From a virus: DNA of 42,854 bases. The translations under genes and the position numbers were made by a program. The DNA is taken from the IMG/VR virus record IMGVR_UViG_3300050015_000622, positions 1 through 42,854 of that record. One strand, written 5' to 3'. The notes beneath the pieces are model-generated. The model made no database searches, was not told the origin of the DNA, and saw nothing but the letters and a program-made list of their open reading frames with translations. Of the stretch, positions 1 to 42,854 are shown one piece after another. Positions within the stretch are counted from its first letter, which is position 1. Every line of letters starts with the position of its first letter.

Positions 1-79
1 CCTTCGCTAATCCACATGGGAGTTGTTCCTCCTGTGTTAGGGTTAATGTTAAGGGTTGATATGATAAGAAGTTTTTCAT
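1..79 (-). CDS. possible 5' end of a gene running off the left edge
   Basis: An open frame on the minus strand starts with ATG at 79 (MKNFLSYQPL...) and stays open to position 1. A competing start lies at 17 (MWISEG...), in another frame, with AGGAGG at 28-33 ten bases before it. Bacteroidota phages rarely use Shine-Dalgarno sites, so the choice is unclear. The stretch is too short to name. It follows the gene ending at 136 and probably belongs to the same transcript. Confidence 0.3.
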   Translation of the reverse strand, partial: MKNFLSYQPLTLTLTQEEQLPCGLAK

Positions 80-135
80 CTTACAAAATTTGTTGTTTGG
101 TAATGTATATACTCACAAGAAGTAGAAAAGTTTTG

Positions 136-363
136 TTACCTAGCGTAAAAATTTTCACACATTTCTATTTCTTCTCTTTTCTCTTGTAACTTTATTTGTA
201 ATGTTTCGTCTACTAAATCCGAATTAATAACTCCTTTTGATTTAACCAATGAAGTATAAGCTGTTGCTAATCTCTTACATCCTGCTAATTGTTCTGTGTT
301 AGTACATGAATCTATAATACTGAACACTTTTGAAATAGGAACAAGAGGAACTAGATTTTTCAT
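136..363 (-). CDS. small protein of unknown function (75 aa)
   Basis: A complete ATG-to-TAA frame encodes a soluble 75-residue protein with no recognisable motif. The C-terminal third is charged and helix-prone (KLQEKREEIEMCENF). It lies 9 nt downstream of the 373-699 gene, so the two are probably co-transcribed from the promoter near 978-985. I do not recognise a family. Confidence 0.7.
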   Translation of the reverse strand: MKNLVPLVPISKVFSIIDSCTNTEQLAGCKRLATAYTSLVKSKGVINSDLVDETLQIKLQEKREEIEMCENFYAR

Positions 364-372
364 AGATTGATC

Positions 373-699
373 TTATTTTTGTATATATTCTGAAACAAAT
401 TGATCGGAATTCTTTCCGTATTTTTCCACATCAACATGGTTCGATATAATAAAATTGAACCAATCCCTTTCTAATGGGTCTACCTCCTTTAAAATACCAT
501 TTCTGTATTTATCCATTAAACAGCGAACAAAAGGCCAATTATTCGCAATTTCAAATACAAGAACGTTTCTTAAATATTTTTTAAGTCCTTCCGGGATTTC
601 TTCGGATCCTTGGTTATTAATACCAAATGACTGAAAAAATACATGGGTTGGTCTTCCTTGCTGCTGAGCTTGCTGTGCGTTTTTTTCTTCTTCTGTCAT
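373..699 (-). CDS. hypothetical protein, Gln-rich N-terminus (108 aa)
   Basis: The protein begins with a polar low-complexity stretch (EEEKNAQQAQQQG, residues 3-15), followed by a compact helical-looking region with many aromatic residues (NNWPFVRCLMDKYR). No catalytic motif is visible. Its ATG overlaps the stop of the gene upstream (696-959) by four bases (ATGA), a sign of translational coupling. Function unknown. Confidence 0.72.
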   Translation of the reverse strand: MTEEEKNAQQAQQQGRPTHVFFQSFGINNQGSEEIPEGLKKYLRNVLVFEIANNWPFVRCLMDKYRNGILKEVDPLERDWFNFIISNHVDVEKYGKNSDQFVSEYIQK

Positions 700-959
700 T
701 TTTTTACTCCAAATAAATCTCCAAATCCGTTTCCAAATATATCTCCAAAACCTCCAAAACCACTTAAATCAAATTTTTCTACACAGGAAGTAACGATGAT
801 ACACTGATACTCCAAACCATATTTTCCTCTGCAATAATCATCTAATTTAGCTTTTGCATGCATGGCAGATAAACAATTCTTAACCACTATCTCCTTATTA
901 AAAAGATTCTGAAGTTGACAATGAACTTCATATTTGATAGTGTACGATTTTCCACTCAT
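696..959 (-). CDS. hypothetical protein with Gly-Phe C-terminal tail (87 aa)
   Basis: Residues 1-65 look like a small folded domain with four cysteines (C14, C29, C43, C53) that do not form CxxC pairs. The C-terminus is a short Gly/Phe repeat (GFGGFGDIFGNGFGDLFG), reminiscent of flexible G/F linkers or interaction tails. It is the first gene of a minus-strand operon. A TACATTTG -7 box lies 18 nt upstream of the ATG. Function unknown. Confidence 0.7.
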   Translation of the reverse strand: MSGKSYTIKYEVHCQLQNLFNKEIVVKNCLSAMHAKAKLDDYCRGKYGLEYQCIIVTSCVEKFDLSGFGGFGDIFGNGFGDLFGVKK

Positions 960-977
960 ATTTGGATTTTTAGATTA

Positions 978-985
978 CAAATGTA
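978..985 (-). promoter_or_regulatory. -7 promoter box TACATTTG for the 959-136 operon
   Basis: The minus strand reads TACATTTG, matching the Bacteroidota consensus TAnnTTTG, 18 nt upstream of the ATG at 959. Neither the GG-ending box at the N11 position (TCTAAG is found there) nor TTAAC half-sites are present, so it is a less typical member of this phage's promoter set. Confidence 0.55.
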
Positions 986-1009
986 CGAAAAAGATCCTTA
1001 GAAAAAAAA

Positions 1010-1798
1010 TTATTTTCCAAATAGTTTCTTCCAAAAACAAACTTTTTGAGAATCAATCTTTTTATTTAGATCATTCATATTGGAATGTTCGTCCATAGCT
1101 GTCCATGCTTCCCAGTGCATCCCCCATTCTGTAAATGGGAAATAAGTGTATCCAGCATCTCCCCAGGTATTTGACCAGGAGTTACGAATGATGAATCTAT
1201 CTTTTAAATATCCAGCTACACAAACTGCATGACCCCCTAAAGATTCCTGCCCAATACTAGTGGGCTTCCAGAATTCCATTACTTCTGGGTTGTAAACTGG
1301 AAACGTGATGAGACATGGGCCGTTAGCGAATAAGGCCTTTTTTAAGCTGTCTAGGGTATCTATTTGAGCATATCCTAATATTCTATTAGCAGCTGCTAAA
1401 GTTAAGATTTTAGGACTTAAAGTACTTGCATCGAGTTGTTCAATTTTTCCATATGGATAAACGTCTTCATGAACAATTCCTATTTTATTGAGTATTTTCA
1501 TTCCATCTCTCGGAACCATTCCTTCTTCTGTATAATCTGCTCTAAGATTATAGACAAACTGGGAAGACATATATCCCTTATACCCCTGATCTACTAATTC
1601 CTGCCATTCTTTCATAGCAGATACTGTTTCAGCTAAGCAAGATCCCTCTTGACCCTGATCTCTAATAGGATTCATTTGTTTTCGATAATCCCATTCCACG
1701 GGTAAAGTAACTTGATCGGGATAGATTGCTCCGACTTTAAAGTCTCTATTATCTATAGGACTTCTTTTGACATTAAATTTATAGGTTCCTGTTATCAT
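1010..1798 (-). CDS. papain-family (C1A) cysteine protease
   Basis: Residues around 46-60 read IRDQGQEGSCLAE, the papain active-site block with oxyanion Gln and nucleophile Cys54. GGHAV (His190) and IRNSWSNTWGDAGY (Asn206) complete the Cys-His-Asn triad. The order and spacing fit family C1A. There is no signal peptide and no long inhibitory propeptide, so it should act in the host cytoplasm or in the virion. I chose ATG 1798; an upstream in-frame GTG at 1822 would add eight residues. The usual CGSCWAF is CLAETV here, with Glu replacing Cys before the GSC. Substrate unknown; virion protein processing or attack on a host protein are possible. Confidence 0.85.
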   Translation of the reverse strand: MITGTYKFNVKRSPIDNRDFKVGAIYPDQVTLPVEWDYRKQMNPIRDQGQEGSCLAETVSAMKEWQELVDQGYKGYMSSQFVYNLRADYTEEGMVPRDGMKILNKIGIVHEDVYPYGKIEQLDASTLSPKILTLAAANRILGYAQIDTLDSLKKALFANGPCLITFPVYNPEVMEFWKPTSIGQESLGGHAVCVAGYLKDRFIIRNSWSNTWGDAGYTYFPFTEWGMHWEAWTAMDEHSNMNDLNKKIDSQKVCFWKKLFGK

Positions 1799-1820
1799 GA
1801 TGTTTTTCTTATATCTATTC

Positions 1821-1847
1821 ACAAAAAACCCCCAATTAAGGGGGTTT
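1821..1847 (-). terminator. rho-independent terminator after the glucosaminidase gene
   Basis: AAACCCCC (1826-1833) pairs with GGGGGTTT (1840-1847) around a six-base AATTAA loop. On the minus strand the hairpin is followed by a run of T residues. It lies between the end of the 1870-2673 gene and the start of the protease gene. Confidence 0.85.
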
Positions 1848-1869
1848 CGTTATATAAGTTCTCCTAAAC

Positions 1870-2673
1870 CTATAATTTAGCTAAGTTTAGGGAATCCTTT
1901 GCTTGCGATCCAATCGAGAAGAAGCTTATAATATCTGTGTTAGATAAATTAGCAATTCCTTGATATAGATTTATGGAGGATTCCATACTAACCTTAATGA
2001 TCATATTACGTAACATATTTTCGTATGAAGTCGAAGTAGCGTATCTTTTTCCTTCGATGTTGACAAAGCCTCGATCCTGTATGAGATTTTGAAGACCTCT
2101 ATGAATTGTATCTCCGCTTTGAGATACTCTTACAAGATAGACTTTTTTAATTAATTTTAAATACGGTTCTAACGATTCGTTTGGATCTTTATATGAGTAA
2201 TGTATTTTACCATCATCATAAGTTCCAACGTTCCAAACAGAATTGGTCGTTATAGCCATTCCTTTTGTTCCGAGATGGGACTCCAGAATCCCTTGAGCAA
2301 TTACGAAGATAATATCTATATTGTATCTTTCGCATTGATCAACAATGACCTCGGCTTTTAGTTTCGTTGTAGGAGCGATACTTTTAATATAAATATCAAC
2401 TTCCTTTATCAGTCTTTCCGTGGATACCTTCCTAACATTATCTATCATCATACCTTGGGCAACCGCCGAAACGTTTTCAGGACTAGATGATGCATGTGTA
2501 GGTATCTCGATTAAAGCAGATACTACAAGGCTTGCAATTAAAATTAGGGATAATAATAGAAATCCCTTAAGGAGTTTTTTAAGTGATGTGAAGCCATTAA
2601 AAGCAAGCAAATTCTTGAGGGGTTTTGATGTAGTCGCTTCCTTTTGGGAAATTTGTTTCTTTAATTGATTCAT
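1870..2673 (-). CDS. membrane-anchored glucosaminidase (GH73-like endolysin)
   Basis: Residues 36-58 form one hydrophobic segment (FLLLSLILIASLVVSALI) after a basic N-terminus, giving a signal-arrest or signal-anchor topology. Residues 115-180 match the GH73 / bacterial SH3-less N-acetylglucosaminidase core: IDIIFVIAQGILESHLGTKG with catalytic-position Glu131, then NSVWNVGTYDDGK and a SYKDPNESLEPYL segment like the family's N-x-FG and Y-x-s-x-xesi-xy motifs. It probably cuts peptidoglycan glycan strands at lysis and may need no separate holin for export. A terminator follows directly, so it appears to be transcribed on its own or as the end of an operon. Confidence 0.82.
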   Translation of the reverse strand: MNQLKKQISQKEATTSKPLKNLLAFNGFTSLKKLLKGFLLLSLILIASLVVSALIEIPTHASSSPENVSAVAQGMMIDNVRKVSTERLIKEVDIYIKSIAPTTKLKAEVIVDQCERYNIDIIFVIAQGILESHLGTKGMAITTNSVWNVGTYDDGKIHYSYKDPNESLEPYLKLIKKVYLVRVSQSGDTIHRGLQNLIQDRGFVNIEGKRYATSTSYENMLRNMIIKVSMESSINLYQGIANLSNTDIISFFSIGSQAKDSLNLAKL

Positions 2674-2770
2674 AATTTACAATTTAGTTTAGTGTATAAC
2701 TCTACCCAGCTGCGAATAGTATTCCCATCGAAGTCAGTGCAAAATTATTTTAGTTTGGGAATTTAGAAGT

Positions 2771-3298
2771 TTAATCCGTGAACAGGGATACTGAATGGCT
2801 TAAACTGTCCTCCTCATTCTTTGGAGGCATATTATCATTTTCATCAGAAACCTCTTCTTCGGGTTCCTCAATGATAGGGTTCTCTAATATATATCTTTGA
2901 TTATTTGTCAAGCTCTGGTCTGGTCCAAGTGTACGCAGGATCATATAGGGTTTATCTTTAACTTTTCCATGAACGAGATGCTTTAATTCAAAATCCGGAA
3001 ATTCTTCATCTTCAATTAATCTAAGAATAGATCTTTCATCGGGGCCTTCCATAAGGATATATTTGCCATGGGGCTTTCCTTTAAGAAAATTAAATATATC
3101 TTTTTTGAAAATTCCCCCTATTCCTTGTAGCCATCTTTTAAAACTGTCCCCAACCATGGTAGAGGGCAAATCCATATGATATTGGCTGTCATCGGATATG
3201 GAAATAATAACATTATCGATCGAATTTGGACAAATTTCTTTTATTGATAAATCCTTAATCGTATAATTAAGAATTCGTTCTTCCTTCTGCTCCTTCAT
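2771..3298 (-). CDS. hypothetical protein with acidic C-terminus (175 aa)
   Basis: Residues 1-140 look like a mixed alpha/beta domain without a recognised motif. The last 35 residues are strongly acidic and disordered (IIEEPEEEVSDENDN...). It sits three bases downstream of the 3302-3505 gene in a compact minus-strand operon that begins at 3927. Acidic tails are common in phage DNA-mimic or ssDNA-binding proteins, but nothing else supports that here. Confidence 0.72.
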   Translation of the reverse strand: MKEQKEERILNYTIKDLSIKEICPNSIDNVIISISDDSQYHMDLPSTMVGDSFKRWLQGIGGIFKKDIFNFLKGKPHGKYILMEGPDERSILRLIEDEEFPDFELKHLVHGKVKDKPYMILRTLGPDQSLTNNQRYILENPIIEEPEEEVSDENDNMPPKNEEDSLSHSVSLFTD

Positions 3299-3301
3299 CT
3301 T

Positions 3302-3505
3302 CTATAGTTTAAATTTATATATAATCAAATTAATTTCTTCTTCTAAACTTAATAACTGGTTTTTAACCGCTAGTTCTTTTGCTTTGGCAACCCAAGTATT
3401 TTCCTCAAATTCTAAATCCTCTCTTAGAAGATATTGAAGGACCCCAGGCATTTTAGCTATTCTATAAGCTTTGATAACATCCCTGGTTTTAGCTATACTT
3501 GTCAC
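3302..3505 (-). CDS. small helical protein, GTG start (67 aa)
   Basis: The frame opens with GTG at 3505, overlapping the TGA stop of the gene upstream (3502-3504), so translation is probably coupled. The sequence is helical and charged (KAYRIAKMPGVLQYLLREDLEFEENTWVAKAKELA). No family recognised. Confidence 0.6.
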   Translation of the reverse strand: MTSIAKTRDVIKAYRIAKMPGVLQYLLREDLEFEENTWVAKAKELAVKNQLLSLEEEINLIIYKFKL

Positions 3506-3927
3506 CGAATTTCAAGTTGTAATTTTTCAAATTCTTTAAGTTCTTTAGCCATTTCAGCTGGATAGAACTTAATAGCATCTCTTATTTGTTTGGGGTCCTG
3601 CTGATAAAATTTGCAGTATTCGAATACTGTTTCATTTGAGATGTTTATTTTCTTTTCCTTCTTCTCCTGAGCTTTTTTAACCCCCTCTGTGTACATCCAA
3701 AATGGGGTCTTAGTATAATGTTGATTTGATCTTAAATATCGTTGCCATAAATCTACAACGGCTTCCTGATTGATCTTAACACGTTGAAGCATATTAGCTA
3801 GGATAGGATATTGAATAGCCATTCTTCTTTGAATCATGAAGAAGTTTTTTCGTTTGTCGCCTTTGGTTGCTCCAGAATAAGTACCTGGAGATTCAAACAT
3901 AGCTTTAGTTAACTGGAAAAGTTCCAT
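3502..3927 (-). CDS. unknown replication-operon protein, possibly clamp-loader small subunit-like (141 aa)
   Basis: The middle region (residues 25-80: FFMIQRRMAIQYPILANMLQ ... DLWQRYL ... TPFWMYTEG) loosely follows the layout of T4 gp62-type clamp-loader small subunits, with aromatic FF-x-I-x-R-x-M, then a P-x-x-A-N-x-x segment, then a Trp-rich end. A basic helical segment (KKAQEKKEKK) and a helical C-terminus follow. The similarity is only suggestive, and gp44 lies 3.4 kb away rather than adjacent. The gene is the first of the 3927-2771 operon and is separated from the best upstream promoter by an antisense homing endonuclease gene. Confidence 0.7.
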   Translation of the reverse strand: MELFQLTKAMFESPGTYSGATKGDKRKNFFMIQRRMAIQYPILANMLQRVKINQEAVVDLWQRYLRSNQHYTKTPFWMYTEGVKKAQEKKEKKINISNETVFEYCKFYQQDPKQIRDAIKFYPAEMAKELKEFEKLQLEIR

Positions 3928-3954
3928 AGATATATATTAAAAATAAGAAATTAA

Positions 3955-4575
3955 ATGAAGTATTTGGTATATCAAATAAAAAATATTCATAATGATAAAA
4001 TTTATATTGGAAAACACATTACCGAAAATGAATTAGATAATTATATGGGTTCGGGAAAAATAGTTTCCAGAGCTATAAAAAAATACGGAGCAGAATCTTT
4101 TTCTAAAGAAATTTTAGAATATTGTTCTGCCGAATCCCTTAATGAAAGGGAAATATTCTGGATTAAAAATAATAACTCCCTTCAGCCTAACGGATATAAT
4201 ATTGCTTTAGGAGGGGAAGGAGGGGATACTTTTACATTTAATCCTATATCTGAAAAAACTCGAGAAAAAATAGCTAACTCTCATTTAGGAAAACATCATA
4301 ATGAGAAAACAAAAGAAAAGATAGCTAAATCTCTAGAAGGAAAACGTCTTGGAATAAATCACCCCATGTTTGGTAAAGTTTCAGCTTTTAAAAACCATAC
4401 CCATTCAACAGAATCCATAGATAAAATGAAAAAAATCAAAGAACATATTCCCGAAAAATCCCGAGATAAAATGAGTCAATCAGCTAAAAAATTAAAAGAA
4501 TGCCCTCATTGTCATAAAATAACTAATGTTGGAAATTATAATAGATGGCATAATAATAACTGTCGTTTTAAATAA
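3955..4575 (+). CDS. GIY-YIG homing endonuclease with NUMOD3 repeats (206 aa)
   Basis: The N-terminal domain (residues 1-95) has the GIY-YIG pattern: YLVYQ ... DKIYIGKH ... YMGSGK, then a NEREIFWIKNN block and GYNIALGGEGG. Residues 100-150 hold DNA-binding NUMOD3-type repeats (SEKTREKIANSHLGK, NEKTKEKIAKSLEGK). The C-terminus carries a CPHCHK ... HNNNC zinc-finger-like cluster. It is the only plus-strand gene in the left half and points against the surrounding operons, as expected for a free-standing mobile gene. The ATG at 3955 is preceded by an A-rich leader. Confidence 0.92.
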   Translation: MKYLVYQIKNIHNDKIYIGKHITENELDNYMGSGKIVSRAIKKYGAESFSKEILEYCSAESLNEREIFWIKNNNSLQPNGYNIALGGEGGDTFTFNPISEKTREKIANSHLGKHHNEKTKEKIAKSLEGKRLGINHPMFGKVSAFKNHTHSTESIDKMKKIKEHIPEKSRDKMSQSAKKLKECPHCHKITNVGNYNRWHNNNCRFK

Positions 4576-4585
4576 CTCCGATGGA

Positions 4586-4630
4586 CAAATATACTAAAAA
4601 TAATTTTAAAAATACGTTTTTTCTCGTTAA
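4586..4630 (-). promoter_or_regulatory. TTAAC-type promoter upstream of the 3927 operon
   Basis: On the minus strand: TTAAC (4630-4626), 15 nt, TTTAAA (4610-4605), 11 nt, TATATTTG (4593-4586). The spacing is identical to the other TTAAC promoters in the window. The first downstream minus-strand gene begins at 3927, so the homing endonuclease gene lies antisense within the leader. Only one TTAAC half-site is in this orientation. Confidence 0.6.
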
Positions 4631-4639
4631 TTTAACTTG

Positions 4640-4954
4640 CTATTCAATACCAACATGTAAATGTTTCATTGATTTTTGCTTCTTTTCAAAAACATCTTCA
4701 ATCGGTGTACAAACATAATGGGAATCCTTTATGTGAGAATAGGGTTCCACATCTTCAATCTTCAACATAAAACACCCATTTTCCCAACCACCAAAAGTTC
4801 CTACACTGTAAAAATTAAATGGCATTTGTACGTAAATTTTTTTATTATATTTCTCCATTTTTTCATATAATTCCACAATACGTTTGGCATCAAAATATTC
4901 CTTAAATGTCGGCGATATTTTTTTAATTTCTTTAATTGTTTTTTTATTCATCAT
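4640..4954 (-). CDS. hypothetical protein (104 aa)
   Basis: A complete frame starting MMNKKTIKEIKKISPTFKEY, with a central region rich in aromatic and beta-prone residues (YVQMPFNFYSVGTFGGWENGCFMLKIEDVEPYS). It may be a small beta-domain protein. It stands alone between a terminator at 4972-5011 and the promoter at 4586-4630. The region around it is very AT-rich, and no promoter of the phage type was seen directly upstream. Function unknown. Confidence 0.6.
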   Translation of the reverse strand: MMNKKTIKEIKKISPTFKEYFDAKRIVELYEKMEKYNKKIYVQMPFNFYSVGTFGGWENGCFMLKIEDVEPYSHIKDSHYVCTPIEDVFEKKQKSMKHLHVGIE

Positions 4955-4971
4955 TTTCTTGTTAAAAGTGT

Positions 4972-5011
4972 AAAAGCCCTGACGAAATAACTAGTTTCGA
5001 CAGGGCTTTTT
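4972..5011 (-). terminator. bidirectional-looking terminator after the 6491-5050 genes
   Basis: Arms AAAAGCCCTGACGAAA (4972-4987) and TTTCGACAGGGCTTTT (4995-5010) pair over 16 positions with one A-A mismatch and a seven-base loop. T runs occur on both sides. On the minus strand it closes the transcript that contains the 5' nuclease gene. Confidence 0.85.
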
Positions 5012-5049
5012 AATATTTGGAGATTCTAGGTGTTACCTATTTTTTCTCT

Positions 5050-5307
5050 TCAGGTTTGATGTTCTGCAAAAACGCTTTCCAGATAATCTTCAGTTTTGCT
5101 TCCCTTACCTCTTCCTTCGAAATTTAATTCAGCTAAGAGATCTTTTATATTGAAGATCTTATAAACTGGTTTTACTGTTTTTTCCATTGTATTTTGTGTT
5201 TGTAAATGTGATTGTTCGAATTTTTTAAGATCGTCAAGATCCCTGGTATCCCGCTCATATCCGGCTAAATCCATTAGTCGAACCCCTTTATTTTGTAAAC
5301 TTGCCAT
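5050..5307 (-). CDS. hypothetical protein (85 aa)
   Basis: A small charged protein with an Asp/Arg-rich start (LAGYERDTRDLDDLKKF) and a predicted helical C-terminus. Its ATG overlaps the last base of the 5' nuclease gene's stop region (both at 5307), so it is translationally coupled to the nuclease and may belong to the replication machinery. No family recognised. Confidence 0.7.
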   Translation of the reverse strand: MASLQNKGVRLMDLAGYERDTRDLDDLKKFEQSHLQTQNTMEKTVKPVYKIFNIKDLLAELNFEGRGKGSKTEDYLESVFAEHQT

Positions 5308-6491
5308 TAGAATAATGATTTAGATTTAGCTATCATTTTATCTGTATCCCCAAATATAGAAGCTTCCTTACCTGTATTTGGTTTATATTTTCCTCCCGGA
5401 GTTACATATCTAGTTCCTTCAAGTATTGAAAGCATATTCCAACTTTGAGGATGAATTTGGGGTTTAGAAAGTTCTTCTGTAACTCTATTTTTAAATGCAG
5501 AAGTTATTTCTATAGGAAATATATTAGAATCCAAAAGAAGGACTAATTTCATCTGTCTCATTAAACGATCTTCGGGATTAAAAGATGGCTGATGACCGCA
5601 TATAAGAGCTATTTCGTCATAAATTTCTTTTGATTTTCCAACCAGATCTTTAGGTTCTTTAGCACCAATATGTTCGATGATTTTTTTATATTTTGAATCG
5701 GTTATTCGAACTTCCTTATCTTCTCCGTTTTTATCTTTAACAATCCAAGTATAAATTGCTGGAACATTATCCCCATCATCGCCACAGAAGATTTTCTTCA
5801 GAGCAATTTCCGGACCAAATACTTCTTCAACTTTTACTTTTCCGTCGTTCGAGATCCTTTGAAAATCTTCCTTATCCACATCAATACTACGGTCAAAAAT
5901 ATCTCCATTATCTTCGTCTTTTATCCAATCAAAAAATTCTCTAGGAACGAATAGCTTTTTAGAAGCATTTTTCCCCTGAGTAAATGGGTTGAAAACTGTA
6001 CAAACTACTGGTTTTGGACAATTAGAATTGTATGCAACCAATTGGCGTACGTCTTCATCCGCTGATACTATAATAACATGCTGATTTTGTTTGTAAAGGA
6101 ATTCATCTCTCCATAATGCAATAAGATCATCTGCTTCAGCTTTCTCAAACTGGGATACGATGAATCCATTAGTTTGCAAAATATCAGAAAATTCTTTCAT
6201 AATCTTAAATACCCCTTCCCAGTTAATATTTTCAGATTTTGTTCTCTGACCTTTATAACCTTCGTTCTCGTCAATAGAAATTCCTTTTCTCCAGGATTTT
6301 GAATCCATAGCGAAAAGAATACGAGAAGGATTTACTTGTCTGATAACCTGAGAAACATCTGTCGCAACCTTTCTCATTAGCTGATCCAATTCGGACTGGC
6401 TGTGAAAAGTATACTGCTTCGACCCATAACCTCCTACGATAAACAAACTCCGGAAAAACATATTACTTAAATCAAAAATAGCATTCGTCAT
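5307..6491 (-). CDS. rnh: RNase H / FEN-family 5'-3' exonuclease (T4 Rnh-like)
   Basis: A metal-dependent 5' nuclease that in T4 removes RNA primers and flap DNA from Okazaki fragments. Visible metal-site motifs are FDLSNMFFRS (Asp7), FAMDSKSWRKG (Asp63), KAEADDLIAL (Glu119, Asp121, Asp122), VSADEDVRQL (Asp145, Asp147) and CGDDGDNVPA. At 394 aa it is longer than T4 RNase H (305 aa); an insertion around residues 160-215 and an extended C-terminus account for the difference. A homing endonuclease gene separates it from the clamp loader gene upstream, and the gene has its own TTAAC-type promoter at 6505-6560. Confidence 0.88.
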   Translation of the reverse strand: MTNAIFDLSNMFFRSLFIVGGYGSKQYTFHSQSELDQLMRKVATDVSQVIRQVNPSRILFAMDSKSWRKGISIDENEGYKGQRTKSENINWEGVFKIMKEFSDILQTNGFIVSQFEKAEADDLIALWRDEFLYKQNQHVIIVSADEDVRQLVAYNSNCPKPVVCTVFNPFTQGKNASKKLFVPREFFDWIKDEDNGDIFDRSIDVDKEDFQRISNDGKVKVEEVFGPEIALKKIFCGDDGDNVPAIYTWIVKDKNGEDKEVRITDSKYKKIIEHIGAKEPKDLVGKSKEIYDEIALICGHQPSFNPEDRLMRQMKLVLLLDSNIFPIEITSAFKNRVTEELSKPQIHPQSWNMLSILEGTRYVTPGGKYKPNTGKEASIFGDTDKMIAKSKSLF

Positions 6492-6504
6492 AGTTATTTT
6501 TTAT

Positions 6505-6560
6505 CAAATGTACGAAAAATATATTCATCTTTTATTTTATTGAGGTTAAATTCTCGTTAA
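6505..6560 (-). promoter_or_regulatory. tandem-TTAAC promoter for the 5' nuclease gene
   Basis: Minus strand: TTAAC (6560-6556), 6 nt, TTAAC (6549-6545), 15 nt, GATGAA (6529-6524), 11 nt, TACATTTG (6512-6505), then 13 nt to the ATG at 6491. The two half-sites repeat with an 11-bp period and lie inside the 3' end of the homing endonuclease gene. Confidence 0.7.
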
Positions 6561-7260
6561 ATTTGCAATGATCAAAATGATAGCGAGTCATATTTCCCCC
6601 TTTACCTTTTTTCCCGCAATGAGGACAAACCACCAGTTTCATATTATGTTTCTTATTTCTTAAAGATTTGCTTAAATTTTCTTTGTGCAATTCTGAACAT
6701 GAAATCCCTTTATTCCAAACATCCCTGATTAATTTTTTTCCTAAATGGCTTTTACTTTGATTTTCTAAAAATTTCTCATATTTTATTTTCCCGATTTTTT
6801 CGCCATAAGCCATTATCAATTTTTGCAAGTGAGAAACCCCCTTATACCCGGAAGGTTTTCCTTTCTTAGCCAAACTCATATTTTTTTTGCAAATTTCGGA
6901 TTTTTTGATTCCTTTTAATTTGTTATCTTTTTTAAGAGTTTTACTAATTTGATCCTTTCTTTCCTGAGGAACAATCATACCCGGGGTTCCTTCCCCACCA
7001 AACGTAAGATTGTATCCGAATGGAGAAAATGTATTTTTTATTTTAATCCAGGAATTTTCTTTTTCTTGCCAATTATCTTCAGAACAAAATTCTAATATGT
7101 TTTTTTCAAAATTTTCTTTTCCGTATTTTCTTATAGCTCTTTTTAAAAATCTACCACTTCCTAAATAATTATCTTCCAAATTATCGGTAGAATGAAATCC
7201 AACATATAATTTATTATTTAAGATATTTTTGGTTTCATAAATATAATAATATTTTTTCAT
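6532..7260 (-). CDS. GIY-YIG homing endonuclease with NUMOD3 repeats (242 aa)
   Basis: The GIY-YIG domain occupies residues 1-95: YYYIYETKNI ... KLYVGFHS ... YLGSGR, KENSWIK and GYNLTFGGEGTPG. Downstream are NUMOD3-like basic helices (KKNMSLAKKGKPSG; KENLSKSLRNKKH) and a C-terminal CPHCGKKGKG ... HFDHC zinc-finger-like cluster. It is inserted between the clamp loader and 5' nuclease genes, in the same orientation. Its domain order matches the other two homing endonucleases in this window. An 11-bp hairpin ends two bases before its ATG and may limit translation. Confidence 0.92.
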   Translation of the reverse strand: MKKYYYIYETKNILNNKLYVGFHSTDNLEDNYLGSGRFLKRAIRKYGKENFEKNILEFCSEDNWQEKENSWIKIKNTFSPFGYNLTFGGEGTPGMIVPQERKDQISKTLKKDNKLKGIKKSEICKKNMSLAKKGKPSGYKGVSHLQKLIMAYGEKIGKIKYEKFLENQSKSHLGKKLIRDVWNKGISCSELHKENLSKSLRNKKHNMKLVVCPHCGKKGKGGNMTRYHFDHCKFNENLTSIK

Positions 7261-7261
7261 T

Positions 7262-7292
7262 TGTTTGAATATTTATTCTATATATTCAAACA
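7262..7292 (-). promoter_or_regulatory. 11-bp hairpin immediately before the homing endonuclease start
   Basis: TGTTTGAATAT (7262-7272) pairs perfectly with ATATTCAAACA (7282-7292) around a nine-base loop. It sits in the 63-nt gap between the clamp loader stop and the homing endonuclease ATG at 7260. T4 homing endonuclease mRNAs are known to be controlled by hairpins at the start site, so a similar role is inferred. No T run follows that would make it a clear terminator. Confidence 0.5.
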
Positions 7293-7323
7293 GTCGTATT
7301 AAAAGTTCGCGGTTATGGAAATT

Positions 7324-8280
7324 TTATTTTTCAAGTATTTGTTGAAGTCTAAAAATGCAAGCTAGAAGAGTTATGAGTGGATCAATGACAAATGCTTTCC
7401 GATATTGATAGTCGGCTATTTCAATGATAACTCCTGGCATCTTATCTAATTTGGCAGGAGCCATATTTTTAAGATATTCTGGAAAATCAGTTCCTAAAGC
7501 TGATAAAGCTTCGTCTACCCTTGAACCATATTGATTAACTACCATTTTATAATTATCCCATGGTTTCTTTGGCGGTTCAAGACAAAGATGAAATAATTCC
7601 TGAAAATCCGAAGCTGTGGCCATATTTTCTATGGTCAGTTCGGATACTTCTCTTAAATAAAGAGACTGTATTTTATTCATGATCGCTCTTAAATCCGGAA
7701 AATCGTTTAAAACGAATCTTTCCAAATCTGGATCTGTGTAAGAAATATTAGCGGCTTTTAAAATAGCTGCAGCTCTCTTTTTATATTCTCCTATAAGATA
7801 TACTTTTTCCTGTTCATTAATGGGGTCGTAAGCTATTTCCAAAAATCTGGATTCCCTAATAGCGGCCGGAATTTTAGGAAGAAAATTGCAGGAAGCGATG
7901 AAACGAGTTGTAGCTGAATATCTTTCCATTGCCGATTTAAATGCACCGAAAAATTCAGGGGTTGCTCCATCAAGCTCATCTAATATAACACATTTTAGAT
8001 GTTCCTCTCCGTCCAATAAAGAAATTGAGGAACAAAAACTAGGAATAGTTTCTCTCATGGTTTCTATTCCACGCTCGCTCGACGCATTAATATAAAGATA
8101 TGGATGACCCTGAGCAATAATAAAAAGAGTAGAAGATTTGCCAGTTCCCGGAGAGCCATAAAGTAAGATATTCTGGATTAGACCCTTTTCCAGCTGTTTC
8201 TTAATTCGTGGGGGAGCAATAAGCTGCTCCAATTTTTTGGGACGGTATTTTTCTGTAAACAGATCTGTTACAACGCTCAT
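7324..8280 (-). CDS. 44: AAA+ sliding-clamp loader large subunit (T4 gp44-like)
   Basis: An ATPase that loads the sliding clamp on DNA. The N-terminus has the family FTEKYRPKKLEQLI segment, Walker A GSPGTGKS (residues 42-49), Walker B VILDELDG (about 98-105) and a sensor region FIASCNFLPKI. The arginine-finger SRC motif reads IRESRFLE, with Phe in place of Cys. With the ATG at 8280 the protein is 318 aa, close to T4 gp44 (319 aa); the longer frame to 8328 would need a TTG start. It lies downstream of the Nudix gene and upstream of the homing endonuclease and 5' nuclease genes. Confidence 0.92.
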   Translation of the reverse strand: MSVVTDLFTEKYRPKKLEQLIAPPRIKKQLEKGLIQNILLYGSPGTGKSSTLFIIAQGHPYLYINASSERGIETMRETIPSFCSSISLLDGEEHLKCVILDELDGATPEFFGAFKSAMERYSATTRFIASCNFLPKIPAAIRESRFLEIAYDPINEQEKVYLIGEYKKRAAAILKAANISYTDPDLERFVLNDFPDLRAIMNKIQSLYLREVSELTIENMATASDFQELFHLCLEPPKKPWDNYKMVVNQYGSRVDEALSALGTDFPEYLKNMAPAKLDKMPGVIIEIADYQYRKAFVIDPLITLLACIFRLQQILEK

Positions 8281-8321
8281 AATTATGTTTTTATATTTTA
8301 GAGGGGAGGGGGATAAAAGTT

Positions 8322-8897
8322 TTAGCAAAATAACTTTTTAATCCATCTTTTCCACCAAGGTAATAGACTTTTGTAAAAATATTCTTCAGCCTGAACAATT
8401 CTTAAATCATGACCAAATACAAGACTATAATCATTGACTTCGTTCAGCTTAACCCATCTAACATCCGATATTTCATGATCAATATGGGATAGGGGTTCTA
8501 ATGGCAAACCTTCTTTATTAAAATCATAAACAAATCCAAAGTATAGAACTATATTTTGTCTGTTTTCTGTAGCTTCCGTATTAACCCGAAAGGGTTCGCA
8601 TTTATTTGCATTGACAAGAAACCTGTTATATTTTGGAAGATAAAGGGAAGTTTCTTCATAAAGCTCCCGAGTAATAGCTTGCAATCCATTCTCATCCCAA
8701 TCAATATATCCACACGGAAGACACCATTTTCCGGGTTGATCCATCATAGTCTGGGATCTTTCTTCAATTAAGACATAAGTGTCTCCCATAAATTTTCCCA
8801 AGACAATTCCGACAATAGCTACACTACGGCTAAGCCAAACAATACGATCCTGAAGTTTCAATTCTTCATTGGGTCTATTATTGAATTTTGGTTCCAT
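8322..8897 (-). CDS. Nudix hydrolase (191 aa)
   Basis: Residues 63-85 fit the Nudix box G-x5-E-x7-R-E-U-x-E-E: GYIDWDENG ... TRELYEETSLY, with Ser in place of the usual second Gly. The preceding WCLPCG and following beta strands match the fold. Nudix enzymes hydrolyse nucleoside diphosphates linked to another group; the substrate cannot be told here. T4 NudE (Ap4A/ADP-ribose) is a known phage example. A C-terminal basic and Trp-rich tail (PWWKRWIKKLFC) could contact nucleic acid or membrane. It lies 41 nt upstream of the clamp loader gene. Confidence 0.9.
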   Translation of the reverse strand: MEPKFNNRPNEELKLQDRIVWLSRSVAIVGIVLGKFMGDTYVLIEERSQTMMDQPGKWCLPCGYIDWDENGLQAITRELYEETSLYLPKYNRFLVNANKCEPFRVNTEATENRQNIVLYFGFVYDFNKEGLPLEPLSHIDHEISDVRWVKLNEVNDYSLVFGHDLRIVQAEEYFYKSLLPWWKRWIKKLFC

Positions 8898-8928
8898 GCT
8901 AAATTAATTTATCGAGTTGAATCCCCTT

Positions 8929-9135
8929 TTACAAATCTATTGCGCCTAAATTTAACATTACGGCTTCATAATATTCGTCTCTTGCTTCTTTAGTTTTGAA
9001 AAAATATTCAATAACGGAACTCTGAGAACGAACTGGAAAAAAATTAACACTCCAGGAACCCCCCGAACCGGATTTGTATATTGTCTGAACTAAATCAGTA
9101 TTTACTGTTTGACAATTTTCTCTTTTAATCCACAT
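8929..9135 (-). CDS. hypothetical protein (68 aa)
   Basis: The ATG at 9135 (MWIKRENCQTVN...) overlaps the 3' end of the gene upstream by 11 bp. A longer frame would extend to 9195 but would overlap that gene by about 70 bp. The sequence looks like a small beta-rich domain with a Gly-Ser turn (YKSGSGGSWSVNFF) and ends in a helix. Function unknown. Confidence 0.62.
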   Translation of the reverse strand: MWIKRENCQTVNTDLVQTIYKSGSGGSWSVNFFPVRSQSSVIEYFFKTKEARDEYYEAVMLNLGAIDL

Positions 9136-9337
9136 CTTTATATCTTTTAAATAATGAAAAATCTTCTTTTTTTGGTTTTTCCTTTGGCTTTTCATCTTTC
9201 AAATGAGAGAAGGGGCCAATCTCATCATCGATCCCTTCCTCCTTGTATTTTTTATGCCAGTGAGAAGCCATTACTCCGCTGTAATTGTCGTCTTCTTCCT
9301 CTTCTTTTTCGTCCGCAAAATGATTAATTATTCCCAT
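9125..9337 (-). CDS. hypothetical charged protein (70 aa)
   Basis: A highly charged, probably disordered polypeptide with an acidic block (DEKEEEEDD) and a basic proline-containing block (KDEKPKEKPKKEDF). Its ATG overlaps the last base of the nucleotidyltransferase stop at 9337. No domain recognised. Confidence 0.62.
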   Translation of the reverse strand: MGIINHFADEKEEEEDDNYSGVMASHWHKKYKEEGIDDEIGPFSHLKDEKPKEKPKKEDFSLFKRYKDVD

Positions 9338-10446
9338 TATGCTTCTGAGAAATAAAAATGTCTTCTCATATCGAGCAATGTATTCAAAACCACTTCTTTA
9401 TTGACATGTTCGGGAAGTGTTGAAGCTGCATAAAGAGCATCGAGGCCGGTTATCATGCCTTCAGCTTCAGCAAGAAGATCCTCATACTCATATTCACCTC
9501 TTCTTATTTTCATGAGTTTGTCTATCTGATCATCAGTTCTTCGAACCAATAGTTTCCCCTCAGCAAGTTCCTGAGCCATGAGAAGTAAACGATAAGTGTG
9601 CATCATGTTTTTGGAGTCATAGTTCTTACCATGCTCCTTGTTCATTTTGAATCTGTTCTCGTTACGTTCCTTAAGCCAGGTTTGATATTCTTTATATTTC
9701 TTGCAATGAGAAGTATAACCTTCCTGGTTGAAATAAAGATAACCTATATGATCCAGACCTTTGGGTATTGACCAAAGCTGAACTTCGTTAGCAACTTCTT
9801 CATCAGAAACTATCCCCCATTCTGGAGCAGGATTGTAATACATTGCATAAAGATCGTGCCCATGATCTATAGCTGCAAGACCAAAATTTTTCTGAGTTGC
9901 AAAGTTCTTGAGTATACGAGTGTTCATCAGGGGTTCATATTCCATCCAAAGTTTGAATGGCATGCTTCCTCCGTCCTTAAGAACATAGCAGAAATCCAGA
10001 ACAGTCTTACGAGTCATCTGAGCTTCTTCCCAGTTCATCTTCTTATTGTACCCTCTTGCTTTCTGTATCTGATCAACTGCATAACCTGCAAAAGTCCAGC
10101 GAACTTTCTTAGTAAGTATCTGAGGCTTAAGAGATTCGATTCTTTTGAATTGAGGATGTTTAAGTATCATACAATCATCCGGAACGGCAAGCATCTCTAT
10201 TATATTCGGGTTGTTTCCTATAACCAGGTCAACAAATCTTCCAAGTTCATAAAAAGTTACGTCATTGGTTTTGTCGGATATTTGATCGACAAAACCATAT
10301 TTAAGAACATCATCCAATGGCTGGACGAATACGCCCCGCAAGTCCACATCTGACGCTGGAGTGGACGTACCATAAGCATGAGAACCCATTCTGGATTCCA
10401 TTATTATAAGGCCCTGTGATCTAAGATCTTCTATTGTATAAGTCAT
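9337..10446 (-). CDS. RlaP-like nucleotidyltransferase (DNA polymerase beta superfamily, 369 aa)
   Basis: Residues 21-40 read GSHAYGTSTPASDVDLRGVF, the hallmark of the PF10127 / RlaP group of minimal nucleotidyltransferases, with metal-binding Asp33 and Asp35. IIEMLAVPDD and the long helical C-terminal region are also typical. RlaP proteins occur beside RNA ligases and are linked to RNA repair; the exact reaction is not settled. Here the partner could be the T4 RNA ligase 1 homologue on the other strand at 23,990. Codon use appears somewhat less AT-rich than in neighbouring small genes, which may reflect separate acquisition. It overlaps both neighbouring genes by one base. Confidence 0.82.
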   Translation of the reverse strand: MTYTIEDLRSQGLIIMESRMGSHAYGTSTPASDVDLRGVFVQPLDDVLKYGFVDQISDKTNDVTFYELGRFVDLVIGNNPNIIEMLAVPDDCMILKHPQFKRIESLKPQILTKKVRWTFAGYAVDQIQKARGYNKKMNWEEAQMTRKTVLDFCYVLKDGGSMPFKLWMEYEPLMNTRILKNFATQKNFGLAAIDHGHDLYAMYYNPAPEWGIVSDEEVANEVQLWSIPKGLDHIGYLYFNQEGYTSHCKKYKEYQTWLKERNENRFKMNKEHGKNYDSKNMMHTYRLLLMAQELAEGKLLVRRTDDQIDKLMKIRRGEYEYEDLLAEAEGMITGLDALYAASTLPEHVNKEVVLNTLLDMRRHFYFSEA

Positions 10447-10652
10447 TATAAATCTTCTTTTTTTACATATTCGTTTTCGATCAGAGTTTCCATTTCATTT
10501 CGTGAAAGTTGAGCTTCCTGATTGACGATATAAATGGACTTGATCAGTTTTTCCGATATGAATAATAATCGGCTTTTTAATTTTGGGAAGCTATCATAGA
10601 TTCCACGTTCAATATCAAATTGAATCTCCGCTACAATTTTTTTCTTGTCCAT
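10446..10652 (-). CDS. hypothetical helical protein (68 aa)
   Basis: An almost entirely helix-prone small protein (KKKIVAEIQFDIERGIYDSF ... LISEKLIKSIYIVNQEAQLSR). It starts one base after the stop of the 10654-10974 gene and ends exactly where the nucleotidyltransferase starts, so the three genes form one coupled unit. No family recognised. Confidence 0.65.
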   Translation of the reverse strand: MDKKKIVAEIQFDIERGIYDSFPKLKSRLLFISEKLIKSIYIVNQEAQLSRNEMETLIENEYVKKEDL

Positions 10653-10653
10653 T

Positions 10654-10974
10654 TTAAATTCGAGTTAAAACATCCAGGATTTCAGCATACGCTGTAAGTT
10701 TTCCACGGATGAAATTAGCAAAAAGTTTTTCTTCAGGTTTAAGAAGCTTCATCTCGGCTTTCATACTGGCATCCAGAGTTCCGATAGCTTCATTAAGTTT
10801 ATTTCGGGTATCATTTAACTTAGTCCACCCAGCCTCACTGATTGGGCGATTGAAGTCTATTTTCGTTATCAGAGCATCTGCGAGGGCTTGGGGGCTAAAG
10901 TTCGTTGAAGGATCCAGCTTCCCCATGAGAGAAGACTGGATCAATTCTATAATGGTATTTTTTTCTTCATTCAT
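10654..10974 (-). CDS. hypothetical protein (106 aa)
   Basis: A soluble helical protein with regular heptad-like stretches in residues 50-105 (TRNKLNEAIGTLDASMKAEM). Its start overlaps the last base of the secreted-protein gene upstream. There are no cysteines or catalytic motifs. Function unknown. Confidence 0.68.
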   Translation of the reverse strand: MNEEKNTIIELIQSSLMGKLDPSTNFSPQALADALITKIDFNRPISEAGWTKLNDTRNKLNEAIGTLDASMKAEMKLLKPEEKLFANFIRGKLTAYAEILDVLTRI

Positions 10975-11429
10975 TAGAATAATGCTATGATAGGTTCTTT
11001 TTCTTCAGGAGTGAAGGACCATGGTCTGTCAGTTGTGGGTTTACATTCATAATAAAGGCCGTATTCCGGATACTGGAGAAAAAGTAAATAGATTTCTTTA
11101 ATGCTATCATATCCTATAGAAAGTAAGCAATGTTTTCCATCTACGTCCATACCTTGAAGAGTCGTGGTTTTAATTCCGCTGATAACTCCTTCTTTTATTG
11201 TTTTTGTATTGAAGTGAATTATACGGGCCGGATTTGATTTTGGAAAATTAGTAAGCATTGCATTACCTGCAAAATAAACCACCAAATTAGAAGGGCCTTT
11301 TTGAACTTTTGTACCATTTTTGGTTATTTCACCATAAAAAGCTTTATATGCTCCAGATTCAAGATTCACCTGAGCCATTACGGTCAGAGAAAGGAAAATT
11401 AAAGATGCGATTAAAATTGTACGTTTCAT
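10974..11429 (-). CDS. secreted hypothetical protein (151 aa)
   Basis: Residues 1-19 form a clear signal peptide (MKRTILIASLIFLSLTVMA) with a cleavage-like AQ, a form very common in Bacteroidota exported proteins. The mature part looks beta-rich (VNLESGAYKAFYGEITKNGT). A phage protein exported to the periplasm could act in superinfection exclusion or lysis control, but no family supports that. It lies 24 nt downstream of the tRNA-like element and may share its promoter. Confidence 0.72.
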   Translation of the reverse strand: MKRTILIASLIFLSLTVMAQVNLESGAYKAFYGEITKNGTKVQKGPSNLVVYFAGNAMLTNFPKSNPARIIHFNTKTIKEGVISGIKTTTLQGMDVDGKHCLLSIGYDSIKEIYLLFLQYPEYGLYYECKPTTDRPWSFTPEEKEPIIALF

Positions 11430-11452
11430 TTTTACTTTTTTTAGTTGGTTTG

Positions 11453-11533
11453 TGGCTTGGGAGGGATTCGAACCCTCAGCTTTTTATCGTTCCCGGCCTC
11501 TCGTTTGGGCTATAATCCAATCGGAGCTAAGCC
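11453..11533 (-). tRNA. tRNA-like element, possibly degenerate
   Basis: On the minus strand GGCTTAG (11533-11527) and CCAAGCC (11460-11454) can form a seven-pair acceptor with one A-C mismatch, followed by discriminator A. A perfect T arm is present: GAGGG, loop TTCGAAT, CCCTC. A D-arm-like block GCTCCGATTGGATTATAGC is also recognisable, but it directly abuts or overlaps the acceptor with no clear positions 8-9. I could not fold a normal five-pair anticodon stem in the remaining 30 nt, and no CCA is encoded (CAA follows). The span is 81 nt. It has its own phage-type promoter. It could be a decayed tRNA, an atypical class II tRNA, or a tRNA mimic. Confidence 0.45.
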
Positions 11534-11537
11534 AAGA

Positions 11538-11592
11538 TAAATGTACAAAATACTTTCCAAGTACAAAAATCTAAACCGTTAAAAAACGTTAA
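11538..11592 (-). promoter_or_regulatory. tandem-TTAAC promoter of the tRNA-like element
   Basis: Minus strand: TTAAC (11592-11588), 5 nt, TTAAC (11582-11578), 15 nt, ACTTGG (11562-11557), 11 nt, TACATTTA (11545-11538). The -7 box ends five bases before the first acceptor base at 11533, so transcription should start at or next to the RNA's 5' end. The half-sites have a 10-bp period and are both followed by G (TTAACG). Confidence 0.7.
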
Positions 11593-11594
11593 AA

Positions 11595-11702
11595 TTAAAG
11601 ATGAGAATCCAATATTTTTATAAGCTGTTTAGTGAGTTTTTCTAGCTTCTTATTATAGGATTTTGTCTTTTTTAAAAGACGGTACATATCAATTGTTTTC
11701 AT
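11595..11702 (-). CDS. very small basic protein (35 aa)
   Basis: ATG 11702 to TAA 11595 encodes MKTIDMYRLLKKTKSYNKKL and 15 further residues, a lysine-rich amphipathic helix. The start overlaps the 3' end of the 11689-12033 gene by 14 bp, the arrangement seen for other genes here. Its stop falls just before the TTAAC repeats of the next promoter. It is short enough that chance cannot be excluded. Confidence 0.45.
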   Translation of the reverse strand: MKTIDMYRLLKKTKSYNKKLEKLTKQLIKILDSHL

Positions 11703-12033
11703 CAATTTTATTATGATAATGAGGAACATCCTCCGCTGAACAATTGCAGATTGGATTCTGATTGTTTAAACGATTTATCAGTCTTCTCCCCTCCTCTGTA
11801 ATCTTTTCAGATAATTCCGGATCATAAAAATTTGTGGGAATTTCTTCAGCTTCTATCGGCTCTAGTTCATAAGACATAATATAAGACTTTGGTGTAAAGG
11901 GGCTCCATCGACGATAATGGCCTTCCGGATCTGCCATGTAAGTGACTTTCAAAGTAAACCCACGAGCTCCATTATCAAAGAGTCTTTTAAGGGTTTCAAG
12001 AAAATGTTCTGAATTACTTGTTGACCGGTTCAT
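11689..12033 (-). CDS. hypothetical protein (114 aa)
   Basis: Residues 1-60 look like a mixed alpha/beta fold (FLETLKRLFDNGARGFTLKVTYMAD). The C-terminal part ends with a Cys/His cluster (NPICNCSAEDVPHYHNK) that might bind metal. It overlaps the 3' end of the regulator gene by 20 bp and is therefore probably co-expressed with it. No family recognised. Confidence 0.68.
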   Translation of the reverse strand: MNRSTSNSEHFLETLKRLFDNGARGFTLKVTYMADPEGHYRRWSPFTPKSYIMSYELEPIEAEEIPTNFYDPELSEKITEEGRRLINRLNNQNPICNCSAEDVPHYHNKIDENN

Positions 12034-12775
12034 GTTCGAGTATTAATCCAACGCCTGAAATATTTTTAATGCTGAGATTTACTTTCTTAGCTCCGAAGAG
12101 TTTACGCAGATTCGTAACATATACATCCATTGATCTGCCAGCAAAATAGTCATCTTTGTGCCAAACCTTTTCAAGTATGATTTCTCTCTTAACTACTTCG
12201 CCATAATTGGATGAAAGGATTTCCATGATGCCGCCTTCTTTAGCCGAGAGTTTCTTAACTTCTTTTTCTTTGAAGAATAAGGTTCTTCTGGTCGGATCAT
12301 ACTTGCAATTTCCAAATTCAATAACTTCAGCCATTTTGGTTGTAAGTTTTTTAAGCTTATCAAAGCTCTTTGAATAATTGGAAATATTGCTGATAACGAC
12401 ATCGTATAATGTCTGATAAGAAGTAGACATATCAGTTCCTACCGCGAATGGCATATAAATATCCGCTCCTGTAACTTCCAGAAGACCATCAAGAGTTCCA
12501 AACAGCACAATTGGAATATAAGGGGATTTTCTCTTTATAAAATCTATTGCTTTTTTAGCAAATGAAGCCGGAGTATGAATAGCGAATCCCTCTATTGTAT
12601 CGTCTGCAATAAGATCAAAAAGAACACGCTCAGTTCTAACTGAAATAACTTCAGCGTCAGCTTTCTGAAGAGTGATTGAACCTTTCCCATACCCAGCATT
12701 ACTCGCTGATACCTTAGAATAGCGATTAAAGATATTAATCACTTCAGGTTCAGGAGTGTAAATTACAATCTTCAT
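12014..12775 (-). CDS. OmpR/PhoB-type winged-helix regulator with degenerate receiver
   Basis: Residues about 153-247 match the Trans_reg_C winged helix closely: KKLSAKEGGIMEIL, then VVKREIILEKVWHKDDYFAG, the recognition segment GRSMDVYVTNLRKLF (about 213-227) and the hairpin ISGVGLIL. The first 140 residues occupy the place of a receiver domain but lack the phosphoacceptor Asp (GFAIHTPASF at the expected strand) and the conserved Lys before Pro-Phe (DIYMPFAV). It should therefore bind DNA without two-component phosphorylation. The wording of the helix (DDYFAGRSMDV) is like Bacteroidota response regulators, suggesting capture from a host. The correct start is ATG 12775; the longer frame begins with TTG. 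Its own promoter carries TTAAC repeats, so autoregulation is plausible. Confidence 0.85.
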   Translation of the reverse strand: MKIVIYTPEPEVINIFNRYSKVSASNAGYGKGSITLQKADAEVISVRTERVLFDLIADDTIEGFAIHTPASFAKKAIDFIKRKSPYIPIVLFGTLDGLLEVTGADIYMPFAVGTDMSTSYQTLYDVVISNISNYSKSFDKLKKLTTKMAEVIEFGNCKYDPTRRTLFFKEKEVKKLSAKEGGIMEILSSNYGEVVKREIILEKVWHKDDYFAGRSMDVYVTNLRKLFGAKKVNLSIKNISGVGLILEHEPVNK

Positions 12776-12801
12776 TTTGTCCAATGTTAATAAATGTGAG
12801 G

Positions 12802-12857
12802 CAAATGTACATTAAATATTTTTAAAAATTTGATATTTCTTGTTAAAAATCCGTTAA
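12802..12857 (-). promoter_or_regulatory. tandem-TTAAC promoter of the regulator gene
   Basis: Minus strand: TTAAC (12857-12853), 6 nt, TTAAC (12846-12842), 15 nt, TTTAAA (12826-12821), 11 nt, TACATTTG (12809-12802), then 26 nt to the ATG at 12775. Half-site period is 11 bp. Confidence 0.7.
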
Positions 12858-12859
12858 AT

Positions 12860-13108
12860 TTATTTTGAATAGTTTTGGTGAACTGGATGTATCAATTTAT
12901 ATAGAGCATCATAGACTTCTTGTCCTAGTGGAGTTGTATCGGTTTTATAAGGCCCATAAATTTTTTGACCAGCAGAAAATATAAAAGCAAATCCCGAGGA
13001 AGAATCTGAACGAAACTCATAAACATAAAAGTTTCCTTTATATTCAAATTCTACCCGATTGGTCTTTCGGAGAATTCTCAAATCTGATTTTTTACTTCTC
13101 CAAGCCAT
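12860..13108 (-). CDS. hypothetical beta-rich protein (82 aa)
   Basis: Alternating hydrophobic and polar residues suggest several beta strands (NRVEFEYKGNFYVYEFRS, FAFIFSAGQKIYGPYKT) followed by a C-terminal helix. It starts within the last 17 bases of the 13092-13430 gene. It ends just before the regulator's promoter. Function unknown. Confidence 0.66.
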   Translation of the reverse strand: MAWRSKKSDLRILRKTNRVEFEYKGNFYVYEFRSDSSSGFAFIFSAGQKIYGPYKTDTTPLGQEVYDALYKLIHPVHQNYSK

Positions 13109-13430
13109 CTGCTTCCTCCTTCTCCATTTTTTCTTTAAGTGCTTGTAAAACCCCCAAATCGCCGAAAGTCATTTTCTTTTTATCAGCTTGTTTCTTAATA
13201 ACTTCAACTTTTGTTTTTTCTTCTTCATTAAGAACCGGGCTTTCTTTGAAAGTTGTAAAAATTTGATCCCTCTTGGTTTGGTTGATAATCCATGTAATGT
13301 TTTTATCACCCATTAGCAAACCGGTTGTAACTAGATCAAGTAATTCTCTTATGCAATCAAGACAAAGATATGTAGTTGTTTTCTCCCCTTGCCAAGCCAT
13401 AATAGCTCCTTTAGAAATATGCTTATACAT
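13092..13430 (-). CDS. hypothetical protein (112 aa)
   Basis: The N-terminal half contains one CLDC pair and a long hydrophobic helix (CIRELLDLVTTGLLMGDKNI). The C-terminal half is highly charged and coiled-coil-like (EEEKTKVEVIKKQADKKKM ... LKEKMEKEEADG). A second ATG at 13400 (MAWQGEKTT) would shorten it by ten residues. It is the middle member of a coupled small-gene operon. No family recognised. Confidence 0.66.
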   Translation of the reverse strand: MYKHISKGAIMAWQGEKTTTYLCLDCIRELLDLVTTGLLMGDKNITWIINQTKRDQIFTTFKESPVLNEEEKTKVEVIKKQADKKKMTFGDLGVLQALKEKMEKEEADGLEK

Positions 13431-13446
13431 TGCATTATCTTCTTTT

Positions 13447-13713
13447 TTAATGACTTCCCCCTGAATTCCTTTTTTTCAGATCTTCAATTGTATCTTTCAT
13501 AAAATCCTCGGAAGTTTGCATACGACCTATAACAGTTCCCAGATCAATAAGATCATGATTGCAAACATTGCATTTGTGAGATTTTTTATCTTCAAATTCC
13601 CAAACCTTGGCAGGTTTATAAACGGGTAAATAAGATCTGATTAAGTGATTAACGAAGTTCCTAGCTTTAGGATCATCGTAGAGCTTTTGAATAGCTGTTT
13701 TTTCTTCTGTCAT
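13447..13713 (-). CDS. hypothetical protein with CxxC motif (88 aa)
   Basis: Residues 48-55 read CNVCNHDL, half of a zinc-ribbon knuckle; no second CxxC pair is visible, so metal binding would need dimerisation or other ligands. The rest is helical. The ATG shares its last base with the stop of the next gene upstream at 13713. Function unknown. Confidence 0.68.
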   Translation of the reverse strand: MTEEKTAIQKLYDDPKARNFVNHLIRSYLPVYKPAKVWEFEDKKSHKCNVCNHDLIDLGTVIGRMQTSEDFMKDTIEDLKKRNSGGSH

Positions 13714-13901
13714 TATACCCAGGATATTATACGTTTAGTATCTGCGTTTATTATAAATATTTTTGTTCCTTCAATGCAATCTGTAGTTCCTGTAATATAT
13801 TTGTCATCAGTAAAAGTGATGACAGTATTTTTAGCAAGATCCGCAACATTCACGCAATTCAGGAAATGATTGATAATTTTTTCGACTTCGACTATATTCA
13901 T
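13713..13901 (-). CDS. hypothetical protein (62 aa)
   Basis: A small protein with an N-terminal helix and a beta-rich C-terminal half (TVITFTDDKYITGTTDCIEG), compatible with an Sm-like or small barrel fold, though this is only a visual impression. Its ATG lies within a 20-bp repeat that is also found 40 bp upstream. Confidence 0.62.
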   Translation of the reverse strand: MNIVEVEKIINHFLNCVNVADLAKNTVITFTDDKYITGTTDCIEGTKIFIINADTKRIISWV

Positions 13902-13950
13902 TTAAATATAATTTTGATGTTTTTCATGAAACTATATTCATTTAAATATA
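13891..13950. repeat. 20-bp direct repeat spanning a gene junction
   Basis: The sequence ACTATATTCATTTAAATATA occurs at 13891-13910 and again at 13931-13950. The first copy contains the start codon of the 62-aa gene (minus strand) and the second contains the stop codon of the 172-aa gene. The repeat holds the palindrome TATATTTAAATATA in part. It may be a small duplication that moved a start context. Confidence 0.8.
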
Positions 13951-14460
13951 GTTTTCGATTTCCTCTTCTTTAATTTCTTCCAGTGTATCATCCATTAACC
14001 AAAGATTCTGCCAATCATAAACAATGATTGTATAGAATTTTCCATCAACTTTATAAACACGATAAGCTCCATCCTTAATCCATGGGCCTTCTCCAATAAG
14101 TTCAGCTTCGTCTTTATTGATTTTTTTCAAAACTAATTTAAGGGGATCTTCTGCTGGTTGGGATTCTAACAAAAGAAGATCTTTTTTCCATCCTTCAATC
14201 CAGGTTTCGTATTCCTGAATCATTCTTTCGCAGGTGGATATAATATTAGTAGGCAGATCTCTTAAAAGAGAATTTCTCATCTTGTAATCGATCCAGGTTC
14301 CTTTTCCTTCGGTAAGGGTTACCAGCTCGTCTGACCATGATTGCCAGAGCTTTTTCTCCTTTGTTTCGTAAAGTGGGTTTAAAGATACTTTTTGATTCAA
14401 GGATTTAAGTCCATCAATCCTAGCCTGAAGCTTTGAAATTTTAAGTCTTAAATCTTCCAT
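13942..14460 (-). CDS. coiled-coil hypothetical protein (172 aa)
   Basis: Residues 1-40 form a coiled coil (LRLKISKLQARIDGLKSLNQ); residues 80-105 are another helical region rich in Trp and Leu. The C-terminal 65 residues look like a small beta domain (YRVYKVDGKFYTIIVYDW) followed by an acidic end (EEIKEEEIEN). It follows the 14466-14855 gene after five bases. No family recognised. Confidence 0.7.
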   Translation of the reverse strand: MEDLRLKISKLQARIDGLKSLNQKVSLNPLYETKEKKLWQSWSDELVTLTEGKGTWIDYKMRNSLLRDLPTNIISTCERMIQEYETWIEGWKKDLLLLESQPAEDPLKLVLKKINKDEAELIGEGPWIKDGAYRVYKVDGKFYTIIVYDWQNLWLMDDTLEEIKEEEIENYI

Positions 14461-14465
14461 TTGTT

Positions 14466-14855
14466 TTATCTGTTATTTTTTGCGGGTTTTCTGTATCTTC
14501 CAGAAGTTACCGAAATGAATGCATTGCAGCCTTTCTGTAAAAGAGAAGGATGATTTGGATTCATCTTGCAAAAAGAAATATTATATTCTGATCCGCATTC
14601 CATACCTTCATCAATTTCCCAGCCAATCTGAATCTTAACATTCACGCCACCATTTTTGTTATTTCCCCATTCTGTTCTGTTTACCATAAGGTTTGTTCCC
14701 TTAAGGTCATTAACATAATGAATAAGAGCTTTAACATCCTGCGGTGCGCTGGCAGTGTTATAAGGAAAACCGAAATCACATGCGTCATTATAAATAGCTT
14801 TCTGATTTCTTTCGATTGCTTCGAATGCGTGTGCGTGTTCTTTAAATACTCCCAT
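14466..14855 (-). CDS. hypothetical protein (129 aa)
   Basis: A mixed alpha/beta protein beginning with a helical region rich in His and Ala (EHAHAFEAIERNQKAIYNDA), then a beta-rich centre (GGVNVKIQIGWEIDEG) and a basic C-terminus (SGRYRKPAKNNR). It is the first gene of the operon running to 12860 and has a phage-type promoter 26 nt upstream. Function unknown. Confidence 0.7.
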   Translation of the reverse strand: MGVFKEHAHAFEAIERNQKAIYNDACDFGFPYNTASAPQDVKALIHYVNDLKGTNLMVNRTEWGNNKNGGVNVKIQIGWEIDEGMECGSEYNISFCKMNPNHPSLLQKGCNAFISVTSGRYRKPAKNNR

Positions 14856-14880
14856 TTGGTTTGTGGTTTAAATTACTCAG

Positions 14881-14905
14881 TAAATGTACGAATAATTTCC
14901 CACAT
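14881..14905 (-). promoter_or_regulatory. promoter ATGTGG-N11-TACATTTA
   Basis: Minus strand: ATGTGG (14905-14900), 11 nt, TACATTTA (14888-14881), then 25 nt to the ATG at 14855. Further upstream are TTAA-containing half-sites 11 bp apart (14918-14922, 14929-14933) but in the opposite orientation to those of the tandem-TTAAC promoters. Confidence 0.68.
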
Positions 14906-14933
14906 AAAAAAATATTTTTAATAAAATTTTAAC

Positions 14934-14961
14934 AAAAAAGCAGGGTTATCTAACCCTGCTC
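14934..14961 (-). terminator. terminator overlapping the end of the 64-aa gene
   Basis: AGCAGGGTT (14939-14947) pairs with AACCCTGCT (14953-14961) around a short loop, with a T run on the minus strand after the stem. The TAA stop of the gene that ends at 14946 lies inside the hairpin, so the terminator uses the final codons of the gene. Confidence 0.88.
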
Positions 14962-15140
14962 CGGATTTTATGTGTTAAAGCCCTTGATAATGAGACCCAT
15001 TGATTAGCTCCATCCGAGATGTTATAAAGATGAATTCTGTCATTCGGTTTGTCGATTTCCATGATTTTTACTAAGTCACCAACATGAGTTTTATAAACCC
15101 CATTAATCTCAATCTTCAATTCTTCATTCATGTTTTCCAT
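14946..15140 (-). CDS. hypothetical small protein (64 aa)
   Basis: ATG 15140 (MENMNEELKIEINGVYKTHVG...) lies ten bases after the previous stop; an upstream frame extension to 15182 would overlap the preceding gene. The sequence suggests a small beta barrel (VYKTHVGDLVKIMEI, RIHLYNISDGANQWVS) ending in a basic tail (THKIRSRVR). Its stop codon lies in the terminator hairpin. Confidence 0.66.
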   Translation of the reverse strand: MENMNEELKIEINGVYKTHVGDLVKIMEIDKPNDRIHLYNISDGANQWVSLSRALTHKIRSRVR

Positions 15141-15150
15141 ATTTTTAGTT

Positions 15151-15348
15151 TTAGACAGTTTCTGGTTTTTTAACTCGAACACTCAATACTTCCGGATTAA
15201 GATAAGCAACTTCTTCGTAAGCGAAAACGTTGTGAATTTTATCATATTCCAATTCGGATCCATCTCTGAAAGTTACAATAACTGTGTGTCCGCCGGGCAC
15301 TAATGATAATGGGTTTGTTCTGAATTCATCCGCTACTGGTAGTGCCAT
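15151..15348 (-). CDS. hypothetical small beta-rich protein (65 aa)
   Basis: The sequence (GGHTVIVTFRDGSELEYDKI) resembles compact SH3-like or KTSC-like small domains, without enough detail to assign one. It overlaps the 3' end of the membrane-protein gene by 23 bp. No catalytic residues seen. Confidence 0.66.
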   Translation of the reverse strand: MALPVADEFRTNPLSLVPGGHTVIVTFRDGSELEYDKIHNVFAYEEVAYLNPEVLSVRVKKPETV

Positions 15349-15529
15349 CTTCTTCGGTATTTTTAGGTTTTTGATGAGAAAATTCGTGAAGTCCTATTAG
15401 ACATAAAGTTCCAAAAATAGTTGTGCAAGCCCATCCCCATATTGGTCGAGTATCGACGGAGGTCTTCCATGCCGCATAGGCATAGACTAATAGTAGAAAT
15501 ATTACTATGAAGAGTTTCAGTATTTTCAT
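15326..15529 (-). CDS. small membrane protein (67 aa)
   Basis: Two hydrophobic segments are visible, residues 3-21 (ILKLFIVIFLLLVYAYAAW) and 31-47 (GWACTTIFGTLCLIGL), separated by a short loop, with a polar C-terminal tail. This could be an inner-membrane protein such as a spanin-like, immunity or holin candidate; two transmembrane segments and small size fit a holin but nothing else confirms it. An overlapping frame (15363-15575) lacks such features. Confidence 0.66.
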   Translation of the reverse strand: MKILKLFIVIFLLLVYAYAAWKTSVDTRPIWGWACTTIFGTLCLIGLHEFSHQKPKNTEEDGTTSSG

Positions 15530-15571
15530 GAAAATCTCTCATTTTTATTTTAGTAATAGTTTCCCTATTTA

Positions 15572-15973
15572 TCATCTTAACATTATTGAAAAACGTTCTT
15601 CGATGTCTTTTAACATTTCTTCGGTAACCCCGTGAGAGTTTTTTCCTCCGTGACGATTTTCAACTATCACAGTGAAAACCATGTAACCGTGCTCTTCAGC
15701 CAATTTTCCATAAGCACGCCAGTCACGAGCTTTAACATTCATGTTTGCAACAATAACTAAAGGTTCGTTGGCTTCCATTAAGTCTTTACATTTAGCTTCA
15801 CATTTTTCATGAGCTATACGAACACCATACGGAGTCCAAACATAATTACCTTTAGCATCATAAAGATAATCATCAGCGCAGCATACAGGAGCTTTGAAAA
15901 GCTCTGCAAAGGTATTCTTACCTGACCCAGGTAAACCCCTTAATACTACTAATGATTTCTTTAATTCTTTCAT
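15572..15973 (-). CDS. P-loop kinase of the NEDD4BP2/PNK-like group (133 aa)
   Basis: Residues 10-22 give Walker A LRGLPGSGKNTFA. CADDYLYD follows as the typical Asp-Asp of small nucleic-acid or nucleotide kinases, then a helix with HEKC and VIVANMN, and a C-terminal RHGGKNSHGVTEEMLKDIEERF block common to phage AAA kinases related to the N4BP2 and polynucleotide-kinase 5' domains. It may phosphorylate 5'-OH ends of RNA or DNA, or a small substrate. The start at 15973 is supported by a promoter whose -7 box lies at 15995-16002, which would fall over the alternative start at 15997. In principle it could supply kinase activity for the phage's RNA-repair genes. Confidence 0.8.
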   Translation of the reverse strand: MKELKKSLVVLRGLPGSGKNTFAELFKAPVCCADDYLYDAKGNYVWTPYGVRIAHEKCEAKCKDLMEANEPLVIVANMNVKARDWRAYGKLAEEHGYMVFTVIVENRHGGKNSHGVTEEMLKDIEERFSIMLR

Positions 15974-16508
15974 TTTTGATTTTGTTGACAAGGGCAAATA
16001 TACGAATTCTTCTCCACATAAAAAAATTTCTACGCCATATTTTTATTCTATATTTTATTCTTTTTTTAGAATATTTTTGGGTTCTTTTATCCGCTTCACT
16101 CATTCCAAGAATTTCCCAATTCCAAATAAAATAACAAAACATCAGCTGGATTAGAGTTATGCAAATTAATTTATGTGGTTGAAAAAAATGAATAGGAACC
16201 CATAGACATAAAAGGAATGCTATTGGATAACCCAGTATCGGGGCAGAAGCAATTAAGTATTTTTTAAAATGATTTTTACCTTCAAGCGTAATCGGAAAAT
16301 TAAATCCATTAATCTGGTCTTTCGAAATTCTCTCTATAAATATCCATCTATCTGGAGTTGAAATATCGCACATAGTTAAAAGTATAGCTATAATATGAAG
16401 CCCCTCGTGAATAATCAATATTGGAATAACCGAGAAGCACCAAAGGATGTAAAGAATATCCTTCTTTAAATTTAAAGAAGTCTTTAGTGTAAAAATTATA
16501 CTCTTCAT
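15918..16508 (-). CDS. membrane protein with HExxH motif (196 aa)
   Basis: Hydrophobic segments at about residues 18-45, 85-108 and 112-132. The first contains IIHEGLHIIAILL, an HExxH zinc-protease signature within the membrane region, as in DUF3267/M50-like peptidases. The C-terminal 60 residues are strongly basic (KRIKYRIKIWRRN). The last 56 bases overlap the kinase gene and the coding region contains the kinase promoter. It might be a membrane protease or a degenerate relative with a structural role. Confidence 0.7.
   Translation of the reverse strand: MKSIIFTLKTSLNLKKDILYILWCFSVIPILIIHEGLHIIAILLTMCDISTPDRWIFIERISKDQINGFNFPITLEGKNHFKKYLIASAPILGYPIAFLLCLWVPIHFFQPHKLICITLIQLMFCYFIWNWEILGMSEADKRTQKYSKKRIKYRIKIWRRNFFMWRRIRIFALVNKIKNERIKEIISSIKGFTWVR
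15995..16019 (-). promoter_or_regulatory. promoter ATGTGG-N11-TATATTTG before the kinase gene
   Basis: Minus strand: ATGTGG (16019-16014), 11 nt, TATATTTG (16002-15995), then 21 nt to the kinase ATG at 15973. The promoter lies inside the coding end of the HExxH membrane-protein gene. Confidence 0.7.
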
Positions 16509-17623
16509 TAGTTATCAATTACAAGTTTCCAACCTTTTGCAAAATAATTGTCAAAGAATTTCTGAGCCGATTTGATTACATCTTCTTCGGTATAGAACCC
16601 CGAGTACCAATCACCAACTCTCCATCCATCATAAGAACCGGGGTGATCCCTAAATTCCCATTCTTCGAGTTCATGAGCGAGGGCAATTTTATTTCCATTA
16701 AAAATTCGAAGATCTCTTGTAGATGTTGTGTAGTTGGGTCTGGAAGGATCAATAAGCCAGGTAGGCCCAAAATTGAGAGTTCCGTAATAATGAATAGCTC
16801 CGATAGCGGCAGTTCCGACCCATGAGGTTATTTTAAGAGTTACCTCAGGATGTTTTGTCTTTTTAATCTCGGATACCCAAATCTTTCCTTTCTTGTCGAT
16901 AACTTTAATTCCAGTTCCGTAATTTAATGGAATGATTTTCTGATCAAATATATCCTCATCATCTTCCATGTAATTATGATCCGAGGTATCAATTTTGGCA
17001 GTCAAATCCCATCCACCATCTTCAATAACTTCATATTCGCCAATCCAGTATTTAACTTTATTATTCTCTTCAAGCTTTTCTTTTTCCTTCTTTCCGGCTA
17101 AAAGTCCTCCAACCAAACTAGATATAGCCACTTTCTTTTCGGCTTCTTCTTCGGCTTCACGTTGCATCTGGCGTACTGCTTCGAGTTTAGCTTTTCTAAC
17201 TTCTTCTGCTTCTCGTTCAGCCTTCTTTAATGCCTGATATTTTTCCTGAATTTCCTCAAGACCATTGATAGTAACTTTAGCCCCGGGAGTATCCAGTAGA
17301 GCTTCGATTTGATTCCACATATCCTGAACATCAATGATAACTTCAATCCATTGACGATAAGATCCCTCTTTGGTATGTTCTTTGGATCTATCGAGATTGG
17401 GATAATATCGATTCATTTCCACATGACCACCCATGGTTCCACCAATAGTTCCTATTTGACCTTCATCGGTGGATACATCGGAAGCTCCATCAGCGGAGTG
17501 CCAAAAAGCAAAATTGGAATGAAAATGCTGCTTGGGGTTGTCCCGATTATCATAAGTCATAAGATGTACCGGTAGAACGATGTCCCCCAGTACCGGCAAT
17601 TTTCCAATACTTCCTTTTCCCAT
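16508..17623 (-). CDS. hypothetical protein with central coiled coil (371 aa)
   Basis: Three parts are visible: an N-terminal domain rich in His, Gly and Asp (residues 1-95), a long Ala/Glu/Lys-rich coiled coil (about 112-185: LKKAEREAEEVRKAKLEA ...), and a C-terminal beta-rich domain (190-371) with many Trp and Tyr residues. It ends with the ATG overlap to the membrane-protein gene at 16508. The layout would suit a structural or scaffolding-type protein, yet it lies in the early-type half of the window. No family recognised. Confidence 0.75.
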   Translation of the reverse strand: MGKGSIGKLPVLGDIVLPVHLMTYDNRDNPKQHFHSNFAFWHSADGASDVSTDEGQIGTIGGTMGGHVEMNRYYPNLDRSKEHTKEGSYRQWIEVIIDVQDMWNQIEALLDTPGAKVTINGLEEIQEKYQALKKAEREAEEVRKAKLEAVRQMQREAEEEAEKKVAISSLVGGLLAGKKEKEKLEENNKVKYWIGEYEVIEDGGWDLTAKIDTSDHNYMEDDEDIFDQKIIPLNYGTGIKVIDKKGKIWVSEIKKTKHPEVTLKITSWVGTAAIGAIHYYGTLNFGPTWLIDPSRPNYTTSTRDLRIFNGNKIALAHELEEWEFRDHPGSYDGWRVGDWYSGFYTEEDVIKSAQKFFDNYFAKGWKLVIDN

Positions 17624-17904
17624 TATTTCATTATATTAATGAGTTCTTTTCCTGATGAACATCTTTTGCAAAGAGCTTCAAGACGGTTGAAACGATCTAT
17701 ATTGGTTTCCCCTTTACGAAGTTTCATCCAATCAGCAAATATTTTACATTGTGCATCAAGTTCCTTCGTATCATTTGAAAATGCTAGAGTGAGTTTTTCC
17801 CCAGACCTCCCAATAAAGAATCTAAAATTAGCTCCCGACGGAAACTTAGCGGATATTGACATCTGGTCAAAACCTATCGACTTTTTGATTTTAGTTTCTG
17901 CCAT
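17623..17904 (-). CDS. hypothetical protein (93 aa)
   Basis: A small alpha/beta protein with a beta N-terminal half (SISAKFPSGANFRFFIGRSG) and a helical C-terminal half with three cysteines. Its stop shares a base with the ATG of the 371-aa gene. Function unknown. Confidence 0.68.
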   Translation of the reverse strand: MAETKIKKSIGFDQMSISAKFPSGANFRFFIGRSGEKLTLAFSNDTKELDAQCKIFADWMKLRKGETNIDRFNRLEALCKRCSSGKELINIMK

Positions 17905-17906
17905 GA

Positions 17907-18329
17907 TTACTTACTAGCTATGGGGTTAATACTCTTAGGCTCTGTATTAGAAAATACAGCTACTTTTTTACACTTGGCAGGCTGAACTCCTTTTTTCTCT
18001 TTTGTATCACAAAGAATTTTAAAAACATAACGATTGCTATCAAAGATGGTGTAGATAAATCTGTAACCCGTTTTAGCATCAGCGGCACAACGAACTGTTC
18101 TCTGAAGAACATAAGTGTCTGGGGTATTAGCTTCCAGAGTTATCCAATCTTTGAGTGGAATAGAATCCAAACCAAAAGAAGCAATCTGAGCATAAATATC
18201 TTTAACAGCTTCGCCTGGGGTAAAATACTGGCGATCATAAACTGAAATGGTTCTCATAGGCTGTTTCATCAAAATGCTGCATGATGAAAGAGAAAGCGAT
18301 ACAATTGCAAGTAAAAATAATTTTTTCAT
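17907..18329 (-). CDS. predicted lipoprotein (140 aa)
   Basis: The N-terminus MKKLFLLAIVSLSLSSCS is a lipoprotein signal with lipobox LSSC (Cys17). The mature protein is soluble, with a central YTPGEAVKDIYAQI-like region and four further cysteines. A phage lipoprotein displayed on the host envelope can block superinfection or help lysis (T5 Llp and spanin outer-membrane subunits are known examples); neither is demonstrable here. It is the first gene after a phage-type promoter. Confidence 0.78.
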   Translation of the reverse strand: MKKLFLLAIVSLSLSSCSILMKQPMRTISVYDRQYFTPGEAVKDIYAQIASFGLDSIPLKDWITLEANTPDTYVLQRTVRCAADAKTGYRFIYTIFDSNRYVFKILCDTKEKKGVQPAKCKKVAVFSNTEPKSINPIASK

Positions 18330-18355
18330 TGAGAGAATAAGTTTAATTAACTAGG

Positions 18356-18380
18356 CAAATGTACAACAAAAATCCCAAAT
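18356..18380 (-). promoter_or_regulatory. promoter ATTTGG-N11-TACATTTG before the lipoprotein gene
   Basis: Minus strand: ATTTGG (18380-18375), 11 nt, TACATTTG (18363-18356), 26 nt to the ATG at 18329. TTAAC motifs on the plus strand (18404-18408, 18414-18418, 10-bp period) lie upstream but in the reverse orientation. Confidence 0.72.
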
Positions 18381-18420
18381 AAAAAAATTATTTGAGATAA
18401 ATTTTAACAAGCTTTAACAA

Positions 18421-18753
18421 TTAAAATAAGGGGGTAGAATGAGGGTCTACTTCTACAAAGGGCTGTAAAAATGATGGGGAGATATAATAATATCCTATTT
18501 TATAGTCTGCATACTTGACAGTGTTAATTTGCCAATAGATCTTTTCCTTTCTTCCTTCGGGATCAAGCCAATAGTAATAAAATGGTTCCGGAGATATTTC
18601 GCCAGGTACTTCTTGATCAAAATGAGATTTAAGAGAAACCAAGATTTGATCTCTAGTAAGTTCGACGTATGCTCCCCTTCCCCCATGAACTACACGTTCA
18701 TATCCGGATGCAAAAGGAATACCATCTAAAAAATATAGAGGAATCTTAACCAT
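18421..18753 (-). CDS. hypothetical protein (110 aa)
   Basis: A protein rich in Tyr and aromatic residues with a central helix (LTRDQILVSLKSHFDQEV) and a beta-prone second half (YYYWLDPEGRKEKIYWQI). It overlaps the end of a newly recognised 42-aa gene by eight bases. It closes the operon of small genes starting at 20348. Function unknown. Confidence 0.68.
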   Translation of the reverse strand: MVKIPLYFLDGIPFASGYERVVHGGRGAYVELTRDQILVSLKSHFDQEVPGEISPEPFYYYWLDPEGRKEKIYWQINTVKYADYKIGYYYISPSFLQPFVEVDPHSTPLF

Positions 18754-18874
18754 TTTTCTTTTGTTCCTTTTTTAGTTTAGCAAATATTTTGGCAGCTTTC
18801 TCCTTATTTGTTGTTTTGATAAGAGCAATAATATCTCCTTCCATACAAATAAAAGTTTCCTCCTTATTTTTCAT
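18746..18874 (-). CDS. very small protein (42 aa)
   Basis: ATG 18874 to TAA 18746 encodes MKNKEETFICMEGDIIALIK and 22 more residues, ending in a lysine-rich helix (AKIFAKLKKEQKKNG). It overlaps the gene before by 11 bp and the gene after by 8 bp, leaving no unexplained gap in the operon. The sequence is gene-like but the family is unknown. Confidence 0.62.
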   Translation of the reverse strand: MKNKEETFICMEGDIIALIKTTNKEKAAKIFAKLKKEQKKNG

Positions 18875-19295
18875 CTACATATTTATAGTACCAATTAATA
18901 AATTCTAGGACTTCTTTTAGAACTAATCCAATATCGAGTTTCAAAAGAGCCTCATCTATTGCTGTAACATAAAATGGATATTCCAAGAAAAAATGGGTAG
19001 GCTTGTAATCTTCATTTTTAGGCTGACGACCCCTTATTTCTTTTACAACCCGAAGAAGAGCATCCCAAGAATTGCAATAGTCAGAAAGATATTCATAGTC
19101 ATTATATCGGTTTCGAATAAAAGTAGTTCCGTGACTCTCATATGAATCTAATGGCTTTTTGGAAACAAGATCGCCAATATATTCTTCTTCCCCCTCAATT
19201 GGGCCACCGATAAATCTATAAACATTCTCAGTTAAATATGAGAAGCCCATAAATCCAGCTATCCGGATATTCCGATCTTTTATTTCTTTTTTCAT
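18864..19295 (-). CDS. hypothetical protein (143 aa)
   Basis: The start at 19295 (MKKEIKDRNIRIAGF...) is chosen because its ATG overlaps the stop of the gene upstream as TAATG; an earlier frame start at 19307 would lie inside that gene. The sequence resembles small phage proteins described as BC1872-like or DUF2591-like in layout (initial FMGF, a central YDYEYLSDYCNSWDALLRVV), but I cannot assign it firmly. The C-terminus is helical and aromatic. Confidence 0.7.
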   Translation of the reverse strand: MKKEIKDRNIRIAGFMGFSYLTENVYRFIGGPIEGEEEYIGDLVSKKPLDSYESHGTTFIRNRYNDYEYLSDYCNSWDALLRVVKEIRGRQPKNEDYKPTHFFLEYPFYVTAIDEALLKLDIGLVLKEVLEFINWYYKYVDEK

Positions 19296-19444
19296 TAGCA
19301 CCACCAATCATAAACATAACCTAAATTCTGTCTGATCCAGTCTTCGATCAACGTATTAGAAGGATATTCGAGCTGATCAACGACCATTGTCACTTTTCTG
19401 GGAACGCTTGTTTGTTCCATTCTGTACCAAATTTCCTGTTCCAT
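19295..19444 (-). CDS. very small protein (49 aa)
   Basis: ATG 19444 to TAA 19295 encodes MEQEIWYRMEQTSVPRKVTM and a C-terminal half with WIRQNLGYVYDWWC. The ATG overlaps the stop of the 46-aa gene and the TAA overlaps the ATG of the 143-aa gene, both as TAATG. The precise overlaps on both sides support a real gene. Confidence 0.7.
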   Translation of the reverse strand: MEQEIWYRMEQTSVPRKVTMVVDQLEYPSNTLIEDWIRQNLGYVYDWWC

Positions 19445-19584
19445 TACTTTATGTTTTTTGTTATATCATAACCATTATCAATCAACCACTGAAAAATGGT
19501 GCAAATATATTCATTATTAATTTGAACTTCGTCGCAACACTTTTCGTAAATTACCAGGATTCCTTCTTCCATTCCTTGTTCCAT
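19444..19584 (-). CDS. very small protein (46 aa)
   Basis: ATG 19584 to TAA 19444 encodes MEQGMEEGILVIYEKCCDEV and a C-terminal IFQWLIDNGYDITKNIK. It overlaps both neighbours by one base in TAATG junctions. Its first residues (MEQ-) are like those of the next gene, which may reflect shared translation-initiation context or an old duplication. Confidence 0.7.
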   Translation of the reverse strand: MEQGMEEGILVIYEKCCDEVQINNEYICTIFQWLIDNGYDITKNIK

Positions 19585-20348
19585 TATTTTTTATCTTTTA
19601 AAGTCTGGTGTTCTTTGATGGCATCAGGATTGATACCAACATTGCGGAAAGATGTTTCATAATCAAAACCTTTGGCTTCAATCTTGACCCTATCTTTTGC
19701 TTTATCTTTTTCAATTTCTTTTTCAGTCATGCTGATGAAAGAATAAGCCTTTGCAGCAGCTTCTTTTTCCCGAAGTCTAGCTTCTTTAGCTCTACGTTTT
19801 TTCTGATCAGCAACAAGTCTCATGAATTCTGGATCTTTGCCAGAGCTGAACTCACGAGCATATCCGGAAACAACGGTCTGAACAAAATCCTCATCTTTAT
19901 ATTTCCATTTTTTCATTAACCATGAAAATTCAGGTTTGGATTCACCAGTAACTTTGTGGCGAAGTTCAGTTTTATAATCATCGGAATAATAGTAAACTTT
20001 TTTTCCTTTTTTGTGATGGGTTCCACGATTCTTCTGGATATTACCCTGTTTGTCAACATAGTAAAAATCCCAGTATTCGCTGTGCCATCTTTTTGGCTCG
20101 AACTCCTGAAGGAAGAACTTCTGCTGGTAAACAGGAACCTGTTTGCAGTATTCGGCAAAAGCTTTATCGAACTGCTTGCCAAGAAAAGATTCGCAGATAC
20201 GTTCGATTCTTTTAAATGGAGAAACTCCGTCTACATCATGATAAGTAGATCCTCGGCTGCCAAACCAGCGATCTTCAATATCTCCTTTGGTTTCTTTAAC
20301 CTCGTTGAGAGCCTTTCCCTGTCTTAACTGTGTAACTAAGTTTTTCAT
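19584..20348 (-). CDS. hypothetical protein (254 aa)
   Basis: The start at 20348 (MKNLVTQLRQG...) is fixed by a promoter whose -7 box ends four bases upstream. Residues 25-130 are rich in Arg, Trp and Tyr (WFGSRGSTYHDVDG, RWHSEYWDFYYVDKQ), and residues 165-215 form a charged helix (KKRRAKEARLREKEAAAK). Less AT-rich than neighbouring genes. It heads the operon that ends at 18421. No family recognised. Confidence 0.75.
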   Translation of the reverse strand: MKNLVTQLRQGKALNEVKETKGDIEDRWFGSRGSTYHDVDGVSPFKRIERICESFLGKQFDKAFAEYCKQVPVYQQKFFLQEFEPKRWHSEYWDFYYVDKQGNIQKNRGTHHKKGKKVYYYSDDYKTELRHKVTGESKPEFSWLMKKWKYKDEDFVQTVVSGYAREFSSGKDPEFMRLVADQKKRRAKEARLREKEAAAKAYSFISMTEKEIEKDKAKDRVKIEAKGFDYETSFRNVGINPDAIKEHQTLKDKK

Positions 20349-20352
20349 ATTG

Positions 20353-20377
20353 CAAATGTATACAAAAATCCCCAAAC
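20353..20377 (-). promoter_or_regulatory. promoter GTTTGG-N11-TACATTTG, 4 nt before ATG
   Basis: Minus strand: GTTTGG (20377-20372), 11 nt, TACATTTG (20360-20353), CAAT, then ATG at 20348. With so little space the transcript is probably leaderless or nearly so. The distal box lies inside the terminator hairpin of the gene upstream. Confidence 0.72.
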
Positions 20378-20395
20378 TAAAAAATAATTTGGGGA
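20361..20395 (-). terminator. terminator of the RNase H-like gene, merged with a promoter
   Basis: Minus strand TCCCCAAA (20395-20388) pairs with TTTGGGGA (20376-20369) over an 11-base AT loop, followed by TTTTTG. The downstream arm is also the GTTTGG box of the next promoter, so the same bases end one transcript and help start the next. Confidence 0.75.
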
Positions 20396-20401
20396 CTTTT
20401 T

Positions 20402-20929
20402 TTATCTACATAGAGCATCAGCTGTGTGAGTTGCGGCCCATGACCATGGCTTTCCACATGCTTCGTATCCCATTCCCTGAGCATATCCAATACCCGAAGC
20501 GTAAAGTACGTTGGACATTTCGTGAGCGTCTGAGTTGTAGTCAAGGTGGATTTTAACCTTCTTGGTACAGCCTTCAAGCATCTGTGCAGTCTGAATGGTA
20601 AGTTCAACTTCCTGCCAAAGCTTCTGGTGAAGTTTGGAAGTGTCGAAATCCTTCGAGTCGCCAGCTGGCTTCGGAGCTACCTTCTTTGCCTTAATTTCCT
20701 TATCGAAAAGGGTACAGTTAATGACGTGAGCTCCGTGTCCAACATTATACTTGTCTTTTACGTGCATAACAATAACGATAGCATACTTAACGTATCTTGC
20801 GAACTCCTGAGAGTCACAACCAATAGTTACAGTTCCGAATGGGTTTATTGATGCCCATTCCTTAACATACTGATTTACGTCGGCAATTATGGTACCGTCC
20901 ATTTTCTTGAAAACTAATTTTTCCGTCAT
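20402..20929 (-). CDS. RNase H-fold protein, DUF458-like (175 aa)
   Basis: The segment GTVTIGCDSQEFARYVKYAIVIV (first strands with Asp39) and the later IHLDYNSDAHEMSNVLYASG are typical of the PF04308 / DUF458 RNase H-like family found in Firmicutes and phages. Activity for this family is not established; metal-dependent nuclease function is inferred from the fold. It has an unusual strong Shine-Dalgarno (AAAGGAGGA at 20936-20944) and a less AT-rich composition than most of the window, which suggests acquisition from a non-Bacteroidota source. A homing endonuclease gene lies directly upstream. Confidence 0.78.
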   Translation of the reverse strand: MTEKLVFKKMDGTIIADVNQYVKEWASINPFGTVTIGCDSQEFARYVKYAIVIVMHVKDKYNVGHGAHVINCTLFDKEIKAKKVAPKPAGDSKDFDTSKLHQKLWQEVELTIQTAQMLEGCTKKVKIHLDYNSDAHEMSNVLYASGIGYAQGMGYEACGKPWSWAATHTADALCR

Positions 20930-20935
20930 TTGTAT

Positions 20936-20944
20936 TCCTCCTTT
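20936..20944 (-). promoter_or_regulatory. strong Shine-Dalgarno before the RNase H-like gene
   Basis: Minus strand AAAGGAGGA lies six bases before the ATG at 20929. It is the clearest Shine-Dalgarno in the window, where starts are otherwise preceded by A-rich sequence. Confidence 0.7.
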
Positions 20945-20981
20945 CGAGATTTGATTAAAACAGTAAAGGACTTATCTTTAA

Positions 20982-21704
20982 TTAAGATAAAGAAACTACT
21001 TTTTTTGTTAATAAACCCTTATTCCATGGGGTGGATCCTTTTTTTGCATTACTCATATTTTTTCTTGCTTGATCTGACATTTTTCTTCTTTTTTTTCCTC
21101 TAAGAGAAGTTCCTATATTTTGTTTTATTTGATCCGATTTTTCTTTTCCGTGGATTTCTTCAAAAGATCTCCCCTTTAATTTTTTTCTAATTTTTTCTTT
21201 TGTTTCGGAAGAACGATTTATTCCCTGCAAAGCTTTTCCAATTTTTTCTCCTCTTCTTTTTGCCCCCTCTTCGCCTAATATTTCTATAAGGGTTTTTCCA
21301 GATCTTTGTAATCTATATTCTTTCTTTCTTCTATCAGATTCTTCTTTACCAAATTTTTGTTCCCAAGATACATTTTTATATAATTTGCTAAAATGTTGTT
21401 TGGTTTTTTCATCATGAAAATTTGGAGCAAATACTCCTCCATTAGGAGGAGTATTATATCCATTTGGATTCAAGCTTTCAAAAAGTTGAATATATTTTTT
21501 CTCATCTTTATAAGATTCATTTCGATCTGAATAATATTTTATAGGAAAAGAAATAAAATTAGTTTTGCTATGTTTTTTTATAGCTCTATCTAATAATAAT
21601 CCGGAGCCAAAATAGATTTCATCAAACTCCTTTTCGGAACTATGCGACCCAATATAAATTTTTCCTGAAATCTTATTAATAGTCAAATAACAATAATGAA
21701 ACAT
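20982..21704 (-). CDS. GIY-YIG homing endonuclease with NUMOD3 repeats (240 aa)
   Basis: GIY-YIG domain in residues 1-95 (FHYCYLTINKISGKIYIGSH ... YFGSG ... GYNTPPNGG), followed by basic NUMOD3-type helices (RRGEKIGKALQGINRSSETK; RRKMSDQARKNMSNAKKGS). Unlike the other two copies there is no C-terminal CPHC zinc cluster; it ends with WNKGLLTKKVVSLS. It is placed between a short open frame with a phage promoter (21753-21869) and the RNase H-like gene. Confidence 0.9.
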   Translation of the reverse strand: MFHYCYLTINKISGKIYIGSHSSEKEFDEIYFGSGLLLDRAIKKHSKTNFISFPIKYYSDRNESYKDEKKYIQLFESLNPNGYNTPPNGGVFAPNFHDEKTKQHFSKLYKNVSWEQKFGKEESDRRKKEYRLQRSGKTLIEILGEEGAKRRGEKIGKALQGINRSSETKEKIRKKLKGRSFEEIHGKEKSDQIKQNIGTSLRGKKRRKMSDQARKNMSNAKKGSTPWNKGLLTKKVVSLS

Positions 21705-21752
21705 TTATCACCTTTATTTTATATATCTCATAAAATCCAGGCACTTTTGCAC

Positions 21753-21869
21753 TTATTGTATTTTCCCAGTTTTCCAAAATGTTCGGATCTTTCTAATTTG
21801 AGTATCCGAAAAAATAGGGGATTTTAGAACCTTTTTTACTTTAATAATGTCTAATGGGGGCTTATTCAT
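21753..21869 (-). CDS. short open frame downstream of a strong promoter (38 aa)
   Basis: ATG 21869 to TAA 21753 encodes MNKPPLDIIKVKKVLKSPIF and 18 further residues rich in Lys, Ile and Arg. A well-formed promoter lies 16 nt upstream. It could be a genuine small gene or the 5' remnant of a gene disrupted when the downstream homing endonuclease arrived. Confidence 0.5.
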   Translation of the reverse strand: MNKPPLDIIKVKKVLKSPIFSDTQIRKIRTFWKTGKIQ

Positions 21870-21885
21870 ATATGTAAATGTTTCG

Positions 21886-21910
21886 CAAATATACAAAAAG
21901 AACCCCAAAC
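21886..21910 (-). promoter_or_regulatory. promoter GTTTGG-N11-TATATTTG
   Basis: Minus strand: GTTTGG (21910-21905), 11 nt, TATATTTG (21893-21886), 16 nt to the small open frame at 21869. It sits just after the stop of the 96-aa gene and would also serve the homing endonuclease gene. Confidence 0.72.
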
Positions 21911-21928
21911 TAAAAAATATTTTTGAAA

Positions 21929-22219
21929 CTATTTTTCAATTACGCTAACCGTTGCTTCGCCGGATGCCCATTCTTTTCCGATGTTGGGCCCACCTACTCT
22001 TACAGCGTATTCTTTTAAAACATCCCATGGAATATCCCAGATTTGTTCGAAGATGAGCATTTCATCTTCAAAGAGTTCATCAATCCGGTTTGTATAAGCA
22101 TCTAAGTTGCCTTCCATTTTATTTTCAAACTCTTTATTAGCAATGAGAGCTGCAATAATTTTGAGGTCGATCTTATAGTCTTCCCCTTTATTAAAATCAA
22201 TACGTAATTCTTTCTTCAT
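21929..22219 (-). CDS. hypothetical protein (96 aa)
   Basis: A soluble acidic alpha/beta protein (ELRIDFNKGEDYKIDLKIIA ... EQIWDIPWDVLKEYAVRVGG). It is the first minus-strand gene left of the divergent intergenic region and so is likely expressed from the TACTTTTG promoter at 22244-22251. No family recognised. Confidence 0.7.
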   Translation of the reverse strand: MKKELRIDFNKGEDYKIDLKIIAALIANKEFENKMEGNLDAYTNRIDELFEDEMLIFEQIWDIPWDVLKEYAVRVGGPNIGKEWASGEATVSVIEK

Positions 22220-22243
22220 AATTTTCTACATTTTGGTATTTTA

Positions 22244-22312
22244 CAAAAGTACTACAAAAAGTTTTACAAAATTCTTTTTAACGAAAAAATAACGGTTTTA
22301 ACAAAACTTAAC
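22244..22312 (-). promoter_or_regulatory. leftward promoter with array of four TTAAC-like sites
   Basis: Minus strand -7 box TACTTTTG (22251-22244), 24 nt before the ATG at 22219. On the plus strand TTAAC or ATAAC occurs at 22278, 22289, 22298 and 22308, with steps of 11, 9 and 10 bp, all in one direction but opposite to that of the other tandem-TTAAC promoters. The six bases at the N11 position (TGTAAA) lack GG. Confidence 0.55.
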
Positions 22313-22452
22313 GCGTGGGTCGCATAAAAAGAGTGTCCAGAGAGAGTTTAGAAGGTACCTTATATGGAACTAATAAAATCCTCGCAAATTTTTTATTCTC
22401 ATACGCACGCACTCGCCCGCGAACGACCGCATCTATTAAAGATACCCTATTT

Positions 22453-22508
22453 TTAACGAGCCTTTAACCGGCAAAAGAAATTTATATGGGAAATAGTTCG
22501 TATATTAG
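22453..22508 (+). promoter_or_regulatory. rightward tandem-TTAAC promoter
   Basis: TTAAC (22453-22457), 6 nt, TTAAC (22464-22468), 15 nt, ATATGG (22484-22489), 11 nt, TATATTAG (22501-22508), then 23 nt to the ATG at 22532. The half-site period is 11 bp. The -7 box has A instead of T at its seventh position. Confidence 0.68.
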
Positions 22509-22531
22509 CTCCCAAATTAAAACCCTAACTT

Positions 22532-23311
22532 ATGTCAATTGATTGGTTCGGATTAAAAGCTATTGCAGCTAAAAAAATAGAAATAGCAAGACAGAAAAAA
22601 GAAATAGAAGAAGTTGCAGAAGAATCTAAGAAAGTTCGGCTTGAAAAAATAAAAGCAGAGTTTCAAATACTTAAGAAAAGAGCAAATGAGGAAGCTGACA
22701 AGCAAAATGAGACCGATAAATGGTGGTGCAGTACTCTAAATGACAAATGCCCCAAATGTGGTTCAAAACATGTCAATGAAAGAATAAAAAGGATACAGGG
22801 ACAATTTGATAGCTATATTGATGGAGATTTCGATGGAGGATTTTTAAGAGGTACCAGCGGATCAATTCATGGGGAGGGTCACGGCAAATTAGACACAAAC
22901 GAAGTCAATAAATGCAATGATTGTCAACATGAATGGAAAGTAAGAAAAAGAGACTGGATCTATGAAAGTAAACGATTGGAAAGTAACTTCGACTATCTTT
23001 GTTGGCTTTTAGAAGACTATCATAAAGCATTTCATGCTAAATTTAATCCGGAGGACCTAAAAGAAACATTTACCTCGGCAGATGAAAAAAGAACAGCTAT
23101 GATTTTGGAAGTAGATAAAGGAGGTAGATTAAAAACAGTTCAGACCTTCTTCAGAGACATCAGTATTGAAACTATCAAAGAAGTAGCAGCAAAAGAAATA
23201 TGGCCACCATTTTGGTCAAAAGATAAAGCTAGCAAAGACTTTGATCGTTTTATGGAACACTTCAAAGATAAATATCTTTGCGGAAAAATTGGTTTAACAC
23301 ATATAAAATAA
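22532..23311 (+). CDS. zinc-ribbon protein with N-terminal coiled coil (259 aa)
   Basis: Residues 10-60 form a charged coiled coil (KKIEIARQKKEIEEVAEESK). Two CxxC knuckles, CPKCGSKH (about 74-81) and CNDCQHEW (about 128-135), make a zinc ribbon separated by a Gly/Asp-rich loop. The C-terminal half is helical with many Trp and Phe residues. First gene of the rightward operon. Zinc ribbons of this kind often bind nucleic acid; the exact role is unknown. Its stop overlaps the next ATG (TAATG). Confidence 0.75.
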   Translation: MSIDWFGLKAIAAKKIEIARQKKEIEEVAEESKKVRLEKIKAEFQILKKRANEEADKQNETDKWWCSTLNDKCPKCGSKHVNERIKRIQGQFDSYIDGDFDGGFLRGTSGSIHGEGHGKLDTNEVNKCNDCQHEWKVRKRDWIYESKRLESNFDYLCWLLEDYHKAFHAKFNPEDLKETFTSADEKRTAMILEVDKGGRLKTVQTFFRDISIETIKEVAAKEIWPPFWSKDKASKDFDRFMEHFKDKYLCGKIGLTHIK

Positions 23312-23658
23312 TGGGAAAAAATAAAAAGCCGGAGCGTTATTGGAATCTTCGCATAGTAACAAGATGGATTCCGGGTCTGCCTGGTTCAACAGGATAACGG
23401 GGTTTCTCAATATTTGAAGTCCATTATGAAAATGGCAAACCTGTTGCTACAGGAGAACAAAATATATTACAAGCTCTTCCAGATGTTAAAAGTCTAAAGA
23501 CCATAATGAAATATGTCAAAAGAGCTTTAAAAAGACCTATTCTTGATGGGGATATGAATCTAGCCAAATGGTCTAAAGCAAAAGAAGATAGTTGGAAAAA
23601 ATGGGTCAAGAAAGAAAATAGAAAATTTGTTAAAAGAATTACAGATGGAAAAGTTTAG
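23311..23658 (+). pseudogene. gene interrupted by one in-frame TAA (115 codons if read through)
   Basis: From ATG 23311 the frame reads MGKNKKPERYWNLRIVTRWI..., meets TAA at 23395-23397, and continues without another stop as RGFSIFEVHYENGKPVATGE... to TAG at 23656-23658. Both halves look coding, share the frame, and fit one small phage protein (Trp/Arg-rich start, EVHYENGKP beta turn, helical C-terminus). The start overlaps the previous stop (TAATG) and the end overlaps the next gene by 14 bp, as in intact operon members. A single recent substitution, stop-codon readthrough, or a sequencing error could each explain this. Confidence 0.7.
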
Positions 23659-23950
23659 AAAACCAACTACCTATAAATTTGAAGGGGTTACCTATAACAT
23701 TATTGGAGAAATATCTGGAGAAACTGACCGAGGGTTTTATGAAGATAAAGTTACAGATTATACTAGGGTTCGAGAAATCTTTGCATACCGTCCGTGGTGG
23801 ATTGGCAAAAAATTTAGATGGTTAAAAAAAGTTACTTTAAAAGAGCAGCTTATAATTACCCGGCATACTTCATTTGATGATGGCTGGTCCTATCAAAATA
23901 TTTGGCAGCCATGGAAAAAAGAATGGAATGCGATAGAAATACTTTCATAA
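23645..23950 (+). CDS. hypothetical protein (101 aa)
   Basis: Start ATG 23645 (MEKFRKPTTYKFEGVTYNII...) lies inside the last 14 bases of the preceding interrupted gene. The protein is beta-rich with many aromatic and basic residues (YRPWWIGKKFRWLKKVTLKE). It may be a nucleic-acid-binding fold, but no family is recognised. The gene ends 10 nt before the promoter of RNA ligase. Confidence 0.68.
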   Translation: MEKFRKPTTYKFEGVTYNIIGEISGETDRGFYEDKVTDYTRVREIFAYRPWWIGKKFRWLKKVTLKEQLIITRHTSFDDGWSYQNIWQPWKKEWNAIEILS

Positions 23951-23960
23951 TTATTTTTTT

Positions 23961-23985
23961 ATTTGGAAAATTAGTTGTACATTTG
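23961..23985 (+). promoter_or_regulatory. promoter ATTTGG-N11-TACATTTG, 4 nt before RNA ligase ATG
   Basis: ATTTGG (23961-23966), 11 nt, TACATTTG (23978-23985), TCGA, then ATG at 23990. The spacing suggests a leaderless or almost leaderless mRNA. Confidence 0.75.
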
Positions 23986-23989
23986 TCGA

Positions 23990-25159
23990 ATGTCAAAATA
24001 TCTACTCACATATAAGGACGCTCAAGAAATAGCTGAGAAGTATAATAACTTCCATTTCTATTCAAGTGATTTCATGAGGGATGGCTATAAATTAGTTACC
24101 TTCAATTATTTTATTTGTGGGTATAATGATTTTGATATCCCGCTTAAAAACCGTCCGGAAGTTAAAGCTTTTGATATGAGGGGAACTACCTTCGTGTTTA
24201 ATAAAGATGGTTCTCTATGGAAGAGATTTTTTATGCTTCCAAAATTCTTTAATCTTAATCAGGTTGAGACAACTCAATACGATAAAATCAAAGACAAAAA
24301 AATCCTTGATATTTCTGAAAAAGCAGATGGTTCTTTGGTAGCATTTATGATGCTTCCAGATGGAAAACTTTTTTCTAAGACCATTGGTTCTTTTTCAAGC
24401 GATCAGTCTGCTGCTGCATATCAGCTTCTATATGAAAATGAAGAACATGTTGAATGGGTTAAAAACTTATTGAATGATGGCTATACCCCATTGTTTGAAT
24501 ATGTGTCCCGTGACAATAGAGTTGTTTTACAGTATACTTGCCCGCAGATTCGTTTTATAGGAATACGTGATAATATCACCGGTGAATATCATACGGCATC
24601 TGAAATGGATGTTTATAGAATTCCTCAGTCGATCATGCAGATAAAATCTTATGGCGGAGATTGGGAATATTATCTTGATCTTGCAAAAACTATTGACTCC
24701 AAAGAAGGTTGGGTTTTTAAACTTGAAGATGGCCAGTTGGTCAAACTTAAAACTCAGTGGTATTTCAAAATGCATGGTTTGAGAACCGAAAATGTTTTCA
24801 GAGAAGATTATGTTATTTGCAATTATTTAAACGAAGCTTTGGATGATCTTATGTCGATGTTGCATCCTGTTGATGACGCCGATGCATTCTTATTTGTGGA
24901 TAAAGTAGTTAAATCTACCAATAATTTTATGGCTCATATTGACTCTTGCGTTGATAAATTGATGGACGAATATAACTCTTCATTCTATACTGGGCATTGG
25001 GGTAAATTTGCTACTGATAAACACCGTGAACCATTTTTTGGTCTTTTTAGGACTAAAATCGAAAAACCAGAAGAATACACCACAAGAAAAAAAGAACAGG
25101 TATTGGCTATGACTTATCATTTGAAACAAGCTAAACAAATCATTGAAACCTGGAAATAA
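23990..25159 (+). CDS. rnlA: T4 RNA ligase 1 family (RnlA)
   Basis: An ATP-dependent RNA ligase that seals 5'-phosphate and 3'-OH RNA ends; in T4 it repairs tRNAs cut by the host anticodon nuclease. Visible nucleotidyltransferase motifs: RGTTF (about residue 64), motif I EKADGSLV with nucleophile Lys111, motif III FEYV (about 169-172), motif IV EGWVFK (239-244) and motif V VKLKT (251-255). At 389 aa it is close to T4 Rnl1 (374 aa), including the Rnl1-specific C-terminal helical domain. The start at 23990 is set by the promoter just upstream; a longer frame to 23975 would overlap the -7 box. Its stop overlaps the next ATG (TAATG). Confidence 0.93.
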   Translation: MSKYLLTYKDAQEIAEKYNNFHFYSSDFMRDGYKLVTFNYFICGYNDFDIPLKNRPEVKAFDMRGTTFVFNKDGSLWKRFFMLPKFFNLNQVETTQYDKIKDKKILDISEKADGSLVAFMMLPDGKLFSKTIGSFSSDQSAAAYQLLYENEEHVEWVKNLLNDGYTPLFEYVSRDNRVVLQYTCPQIRFIGIRDNITGEYHTASEMDVYRIPQSIMQIKSYGGDWEYYLDLAKTIDSKEGWVFKLEDGQLVKLKTQWYFKMHGLRTENVFREDYVICNYLNEALDDLMSMLHPVDDADAFLFVDKVVKSTNNFMAHIDSCVDKLMDEYNSSFYTGHWGKFATDKHREPFFGLFRTKIEKPEEYTTRKKEQVLAMTYHLKQAKQIIETWK

Positions 25160-25560
25160 TGTACGACGAAATAAAAGATCCTATGAAAGTTGAAGATCCT
25201 TTAATCAAAAGGGTTCTTTACCGTTTAAGCTTTGATGAACAACTTCAAAAAACTGAGATAGGTATCTCTGGCTATGATATGGGAGCTCGCATGTACATTG
25301 TTAAGTGGCTTGGAAATATGGATGCCTGTATCGTTAAGAGAAGAAGCTGCAACGTTCTTTGTGGAGCTCGTGGATGTGGAATGGTCTATGGTTTTCCAAC
25401 TGCTTATTACCTCGTAAAGATACTTGAGGAAAAAATTCCAAAAGAATGGAATGCATGGGTTGGATTGGCAACTTTTACTCATGAAATGAAGCCAGGAAAG
25501 CAATGGAAAAAAGCAATTGAAAAACTCGAACAAATATATGAAGACAGCAAAAAAAATTAG
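25159..25560 (+). CDS. hypothetical protein with Cys-rich centre (133 aa)
   Basis: Residues 55-80 read MDACIVKRRSCNVLCGARGCGMVYG, a compact cysteine/glycine cluster that could bind metal or form a redox site. The flanking parts are alpha-helical. Coupled to RNA ligase by a TAATG overlap, so a linked function in RNA metabolism is possible but not shown. Confidence 0.7.
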   Translation: MYDEIKDPMKVEDPLIKRVLYRLSFDEQLQKTEIGISGYDMGARMYIVKWLGNMDACIVKRRSCNVLCGARGCGMVYGFPTAYYLVKILEEKIPKEWNAWVGLATFTHEMKPGKQWKKAIEKLEQIYEDSKKN

Positions 25561-25750
25561 AAAATTTATCGCTAAAGACGTATTTAGCTGTGGAGGATAT
25601 ACTAAAGAAGAAGTAGCTAATGATCTTGCTTCTGCCAAAATAAAAATATCCGTAGAATATGCTAATGGAGTAGTAGATATTTATGATGTTATTAAAGTGG
25701 ATAAAATAGTATTTAACGAAGCTGAGGGTAAAGGCCCAAGAGAAGAATAA
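25538..25750 (+). CDS. hypothetical small protein (70 aa)
   Basis: ATG 25538 (MKTAKKIRKFIAKDV...) overlaps the previous gene by 23 bp; the frame could be extended to 25517 only with a TTG start. The sequence is a basic N-terminal helix followed by a beta-rich half (KIKISVEYANGVVDIYDVIK). Function unknown. Confidence 0.66.
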   Translation: MKTAKKIRKFIAKDVFSCGGYTKEEVANDLASAKIKISVEYANGVVDIYDVIKVDKIVFNEAEGKGPREE

Positions 25751-25754
25751 TAAG

Positions 25755-25994
25755 ATGAAAGAAGGAGAAGAATATTTCAAAGAAACAATTCATCATAATT
25801 TTCCTACTCATGCAATGATCATAAAAGGTCATTGGGTAGAATTGGGATACGGAAATGTCTGGTGCAAAATTGATGAAGCAATTAACCATTTAAGCGAATT
25901 TTCCCTGGAACATCCTGAAATGGGAGGCTTTGCTTGGGTTGATAAATCGGAGTGTAAATTTGGTGTTAAAAAAATATTTAGAACTACAAAATGA
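25755..25994 (+). CDS. hypothetical small protein (79 aa)
   Basis: A small alpha/beta protein (THAMIIKGHWVELGYGNVWC) with several His and Trp residues. Its TGA overlaps the next ATG by four bases (ATGA). No family recognised. Confidence 0.68.
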   Translation: MKEGEEYFKETIHHNFPTHAMIIKGHWVELGYGNVWCKIDEAINHLSEFSLEHPEMGGFAWVDKSECKFGVKKIFRTTK

Positions 25995-26332
25995 TAGAAA
26001 GAGGAATTTTATACCATGAAGTTATCGATTTGGGATTCAAAAGAGAAGACCAGTCGGATAATATTTTTTTCAAAGAAAATGGTTATGAATGGTTTTTGGT
26101 TACAAAAAAGCTTTCCAAGGGATTATATCTTGATTGGGATTGTGAAACCCATAGAGTAGAACTTATTCGCTGGGTTCCCAAAGATGGGGATATTCTTAAC
26201 AGAAGGACCCTGGTAACTGTTGAAGAAATCAAAGATTGTATTGAATTTTTCACAACTAAACAGCCAAAGAAAAAAGAAGTAAAAGCATATTTCACAGCAA
26301 CCCCCGAATTTATAGGAACTACTGTAGCATGA
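25991..26332 (+). CDS. hypothetical phage protein (113 aa)
   Basis: The layout IDLGFKREDQSDNIFFKENG-type start, then YEWFLVTKKLSKGLYLDWDC and VEEIKDCIEFF, is recurrent in small phage early proteins of unknown function. The C-terminus is basic then hydrophobic. Overlaps both neighbours by four bases. Confidence 0.7.
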   Translation: MIERGILYHEVIDLGFKREDQSDNIFFKENGYEWFLVTKKLSKGLYLDWDCETHRVELIRWVPKDGDILNRRTLVTVEEIKDCIEFFTTKQPKKKEVKAYFTATPEFIGTTVA

Positions 26333-26817
26333 GAGAGCCGAAACAAGTTCATATTTGGAGCAAACCCCAATTCAATTCTGCATTAGGAAAACTGGGTATA
26401 AATGATAAAAATGTTCATGAACTTCCTGATGTTGCATTCATTTCGATTAATGATACTATGGGACAATGGAATCAGTCCTGGTTCGATGAAGACCACGATA
26501 ATGTTTTAAGACTTTGGTTCGATGATGTTGAGACAGATATGGATTTGTGGTCCCCAACAAATACTATTCATGTTGAAGCTTTTAATTCTTATCAGGCTCA
26601 GGACATTTTGGATTTTATAAAAAGAAATGAGCATAAGAAAACTTTTATAGTTCATTGTACGGCAGGAATAAGCCGTAGTGGAGCAGTTGGCCAATTTATT
26701 GCCGATTACTTTGCTTGTGATAAAGAAGAATTCAAAAGAATGAATCCTCATATTTGTCCTAATGGACTAGTTTCTAGAATGTTAAACAATTTAGTCAACG
26801 GATATGCCAACGATTGA
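26329..26817 (+). CDS. tyrosine/dual-specificity phosphatase-like protein (162 aa)
   Basis: Residues 109-118 read HCTAGISRSG, a full HCx5R phosphatase signature with nucleophile Cys110 and Arg116, followed by the alpha-helix AVGQFIADYFAC and a second helix. The segment FDDVETD (about 64-70) may supply the general acid Asp. The size fits a minimal dual-specificity phosphatase. It may dephosphorylate a host protein or, as some family members do, RNA 5' ends (compare the RNA triphosphatase branch of this fold). It is in the RNA-ligase operon, which makes an RNA-end substrate worth considering. Confidence 0.85.
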   Translation: MREPKQVHIWSKPQFNSALGKLGINDKNVHELPDVAFISINDTMGQWNQSWFDEDHDNVLRLWFDDVETDMDLWSPTNTIHVEAFNSYQAQDILDFIKRNEHKKTFIVHCTAGISRSGAVGQFIADYFACDKEEFKRMNPHICPNGLVSRMLNNLVNGYAND

Positions 26818-27340
26818 ATATCAAAGACTCTGGTGCACTAAGTGCAAAGATTGGGAATTGTTTGAACTTCCTTGGGGATTAGAAGATAGGGGTAAAAAAG
26901 AATTAGTTTGCAAGAAATGTGGAACCGTTCATACTCCAACTAAACTTTCAGAAATTCCCAAAGAAAAACTTTTGGAACAGAGAGAACGATATAATGAAAA
27001 ACAAAAAGAGAGTTATACCAAATTGTTTGGTGAATTCATGATGACTCAGGAAGAAAGAAACATAAAAGAAATAATGCATATGTTTTCTGAACCTGGCTCT
27101 GATGTTTATATTATTGAATCAGATGCTGGTCAGAGGGAGATTGATAAGATCGAAAGGGAAGCCAGATGGAAAGGAGCTCAAGAAAGGGAAGCTGCTAAAG
27201 AGGAAGCTAGACAGAAACTTTCAATTTATCGAAAAGTTCAAAGAAATGATACTTGCCCATGTGGAAGTGGGAAGAAATATAAAAAATGTCATCTTAATGA
27301 GAATAATGCCTTAATGTTGGAACATAACTTAAGATTTTAA
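26804..27340 (+). CDS. zinc-ribbon and SEC-C motif protein (178 aa)
   Basis: The N-terminus has two CxxC pairs (CTKCKDWE, CKKCGTVH) forming a zinc ribbon. A long charged helical middle (about residues 50-145) is followed by the C-terminal SEC-C motif RNDTCPCGSGKKYKKCH, as in SecA tails and many small proteins. SEC-C zinc modules contact ribosomes or SecB in host proteins. A role at the ribosome or with nucleic acid is possible; the middle region gives no further clue. Confidence 0.82.
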   Translation: MPTIEYQRLWCTKCKDWELFELPWGLEDRGKKELVCKKCGTVHTPTKLSEIPKEKLLEQRERYNEKQKESYTKLFGEFMMTQEERNIKEIMHMFSEPGSDVYIIESDAGQREIDKIEREARWKGAQEREAAKEEARQKLSIYRKVQRNDTCPCGSGKKYKKCHLNENNALMLEHNLRF

Positions 27341-27343
27341 ACT

Positions 27344-27808
27344 ATGATAAATCAAAATTTACTCGAAGCCGCCGCAAACTGGTGGGTTGAACAAGTTACA
27401 GGAGCTAAACTTAATTGGGATAATGGAGCCTGGAAAGAAGGAACCGCTGCCGATAGAGAAATCGGTATGAAAATGTTTATGCTTGGAAATTCTACCGCTC
27501 TTTCAGCAAGAAGGGGAATTACTCCTGAAAAAGTTACCATATTTAGGGATACTTTAATGGAGGGTATAAGAAATAGATTTGCCCAATCAGAAAAACGTTA
27601 TGAACAATATCCCAATGAAGAACGATACACATACGTTACCCTTTCCGTAGACTATCATCCAGGCGAATTACTGAGAGAAGCCGCTGATAAAGCAGGGATC
27701 GATGATTTTGCTTTTCCTTGCAAAAGCGTTATGTGGATTGATGATAAGAAGGTTGAAGCCAAATGTGGATATGGAGCAGATTCAAAAATAATTGCTTCTG
27801 TTGAGTAG
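27344..27808 (+). CDS. hypothetical protein (154 aa)
   Basis: A mostly helical N-terminal half (AAANWWVEQVTGAKLNWDNG ... RDTLMEGIRNRFAQ) and a beta-rich C-terminal half (RYTYVTLSVDYHPGELLREA). Similar short proteins occur in other phages, but I cannot name the family. It ends two bases before the next promoter's ATTTGG box. Confidence 0.7.
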   Translation: MINQNLLEAAANWWVEQVTGAKLNWDNGAWKEGTAADREIGMKMFMLGNSTALSARRGITPEKVTIFRDTLMEGIRNRFAQSEKRYEQYPNEERYTYVTLSVDYHPGELLREAADKAGIDDFAFPCKSVMWIDDKKVEAKCGYGADSKIIASVE

Positions 27809-27809
27809 T

Positions 27810-27834
27810 ATTTGGGTTCTTTTTTGTATATTTG
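27810..27834 (+). promoter_or_regulatory. promoter ATTTGG-N11-TATATTTG, 4 nt before ATG
   Basis: ATTTGG (27810-27815), 11 nt, TATATTTG (27827-27834), CTTT, then ATG at 27839. Same geometry as the RNA ligase promoter. Confidence 0.75.
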
Positions 27835-27838
27835 CTTT

Positions 27839-28189
27839 ATGAATGATTGCTCAAATTGTTGGTATAAATCCCCTAAAAATAGCAGCGGAAATTTAAGATT
27901 TCCTTGCGAACGATGTGTGGGATTTGATTTATGGGTTAGAGTTTGGGAAGACGAAGAACTCGAAAAGAAGGTCGACGATCTTTATGCAAGAATGTTTACC
28001 AAAAGATACTCCGGTAATTATTTAGAGCAATATAATCGATCTGAACATTATTCAGGGGGAGGAAATGCTTGGAAATACAAAGATAAAATAAGAGAGCTTC
28101 TTCTTGCTGAAAAAAAAGTTAAAACAGGATATACCTGTTCGAGTATGGTTAGACAAATGCATGAATACACAATATTTTGGAAAGACTAA
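27839..28189 (+). CDS. small Cys-motif protein (116 aa)
   Basis: Two CxxC pairs, CSNC (residues 3-6) and CERC (about 24-27), form a zinc knuckle at the N-terminus. The remainder is helical and basic. The start is set by the promoter four bases upstream; the frame to 27812 would include the promoter. The stop overlaps the next ATG as TAATG. Confidence 0.74.
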   Translation: MNDCSNCWYKSPKNSSGNLRFPCERCVGFDLWVRVWEDEELEKKVDDLYARMFTKRYSGNYLEQYNRSEHYSGGGNAWKYKDKIRELLLAEKKVKTGYTCSSMVRQMHEYTIFWKD

Positions 28190-28434
28190 TGGAAAAAATA
28201 GATCCAATACAAATAAGTTTAATGGGTTCTGCCATTGATGAATTAATGAGACCAAAACCGTATAAAGCAGAACCTATTCCAGATATTACTGTAAAAGTAG
28301 GAGATCCGCTTGATCATAAAAGATTCGGAAAAGGTGTAGTAAAAGAGGTTTTGGATGATGGTAAATGCATCGTTGTTTTTGCCGATGGTCAGGAAAAACA
28401 TTTAATTTCAAAATTTTCAGGTTTTAAACTATGA
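28189..28434 (+). CDS. Tudor-like small protein resembling the UvrD C-terminal domain (81 aa)
   Basis: Residues 38-75 read GDPLDHKRFGKGVVKEVLDD ... VVFADGQEKHL, the pattern of the Tudor-like domain at the C-terminus of UvrD/PcrA helicases and CarD-like proteins (a G-D-x-V-x-H-x-x-F-G-x-G motif). In host proteins this domain binds RNA polymerase. A phage copy could modify transcription. ATG 28189 overlaps the previous stop; a start at 28177 would overlap more. Confidence 0.7.
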   Translation: MEKIDPIQISLMGSAIDELMRPKPYKAEPIPDITVKVGDPLDHKRFGKGVVKEVLDDGKCIVVFADGQEKHLISKFSGFKL

Positions 28435-28922
28435 CAATACTTACATTCGATAAGCTTTTATCTATAGCTCCAAGAGAACTTCAGGAGTGGTTCACCCGTT
28501 GTGAAAAAACTCCTCAGAGTAAAACTTGGCACCCAGAAGGTAATGTGCTTATACATATAAAAATAGTTTATAATCGGGCCAGGGAATTCGGCAATCTTGA
28601 TTATGCTCTTGCAGCTTTCTTTCATGATCTTGGAAAGGCTGAAGTCACAAAACTTAATAAAAGGGGAACTTGGGGAGCTTACGGACACGAATTTGTTTCA
28701 GCTCGTCTGGTTATAAAATTTCAAGACTGGATTTCCCGTCAAGGTGGCGATGTTGACAAAATACATGCAATAGTTTTAGGTCATATGAAAATCAAACTAA
28801 TGCAAGAAATGAAGCCAACAAAAAGGGAAGAGTTCAAAAAGAATCCTTATTACAATGAACTCAATGACTTTACCAAATTTGATACAATGAGTAATCTCAC
28901 GGAGGCTGAACTCAACCTCTAA
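28431..28922 (+). CDS. HD-domain phosphohydrolase (163 aa)
   Basis: The metal-binding pattern is visible: His34 (WHPEGNVLIH, with His42), HD at 65-66 (AAFFHDLGKAEV) and His86 (GAYGHEFVSARL). This fits the HD domain found with tRNA nucleotidyltransferases and in 2',3'-cyclic phosphodiesterases. HD enzymes remove phosphate from nucleotides or RNA ends, so it may join the RNA ligase in RNA repair, as inference. It overlaps the previous gene by four bases and is followed by a strong terminator. Confidence 0.85.
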   Translation: MTILTFDKLLSIAPRELQEWFTRCEKTPQSKTWHPEGNVLIHIKIVYNRAREFGNLDYALAAFFHDLGKAEVTKLNKRGTWGAYGHEFVSARLVIKFQDWISRQGGDVDKIHAIVLGHMKIKLMQEMKPTKREEFKKNPYYNELNDFTKFDTMSNLTEAELNL

Positions 28923-28948
28923 TTTTTTCATATCTTTTTTCTTTTTTT

Positions 28949-28979
28949 AACCTCCTGCTTCTCGGCAGGAGGTTTTTTG
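28949..28979 (+). terminator. strong terminator between early and virion genes
   Basis: AACCTCCTGC (28949-28958) pairs with GCAGGAGGTT (28965-28974) around a six-base loop and is followed by TTTTTG. It separates the rightward accessory operon from the tail genes. Confidence 0.92.
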
Positions 28980-29037
28980 TTTTGGAATACCTCCATCTTT
29001 TAATAGAATAAATAGACTAAATAAGCCATCAAGAAGA

Positions 29038-30768
29038 ATGATCTTTTCTCTATTTAAAAGAACTCAAGTCGGAAATACCATTTTATTTGTAAATGAAATA
29101 CCTATAGAGAGTGTCGGAAAGATACTTTATGGTCAGGATAATTCGTCTTCTGCTGGATGGGTAAAGAAAGAATTTAGATGGTCCTTTAATAGAACTCACT
29201 GGGCTTCCTGGACCCCCTTAAATCAAGAAAATCTTGTTTCAGTTTCTACTGGAAGTAATAAATATCTTTTTCTCGAAGTTAGATATGTATCCTCGGGAAC
29301 AGGCACTTGTACTTCTTTTTCTCTTAATTATACCCCAGCAACAGGCCAAGTTTATGCTCCTCCAGTTGAAGGTGTTTCGACTATGGATGATAAACACATT
29401 CTATCTGATGGATGTAATGACTTAGGAGGAACTGTTAAAGTATTTGATACCATTAATATAACAGATGCTCAAACTCTTTGCGGAAAAGGATGCGATTATT
29501 ATCTTTGGAGACCAAATCAAAAAGGTGAACAACCTATTTCATCTGTTACGAATCTTGAACAAATTTTAGCAAATTTAAGTGGAGCTATTCAAAATAATTC
29601 CATTCAAGCTGCTGTTAATGTCCAAGGTCCGGGAGTTGGTGTTTATTTTCATACTGTAGATAAAACCATTTACTTTAAGACCCTTCTTGCCGGGAATAAA
29701 ATGTTTATTTCGGATAATTCAGCAGGGAATATTACCTTATCAGTTGATGATGCTTCTATTAATCAATTATTTACATTATTAGGAAGTTTAAATGGTGTTA
29801 ATATTGGGGGAGGAGCAGGAAATATATTTAAACAAAGAGTTGGAGAAGATTTTCAATTCAGAACAATTGTTGCTGGAGCAGGAGGATTAACTGTTAATAC
29901 TATTGGGGATCAAGTAATTATTTCGGCTGACGCATCTATTTCTGGGGAATTATGGACAGATCCAACTCCAGTAAGTGCTAATGTTGGCGGAATTAGTGGA
30001 GGGGATAGATTCGATGGGTCTACATCAATTCAGATTTTATCCAAAATGCTTTATGAGTATTTTCCACCAAACATCAACTTATCAATAGCTCCCGCATCAG
30101 AAGGATATTATGAAAAATACAGTCCATTTACCCCGGAAGTTTCCATTTATGGAACTTTCAATAATAACGAATTTGTTAAAGTAAGAATTACAGATATATC
30201 TGCATATTCTTCTTTAGCTGGAGGTATTGGAAGAATAGTTTACCCTGATGTTTCTGCGGGAACATTTTCATTTTTAGATTCTTTTGTAAGCCCGAACTGG
30301 GATAATCTCATTTATACAATTAAAGTTTATAATAAAGTGGACACAATCATCATGCCTCCGGCTGAGGCTTCAGCAGCAATCAATTTTGTAAACCCATATA
30401 CTTGGGGAGTTATAGATACAACCGTGACGGATATTAGTACTGGCACGAATCCCGTTATTTTAGAGAATATTATTAAGGGATTTCTCAATGGAGGGCATAA
30501 ACTTATTGTACCAAAACAAAGTAATCTAATAGATTTTATCAAAGACCCTTCGATGGGTATTAAAATGAAATTCATTTATGCTTATGATGCTTCATATGGA
30601 TTTTTAAATTCAATATTTGACATAAGAAATAATTTCAATGTAACAACATCTTTTGAGTCAACAAATGTTAATTTAACAGGAATTGGGCCTTCCCCAATTC
30701 CCTATAAAATTTATATTAAAACCCATTGGGTAAACGTTTCGCCCTTCAAATTAATCTTTAATATATAA
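29038..30768 (+). CDS. virion protein, probable tail or fibre component (576 aa)
   Basis: The first 110 residues look like a beta-sandwich rich in aromatics (KKEFRWSFNRTHWASWTPLN ... LEVRYVSSGTG). Residues 190-300 contain repeated beta strands typical of trimeric fibres (INGVNIGGGAGNIFKQRVGE, FRTIVAGAGGLTVNTIG). The C-terminal 250 residues are similar to the end of the 923-aa fibre, including SKMLYEYFPPNINLSIAP versus FKMLYQYQVPTLSIGAS and a closing FKLIFNI versus FNITFKF. First gene of the virion block. Confidence 0.75.
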   Translation: MIFSLFKRTQVGNTILFVNEIPIESVGKILYGQDNSSSAGWVKKEFRWSFNRTHWASWTPLNQENLVSVSTGSNKYLFLEVRYVSSGTGTCTSFSLNYTPATGQVYAPPVEGVSTMDDKHILSDGCNDLGGTVKVFDTINITDAQTLCGKGCDYYLWRPNQKGEQPISSVTNLEQILANLSGAIQNNSIQAAVNVQGPGVGVYFHTVDKTIYFKTLLAGNKMFISDNSAGNITLSVDDASINQLFTLLGSLNGVNIGGGAGNIFKQRVGEDFQFRTIVAGAGGLTVNTIGDQVIISADASISGELWTDPTPVSANVGGISGGDRFDGSTSIQILSKMLYEYFPPNINLSIAPASEGYYEKYSPFTPEVSIYGTFNNNEFVKVRITDISAYSSLAGGIGRIVYPDVSAGTFSFLDSFVSPNWDNLIYTIKVYNKVDTIIMPPAEASAAINFVNPYTWGVIDTTVTDISTGTNPVILENIIKGFLNGGHKLIVPKQSNLIDFIKDPSMGIKMKFIYAYDASYGFLNSIFDIRNNFNVTTSFESTNVNLTGIGPSPIPYKIYIKTHWVNVSPFKLIFNI

Positions 30769-30792
30769 AGTGAAATAAAATAACTTAATCAT

Positions 30793-33564
30793 ATGGCAAT
30801 TTTTATCGTAGACCAATTCTCATTAAACACTGATTTACCCCTTGATATTAGATATGTACCAAGCGCAGGACGATTCGATCCAGATATTTCCGTATATAAA
30901 TATCCCGGTATGCAGGCTTATGATACCACAACACAAACTGTTTGGTATTGTGACAATTCACTCAATTGGAATGAATTTGGTGGGGACGCTAGCTTAGGAG
31001 ATCTTTGGTCAATAGTTACAGATTTATCAACTTATGTTGGCAGTCAGGTTGCATCTTTAGATGCTTCTATTCAAGCAATTGATCTTTCAATTGGAGATAT
31101 TTACGTAAGACTTCAAACTCTTGACGGGAGTGTATTTACACTTGATTCATCAGTAAGATACCTTTTCAATTGGAATGCTTCGCAGGATGCTTCAATAGCA
31201 GCTTTACAAGCAAAAGACGCTTCCATTGATGCTTCTTTAGGACTTTTAAATAATTGGAATCTTAGCCAGGATGCTTCTATTGCTAAATTACAAGCAAAGG
31301 ACGCTTCCATCGATGCTTCTTTAGGGCTTTTAAATAATTGGGATATAAGTCAGGATGCTAGCATTGCCATATTGCAAGCAAAGGACGCTTCCCTGGATTC
31401 TTCTATTGGAACATTAAATCTTTGGAATGTAAACCAAGATACCTCTATAAGTTCTCTTAACAATCTTATTTCGGGATTAGAATCTTCTCTAGGATTGTAT
31501 GTTGAGAAAGCAGGGGATACTATGACCGGACCCCTTACTATTACAGCCGGCGGTTTATCAGTAGGATCTATAGTTACCCCAGTAAATGCTTCTATTTTTG
31601 GAAGTCTTTATGTTAATCAAAACCTTGGGGTTAAAGGAGATTTAATTATCAACGGATCCTTATATGTAGTTGGTACTGAACAAGTTGATGTTTCTTCTGC
31701 TTATATTCATCTAAATACAGGTTTAGTAGGACCCCCACCCTCAACTTTACAATCCGGTATTATAATCGGAAGAGGATCTTCTGAACCTTACGTATTCATT
31801 TTTGACGAGACCAATCAAACATTTAGAATTGGGATTGCAGCCAACACATCTACAGGATACCTTGATGCAAGTACTCAAGCGGTAGCAACAAGACAGGATG
31901 AGGGAATTATTGTTAATAATGGTATTGCAGTTTGGAATGACGCAGAAACTAAATTCGATACTTATACTCAGTTAACTTATAATGGTTCGGTATTTAGACT
32001 TGATGCAAGTTTAAATCTTCCAAAATATGCTGGCGGTACGGATCTAATGCTAGTAGTTGGTCCAGATGGAACTGTACGTTCTATCCCAACTTCAGACGGA
32101 TCTATCAACAATCTTTATTTATACATTGATGGTTCTTTAGCTTTAAGAGATACTTCCATAGCATATCTTAATGCTCAAAGACAACAACTTGATGCTAGTA
32201 TTATAAGAATCGATGGTTCTATTGTCACTTTATTTGACAGAGTTAATACAATCGATTCTTCAATAACTTATATTGAATCTTCCATTAATCAGTTGTTTGC
32301 AAAAGATGCTTCTTCTATAAAAGGAGGAATAAACATTGGAGATGGTTCAGCAGGAGTATTTGCAGGAATTGATTCTTCAATGAATCTCCAATTCAGAGAA
32401 ATAAAAGCTGGAGGTGCAATTGTAGTTTCTCAAGATGCTAGCACAATAACAATATCTTTTGATTCTTCTACTTTCGGAGACATTATTTCGGCTTCTAACG
32501 TAGCAGGAGGGGATGCAAGTATTTTCCTTCAGAAATCATCGCAGGATTTACAGTTTAGATCGTTCAAATCATTAGATCCTTCAAATCTTATGATTACAAA
32601 CGATGCTTCATTTGTATACTTTGACGTTTCTATATCAGGATCTTTCCAAACTTTAGCAGATGTTTGCTTAGGATTACCTCTTGTTCAGCATCAAATAGCA
32701 GAATTTGATACAAGTGTTGCAAAATGGGTAAATTCCAATAATATCTGGTGGGATATATCTCTAGGAACCACAACAAATGATTTACATGGAATTCCAGCTG
32801 GAACAAATTTGGACAATTTAACCTTAAAACAGGTATTGTTTAAAATGCTTTATCAGTATCAGGTTCCTACTTTATCAATTGGTGCAAGTGTCGCTCCAGG
32901 AACTTATGAAAAGGGTCTTGCTTCAACACAATTCGCTTCAATAGATGTAACTTATAATTCAACCAATGCAAATTACCCAATTGCATTACTTGATAATGTT
33001 CACATATCTAAAACAGCAGCAGGAGTCATTTATAATGCTTCTCTTGGATTAGTTCCTTCAGCATCCGGATTATACACAGATGGAACAGGTATTACTAACT
33101 GGGCAGGAATCAGCAGAACGATTTCATATAATGTAACTATCGACGATGATCAACTCAGTCAAGGACATTCGCAACCAGCAGTTGGGGCATCAGAATCTTA
33201 TACATTCTGGTACAGACAATACTGGGGAATGGTAGGCGATATTAGTATTGGCCAAATCAATTCTCCAATTATTAAGGGGTTAGTTAATTCGAGATTAACT
33301 GGTGAAACAAATTTACTTGCAACCTTTGACAATTCAGTAGGTGGATTTGTTAAATACATATTCGCTTATCCTGATACGATTGCAGCACCTGATAATTTTG
33401 GTACTTTAACTCAAATTATTGACCAAAATACATTTGATATGACCAGCGGATTTGAAACTCAAAACGTTGATGTATCAGTTGGGGTTAATAATGTAAGATA
33501 CAGGGTTTATTTACTTAAAAACAAAGTAAATACACCTACATTTAACATAACATTCAAGTTTTAA
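30793..33564 (+). CDS. long tail fibre protein with coiled-coil repeats (923 aa)
   Basis: Residues 1-65 form an N-terminal attachment module shared with the next gene (PLDIRYVPS ... YPGMQAYDTTTQTVWYCDNS). Residues 126-209 hold three 28-residue repeats (NWNASQDASIAALQAKDAS...), a trimeric coiled coil built on DASI/DSSI steps. A beta module (DVSSAYIHLNTGLVGPPPST) is shared with the 591-aa fibre. Residues 500-590 repeat an FQRF/LQFR beta pattern also present in the first fibre, and the C-terminal 220 residues are shared with it. Likely binds the host surface or forms part of the fibre shaft. Confidence 0.85.
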   Translation: MAIFIVDQFSLNTDLPLDIRYVPSAGRFDPDISVYKYPGMQAYDTTTQTVWYCDNSLNWNEFGGDASLGDLWSIVTDLSTYVGSQVASLDASIQAIDLSIGDIYVRLQTLDGSVFTLDSSVRYLFNWNASQDASIAALQAKDASIDASLGLLNNWNLSQDASIAKLQAKDASIDASLGLLNNWDISQDASIAILQAKDASLDSSIGTLNLWNVNQDTSISSLNNLISGLESSLGLYVEKAGDTMTGPLTITAGGLSVGSIVTPVNASIFGSLYVNQNLGVKGDLIINGSLYVVGTEQVDVSSAYIHLNTGLVGPPPSTLQSGIIIGRGSSEPYVFIFDETNQTFRIGIAANTSTGYLDASTQAVATRQDEGIIVNNGIAVWNDAETKFDTYTQLTYNGSVFRLDASLNLPKYAGGTDLMLVVGPDGTVRSIPTSDGSINNLYLYIDGSLALRDTSIAYLNAQRQQLDASIIRIDGSIVTLFDRVNTIDSSITYIESSINQLFAKDASSIKGGINIGDGSAGVFAGIDSSMNLQFREIKAGGAIVVSQDASTITISFDSSTFGDIISASNVAGGDASIFLQKSSQDLQFRSFKSLDPSNLMITNDASFVYFDVSISGSFQTLADVCLGLPLVQHQIAEFDTSVAKWVNSNNIWWDISLGTTTNDLHGIPAGTNLDNLTLKQVLFKMLYQYQVPTLSIGASVAPGTYEKGLASTQFASIDVTYNSTNANYPIALLDNVHISKTAAGVIYNASLGLVPSASGLYTDGTGITNWAGISRTISYNVTIDDDQLSQGHSQPAVGASESYTFWYRQYWGMVGDISIGQINSPIIKGLVNSRLTGETNLLATFDNSVGGFVKYIFAYPDTIAAPDNFGTLTQIIDQNTFDMTSGFETQNVDVSVGVNNVRYRVYLLKNKVNTPTFNITFKF
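31168..31419 (+). repeat. three 84-bp coding repeats in the fibre gene
   Basis: Three successive 28-codon units begin NWNASQDASI, NWNLSQDASI and NWDISQDASI. They are imperfect at the DNA level and end in DASIDASLGLLN or a variant. They lengthen a coiled-coil shaft. Confidence 0.8.
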
Positions 33565-33566
33565 TC

Positions 33567-34361
33567 ATGCCAATCAACATAGTTGATAATTTTGATCTCA
33601 AAGCCAAAATCCCTTTGGATCTCCGATATACTGCTAACACCTACATGGATGTTTCAGCTTATTGGTATCCAGGGATGCAGGTTTATCAATACACGGATCA
33701 ACAAATTTGGTATGCCGATAATAGTTTAAATTGGTCTTCTCTTAATGATGTTGTAGATGCATATAGTTTATTCTTACCGAATGCTTCTATTGGAACTAGT
33801 TTGTTTTGGAATGCTGAATATTTAGACGTTTCTTTTGGCAGCATCGATTCTTCAATATTTGACATTTGGACTAAGATTGGATTTATTGACGCTTCTTTAG
33901 TTGCTATAGATAGTTCAATATTTGACATTTGGACTAAGATTGGATTTATTGACGCTTCTTTAGTTGCTATAGATAGTTCAATATTTGACATTTGGAGCCA
34001 ACTAAATCAGTTAGATGCTTCAATTATACGAATTGATGCTTCTCTTAATGATGTTGTAGATGCTTATAGTTTATTCTTACCGAATGCTTCTTTAGGAACG
34101 GGATTAGTATGGAATGCAGGTTATCTAGATGTTTCTACTGCAGGAGGGGGAGGAGTTTCCCAGACTGTATTTGATTCATCGATAGCATCCATTGAGAGTT
34201 CCATAAATGCTTTATACACAATTGTTTTAGATACTTCAACAACAAAAATCGGGGATCAAACTGTTGATGGATCCTGGAGATTAACTATAGATACCTCTGG
34301 CAATTTGAGCGTTCAAAAAAGAGTTTCCGGAATATGGATTGAGAAGGGAAGCTTCATTTAA
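33567..34361 (+). CDS. short tail fibre protein (264 aa)
   Basis: The N-terminal 55 residues match those of the 923-aa fibre (IVDNFDLKAKIPLDLRYTAN ... YPGMQVYQYTDQQIWYADNS), suggesting the same docking site. Residues 90-150 hold perfect repeats of DSSIFDIWTKIGFIDASLVAI, and a duplicated NDVVDAYSLFLPNAS segment brackets them. The C-terminus is a short beta region (SWRLTIDTSGNLSVQKRVSG) without a receptor-binding tip, so it may act as adaptor or connect to another fibre. Confidence 0.82.
   Translation: MPINIVDNFDLKAKIPLDLRYTANTYMDVSAYWYPGMQVYQYTDQQIWYADNSLNWSSLNDVVDAYSLFLPNASIGTSLFWNAEYLDVSFGSIDSSIFDIWTKIGFIDASLVAIDSSIFDIWTKIGFIDASLVAIDSSIFDIWSQLNQLDASIIRIDASLNDVVDAYSLFLPNASLGTGLVWNAGYLDVSTAGGGGVSQTVFDSSIASIESSINALYTIVLDTSTTKIGDQTVDGSWRLTIDTSGNLSVQKRVSGIWIEKGSFI
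33851..33996 (+). repeat. 63-bp tandem repeat (2.3 perfect copies)
   Basis: Copies at 33851-33913 and 33914-33976 are identical, and a third starts at 33977 and matches for 20 bases. The unit is 21 codons, so copy-number change keeps the reading frame of the fibre gene. Confidence 0.93.
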
Positions 34362-34376
34362 AATAAATAAACTAAA

Positions 34377-36152
34377 ATGGCATTTAAGTCACCTTATATA
34401 AACATTGATGGATCGTTAAATATTGGCGGTAATTTATATTTTGCAAATATATTATTCCCGCCAGATGTTTCTTCGCATCTTTCTCAATTAGATGCTTCGA
34501 TTATTAACATTAATCAGTCATTGGATGGTTCCGTAGTTAAAATATCCGGGGATACAATGACCGGAACTCTATTTTTTAATAAGGGGTTCCAAGTTAATAC
34601 TGGGGATGTTTCTATTTTGGCAGGAGATGTAGACATTGCTCAACATCTTCATGTTCACGGAACTTTCGAAGTAGACGGTTCTTTTATATCTACAAACGTT
34701 ACTTCTATTGAAATTTCTACAGGATATATCCATTTAAATGCTGGATTAATTGGCCCACCACCAGCATCTCTTCAATCGGGAATTGTTGTAGAAAGAGGAA
34801 ATCAAGATCCTTATATATTTGTATTTGACCAAGATGAACATAATTTTAGAATTGGAATTACCCACTTAGATACTTCAATCCATTATTCAGATACATCAAC
34901 TCAAGCTGTCGCAACTAGAGAAGATAGCCCTGTTTCTTCCGGCATTCCTTTCTGGAATCAAGCTGCTTTCCGTTATGATACGTCAGCTGGATTTACATTT
35001 TCCAGCAACGGATTGCTTTTACCAATCGTGAATAGCTTGCCAAATGAATTAACAAGTCTTATGTGGGATGGGTCTACTGTTGGTTCAAGAGACCTAGGAA
35101 CGATGGCATTTGAAACTTCAACGAATTATTATAGCAACACTCAAGTCGATAATTTATTAAATCCATATGCTACCAATGCTTCTATTGGAACTGCCGCATT
35201 TGCTAAAAATGCTTCTTTAAATCTTTATATTCTTAAATCAGGAGGTGCAGTTATAACCGGAAATCTCGGACCATGTTCGGCAGGTTATTATAGATTAGTA
35301 AATAATCAAGCTTCTGCTGTTATTCCAGTATTTGTAACCAATACAAACAGTCCAAGCACAGGATTAGGGGGAACTCAAGGAAATGCAAGTTTAATAGTTG
35401 CTGGAGTAGAAAGAATTCAAGCTAATCCAGCCGGAGCTACTATAACTGGGGACGTAAGTATTTCAGGAAATACGTGGATGAAGGGAATGGCTTCTTTAAC
35501 AGGAGCTAATGCCGTATATTATCAAGCAGATGGAAAACTTACATACGGTGCTGCCACTGCTGGGCCACAAGGTGCAACTGGGCCTCAAGGAGCAAATGGT
35601 TCGAACGGTTCCCAGGGAGCAACAGGTTCAACTGGAGATACAGGAGGAACTGGACCACAAGGAGCTACCGGATCGAATGCAGGTATCACAACATATTCTG
35701 GATCGGGTCAATATTATGTTATAACTGGGGGTTCTAGTGCGGCAACAATTCTTGGAAACTCAGGATTACAATATAACGGAATTCTTTTAACTTGTACCGG
35801 GGATATTCAAGCATATTATTCTGATAAAAGATTAAAAAATATTCTTGGAAAAATAGAAAATGCTTTGGATAAAGTCAATAATCTAAATGGCTTGTATTAC
35901 GAACAAAATGAATTAGCAGAGAGTTTTGGCTATCGTAATTATGAAAGACAAGTTGGATTGTTAGCTCAAGAAGTTCAAGAAATATTACCCGAAAGTGTTA
36001 AATTAGCTCCATTTGATAATGATGGAAACGGTAAATCAAAATCCGGTGAAAATTACTTAACCATTCAATATGAAAAACTTATTCCTCTAATAGTTGAAGC
36101 TATAAAAGAGCTTAAAACTGAAGTAGATGAGATAAAAAATAAAATAACTTAA
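34377..36152 (+). CDS. tail fibre with collagen-like stretch and S74 chaperone domain (591 aa)
   Basis: A beta-rich shaft module (residues about 75-150, STGYIHLNAGLIGPPPASLQ) is shared with the 923-aa fibre. Residues about 395-435 are Gly-x-y repeats (GPQGATGPQGANGSNGSQG), a collagen-like triple helix. From residue 480 the protein has a Peptidase_S74 intramolecular chaperone: YYSDKRLKNILGKIENALDK, GLLAQEVQEILPE and NYLTIQYEKLIPLIVEAIKE. In this family the Ser-Lys dyad (SDKRLK) cuts the domain off after trimer folding. Likely a receptor-binding side fibre. Confidence 0.9.
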   Translation: MAFKSPYINIDGSLNIGGNLYFANILFPPDVSSHLSQLDASIININQSLDGSVVKISGDTMTGTLFFNKGFQVNTGDVSILAGDVDIAQHLHVHGTFEVDGSFISTNVTSIEISTGYIHLNAGLIGPPPASLQSGIVVERGNQDPYIFVFDQDEHNFRIGITHLDTSIHYSDTSTQAVATREDSPVSSGIPFWNQAAFRYDTSAGFTFSSNGLLLPIVNSLPNELTSLMWDGSTVGSRDLGTMAFETSTNYYSNTQVDNLLNPYATNASIGTAAFAKNASLNLYILKSGGAVITGNLGPCSAGYYRLVNNQASAVIPVFVTNTNSPSTGLGGTQGNASLIVAGVERIQANPAGATITGDVSISGNTWMKGMASLTGANAVYYQADGKLTYGAATAGPQGATGPQGANGSNGSQGATGSTGDTGGTGPQGATGSNAGITTYSGSGQYYVITGGSSAATILGNSGLQYNGILLTCTGDIQAYYSDKRLKNILGKIENALDKVNNLNGLYYEQNELAESFGYRNYERQVGLLAQEVQEILPESVKLAPFDNDGNGKSKSGENYLTIQYEKLIPLIVEAIKELKTEVDEIKNKIT

Positions 36153-36153
36153 A

Positions 36154-36516
36154 ATGGCACTAATACTCGACAGTTCGAAAAATACAAGTTATGTAGACGA
36201 ATGTGGAACATCATTCGACAATCCTTACTTAATAATAGATTCCGTAACTATAAACAAATTCAAGGATAATTATTTGGGAATATATCCATCTTCATTCCTT
36301 GTCTTTATTTTCAAGGATAAAAATTCAAGAATCAATGGGTTAAAGCCTATATTTGAAAAAAGATTTTATCTGGATCCTAATCGATACCCGGATGACAAAA
36401 CTGTTTTTGATACATATTTTGAGGTGAGCAATATGCAAAATATAAATATTTTTGCAAGATCTTATAATTATGTAAACACTTTATTTCCTGATTGGAAATC
36501 AGACGAAATATTATAG
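36154..36516 (+). CDS. hypothetical virion-cluster protein (120 aa)
   Basis: A soluble alpha/beta protein (NPYLIIDSVTINKFKDNYLG, FLVFIFKDKNSRINGLKPIF). It starts directly after the fibre stop and lies between two fibre-type genes. Similar small proteins in fibre clusters act as adhesin tips or chaperones; there is no direct evidence here. Confidence 0.7.
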   Translation: MALILDSSKNTSYVDECGTSFDNPYLIIDSVTINKFKDNYLGIYPSSFLVFIFKDKNSRINGLKPIFEKRFYLDPNRYPDDKTVFDTYFEVSNMQNINIFARSYNYVNTLFPDWKSDEIL

Positions 36517-36525
36517 TTTTAAAAA

Positions 36526-36993
36526 ATGGAAATCAATAGAACAAACGTTAGTCCAGGAGGAGCAGCCGGAGGAATGGCCTATGTTTTGTGGGGTAACCTC
36601 TATGTGCCAGGAGCTAACTATTCATATAATACTTTATTTGCAACTATAAATACCACTTCTGGAGCTAGAGCTGCAAGTGCAATGAGAGCAATGACCCAAG
36701 GAACAAGTCCAGCTAGTAGTTATTCAATGGTGGGGAAAGCTCTAAATGCTTCTCAAACATTTAACGTAACTGCTACTTGTGCATGGAGTGTGGCTATAAC
36801 TAGTGGTAACTTTCAAATAACTAGTTGTACTGGTAATGCATTACAAGGAGGAGGTGCAGGAAACTCGGTTCTAGGAGGAAATGGTGCTTTTGTCATAAGA
36901 AGAACTGGGTTATCGGGGAGTGGAACACTCAATATGCATTGGTCTAATGGATCAGGAGGAAGAAATACTCAAAGCTGCGCTATACCAGGGTAA
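36526..36993 (+). CDS. Gly/Ser/Ala-rich virion-type protein, perhaps BACON-like (155 aa)
   Basis: The composition (Gly, Ala, Ser, Thr, Asn) is that of a fibre tip or decoration protein. The segment QTFNVTATCAWSVAITSGNF, followed by a gly-rich loop and GAFVIRRTG, recalls BACON-like carbohydrate-binding domains of Bacteroidota and their phages, but the similarity is weak. Two to three cysteines could form a disulfide. Confidence 0.68.
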   Translation: MEINRTNVSPGGAAGGMAYVLWGNLYVPGANYSYNTLFATINTTSGARAASAMRAMTQGTSPASSYSMVGKALNASQTFNVTATCAWSVAITSGNFQITSCTGNALQGGGAGNSVLGGNGAFVIRRTGLSGSGTLNMHWSNGSGGRNTQSCAIPG

Positions 36994-37043
36994 AACTATG
37001 GAGACATTTATTAATATAAGCTATATCTATTAAACACAAATAA

Positions 37044-38057
37044 ATGGAAAGAAATTTAGTCAAGAAAATTTTAAATAGCGGAGGAACTCTTACCCCTTTA
37101 ATCATACCAAGCACAGAAACCGAAGGAACAGGATTAATGAATCCTTCTATATTTTTAGATGGAGAAGAATTGCTTTTGAATTTACGTCATGTAAATTATA
37201 CTCTATACCATTCCGAAGGGGGCCAAATATTTCAAAATCGATGGGGACCTCTTGCCTATCTTAATCCCGAAAATGACATACATCTAAGAACCAATAATTT
37301 CTTTTGTGTTCTTCACCCGGAAGCTTTTATGGTAACACACTATGGAAAAGTGGATACGTCCAAATTAGATATTGAGCCTGTATGGGAATTTATAGGTCTT
37401 GAAGATGCTAGAATTGCAAAATGGGATGATAAAATGTTTCTAATTGGTTGTAGAAGAGATGTTAAGGATAATGGAGAAAGTCGCATGGAATTATCCGAAA
37501 TCATTGTTGATAATAACGGAATAAAAGAAATAAATAGATCCCGAATTGAGACAACGGATCCTAGCAATTATTGTGAAAAAAACTGGATGCCTATTTTGGA
37601 TATGCCCTATCATTTTGTTAAATGGACCAATCCAACAGAAGTTGTTAAAGTAGATATGCAGAAATTAGCTGCTGAAACAGTATTTCAAGCAGATAAAGAC
37701 ACTTTTATTCCTTTACCTGATTTAAGAGGAAGTTCGCAGGTTATTCCTTATAAAGATTTTAGAATTTGTATTACCCATGAACTGAATTTCTTCAGAAATA
37801 AGCTGGAACAAAAAGATGCGACATATATGCATAGATTCGTTGTATGGGACCAAAATTGGAATATTGTTAAAATAACAGAGCCCTTCTCTTTTATGACAGG
37901 GGAAATAGAATTTTGTTGCGGAGCAACTCTTTACAAAGAAGATCTGCTGATTACATTTGGATTTCAAGATAATGCAGCATATCTATTAAAAATCCCTAAA
38001 AATTGTATAGATAATATTTTAGAATTGGAAAACTATGGAAAATCAAAATCAAAATAA
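37044..38057 (+). CDS. GH130-like five-bladed beta-propeller protein (337 aa)
   Basis: The motif FIGLEDARIAKWDDKMFLIG matches the ED-x-R region of glycoside hydrolase family 130 and related GH43-like propellers. The later EKNWMPILDM and DLRGSSQVIPY blocks, followed by ICITHE, are typical of this group in glycan-synthesis loci. Members act as mannoside phosphorylases or hydrolases; activity cannot be judged here. It lies in the tail-fibre cluster and overlaps the methyltransferase gene by 23 bp, which suggests glycan handling on the virion or on the receptor. Confidence 0.78.
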   Translation: MERNLVKKILNSGGTLTPLIIPSTETEGTGLMNPSIFLDGEELLLNLRHVNYTLYHSEGGQIFQNRWGPLAYLNPENDIHLRTNNFFCVLHPEAFMVTHYGKVDTSKLDIEPVWEFIGLEDARIAKWDDKMFLIGCRRDVKDNGESRMELSEIIVDNNGIKEINRSRIETTDPSNYCEKNWMPILDMPYHFVKWTNPTEVVKVDMQKLAAETVFQADKDTFIPLPDLRGSSQVIPYKDFRICITHELNFFRNKLEQKDATYMHRFVVWDQNWNIVKITEPFSFMTGEIEFCCGATLYKEDLLITFGFQDNAAYLLKIPKNCIDNILELENYGKSKSK

Positions 38058-39324
38058 TGAACCCGTCGTTCAAGAAGTTATTGATATGCTTCCTCTGAAC
38101 ATCGCTTTAATGAATTTTTTACTAGATCCAAAAAATCCGAGATACAATTTTGCGCTGGGAAGATGTTATGAAGAGTTAGGGCAGACAGCATCAGCGGCAT
38201 CCTATTATCTTAGAACGGCGGAATTTAGTTCCAATGATTTGCTATCGTATGAAGCACTCTTGAGAATGTCTTTGTGTTTTCAACGTCAGGGATCTAGAAT
38301 TTTCACAATAAAGGGGGTTTTATTAAGAGCCATATCTTTATTGCCTGACAGACCGGAAGCTTATTTTCTTTTGTCCCGAATTTATGAAATTAACAGGGAA
38401 TGGCAAGAAGGATATACTTGGGCAGTTTTAGGAGAAAAAATGTTCAGCAATGATAAGGATTTGGATTCGCTGAATTCCAATGTAGAATATCCGGGTCCTT
38501 ACGTCTTTACTTTTGAAAGAGCTGTTACTGCCTGGTGGATAGGTTTATTTGATGAATCCGTGTATCTTTTTAGAAAGCTAATCAAGAATACAAAAATGCT
38601 AGAATTACATACAACGGCTACCAAAAACAATATTAAAAATCTTGCCAATAACTGGAAAGATCCAATTGTTTACCATGATACAATGTATGAATATCTGAAA
38701 GTTAAGTTCGAAGGATCCAATAAAATAACTCAAAATTATTCTCAGTGCTATCAGGACATGTTTGTATTATCTATGATAAAGGGGAAGAAAAATGGGGCTT
38801 TTGTTGAAATAGGAGGAGGGGATCCATTTTACGGAAATAATACGTATCTTCTTGAAAGGGAATTTGGATGGAAAGGAATTTCTATTGATATAGATCCAAA
38901 TTTAACCGAAGCATATAAAAAAGCAAGACCAACAAAAGTTATTACAGGGGATGCTACAAAATTAAACTATGATGTTCTTACTCTGAAAAAATATGATTAT
39001 CTTCAGATTGATTGCGATCCAGCCATTGTTTCCTACGAAGTATTATTGAAAATTCCTTTTGATCGTTGTAAATTCGCTGTCATAACATTTGAGCATGACT
39101 TTTATACTGATGAAAATAGCGGGGTTAGAGAAAAATCAAGAATGTATTTAGAGTCTCTTGGATATGAATTAGTAGCTAGCAATATTGCTCCGGATAAATA
39201 TAATAGTTATGAAGATTGGTGGGTTTATCCGGAGTTCTGTGATAAAGCTGCAATAAACAAGATGAAAAATACCAGCGATCTCCCCAAAAAAGCAGATGAT
39301 TACATGTTAAATAAAATATTCTAA
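38035..39324 (+). CDS. TPR plus FkbM-type methyltransferase (429 aa)
   Basis: Residues 25-200 are TPR-like helical pairs (NFALGRCYEELGQTASAASY, AYFLLSRIYEINREWQEG). Residues about 235-400 form a FkbM-like Rossmann methyltransferase: CYQDMFVLSMIKGKKNGAFV, EIGGGDPFYGNNTYLLERE, SIDIDPN and LQIDCDPA. FkbM enzymes methylate sugar or other hydroxyls. The TPR-enzyme pairing is typical of glycosyltransferase-linked proteins. Between fibre and head genes it may modify a virion glycan. Its stop overlaps the next ATG. Confidence 0.82.
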   Translation: MENQNQNNEPVVQEVIDMLPLNIALMNFLLDPKNPRYNFALGRCYEELGQTASAASYYLRTAEFSSNDLLSYEALLRMSLCFQRQGSRIFTIKGVLLRAISLLPDRPEAYFLLSRIYEINREWQEGYTWAVLGEKMFSNDKDLDSLNSNVEYPGPYVFTFERAVTAWWIGLFDESVYLFRKLIKNTKMLELHTTATKNNIKNLANNWKDPIVYHDTMYEYLKVKFEGSNKITQNYSQCYQDMFVLSMIKGKKNGAFVEIGGGDPFYGNNTYLLEREFGWKGISIDIDPNLTEAYKKARPTKVITGDATKLNYDVLTLKKYDYLQIDCDPAIVSYEVLLKIPFDRCKFAVITFEHDFYTDENSGVREKSRMYLESLGYELVASNIAPDKYNSYEDWWVYPEFCDKAAINKMKNTSDLPKKADDYMLNKIF

Positions 39325-39629
39325 TGGATACGCCAACCCCAACACCCCAACAACTACCTTCTGGATATACATGGGATGCTATTAATAATCAGATGAAACC
39401 TTCTTATGATGAGGTTTCTCAAGATATTAAATTAGCTCTTGCAAACAGAAGACTTACAATTTGTCGAGGATGCGAAATGTATACCGATAGAGGAGCTTGT
39501 GGATTCTGTGGATGCGGAATGTCTTTTAAAGCAACATTGATATATCCTCTGGATCAAGATGGTAAAGCTTTTTATCATGTAGACCCCTATGGAAAATACA
39601 TCTATGTATGTCAAGCAAAAAAATGGTAA
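39324..39629 (+). CDS. small Cys-cluster protein (101 aa)
   Basis: Residues 47-65 read CRGCEMYTDRGACGFCGCGM, two CxxC pairs that should bind zinc. The pattern, with a C-terminal CQAKKW, is widespread in T4-like phages, where it is found near neck and terminase genes. Function unknown. A paralogue follows immediately. Confidence 0.8.
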   Translation: MDTPTPTPQQLPSGYTWDAINNQMKPSYDEVSQDIKLALANRRLTICRGCEMYTDRGACGFCGCGMSFKATLIYPLDQDGKAFYHVDPYGKYIYVCQAKKW

Positions 39630-39630
39630 C

Positions 39631-39894
39631 ATGTTTAAAAAATTAAAGATTAGAATCCTTATTATTTTTATTGCTTATAAAAATCTTTTTTTAGAATGGA
39701 GGGATCTTTTGGATCCTCAAAAAAGAAAGATTTTTAATGAGAGATATGAAATATGTCAAAAATGCGAACATCGAGATAAAAATCTAAACTTATGTTCGAT
39801 ATGTAAATGCCCTCTTAAGCCAAAAACCCGTGGAGATTATGATATAGATTTTGAAGGAAAGTCTATATTCGGATGTCCATATAGATTCTGGTAA
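39631..39894 (+). CDS. small Cys-cluster protein, paralogue (87 aa)
   Basis: Residues about 41-60 read CQKCEHRDKNLNLCSICKCP and the C-terminus GCPYRFW corresponds to the CQAKKW end of the gene before. The N-terminal 24 residues are hydrophobic and basic (FKKLKIRILIIFIAYKNLFL), a possible membrane anchor not seen in the paralogue. The ATG at 39631 is just after the previous stop; a longer frame would overlap that gene. Confidence 0.76.
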   Translation: MFKKLKIRILIIFIAYKNLFLEWRDLLDPQKRKIFNERYEICQKCEHRDKNLNLCSICKCPLKPKTRGDYDIDFEGKSIFGCPYRFW

Positions 39895-39917
39895 ATATAT
39901 AAAGAAAAGAGAGTATT

Positions 39918-41567
39918 ATGGCCGATCCTATCACAAATCCACAAGGACAAAATTTAAGTGCAGCTTTTACTGGTCCGCAGGCTAATACTAGTGTTGTAAA
40001 TCCAGCTTTTGATCCTAATGGAACCAATATTTTCAATGCTAATACGGCTCTACTTGCTGCAATGCAAAATTACAATGCACTAAATGCAGCTGTAAATCAA
40101 ATGATAGGAATTGATTCAGTTTGGTTTAGAGCTATTCCCCAACAAAGATCTAAAGATGTTATTTTTCAAGAATATACTCTTTCTTGCGTTGCCGACCCTA
40201 TATGTCCAAAAGTAATGGTAGCTGGCGGTAACTGGCCTGATAGTAAATACAACTATGATTTAATGGGTCTCGAATATGAAATGCCGACTGAAGTTCAAAT
40301 TGATAAACTTTATTGGGAATCAATAGCGGGTTATGGAACTGCTCCTCAGAAAAAAGATATTGTTTACCTTCCTATGCCCAATAAATTATATCAAGTAGAA
40401 AGTTCCTATCTTAAAAGAGGATTTATGGAACAGGAAACTACTTGGGTTTGCAATCTTAAAAAATATCAACCAGAAGCTTCCAGGAAAGAAAGTCCTGCAC
40501 TCAAAGAAACAATTGATAAGTATACTGTTGGGGAAGAAGAGATATTTGGCGAAGCTATTGCAGCAAATATTGAAAAATTGGTAGATGATAAACAAACATC
40601 CCCATTCAACAGTACTACTAGAGATTTCTATAAAGAACTAGATAAGGATCTTAAAATAGTTCCTTATAATTTGGATATAAGCGGAGTTATAGCTGCCCAA
40701 AGTTATTACGATCTAAATACTTCAGAAGTATTTAATGCAGTGATTTACAAAAATTTAACAGATCTTGTCAAAGTTACCAATGATCGAGCTATTATGTCTT
40801 GGATTATGCCAAAAACAGCAGATCCTAGAGAATATGAAGTAATTTCAATCAACAAAGATTTAACAACTCCTCCATCTAATTATCACATTAAAGTAAGCGG
40901 AATCAAACGTTTTGCTATTGGAGATACATTCGTAATATCTCGTCCGGGTGCATTAAATTTCTATGCTGTAGTTATGAATGATAGTGATTCGGTAAACGGA
41001 ATATATTGGTGCAAGATTGATAATGATGTTGAAGTCTATATGAATTCTCTAAATGCTAATTGGACTACTGCAAGAAATTACAAGATGAAAGTTCAGAATC
41101 CTATTAGCATGATTGATGGAATAAATAAAGATATTCACAATTTTAGAGTAGATGTATATGCAAATCAATATGTTAAAATAATTTATGGGTCAACTGAACA
41201 TGTATTTCCTATAAATTCCAAATTGCTAGATAGTAACTGGTATGGAGTTGTAGTTAATATTGGAAATACTTGGGGTCAATTAAACGTACATATTTGGCAA
41301 CCAACAAATTCCGATTTTGGCGACAAACTAAGCAGCTTTTTTACTAAGACTATTTCATTTATTCCCGAAGGAATAACCGTTGATAGTTATTCTTTGAATA
41401 AATCAGATGGATATGTTACAAATATCAGATTATTTAAAACTACAATAGAAGACGAAAATCAAACACTAGAATTATTAGCATATTTAAGCAAAGATGCAGA
41501 TCAAGCTCTTATTTTGGATAATGCCGATGAAAGATTTAGCAATCCATATATCTCCAGACAACGCTAA
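39918..41567 (+). CDS. gp14-like neck protein with extra C-terminal domain (549 aa)
   Basis: Residues 60-190 follow the layout of T4-type gp14 neck proteins: IGIDSVWFRAIPQQRSKDVI (like YGVDVxYIPRxxxxxDxxxGE), and KKDIVYLPMPNKLYQVESSY then CNLKKYQPE (like EGDLIYFPLxxxLFEIxFVE then ELFEYSNE). T4 gp14 is about 256 aa; here about 250 more residues follow, with a beta-rich jelly-roll-like region (HNFRVDVYANQYVKIIYGST, WGQLNVHIWQPT). It lies before the terminase genes, the position expected from T4 order. Confidence 0.65.
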   Translation: MADPITNPQGQNLSAAFTGPQANTSVVNPAFDPNGTNIFNANTALLAAMQNYNALNAAVNQMIGIDSVWFRAIPQQRSKDVIFQEYTLSCVADPICPKVMVAGGNWPDSKYNYDLMGLEYEMPTEVQIDKLYWESIAGYGTAPQKKDIVYLPMPNKLYQVESSYLKRGFMEQETTWVCNLKKYQPEASRKESPALKETIDKYTVGEEEIFGEAIAANIEKLVDDKQTSPFNSTTRDFYKELDKDLKIVPYNLDISGVIAAQSYYDLNTSEVFNAVIYKNLTDLVKVTNDRAIMSWIMPKTADPREYEVISINKDLTTPPSNYHIKVSGIKRFAIGDTFVISRPGALNFYAVVMNDSDSVNGIYWCKIDNDVEVYMNSLNANWTTARNYKMKVQNPISMIDGINKDIHNFRVDVYANQYVKIIYGSTEHVFPINSKLLDSNWYGVVVNIGNTWGQLNVHIWQPTNSDFGDKLSSFFTKTISFIPEGITVDSYSLNKSDGYVTNIRLFKTTIEDENQTLELLAYLSKDADQALILDNADERFSNPYISRQR

Positions 41568-41578
41568 AAATTATTATT

Positions 41579-42322
41579 ATGAATCAGAAAGATACAAGAA
41601 AAGAACTTGAAAAAATGATTGACAACGCTGACGAGAACCTGGGTCAGAATGTTGTTCCTTCCGGGGGAGAAATACCAGAAATTCATCAAGAACCCACATT
41701 TACAATGGATTTTAATAAGATCCGTAAAGATTGTGATCGCAGAGCTAAGAGAATGATAAAAAATGCTACTGGTTTTATGTTGGATGACGACATGATTCAA
41801 GAAAACCCATATTTAAGAAACAAAATGTCTGTGGATATGATTTCATTATCTGGGATGCTTTATCAGCTAAAAGTAAATGAAATGATGCAAGAAACTCTCA
41901 TGGAGGAGGTCCGTAACGGAGCGACACACAATCGCATGTTCGAGGTCTTTGGTCAACTAAGTAAGACTATCGGAGAGCTAAATAAACAACTCCTACAAAC
42001 TGTAGAGGCTATAAAAACCACCTACAAAGACATCAAGTTTGATATTAAAGAAAGAAATCAGGATTTAAAAGCAATAGGGCCAGGTCAAAATGGCATTGTT
42101 CGCAATGGTAAGGGGCTAATTGCTTTGGGAACTAAAGAACTCATAAGGGAAACAAAAAAACTCAAAGCTGGATATATTCCTCAACAAATTGAAGATATAC
42201 AGGCTATTCCTGAAGCAATTTTAAATACAGAACCGCTGACTTTAGAAACCGAAGCTCCCCCCATAATATTAGAACCCCCAGTTCTAATTACGGATCTTGA
42301 TCTTCCCAAATTGGAAGAATAA
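41579..42322 (+). CDS. probable small terminase subunit (gp16-like, 247 aa)
   Basis: A mostly helical protein with a central coiled coil (residues 85-160: RNKMSVDMISLSGMLYQLKV ... FGQLSKTIGELNKQLLQTVE), typical for oligomerising small terminases. The last 45 residues are Pro/Glu-rich and acidic. Position directly before the large terminase supports the assignment; there is no sequence-specific motif. T4 gp16 is shorter (164 aa). Confidence 0.6.
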   Translation: MNQKDTRKELEKMIDNADENLGQNVVPSGGEIPEIHQEPTFTMDFNKIRKDCDRRAKRMIKNATGFMLDDDMIQENPYLRNKMSVDMISLSGMLYQLKVNEMMQETLMEEVRNGATHNRMFEVFGQLSKTIGELNKQLLQTVEAIKTTYKDIKFDIKERNQDLKAIGPGQNGIVRNGKGLIALGTKELIRETKKLKAGYIPQQIEDIQAIPEAILNTEPLTLETEAPPIILEPPVLITDLDLPKLEE

Positions 42323-42346
42323 TATATAGTTAAAGAACCGTTAAAA

Positions 42347-42854
42347 ATGGCATTTAATAAAATATGGGATACAGACCTTATAAACGATACTCTTCAAAGA
42401 TTTAGATACGGCGAAAATGTCGAGTTAGATTGTTTTCACCAAAGAGATCCAGAGTTAAAAGGTGCAGAAGTTTTATTTCAATTAACACACGAAGAAGAAG
42501 CTGAATTTAATAAGTGTGCTCAAGATGTTCAATATTTCGTAGAAACATATTGCCGTTTCCTCACTGACTACGGCCGTGTTACCGTAGAATTAAGGGATTT
42601 TCAGAGTGATATTCTTGCAACTTTAGGAGAAGAAGTTTTTATAGAAAAACTTGATGATTTTGGTCCTAAAGTTAGAAACTATATTCTGATGGCGAGCAGG
42701 CAGACGGGTAAATGTTTTTCATTTGATACTCAAATAGTTATAAAGAATACTTCAACGAATAGTTTAATTAAAATTTCTGTAGGACAGTTATATTCAATTA
42801 TAAATAAAAGACCTAATAAATCTAAAAAAGAAAAATTTATTACAAAAATTAAAA
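42347..42854 (+). CDS. 17: large terminase (gp17-like) 5' part with intein start, runs off the edge
   Basis: The DNA-packaging motor ATPase. Residues 1-122 correspond to the gp17 N-terminal region ending in VRNYILMASRQTGK, an SRQ-x-GK(T) Walker A. The expected Thr/Ser is replaced by CFSFDTQIVIKNTSTNSLIK, which matches an intein N-terminal splicing block (Cys first, F-x-x-D-T-x-I). Intein start is at 42713. The frame stays open to the window end, so the remaining intein and terminase parts are not visible. Confidence 0.85.
   Translation, partial: MAFNKIWDTDLINDTLQRFRYGENVELDCFHQRDPELKGAEVLFQLTHEEEAEFNKCAQDVQYFVETYCRFLTDYGRVTVELRDFQSDILATLGEEVFIEKLDDFGPKVRNYILMASRQTGKCFSFDTQIVIKNTSTNSLIKISVGQLYSIINKRPNKSKKEKFITKIK

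Follow-up and report, generated by a model that had tools for sequence, protein, structure and literature searches.

Which protein reads the paired TTAAC sites that precede several genes of this phage, and could it be the OmpR/PhoB-type regulator whose own gene lies behind one of them? The window, by which we mean the whole 42,854-base stretch of DNA analysed here, is a viral record of IMG/VR (G000) from a Bacteroidota-type phage that encodes a T4-like clamp loader (7324-8328), a 5'-3' exonuclease (Table 1), a terminase region and tail genes, and the deposited phages closest to its exonuclease are the Prevotella Lak megaphages (34%). By eye, a terminase-like ORF that is cut by the window end (42347-42853) appears to have an intein-like interruption directly after a Walker-A-like motif (SRQTGK|CFSFDTQI...). 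Three ORFs resemble GIY-YIG homing endonucleases, at 3955-4575 (+), 6532-7260 (-) and 20982-21704 (-); the one at 6532-7260, the sole member of the three that was checked, lies just under the curated Pfam cut-off (E 0.0011).

The regulator is a full-length protein of 253 aa in which Trans_reg_C (PF00486) is the sole Pfam match (residues 174-243, E 1.3e-13, 51.3 bits against a cut-off of 26.2), no Pfam profile of the receiver family matches it, and its PDB sequence matches are nearly all OmpR/PhoB-type regulators, reached via the effector domain. An AF2 model from 8 homologs (mean pLDDT 76.5, with the receiver region at ~80 except for residues 21-40) superseded a poor earlier model from 3 sequences (pLDDT 57.7), and in it the N-terminus folds as a complete receiver in (beta-alpha)5 order, with five strands and five helices, the last of which forms a long linker helix that is followed by the winged helix. 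Among solved receivers, residues 1-148 of the model match 3kht (Z 14.5, rmsd 2.4, 122 residues aligned) and the HP1043 receiver 2pln (Z 12.6). For residues 149-250 the counterparts are OmpR/PhoB effector domains such as 4ixa, the SaeR domain (Z 14.8). Compared at full length, the fold matches HP1043, CosR and RitR among others, the placement of the two domains relative to each other being unreliable in the model (pTM 0.51, full-length rmsd >9). The intact C-terminal winged helix and the receiver-like N-terminus of the original prediction are both borne out, the former by Pfam and fold comparison and the latter by the modelled receiver fold.

That prediction also held that the receiver had lost its phosphoacceptor Asp and switch Lys, and alignments and model agree: H67 stands at the Asp position at the end of beta-3 and M108 at the Lys position before the conserved Pro of beta-5, and the acidic pair after beta-1 is lost too, with T7-P8 in its place. 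The three features of a canonical phosphorylatable response regulator (acidic pair, Asp, switch Lys) are all absent from the protein, and a canonical phosphorelay is ruled out because these required residues are missing. We noticed no histidine kinase among the ORFs of the window, which holds an incomplete phage genome. An aspartate-less receiver is defined as a receiver domain without the Asp that is fused to an output domain (Bourret et al., PMC12632262), and by this definition the protein, as modelled, is an aspartate-less pseudo-receiver protein and an atypical response regulator. The switch Lys is missing from every homolog aligned, and the Asp at beta-3 is kept only in L006, L137 and L135, which have lost the Lys and the acidic pair as well. 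Because L006, L137 and the distant homolog L135 retain this Asp, the state seen in the window may be the endpoint of a gradual loss of the phosphorylation residues. L135 itself, a distant phage OmpR/PhoB homolog (record G003, 26281-26991, minus strand; 22-27% identity) with the Asp in ILDGFG and no Lys, may represent a halfway stage between a working phosphorelay and its loss.

Four perfect TTAAC-N6-TTAAC pairs occur in the window (Table 1) where 0.16 are expected, and 0 of 100 shuffles reach 4. They belong to a fixed promoter layout in which the pair is followed after exactly 32 bases (N32) by the Bacteroidota -7 box TAnnTTTG, with an ATG mostly within 50 bases: TAnnTT stands at exactly N32 from 3 of the 4 perfect pairs in the window (p ~2e-5) and from 21 of the 42 pairs in the phage group to which the window belongs (p about 2e-25), and no -7 box is found at N32 from the pair at 42329-42344 (-). 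The pairs that had been predicted before the regulator and exonuclease genes were both found where they had been placed, and the two intervals proposed for binding experiments, 12802-12857 and 6505-6560, consist of exactly the pair, N32 and the -7 box. TAnnTTTG occupies -12 to -5 (PMC9723704), and counted from this position the half-sites fall at ~-60 to -56 and ~-49 to -45. Just downstream of the TTAAC promoter with the 10-bp spacing lies a tRNA-like or tmRNA-3'-end-like stretch (11440-11535, minus strand) with a T-arm (GAGGGTTCGAATCCCTC) and an acceptor-like CTTGG/CCAAG; ARAGORN detects no tRNA in it and Rfam returns only a weak tmRNA T-arm match.

Table 1. Regulator gene, TTAAC sites and -7 boxes in the window.
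Feature	Position	Strand	Remarks
Atypical (aspartate-less) OmpR/PhoB-type response regulator gene	12014-12775	-	ATG at 12775; 253 aa; full-length
Predicted pseudo-receiver domain, residues 1-115	12431-12775	-	AF2 model, structure comparison, alignments
OmpR/PhoB winged-helix DNA-binding domain, residues 150-250	12026-12328	-	Pfam; model matches to SaeR/PhoB effector domains
TTAAC-N6-TTAAC pair, own promoter of regulator (TTAACGGATTTTTAAC)	12842-12857	-	Kept in 7/7 orthologs
-7 box TACATTTG, own promoter of regulator	12802-12809	-	Exactly 32 bases past pair; ATG 27 bases on
TTAAC pair upstream of 5'-3' exonuclease gene (5307-6491)	6545-6560	-	Kept upstream of G001 ortholog
-7 box TACATTTG, exonuclease promoter	6505-6512	-	N32 from pair 6545-6560
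TTAAC pair upstream of gene 22532-23311 (zinc-ribbon-like protein)	22453-22468	+	Perfect pair
-7-like box TATATTAG	22501-22508	+	N32 from pair 22453-22468
TTAAC half-sites 10 bp apart	11578-11592	-	N32 to TACATTTA (11538-11545); tRNA-like stretch next
Fourth perfect TTAAC pair	42329-42344	-	Abuts ATG (42347) of terminase-like ORF on other strand

Scans of IMG/VR gave seven regulator orthologs from five lineages, all of them on fragments of uncultured phages: the window protein, L005 of G001 (63% identity), L006 of G002 (46%), L205 of G039 (45%) and the three close copies L206, L207 and L208 (~50%). No cultured phage with an ortholog was found. L205 was reached independently, its record having been drawn in by the promoter pattern. 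A perfect TTAAC pair lies within 130 bp upstream of the start in 7/7 orthologs, compared with 4.3% of genes in the ortholog-bearing genomes, and the chance of finding it in 5/5 lineages is ~1e-7 if the lineages are independent. The distance from pair to -7 box is N32 in three of the promoters, N42 (+10) in L206-208 and N54 (+22) in L205, which preserves the helical phase of the two elements. Since unconstrained promoter DNA would be scrambled at such protein divergence, the pair in these promoters appears to be under selection, and because all orthologs hold an own-promoter pair that only ~4% of genes possess, the comparison supports a putative autoregulation through the pair. The claim that the regulator's own promoter holds an 11-bp direct-repeat site is confirmed and extends to every ortholog found; such a promoter shows that the gene is a target, not that its product is the binder.

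The protein and its sites can be compared with several known systems. HP1043/HsrA of Helicobacter pylori has a degenerate receiver that needs no phosphorylation, a TTTAAG-N5-TTTAAG site and activator function in vitro (PMC5253667, PMC8345958), and together with CosR of Campylobacter it matches the window protein structurally and shares its OmpR/PhoB architecture and degenerate receiver. The HP1043 site resembles the TTAAC pair in that two AT-rich hexamers 5 bp apart form an 11-bp repeat adjoining the core promoter, and by analogy we regard HP1043 as the closest functional parallel. HP1043 and CosR are, however, chromosomal and essential, with no evidence for common descent beyond the family, and the HP1043 site has the core TTTAAG rather than TTAAC and replaces the -35 element instead of lying upstream. 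ChxR, GlnR and RitR are likewise atypical OmpR/PhoB response regulators that join a pseudo-receiver to a winged helix, and RitR is an aspartate-less, cysteine-based redox sensor (PMC5965902). C157, the only cysteine of the window regulator, is located where the DNA-binding domain begins and is invariant in 7/7 orthologs; redox switching of the RitR kind is conceivable, at a position that differs from RitR Cys128. The sites can also be compared with the tandem boxes of WalR/VicR and PhoP type: on the opposite strand, TTAACA-N5-TTAACA becomes TGTTAA-N5-TGTTAA, which agrees with the WalR/VicR consensus TGTWAH-N5-TGTWAH (PMC4168254). The TTAAC pair thus has the site form read by the OmpR/PhoB family, although WalR is a kinase-controlled response regulator and the phage proteins lack the phosphorylation residues. 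Among phage proteins, the C-terminal 100 residues of the regulator match phrog_731, a family with an OmpR-like C-terminus (E 5.4e-13). In the MotA/AsiA switch of phage T4, a phage protein on a box that precedes the host -10/-7 element steers the host polymerase to phage promoters. The role that we propose for the window regulator would be analogous, but MotA has an unrelated fold and its box lies in the -30 region.

We favour, with a probability of about 0.55, the reading that the phage-encoded aspartate-less regulator has its binding sites in the TTAAC pairs directly before the core promoter, from where it activates a small regulon and also controls its own gene. Its established basis is the gene, the predicted fold, the missing phosphorylation residues, the fixed promoter layout and the conservation of the pair in ortholog promoters. 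The regulator would work without phosphorylation and probably dimerise through its receiver-like domain, placing a head-to-tail pair of molecules on TTAAC-N6-TTAAC, an 11-bp direct repeat that would present both half-sites on the same side of the helix. Bound at ~-60 to -45, directly upstream of the core promoter, it could contact the host RNA polymerase, and OmpR-family activators recruit this enzyme from such sites. The replication exonuclease, the regulator itself and a few small genes would form the regulon driven in this way, so that the regulator would control its own gene. For the regulator we infer DNA binding, activation rather than repression, and its timing in infection.

The original prediction expected gene and motif to occur together, and this holds in one direction. 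TTAAC promoters are present in G001, G002 and G039, all three of the further phages with an ortholog of which a long stretch was read, and individual pairs are kept upstream of the exonuclease gene in G000 and G001, of the 'MAKKDHTL' gene in G001, G012 and G045, and of the 'LSPVE' gene in G012, G045 and G039. The promoter class is, however, common in uncultured phages, most contexts being promoter-like among the pattern matches listed, and 42 of the 47 TTAAC-selected records among these matches have no Trans_reg_C gene. The 5/47 that do (6/48 with G001, which the pattern re-found) compare with 0/50 control records chosen by the canonical Bacteroidota promoter (TTTGG-N19-TATCTTTGCA), a weak test (Fisher p 0.012-0.024) whose true strength is less because G016 and G043 carry identical Trans_reg_C proteins. 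G003, home of the distant homolog L135, has no TTAAC pairs; in G012, G045 and G009, which are closer kin of the window and whose records are fragments, the regulator gene was not seen. G043, G028 and G047 encode small Trans_reg_C proteins that lack a receiver, and the promoters of these genes contain no perfect pair, that of G043 having one half-site.

Several TTAAC-N6-TTAAC-N32-TAnnTTTG promoters each were also observed in G006, G015, G018, G009 and G043 (L164-L177, L339-L356). G006 (266 kb), which has a clamp loader and an exonuclease in common with the window, places 28 of its 30 TTAAC pairs at N32 (p 4e-58), and even a permissive search revealed no OmpR-type gene in it; a profile from eight seeds likewise found no divergent OmpR-type gene in G006, G018, G015 or G009. 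The expectation that the motif depends on the gene therefore fails in these more distant phages, and the TTAAC motif as a class cannot depend on the regulator alone: since G006-type phages hold the class without an OmpR-type gene, another factor must read the pairs there. As to the regulator being the reader of the TTAAC sites, own-promoter conservation lends partial support to this part of the prediction within the immediate family, and the motif without the gene speaks against it beyond. The shared families that emerged among motif-rich phages, judged by eye, were nucleases, a clamp loader, a thioredoxin and others without signs of a regulator, and no other common regulator stood out among them. 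Near 160628 (+) in G006, downstream of a TTAAC promoter, we noticed by eye a protein with cRec-like motifs (LFLDDVR...SFDHDLA) that may be compared with the cRec domain of jumbo phages (PMC7824862).

The promoters of the two sets of phages differ at -33, where TTTGG is present in 35/49 promoters of other TTAAC phages versus 0/26 in the window's group. The idea that the lack of a -33 box indicates dependence on an activator was dropped because this lack is genome-wide in the group (-33 TTWGG in 0/309 other candidate promoters of gene-carrying phages); the lack reflects the phage group or its host, not activation by the regulator. In ~5.6 Mb of cellular replicons (Prevotella, Persicobacter, Flammeovirga, Spirosoma and small Flavobacteriia replicons) there are 12 TTAAC pairs versus 44 for the reversed control, and in ~0.65 Mb of Bacteroidota plasmids 0 versus 7. 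TTAAC-N6-TTAAC is rather avoided than enriched in cellular Bacteroidota replicons (L139-L151, L211-L213). A role of TTAAC as a general Bacteroidota promoter element is not supported, given 0/151 canonical phage promoters and no enrichment in the cellular replicons, a sample without Flavobacteriia chromosomes.

The main rival to this activator reading is that the TTAAC pairs are read by a host factor, either an OmpR-family regulator encoded on the chromosome or some other protein conserved in Bacteroidota, the phage regulator being merely expressed from them and acting on other sites. A single reader of this kind would account for the recurrence of one box at N32 in unrelated phages, whether or not they possess the gene, including the 28 promoters of G006, and it would sit well with the lack of another shared regulator in motif-rich phages; we nevertheless judge it unlikely, if a serious contender, because it gives no reason for the regulator's own promoter to keep the pair so strictly, because the pairs are not enriched in the cellular Bacteroidota replicons sampled (Flavobacteriia chromosomes not among them), and because the tested cultured phages of Cellulophaga, Flavobacterium, Tenacibaculum, Nonlabens and Bacteroides and the tested Prevotella Lak phage have no such promoters beyond chance.

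Were the regulator to bind the pairs as a repressor, exerting negative autoregulation and early-gene shut-off like many phage regulators, pair-based autoregulation would be equally expected, and the pair at 42329-42344, which abuts the terminase start with no promoter on its own strand, would suit such a role. A repressor site, however, would be less tied to one position and would often cover part of the -7 box or the start, and the pair instead precedes the core promoter at set distances in helical phase (N32, N42, N54), the usual place of an activator site, which makes repression improbable. Least probable, in our view, is that the pair is an UP-like element for the alpha subunit of RNA polymerase that needs no dedicated regulator: two alpha C-terminal domains would fit the 11-bp spacing and the fixed core-promoter distance, and the element would work in phages without the gene, but a perfect pair at N32 is absent from all 151 canonical Bacteroidota phage promoters, cellular replicons are not enriched, and the strict five-base core TTAAC is, to our knowledge, more specific than known UP elements.

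Taking the phages with and without the gene together, we tentatively entertain an undescribed promoter class in uncultured Bacteroidota phages that would be read by phage-encoded regulators, an aspartate-less OmpR/PhoB protein acting as autoregulated master switch in one group and an unrelated factor in others. In the open-access literature that we searched, nothing relevant turned up on atypical regulators encoded by phages or on TTAAC promoters of Bacteroidota and Bacteroidota phages, which does not prove their absence. The regulator would add a viral example to the aspartate-less response regulators, proteins whose mode of activation has yet to be settled. Bacteroidota use an unusual sigma factor and promoter, and transcription control in their phages has been little studied; a sharply defined promoter class, together with a candidate regulator that has the box in the promoter of each of its orthologs, makes for a directly testable switch.
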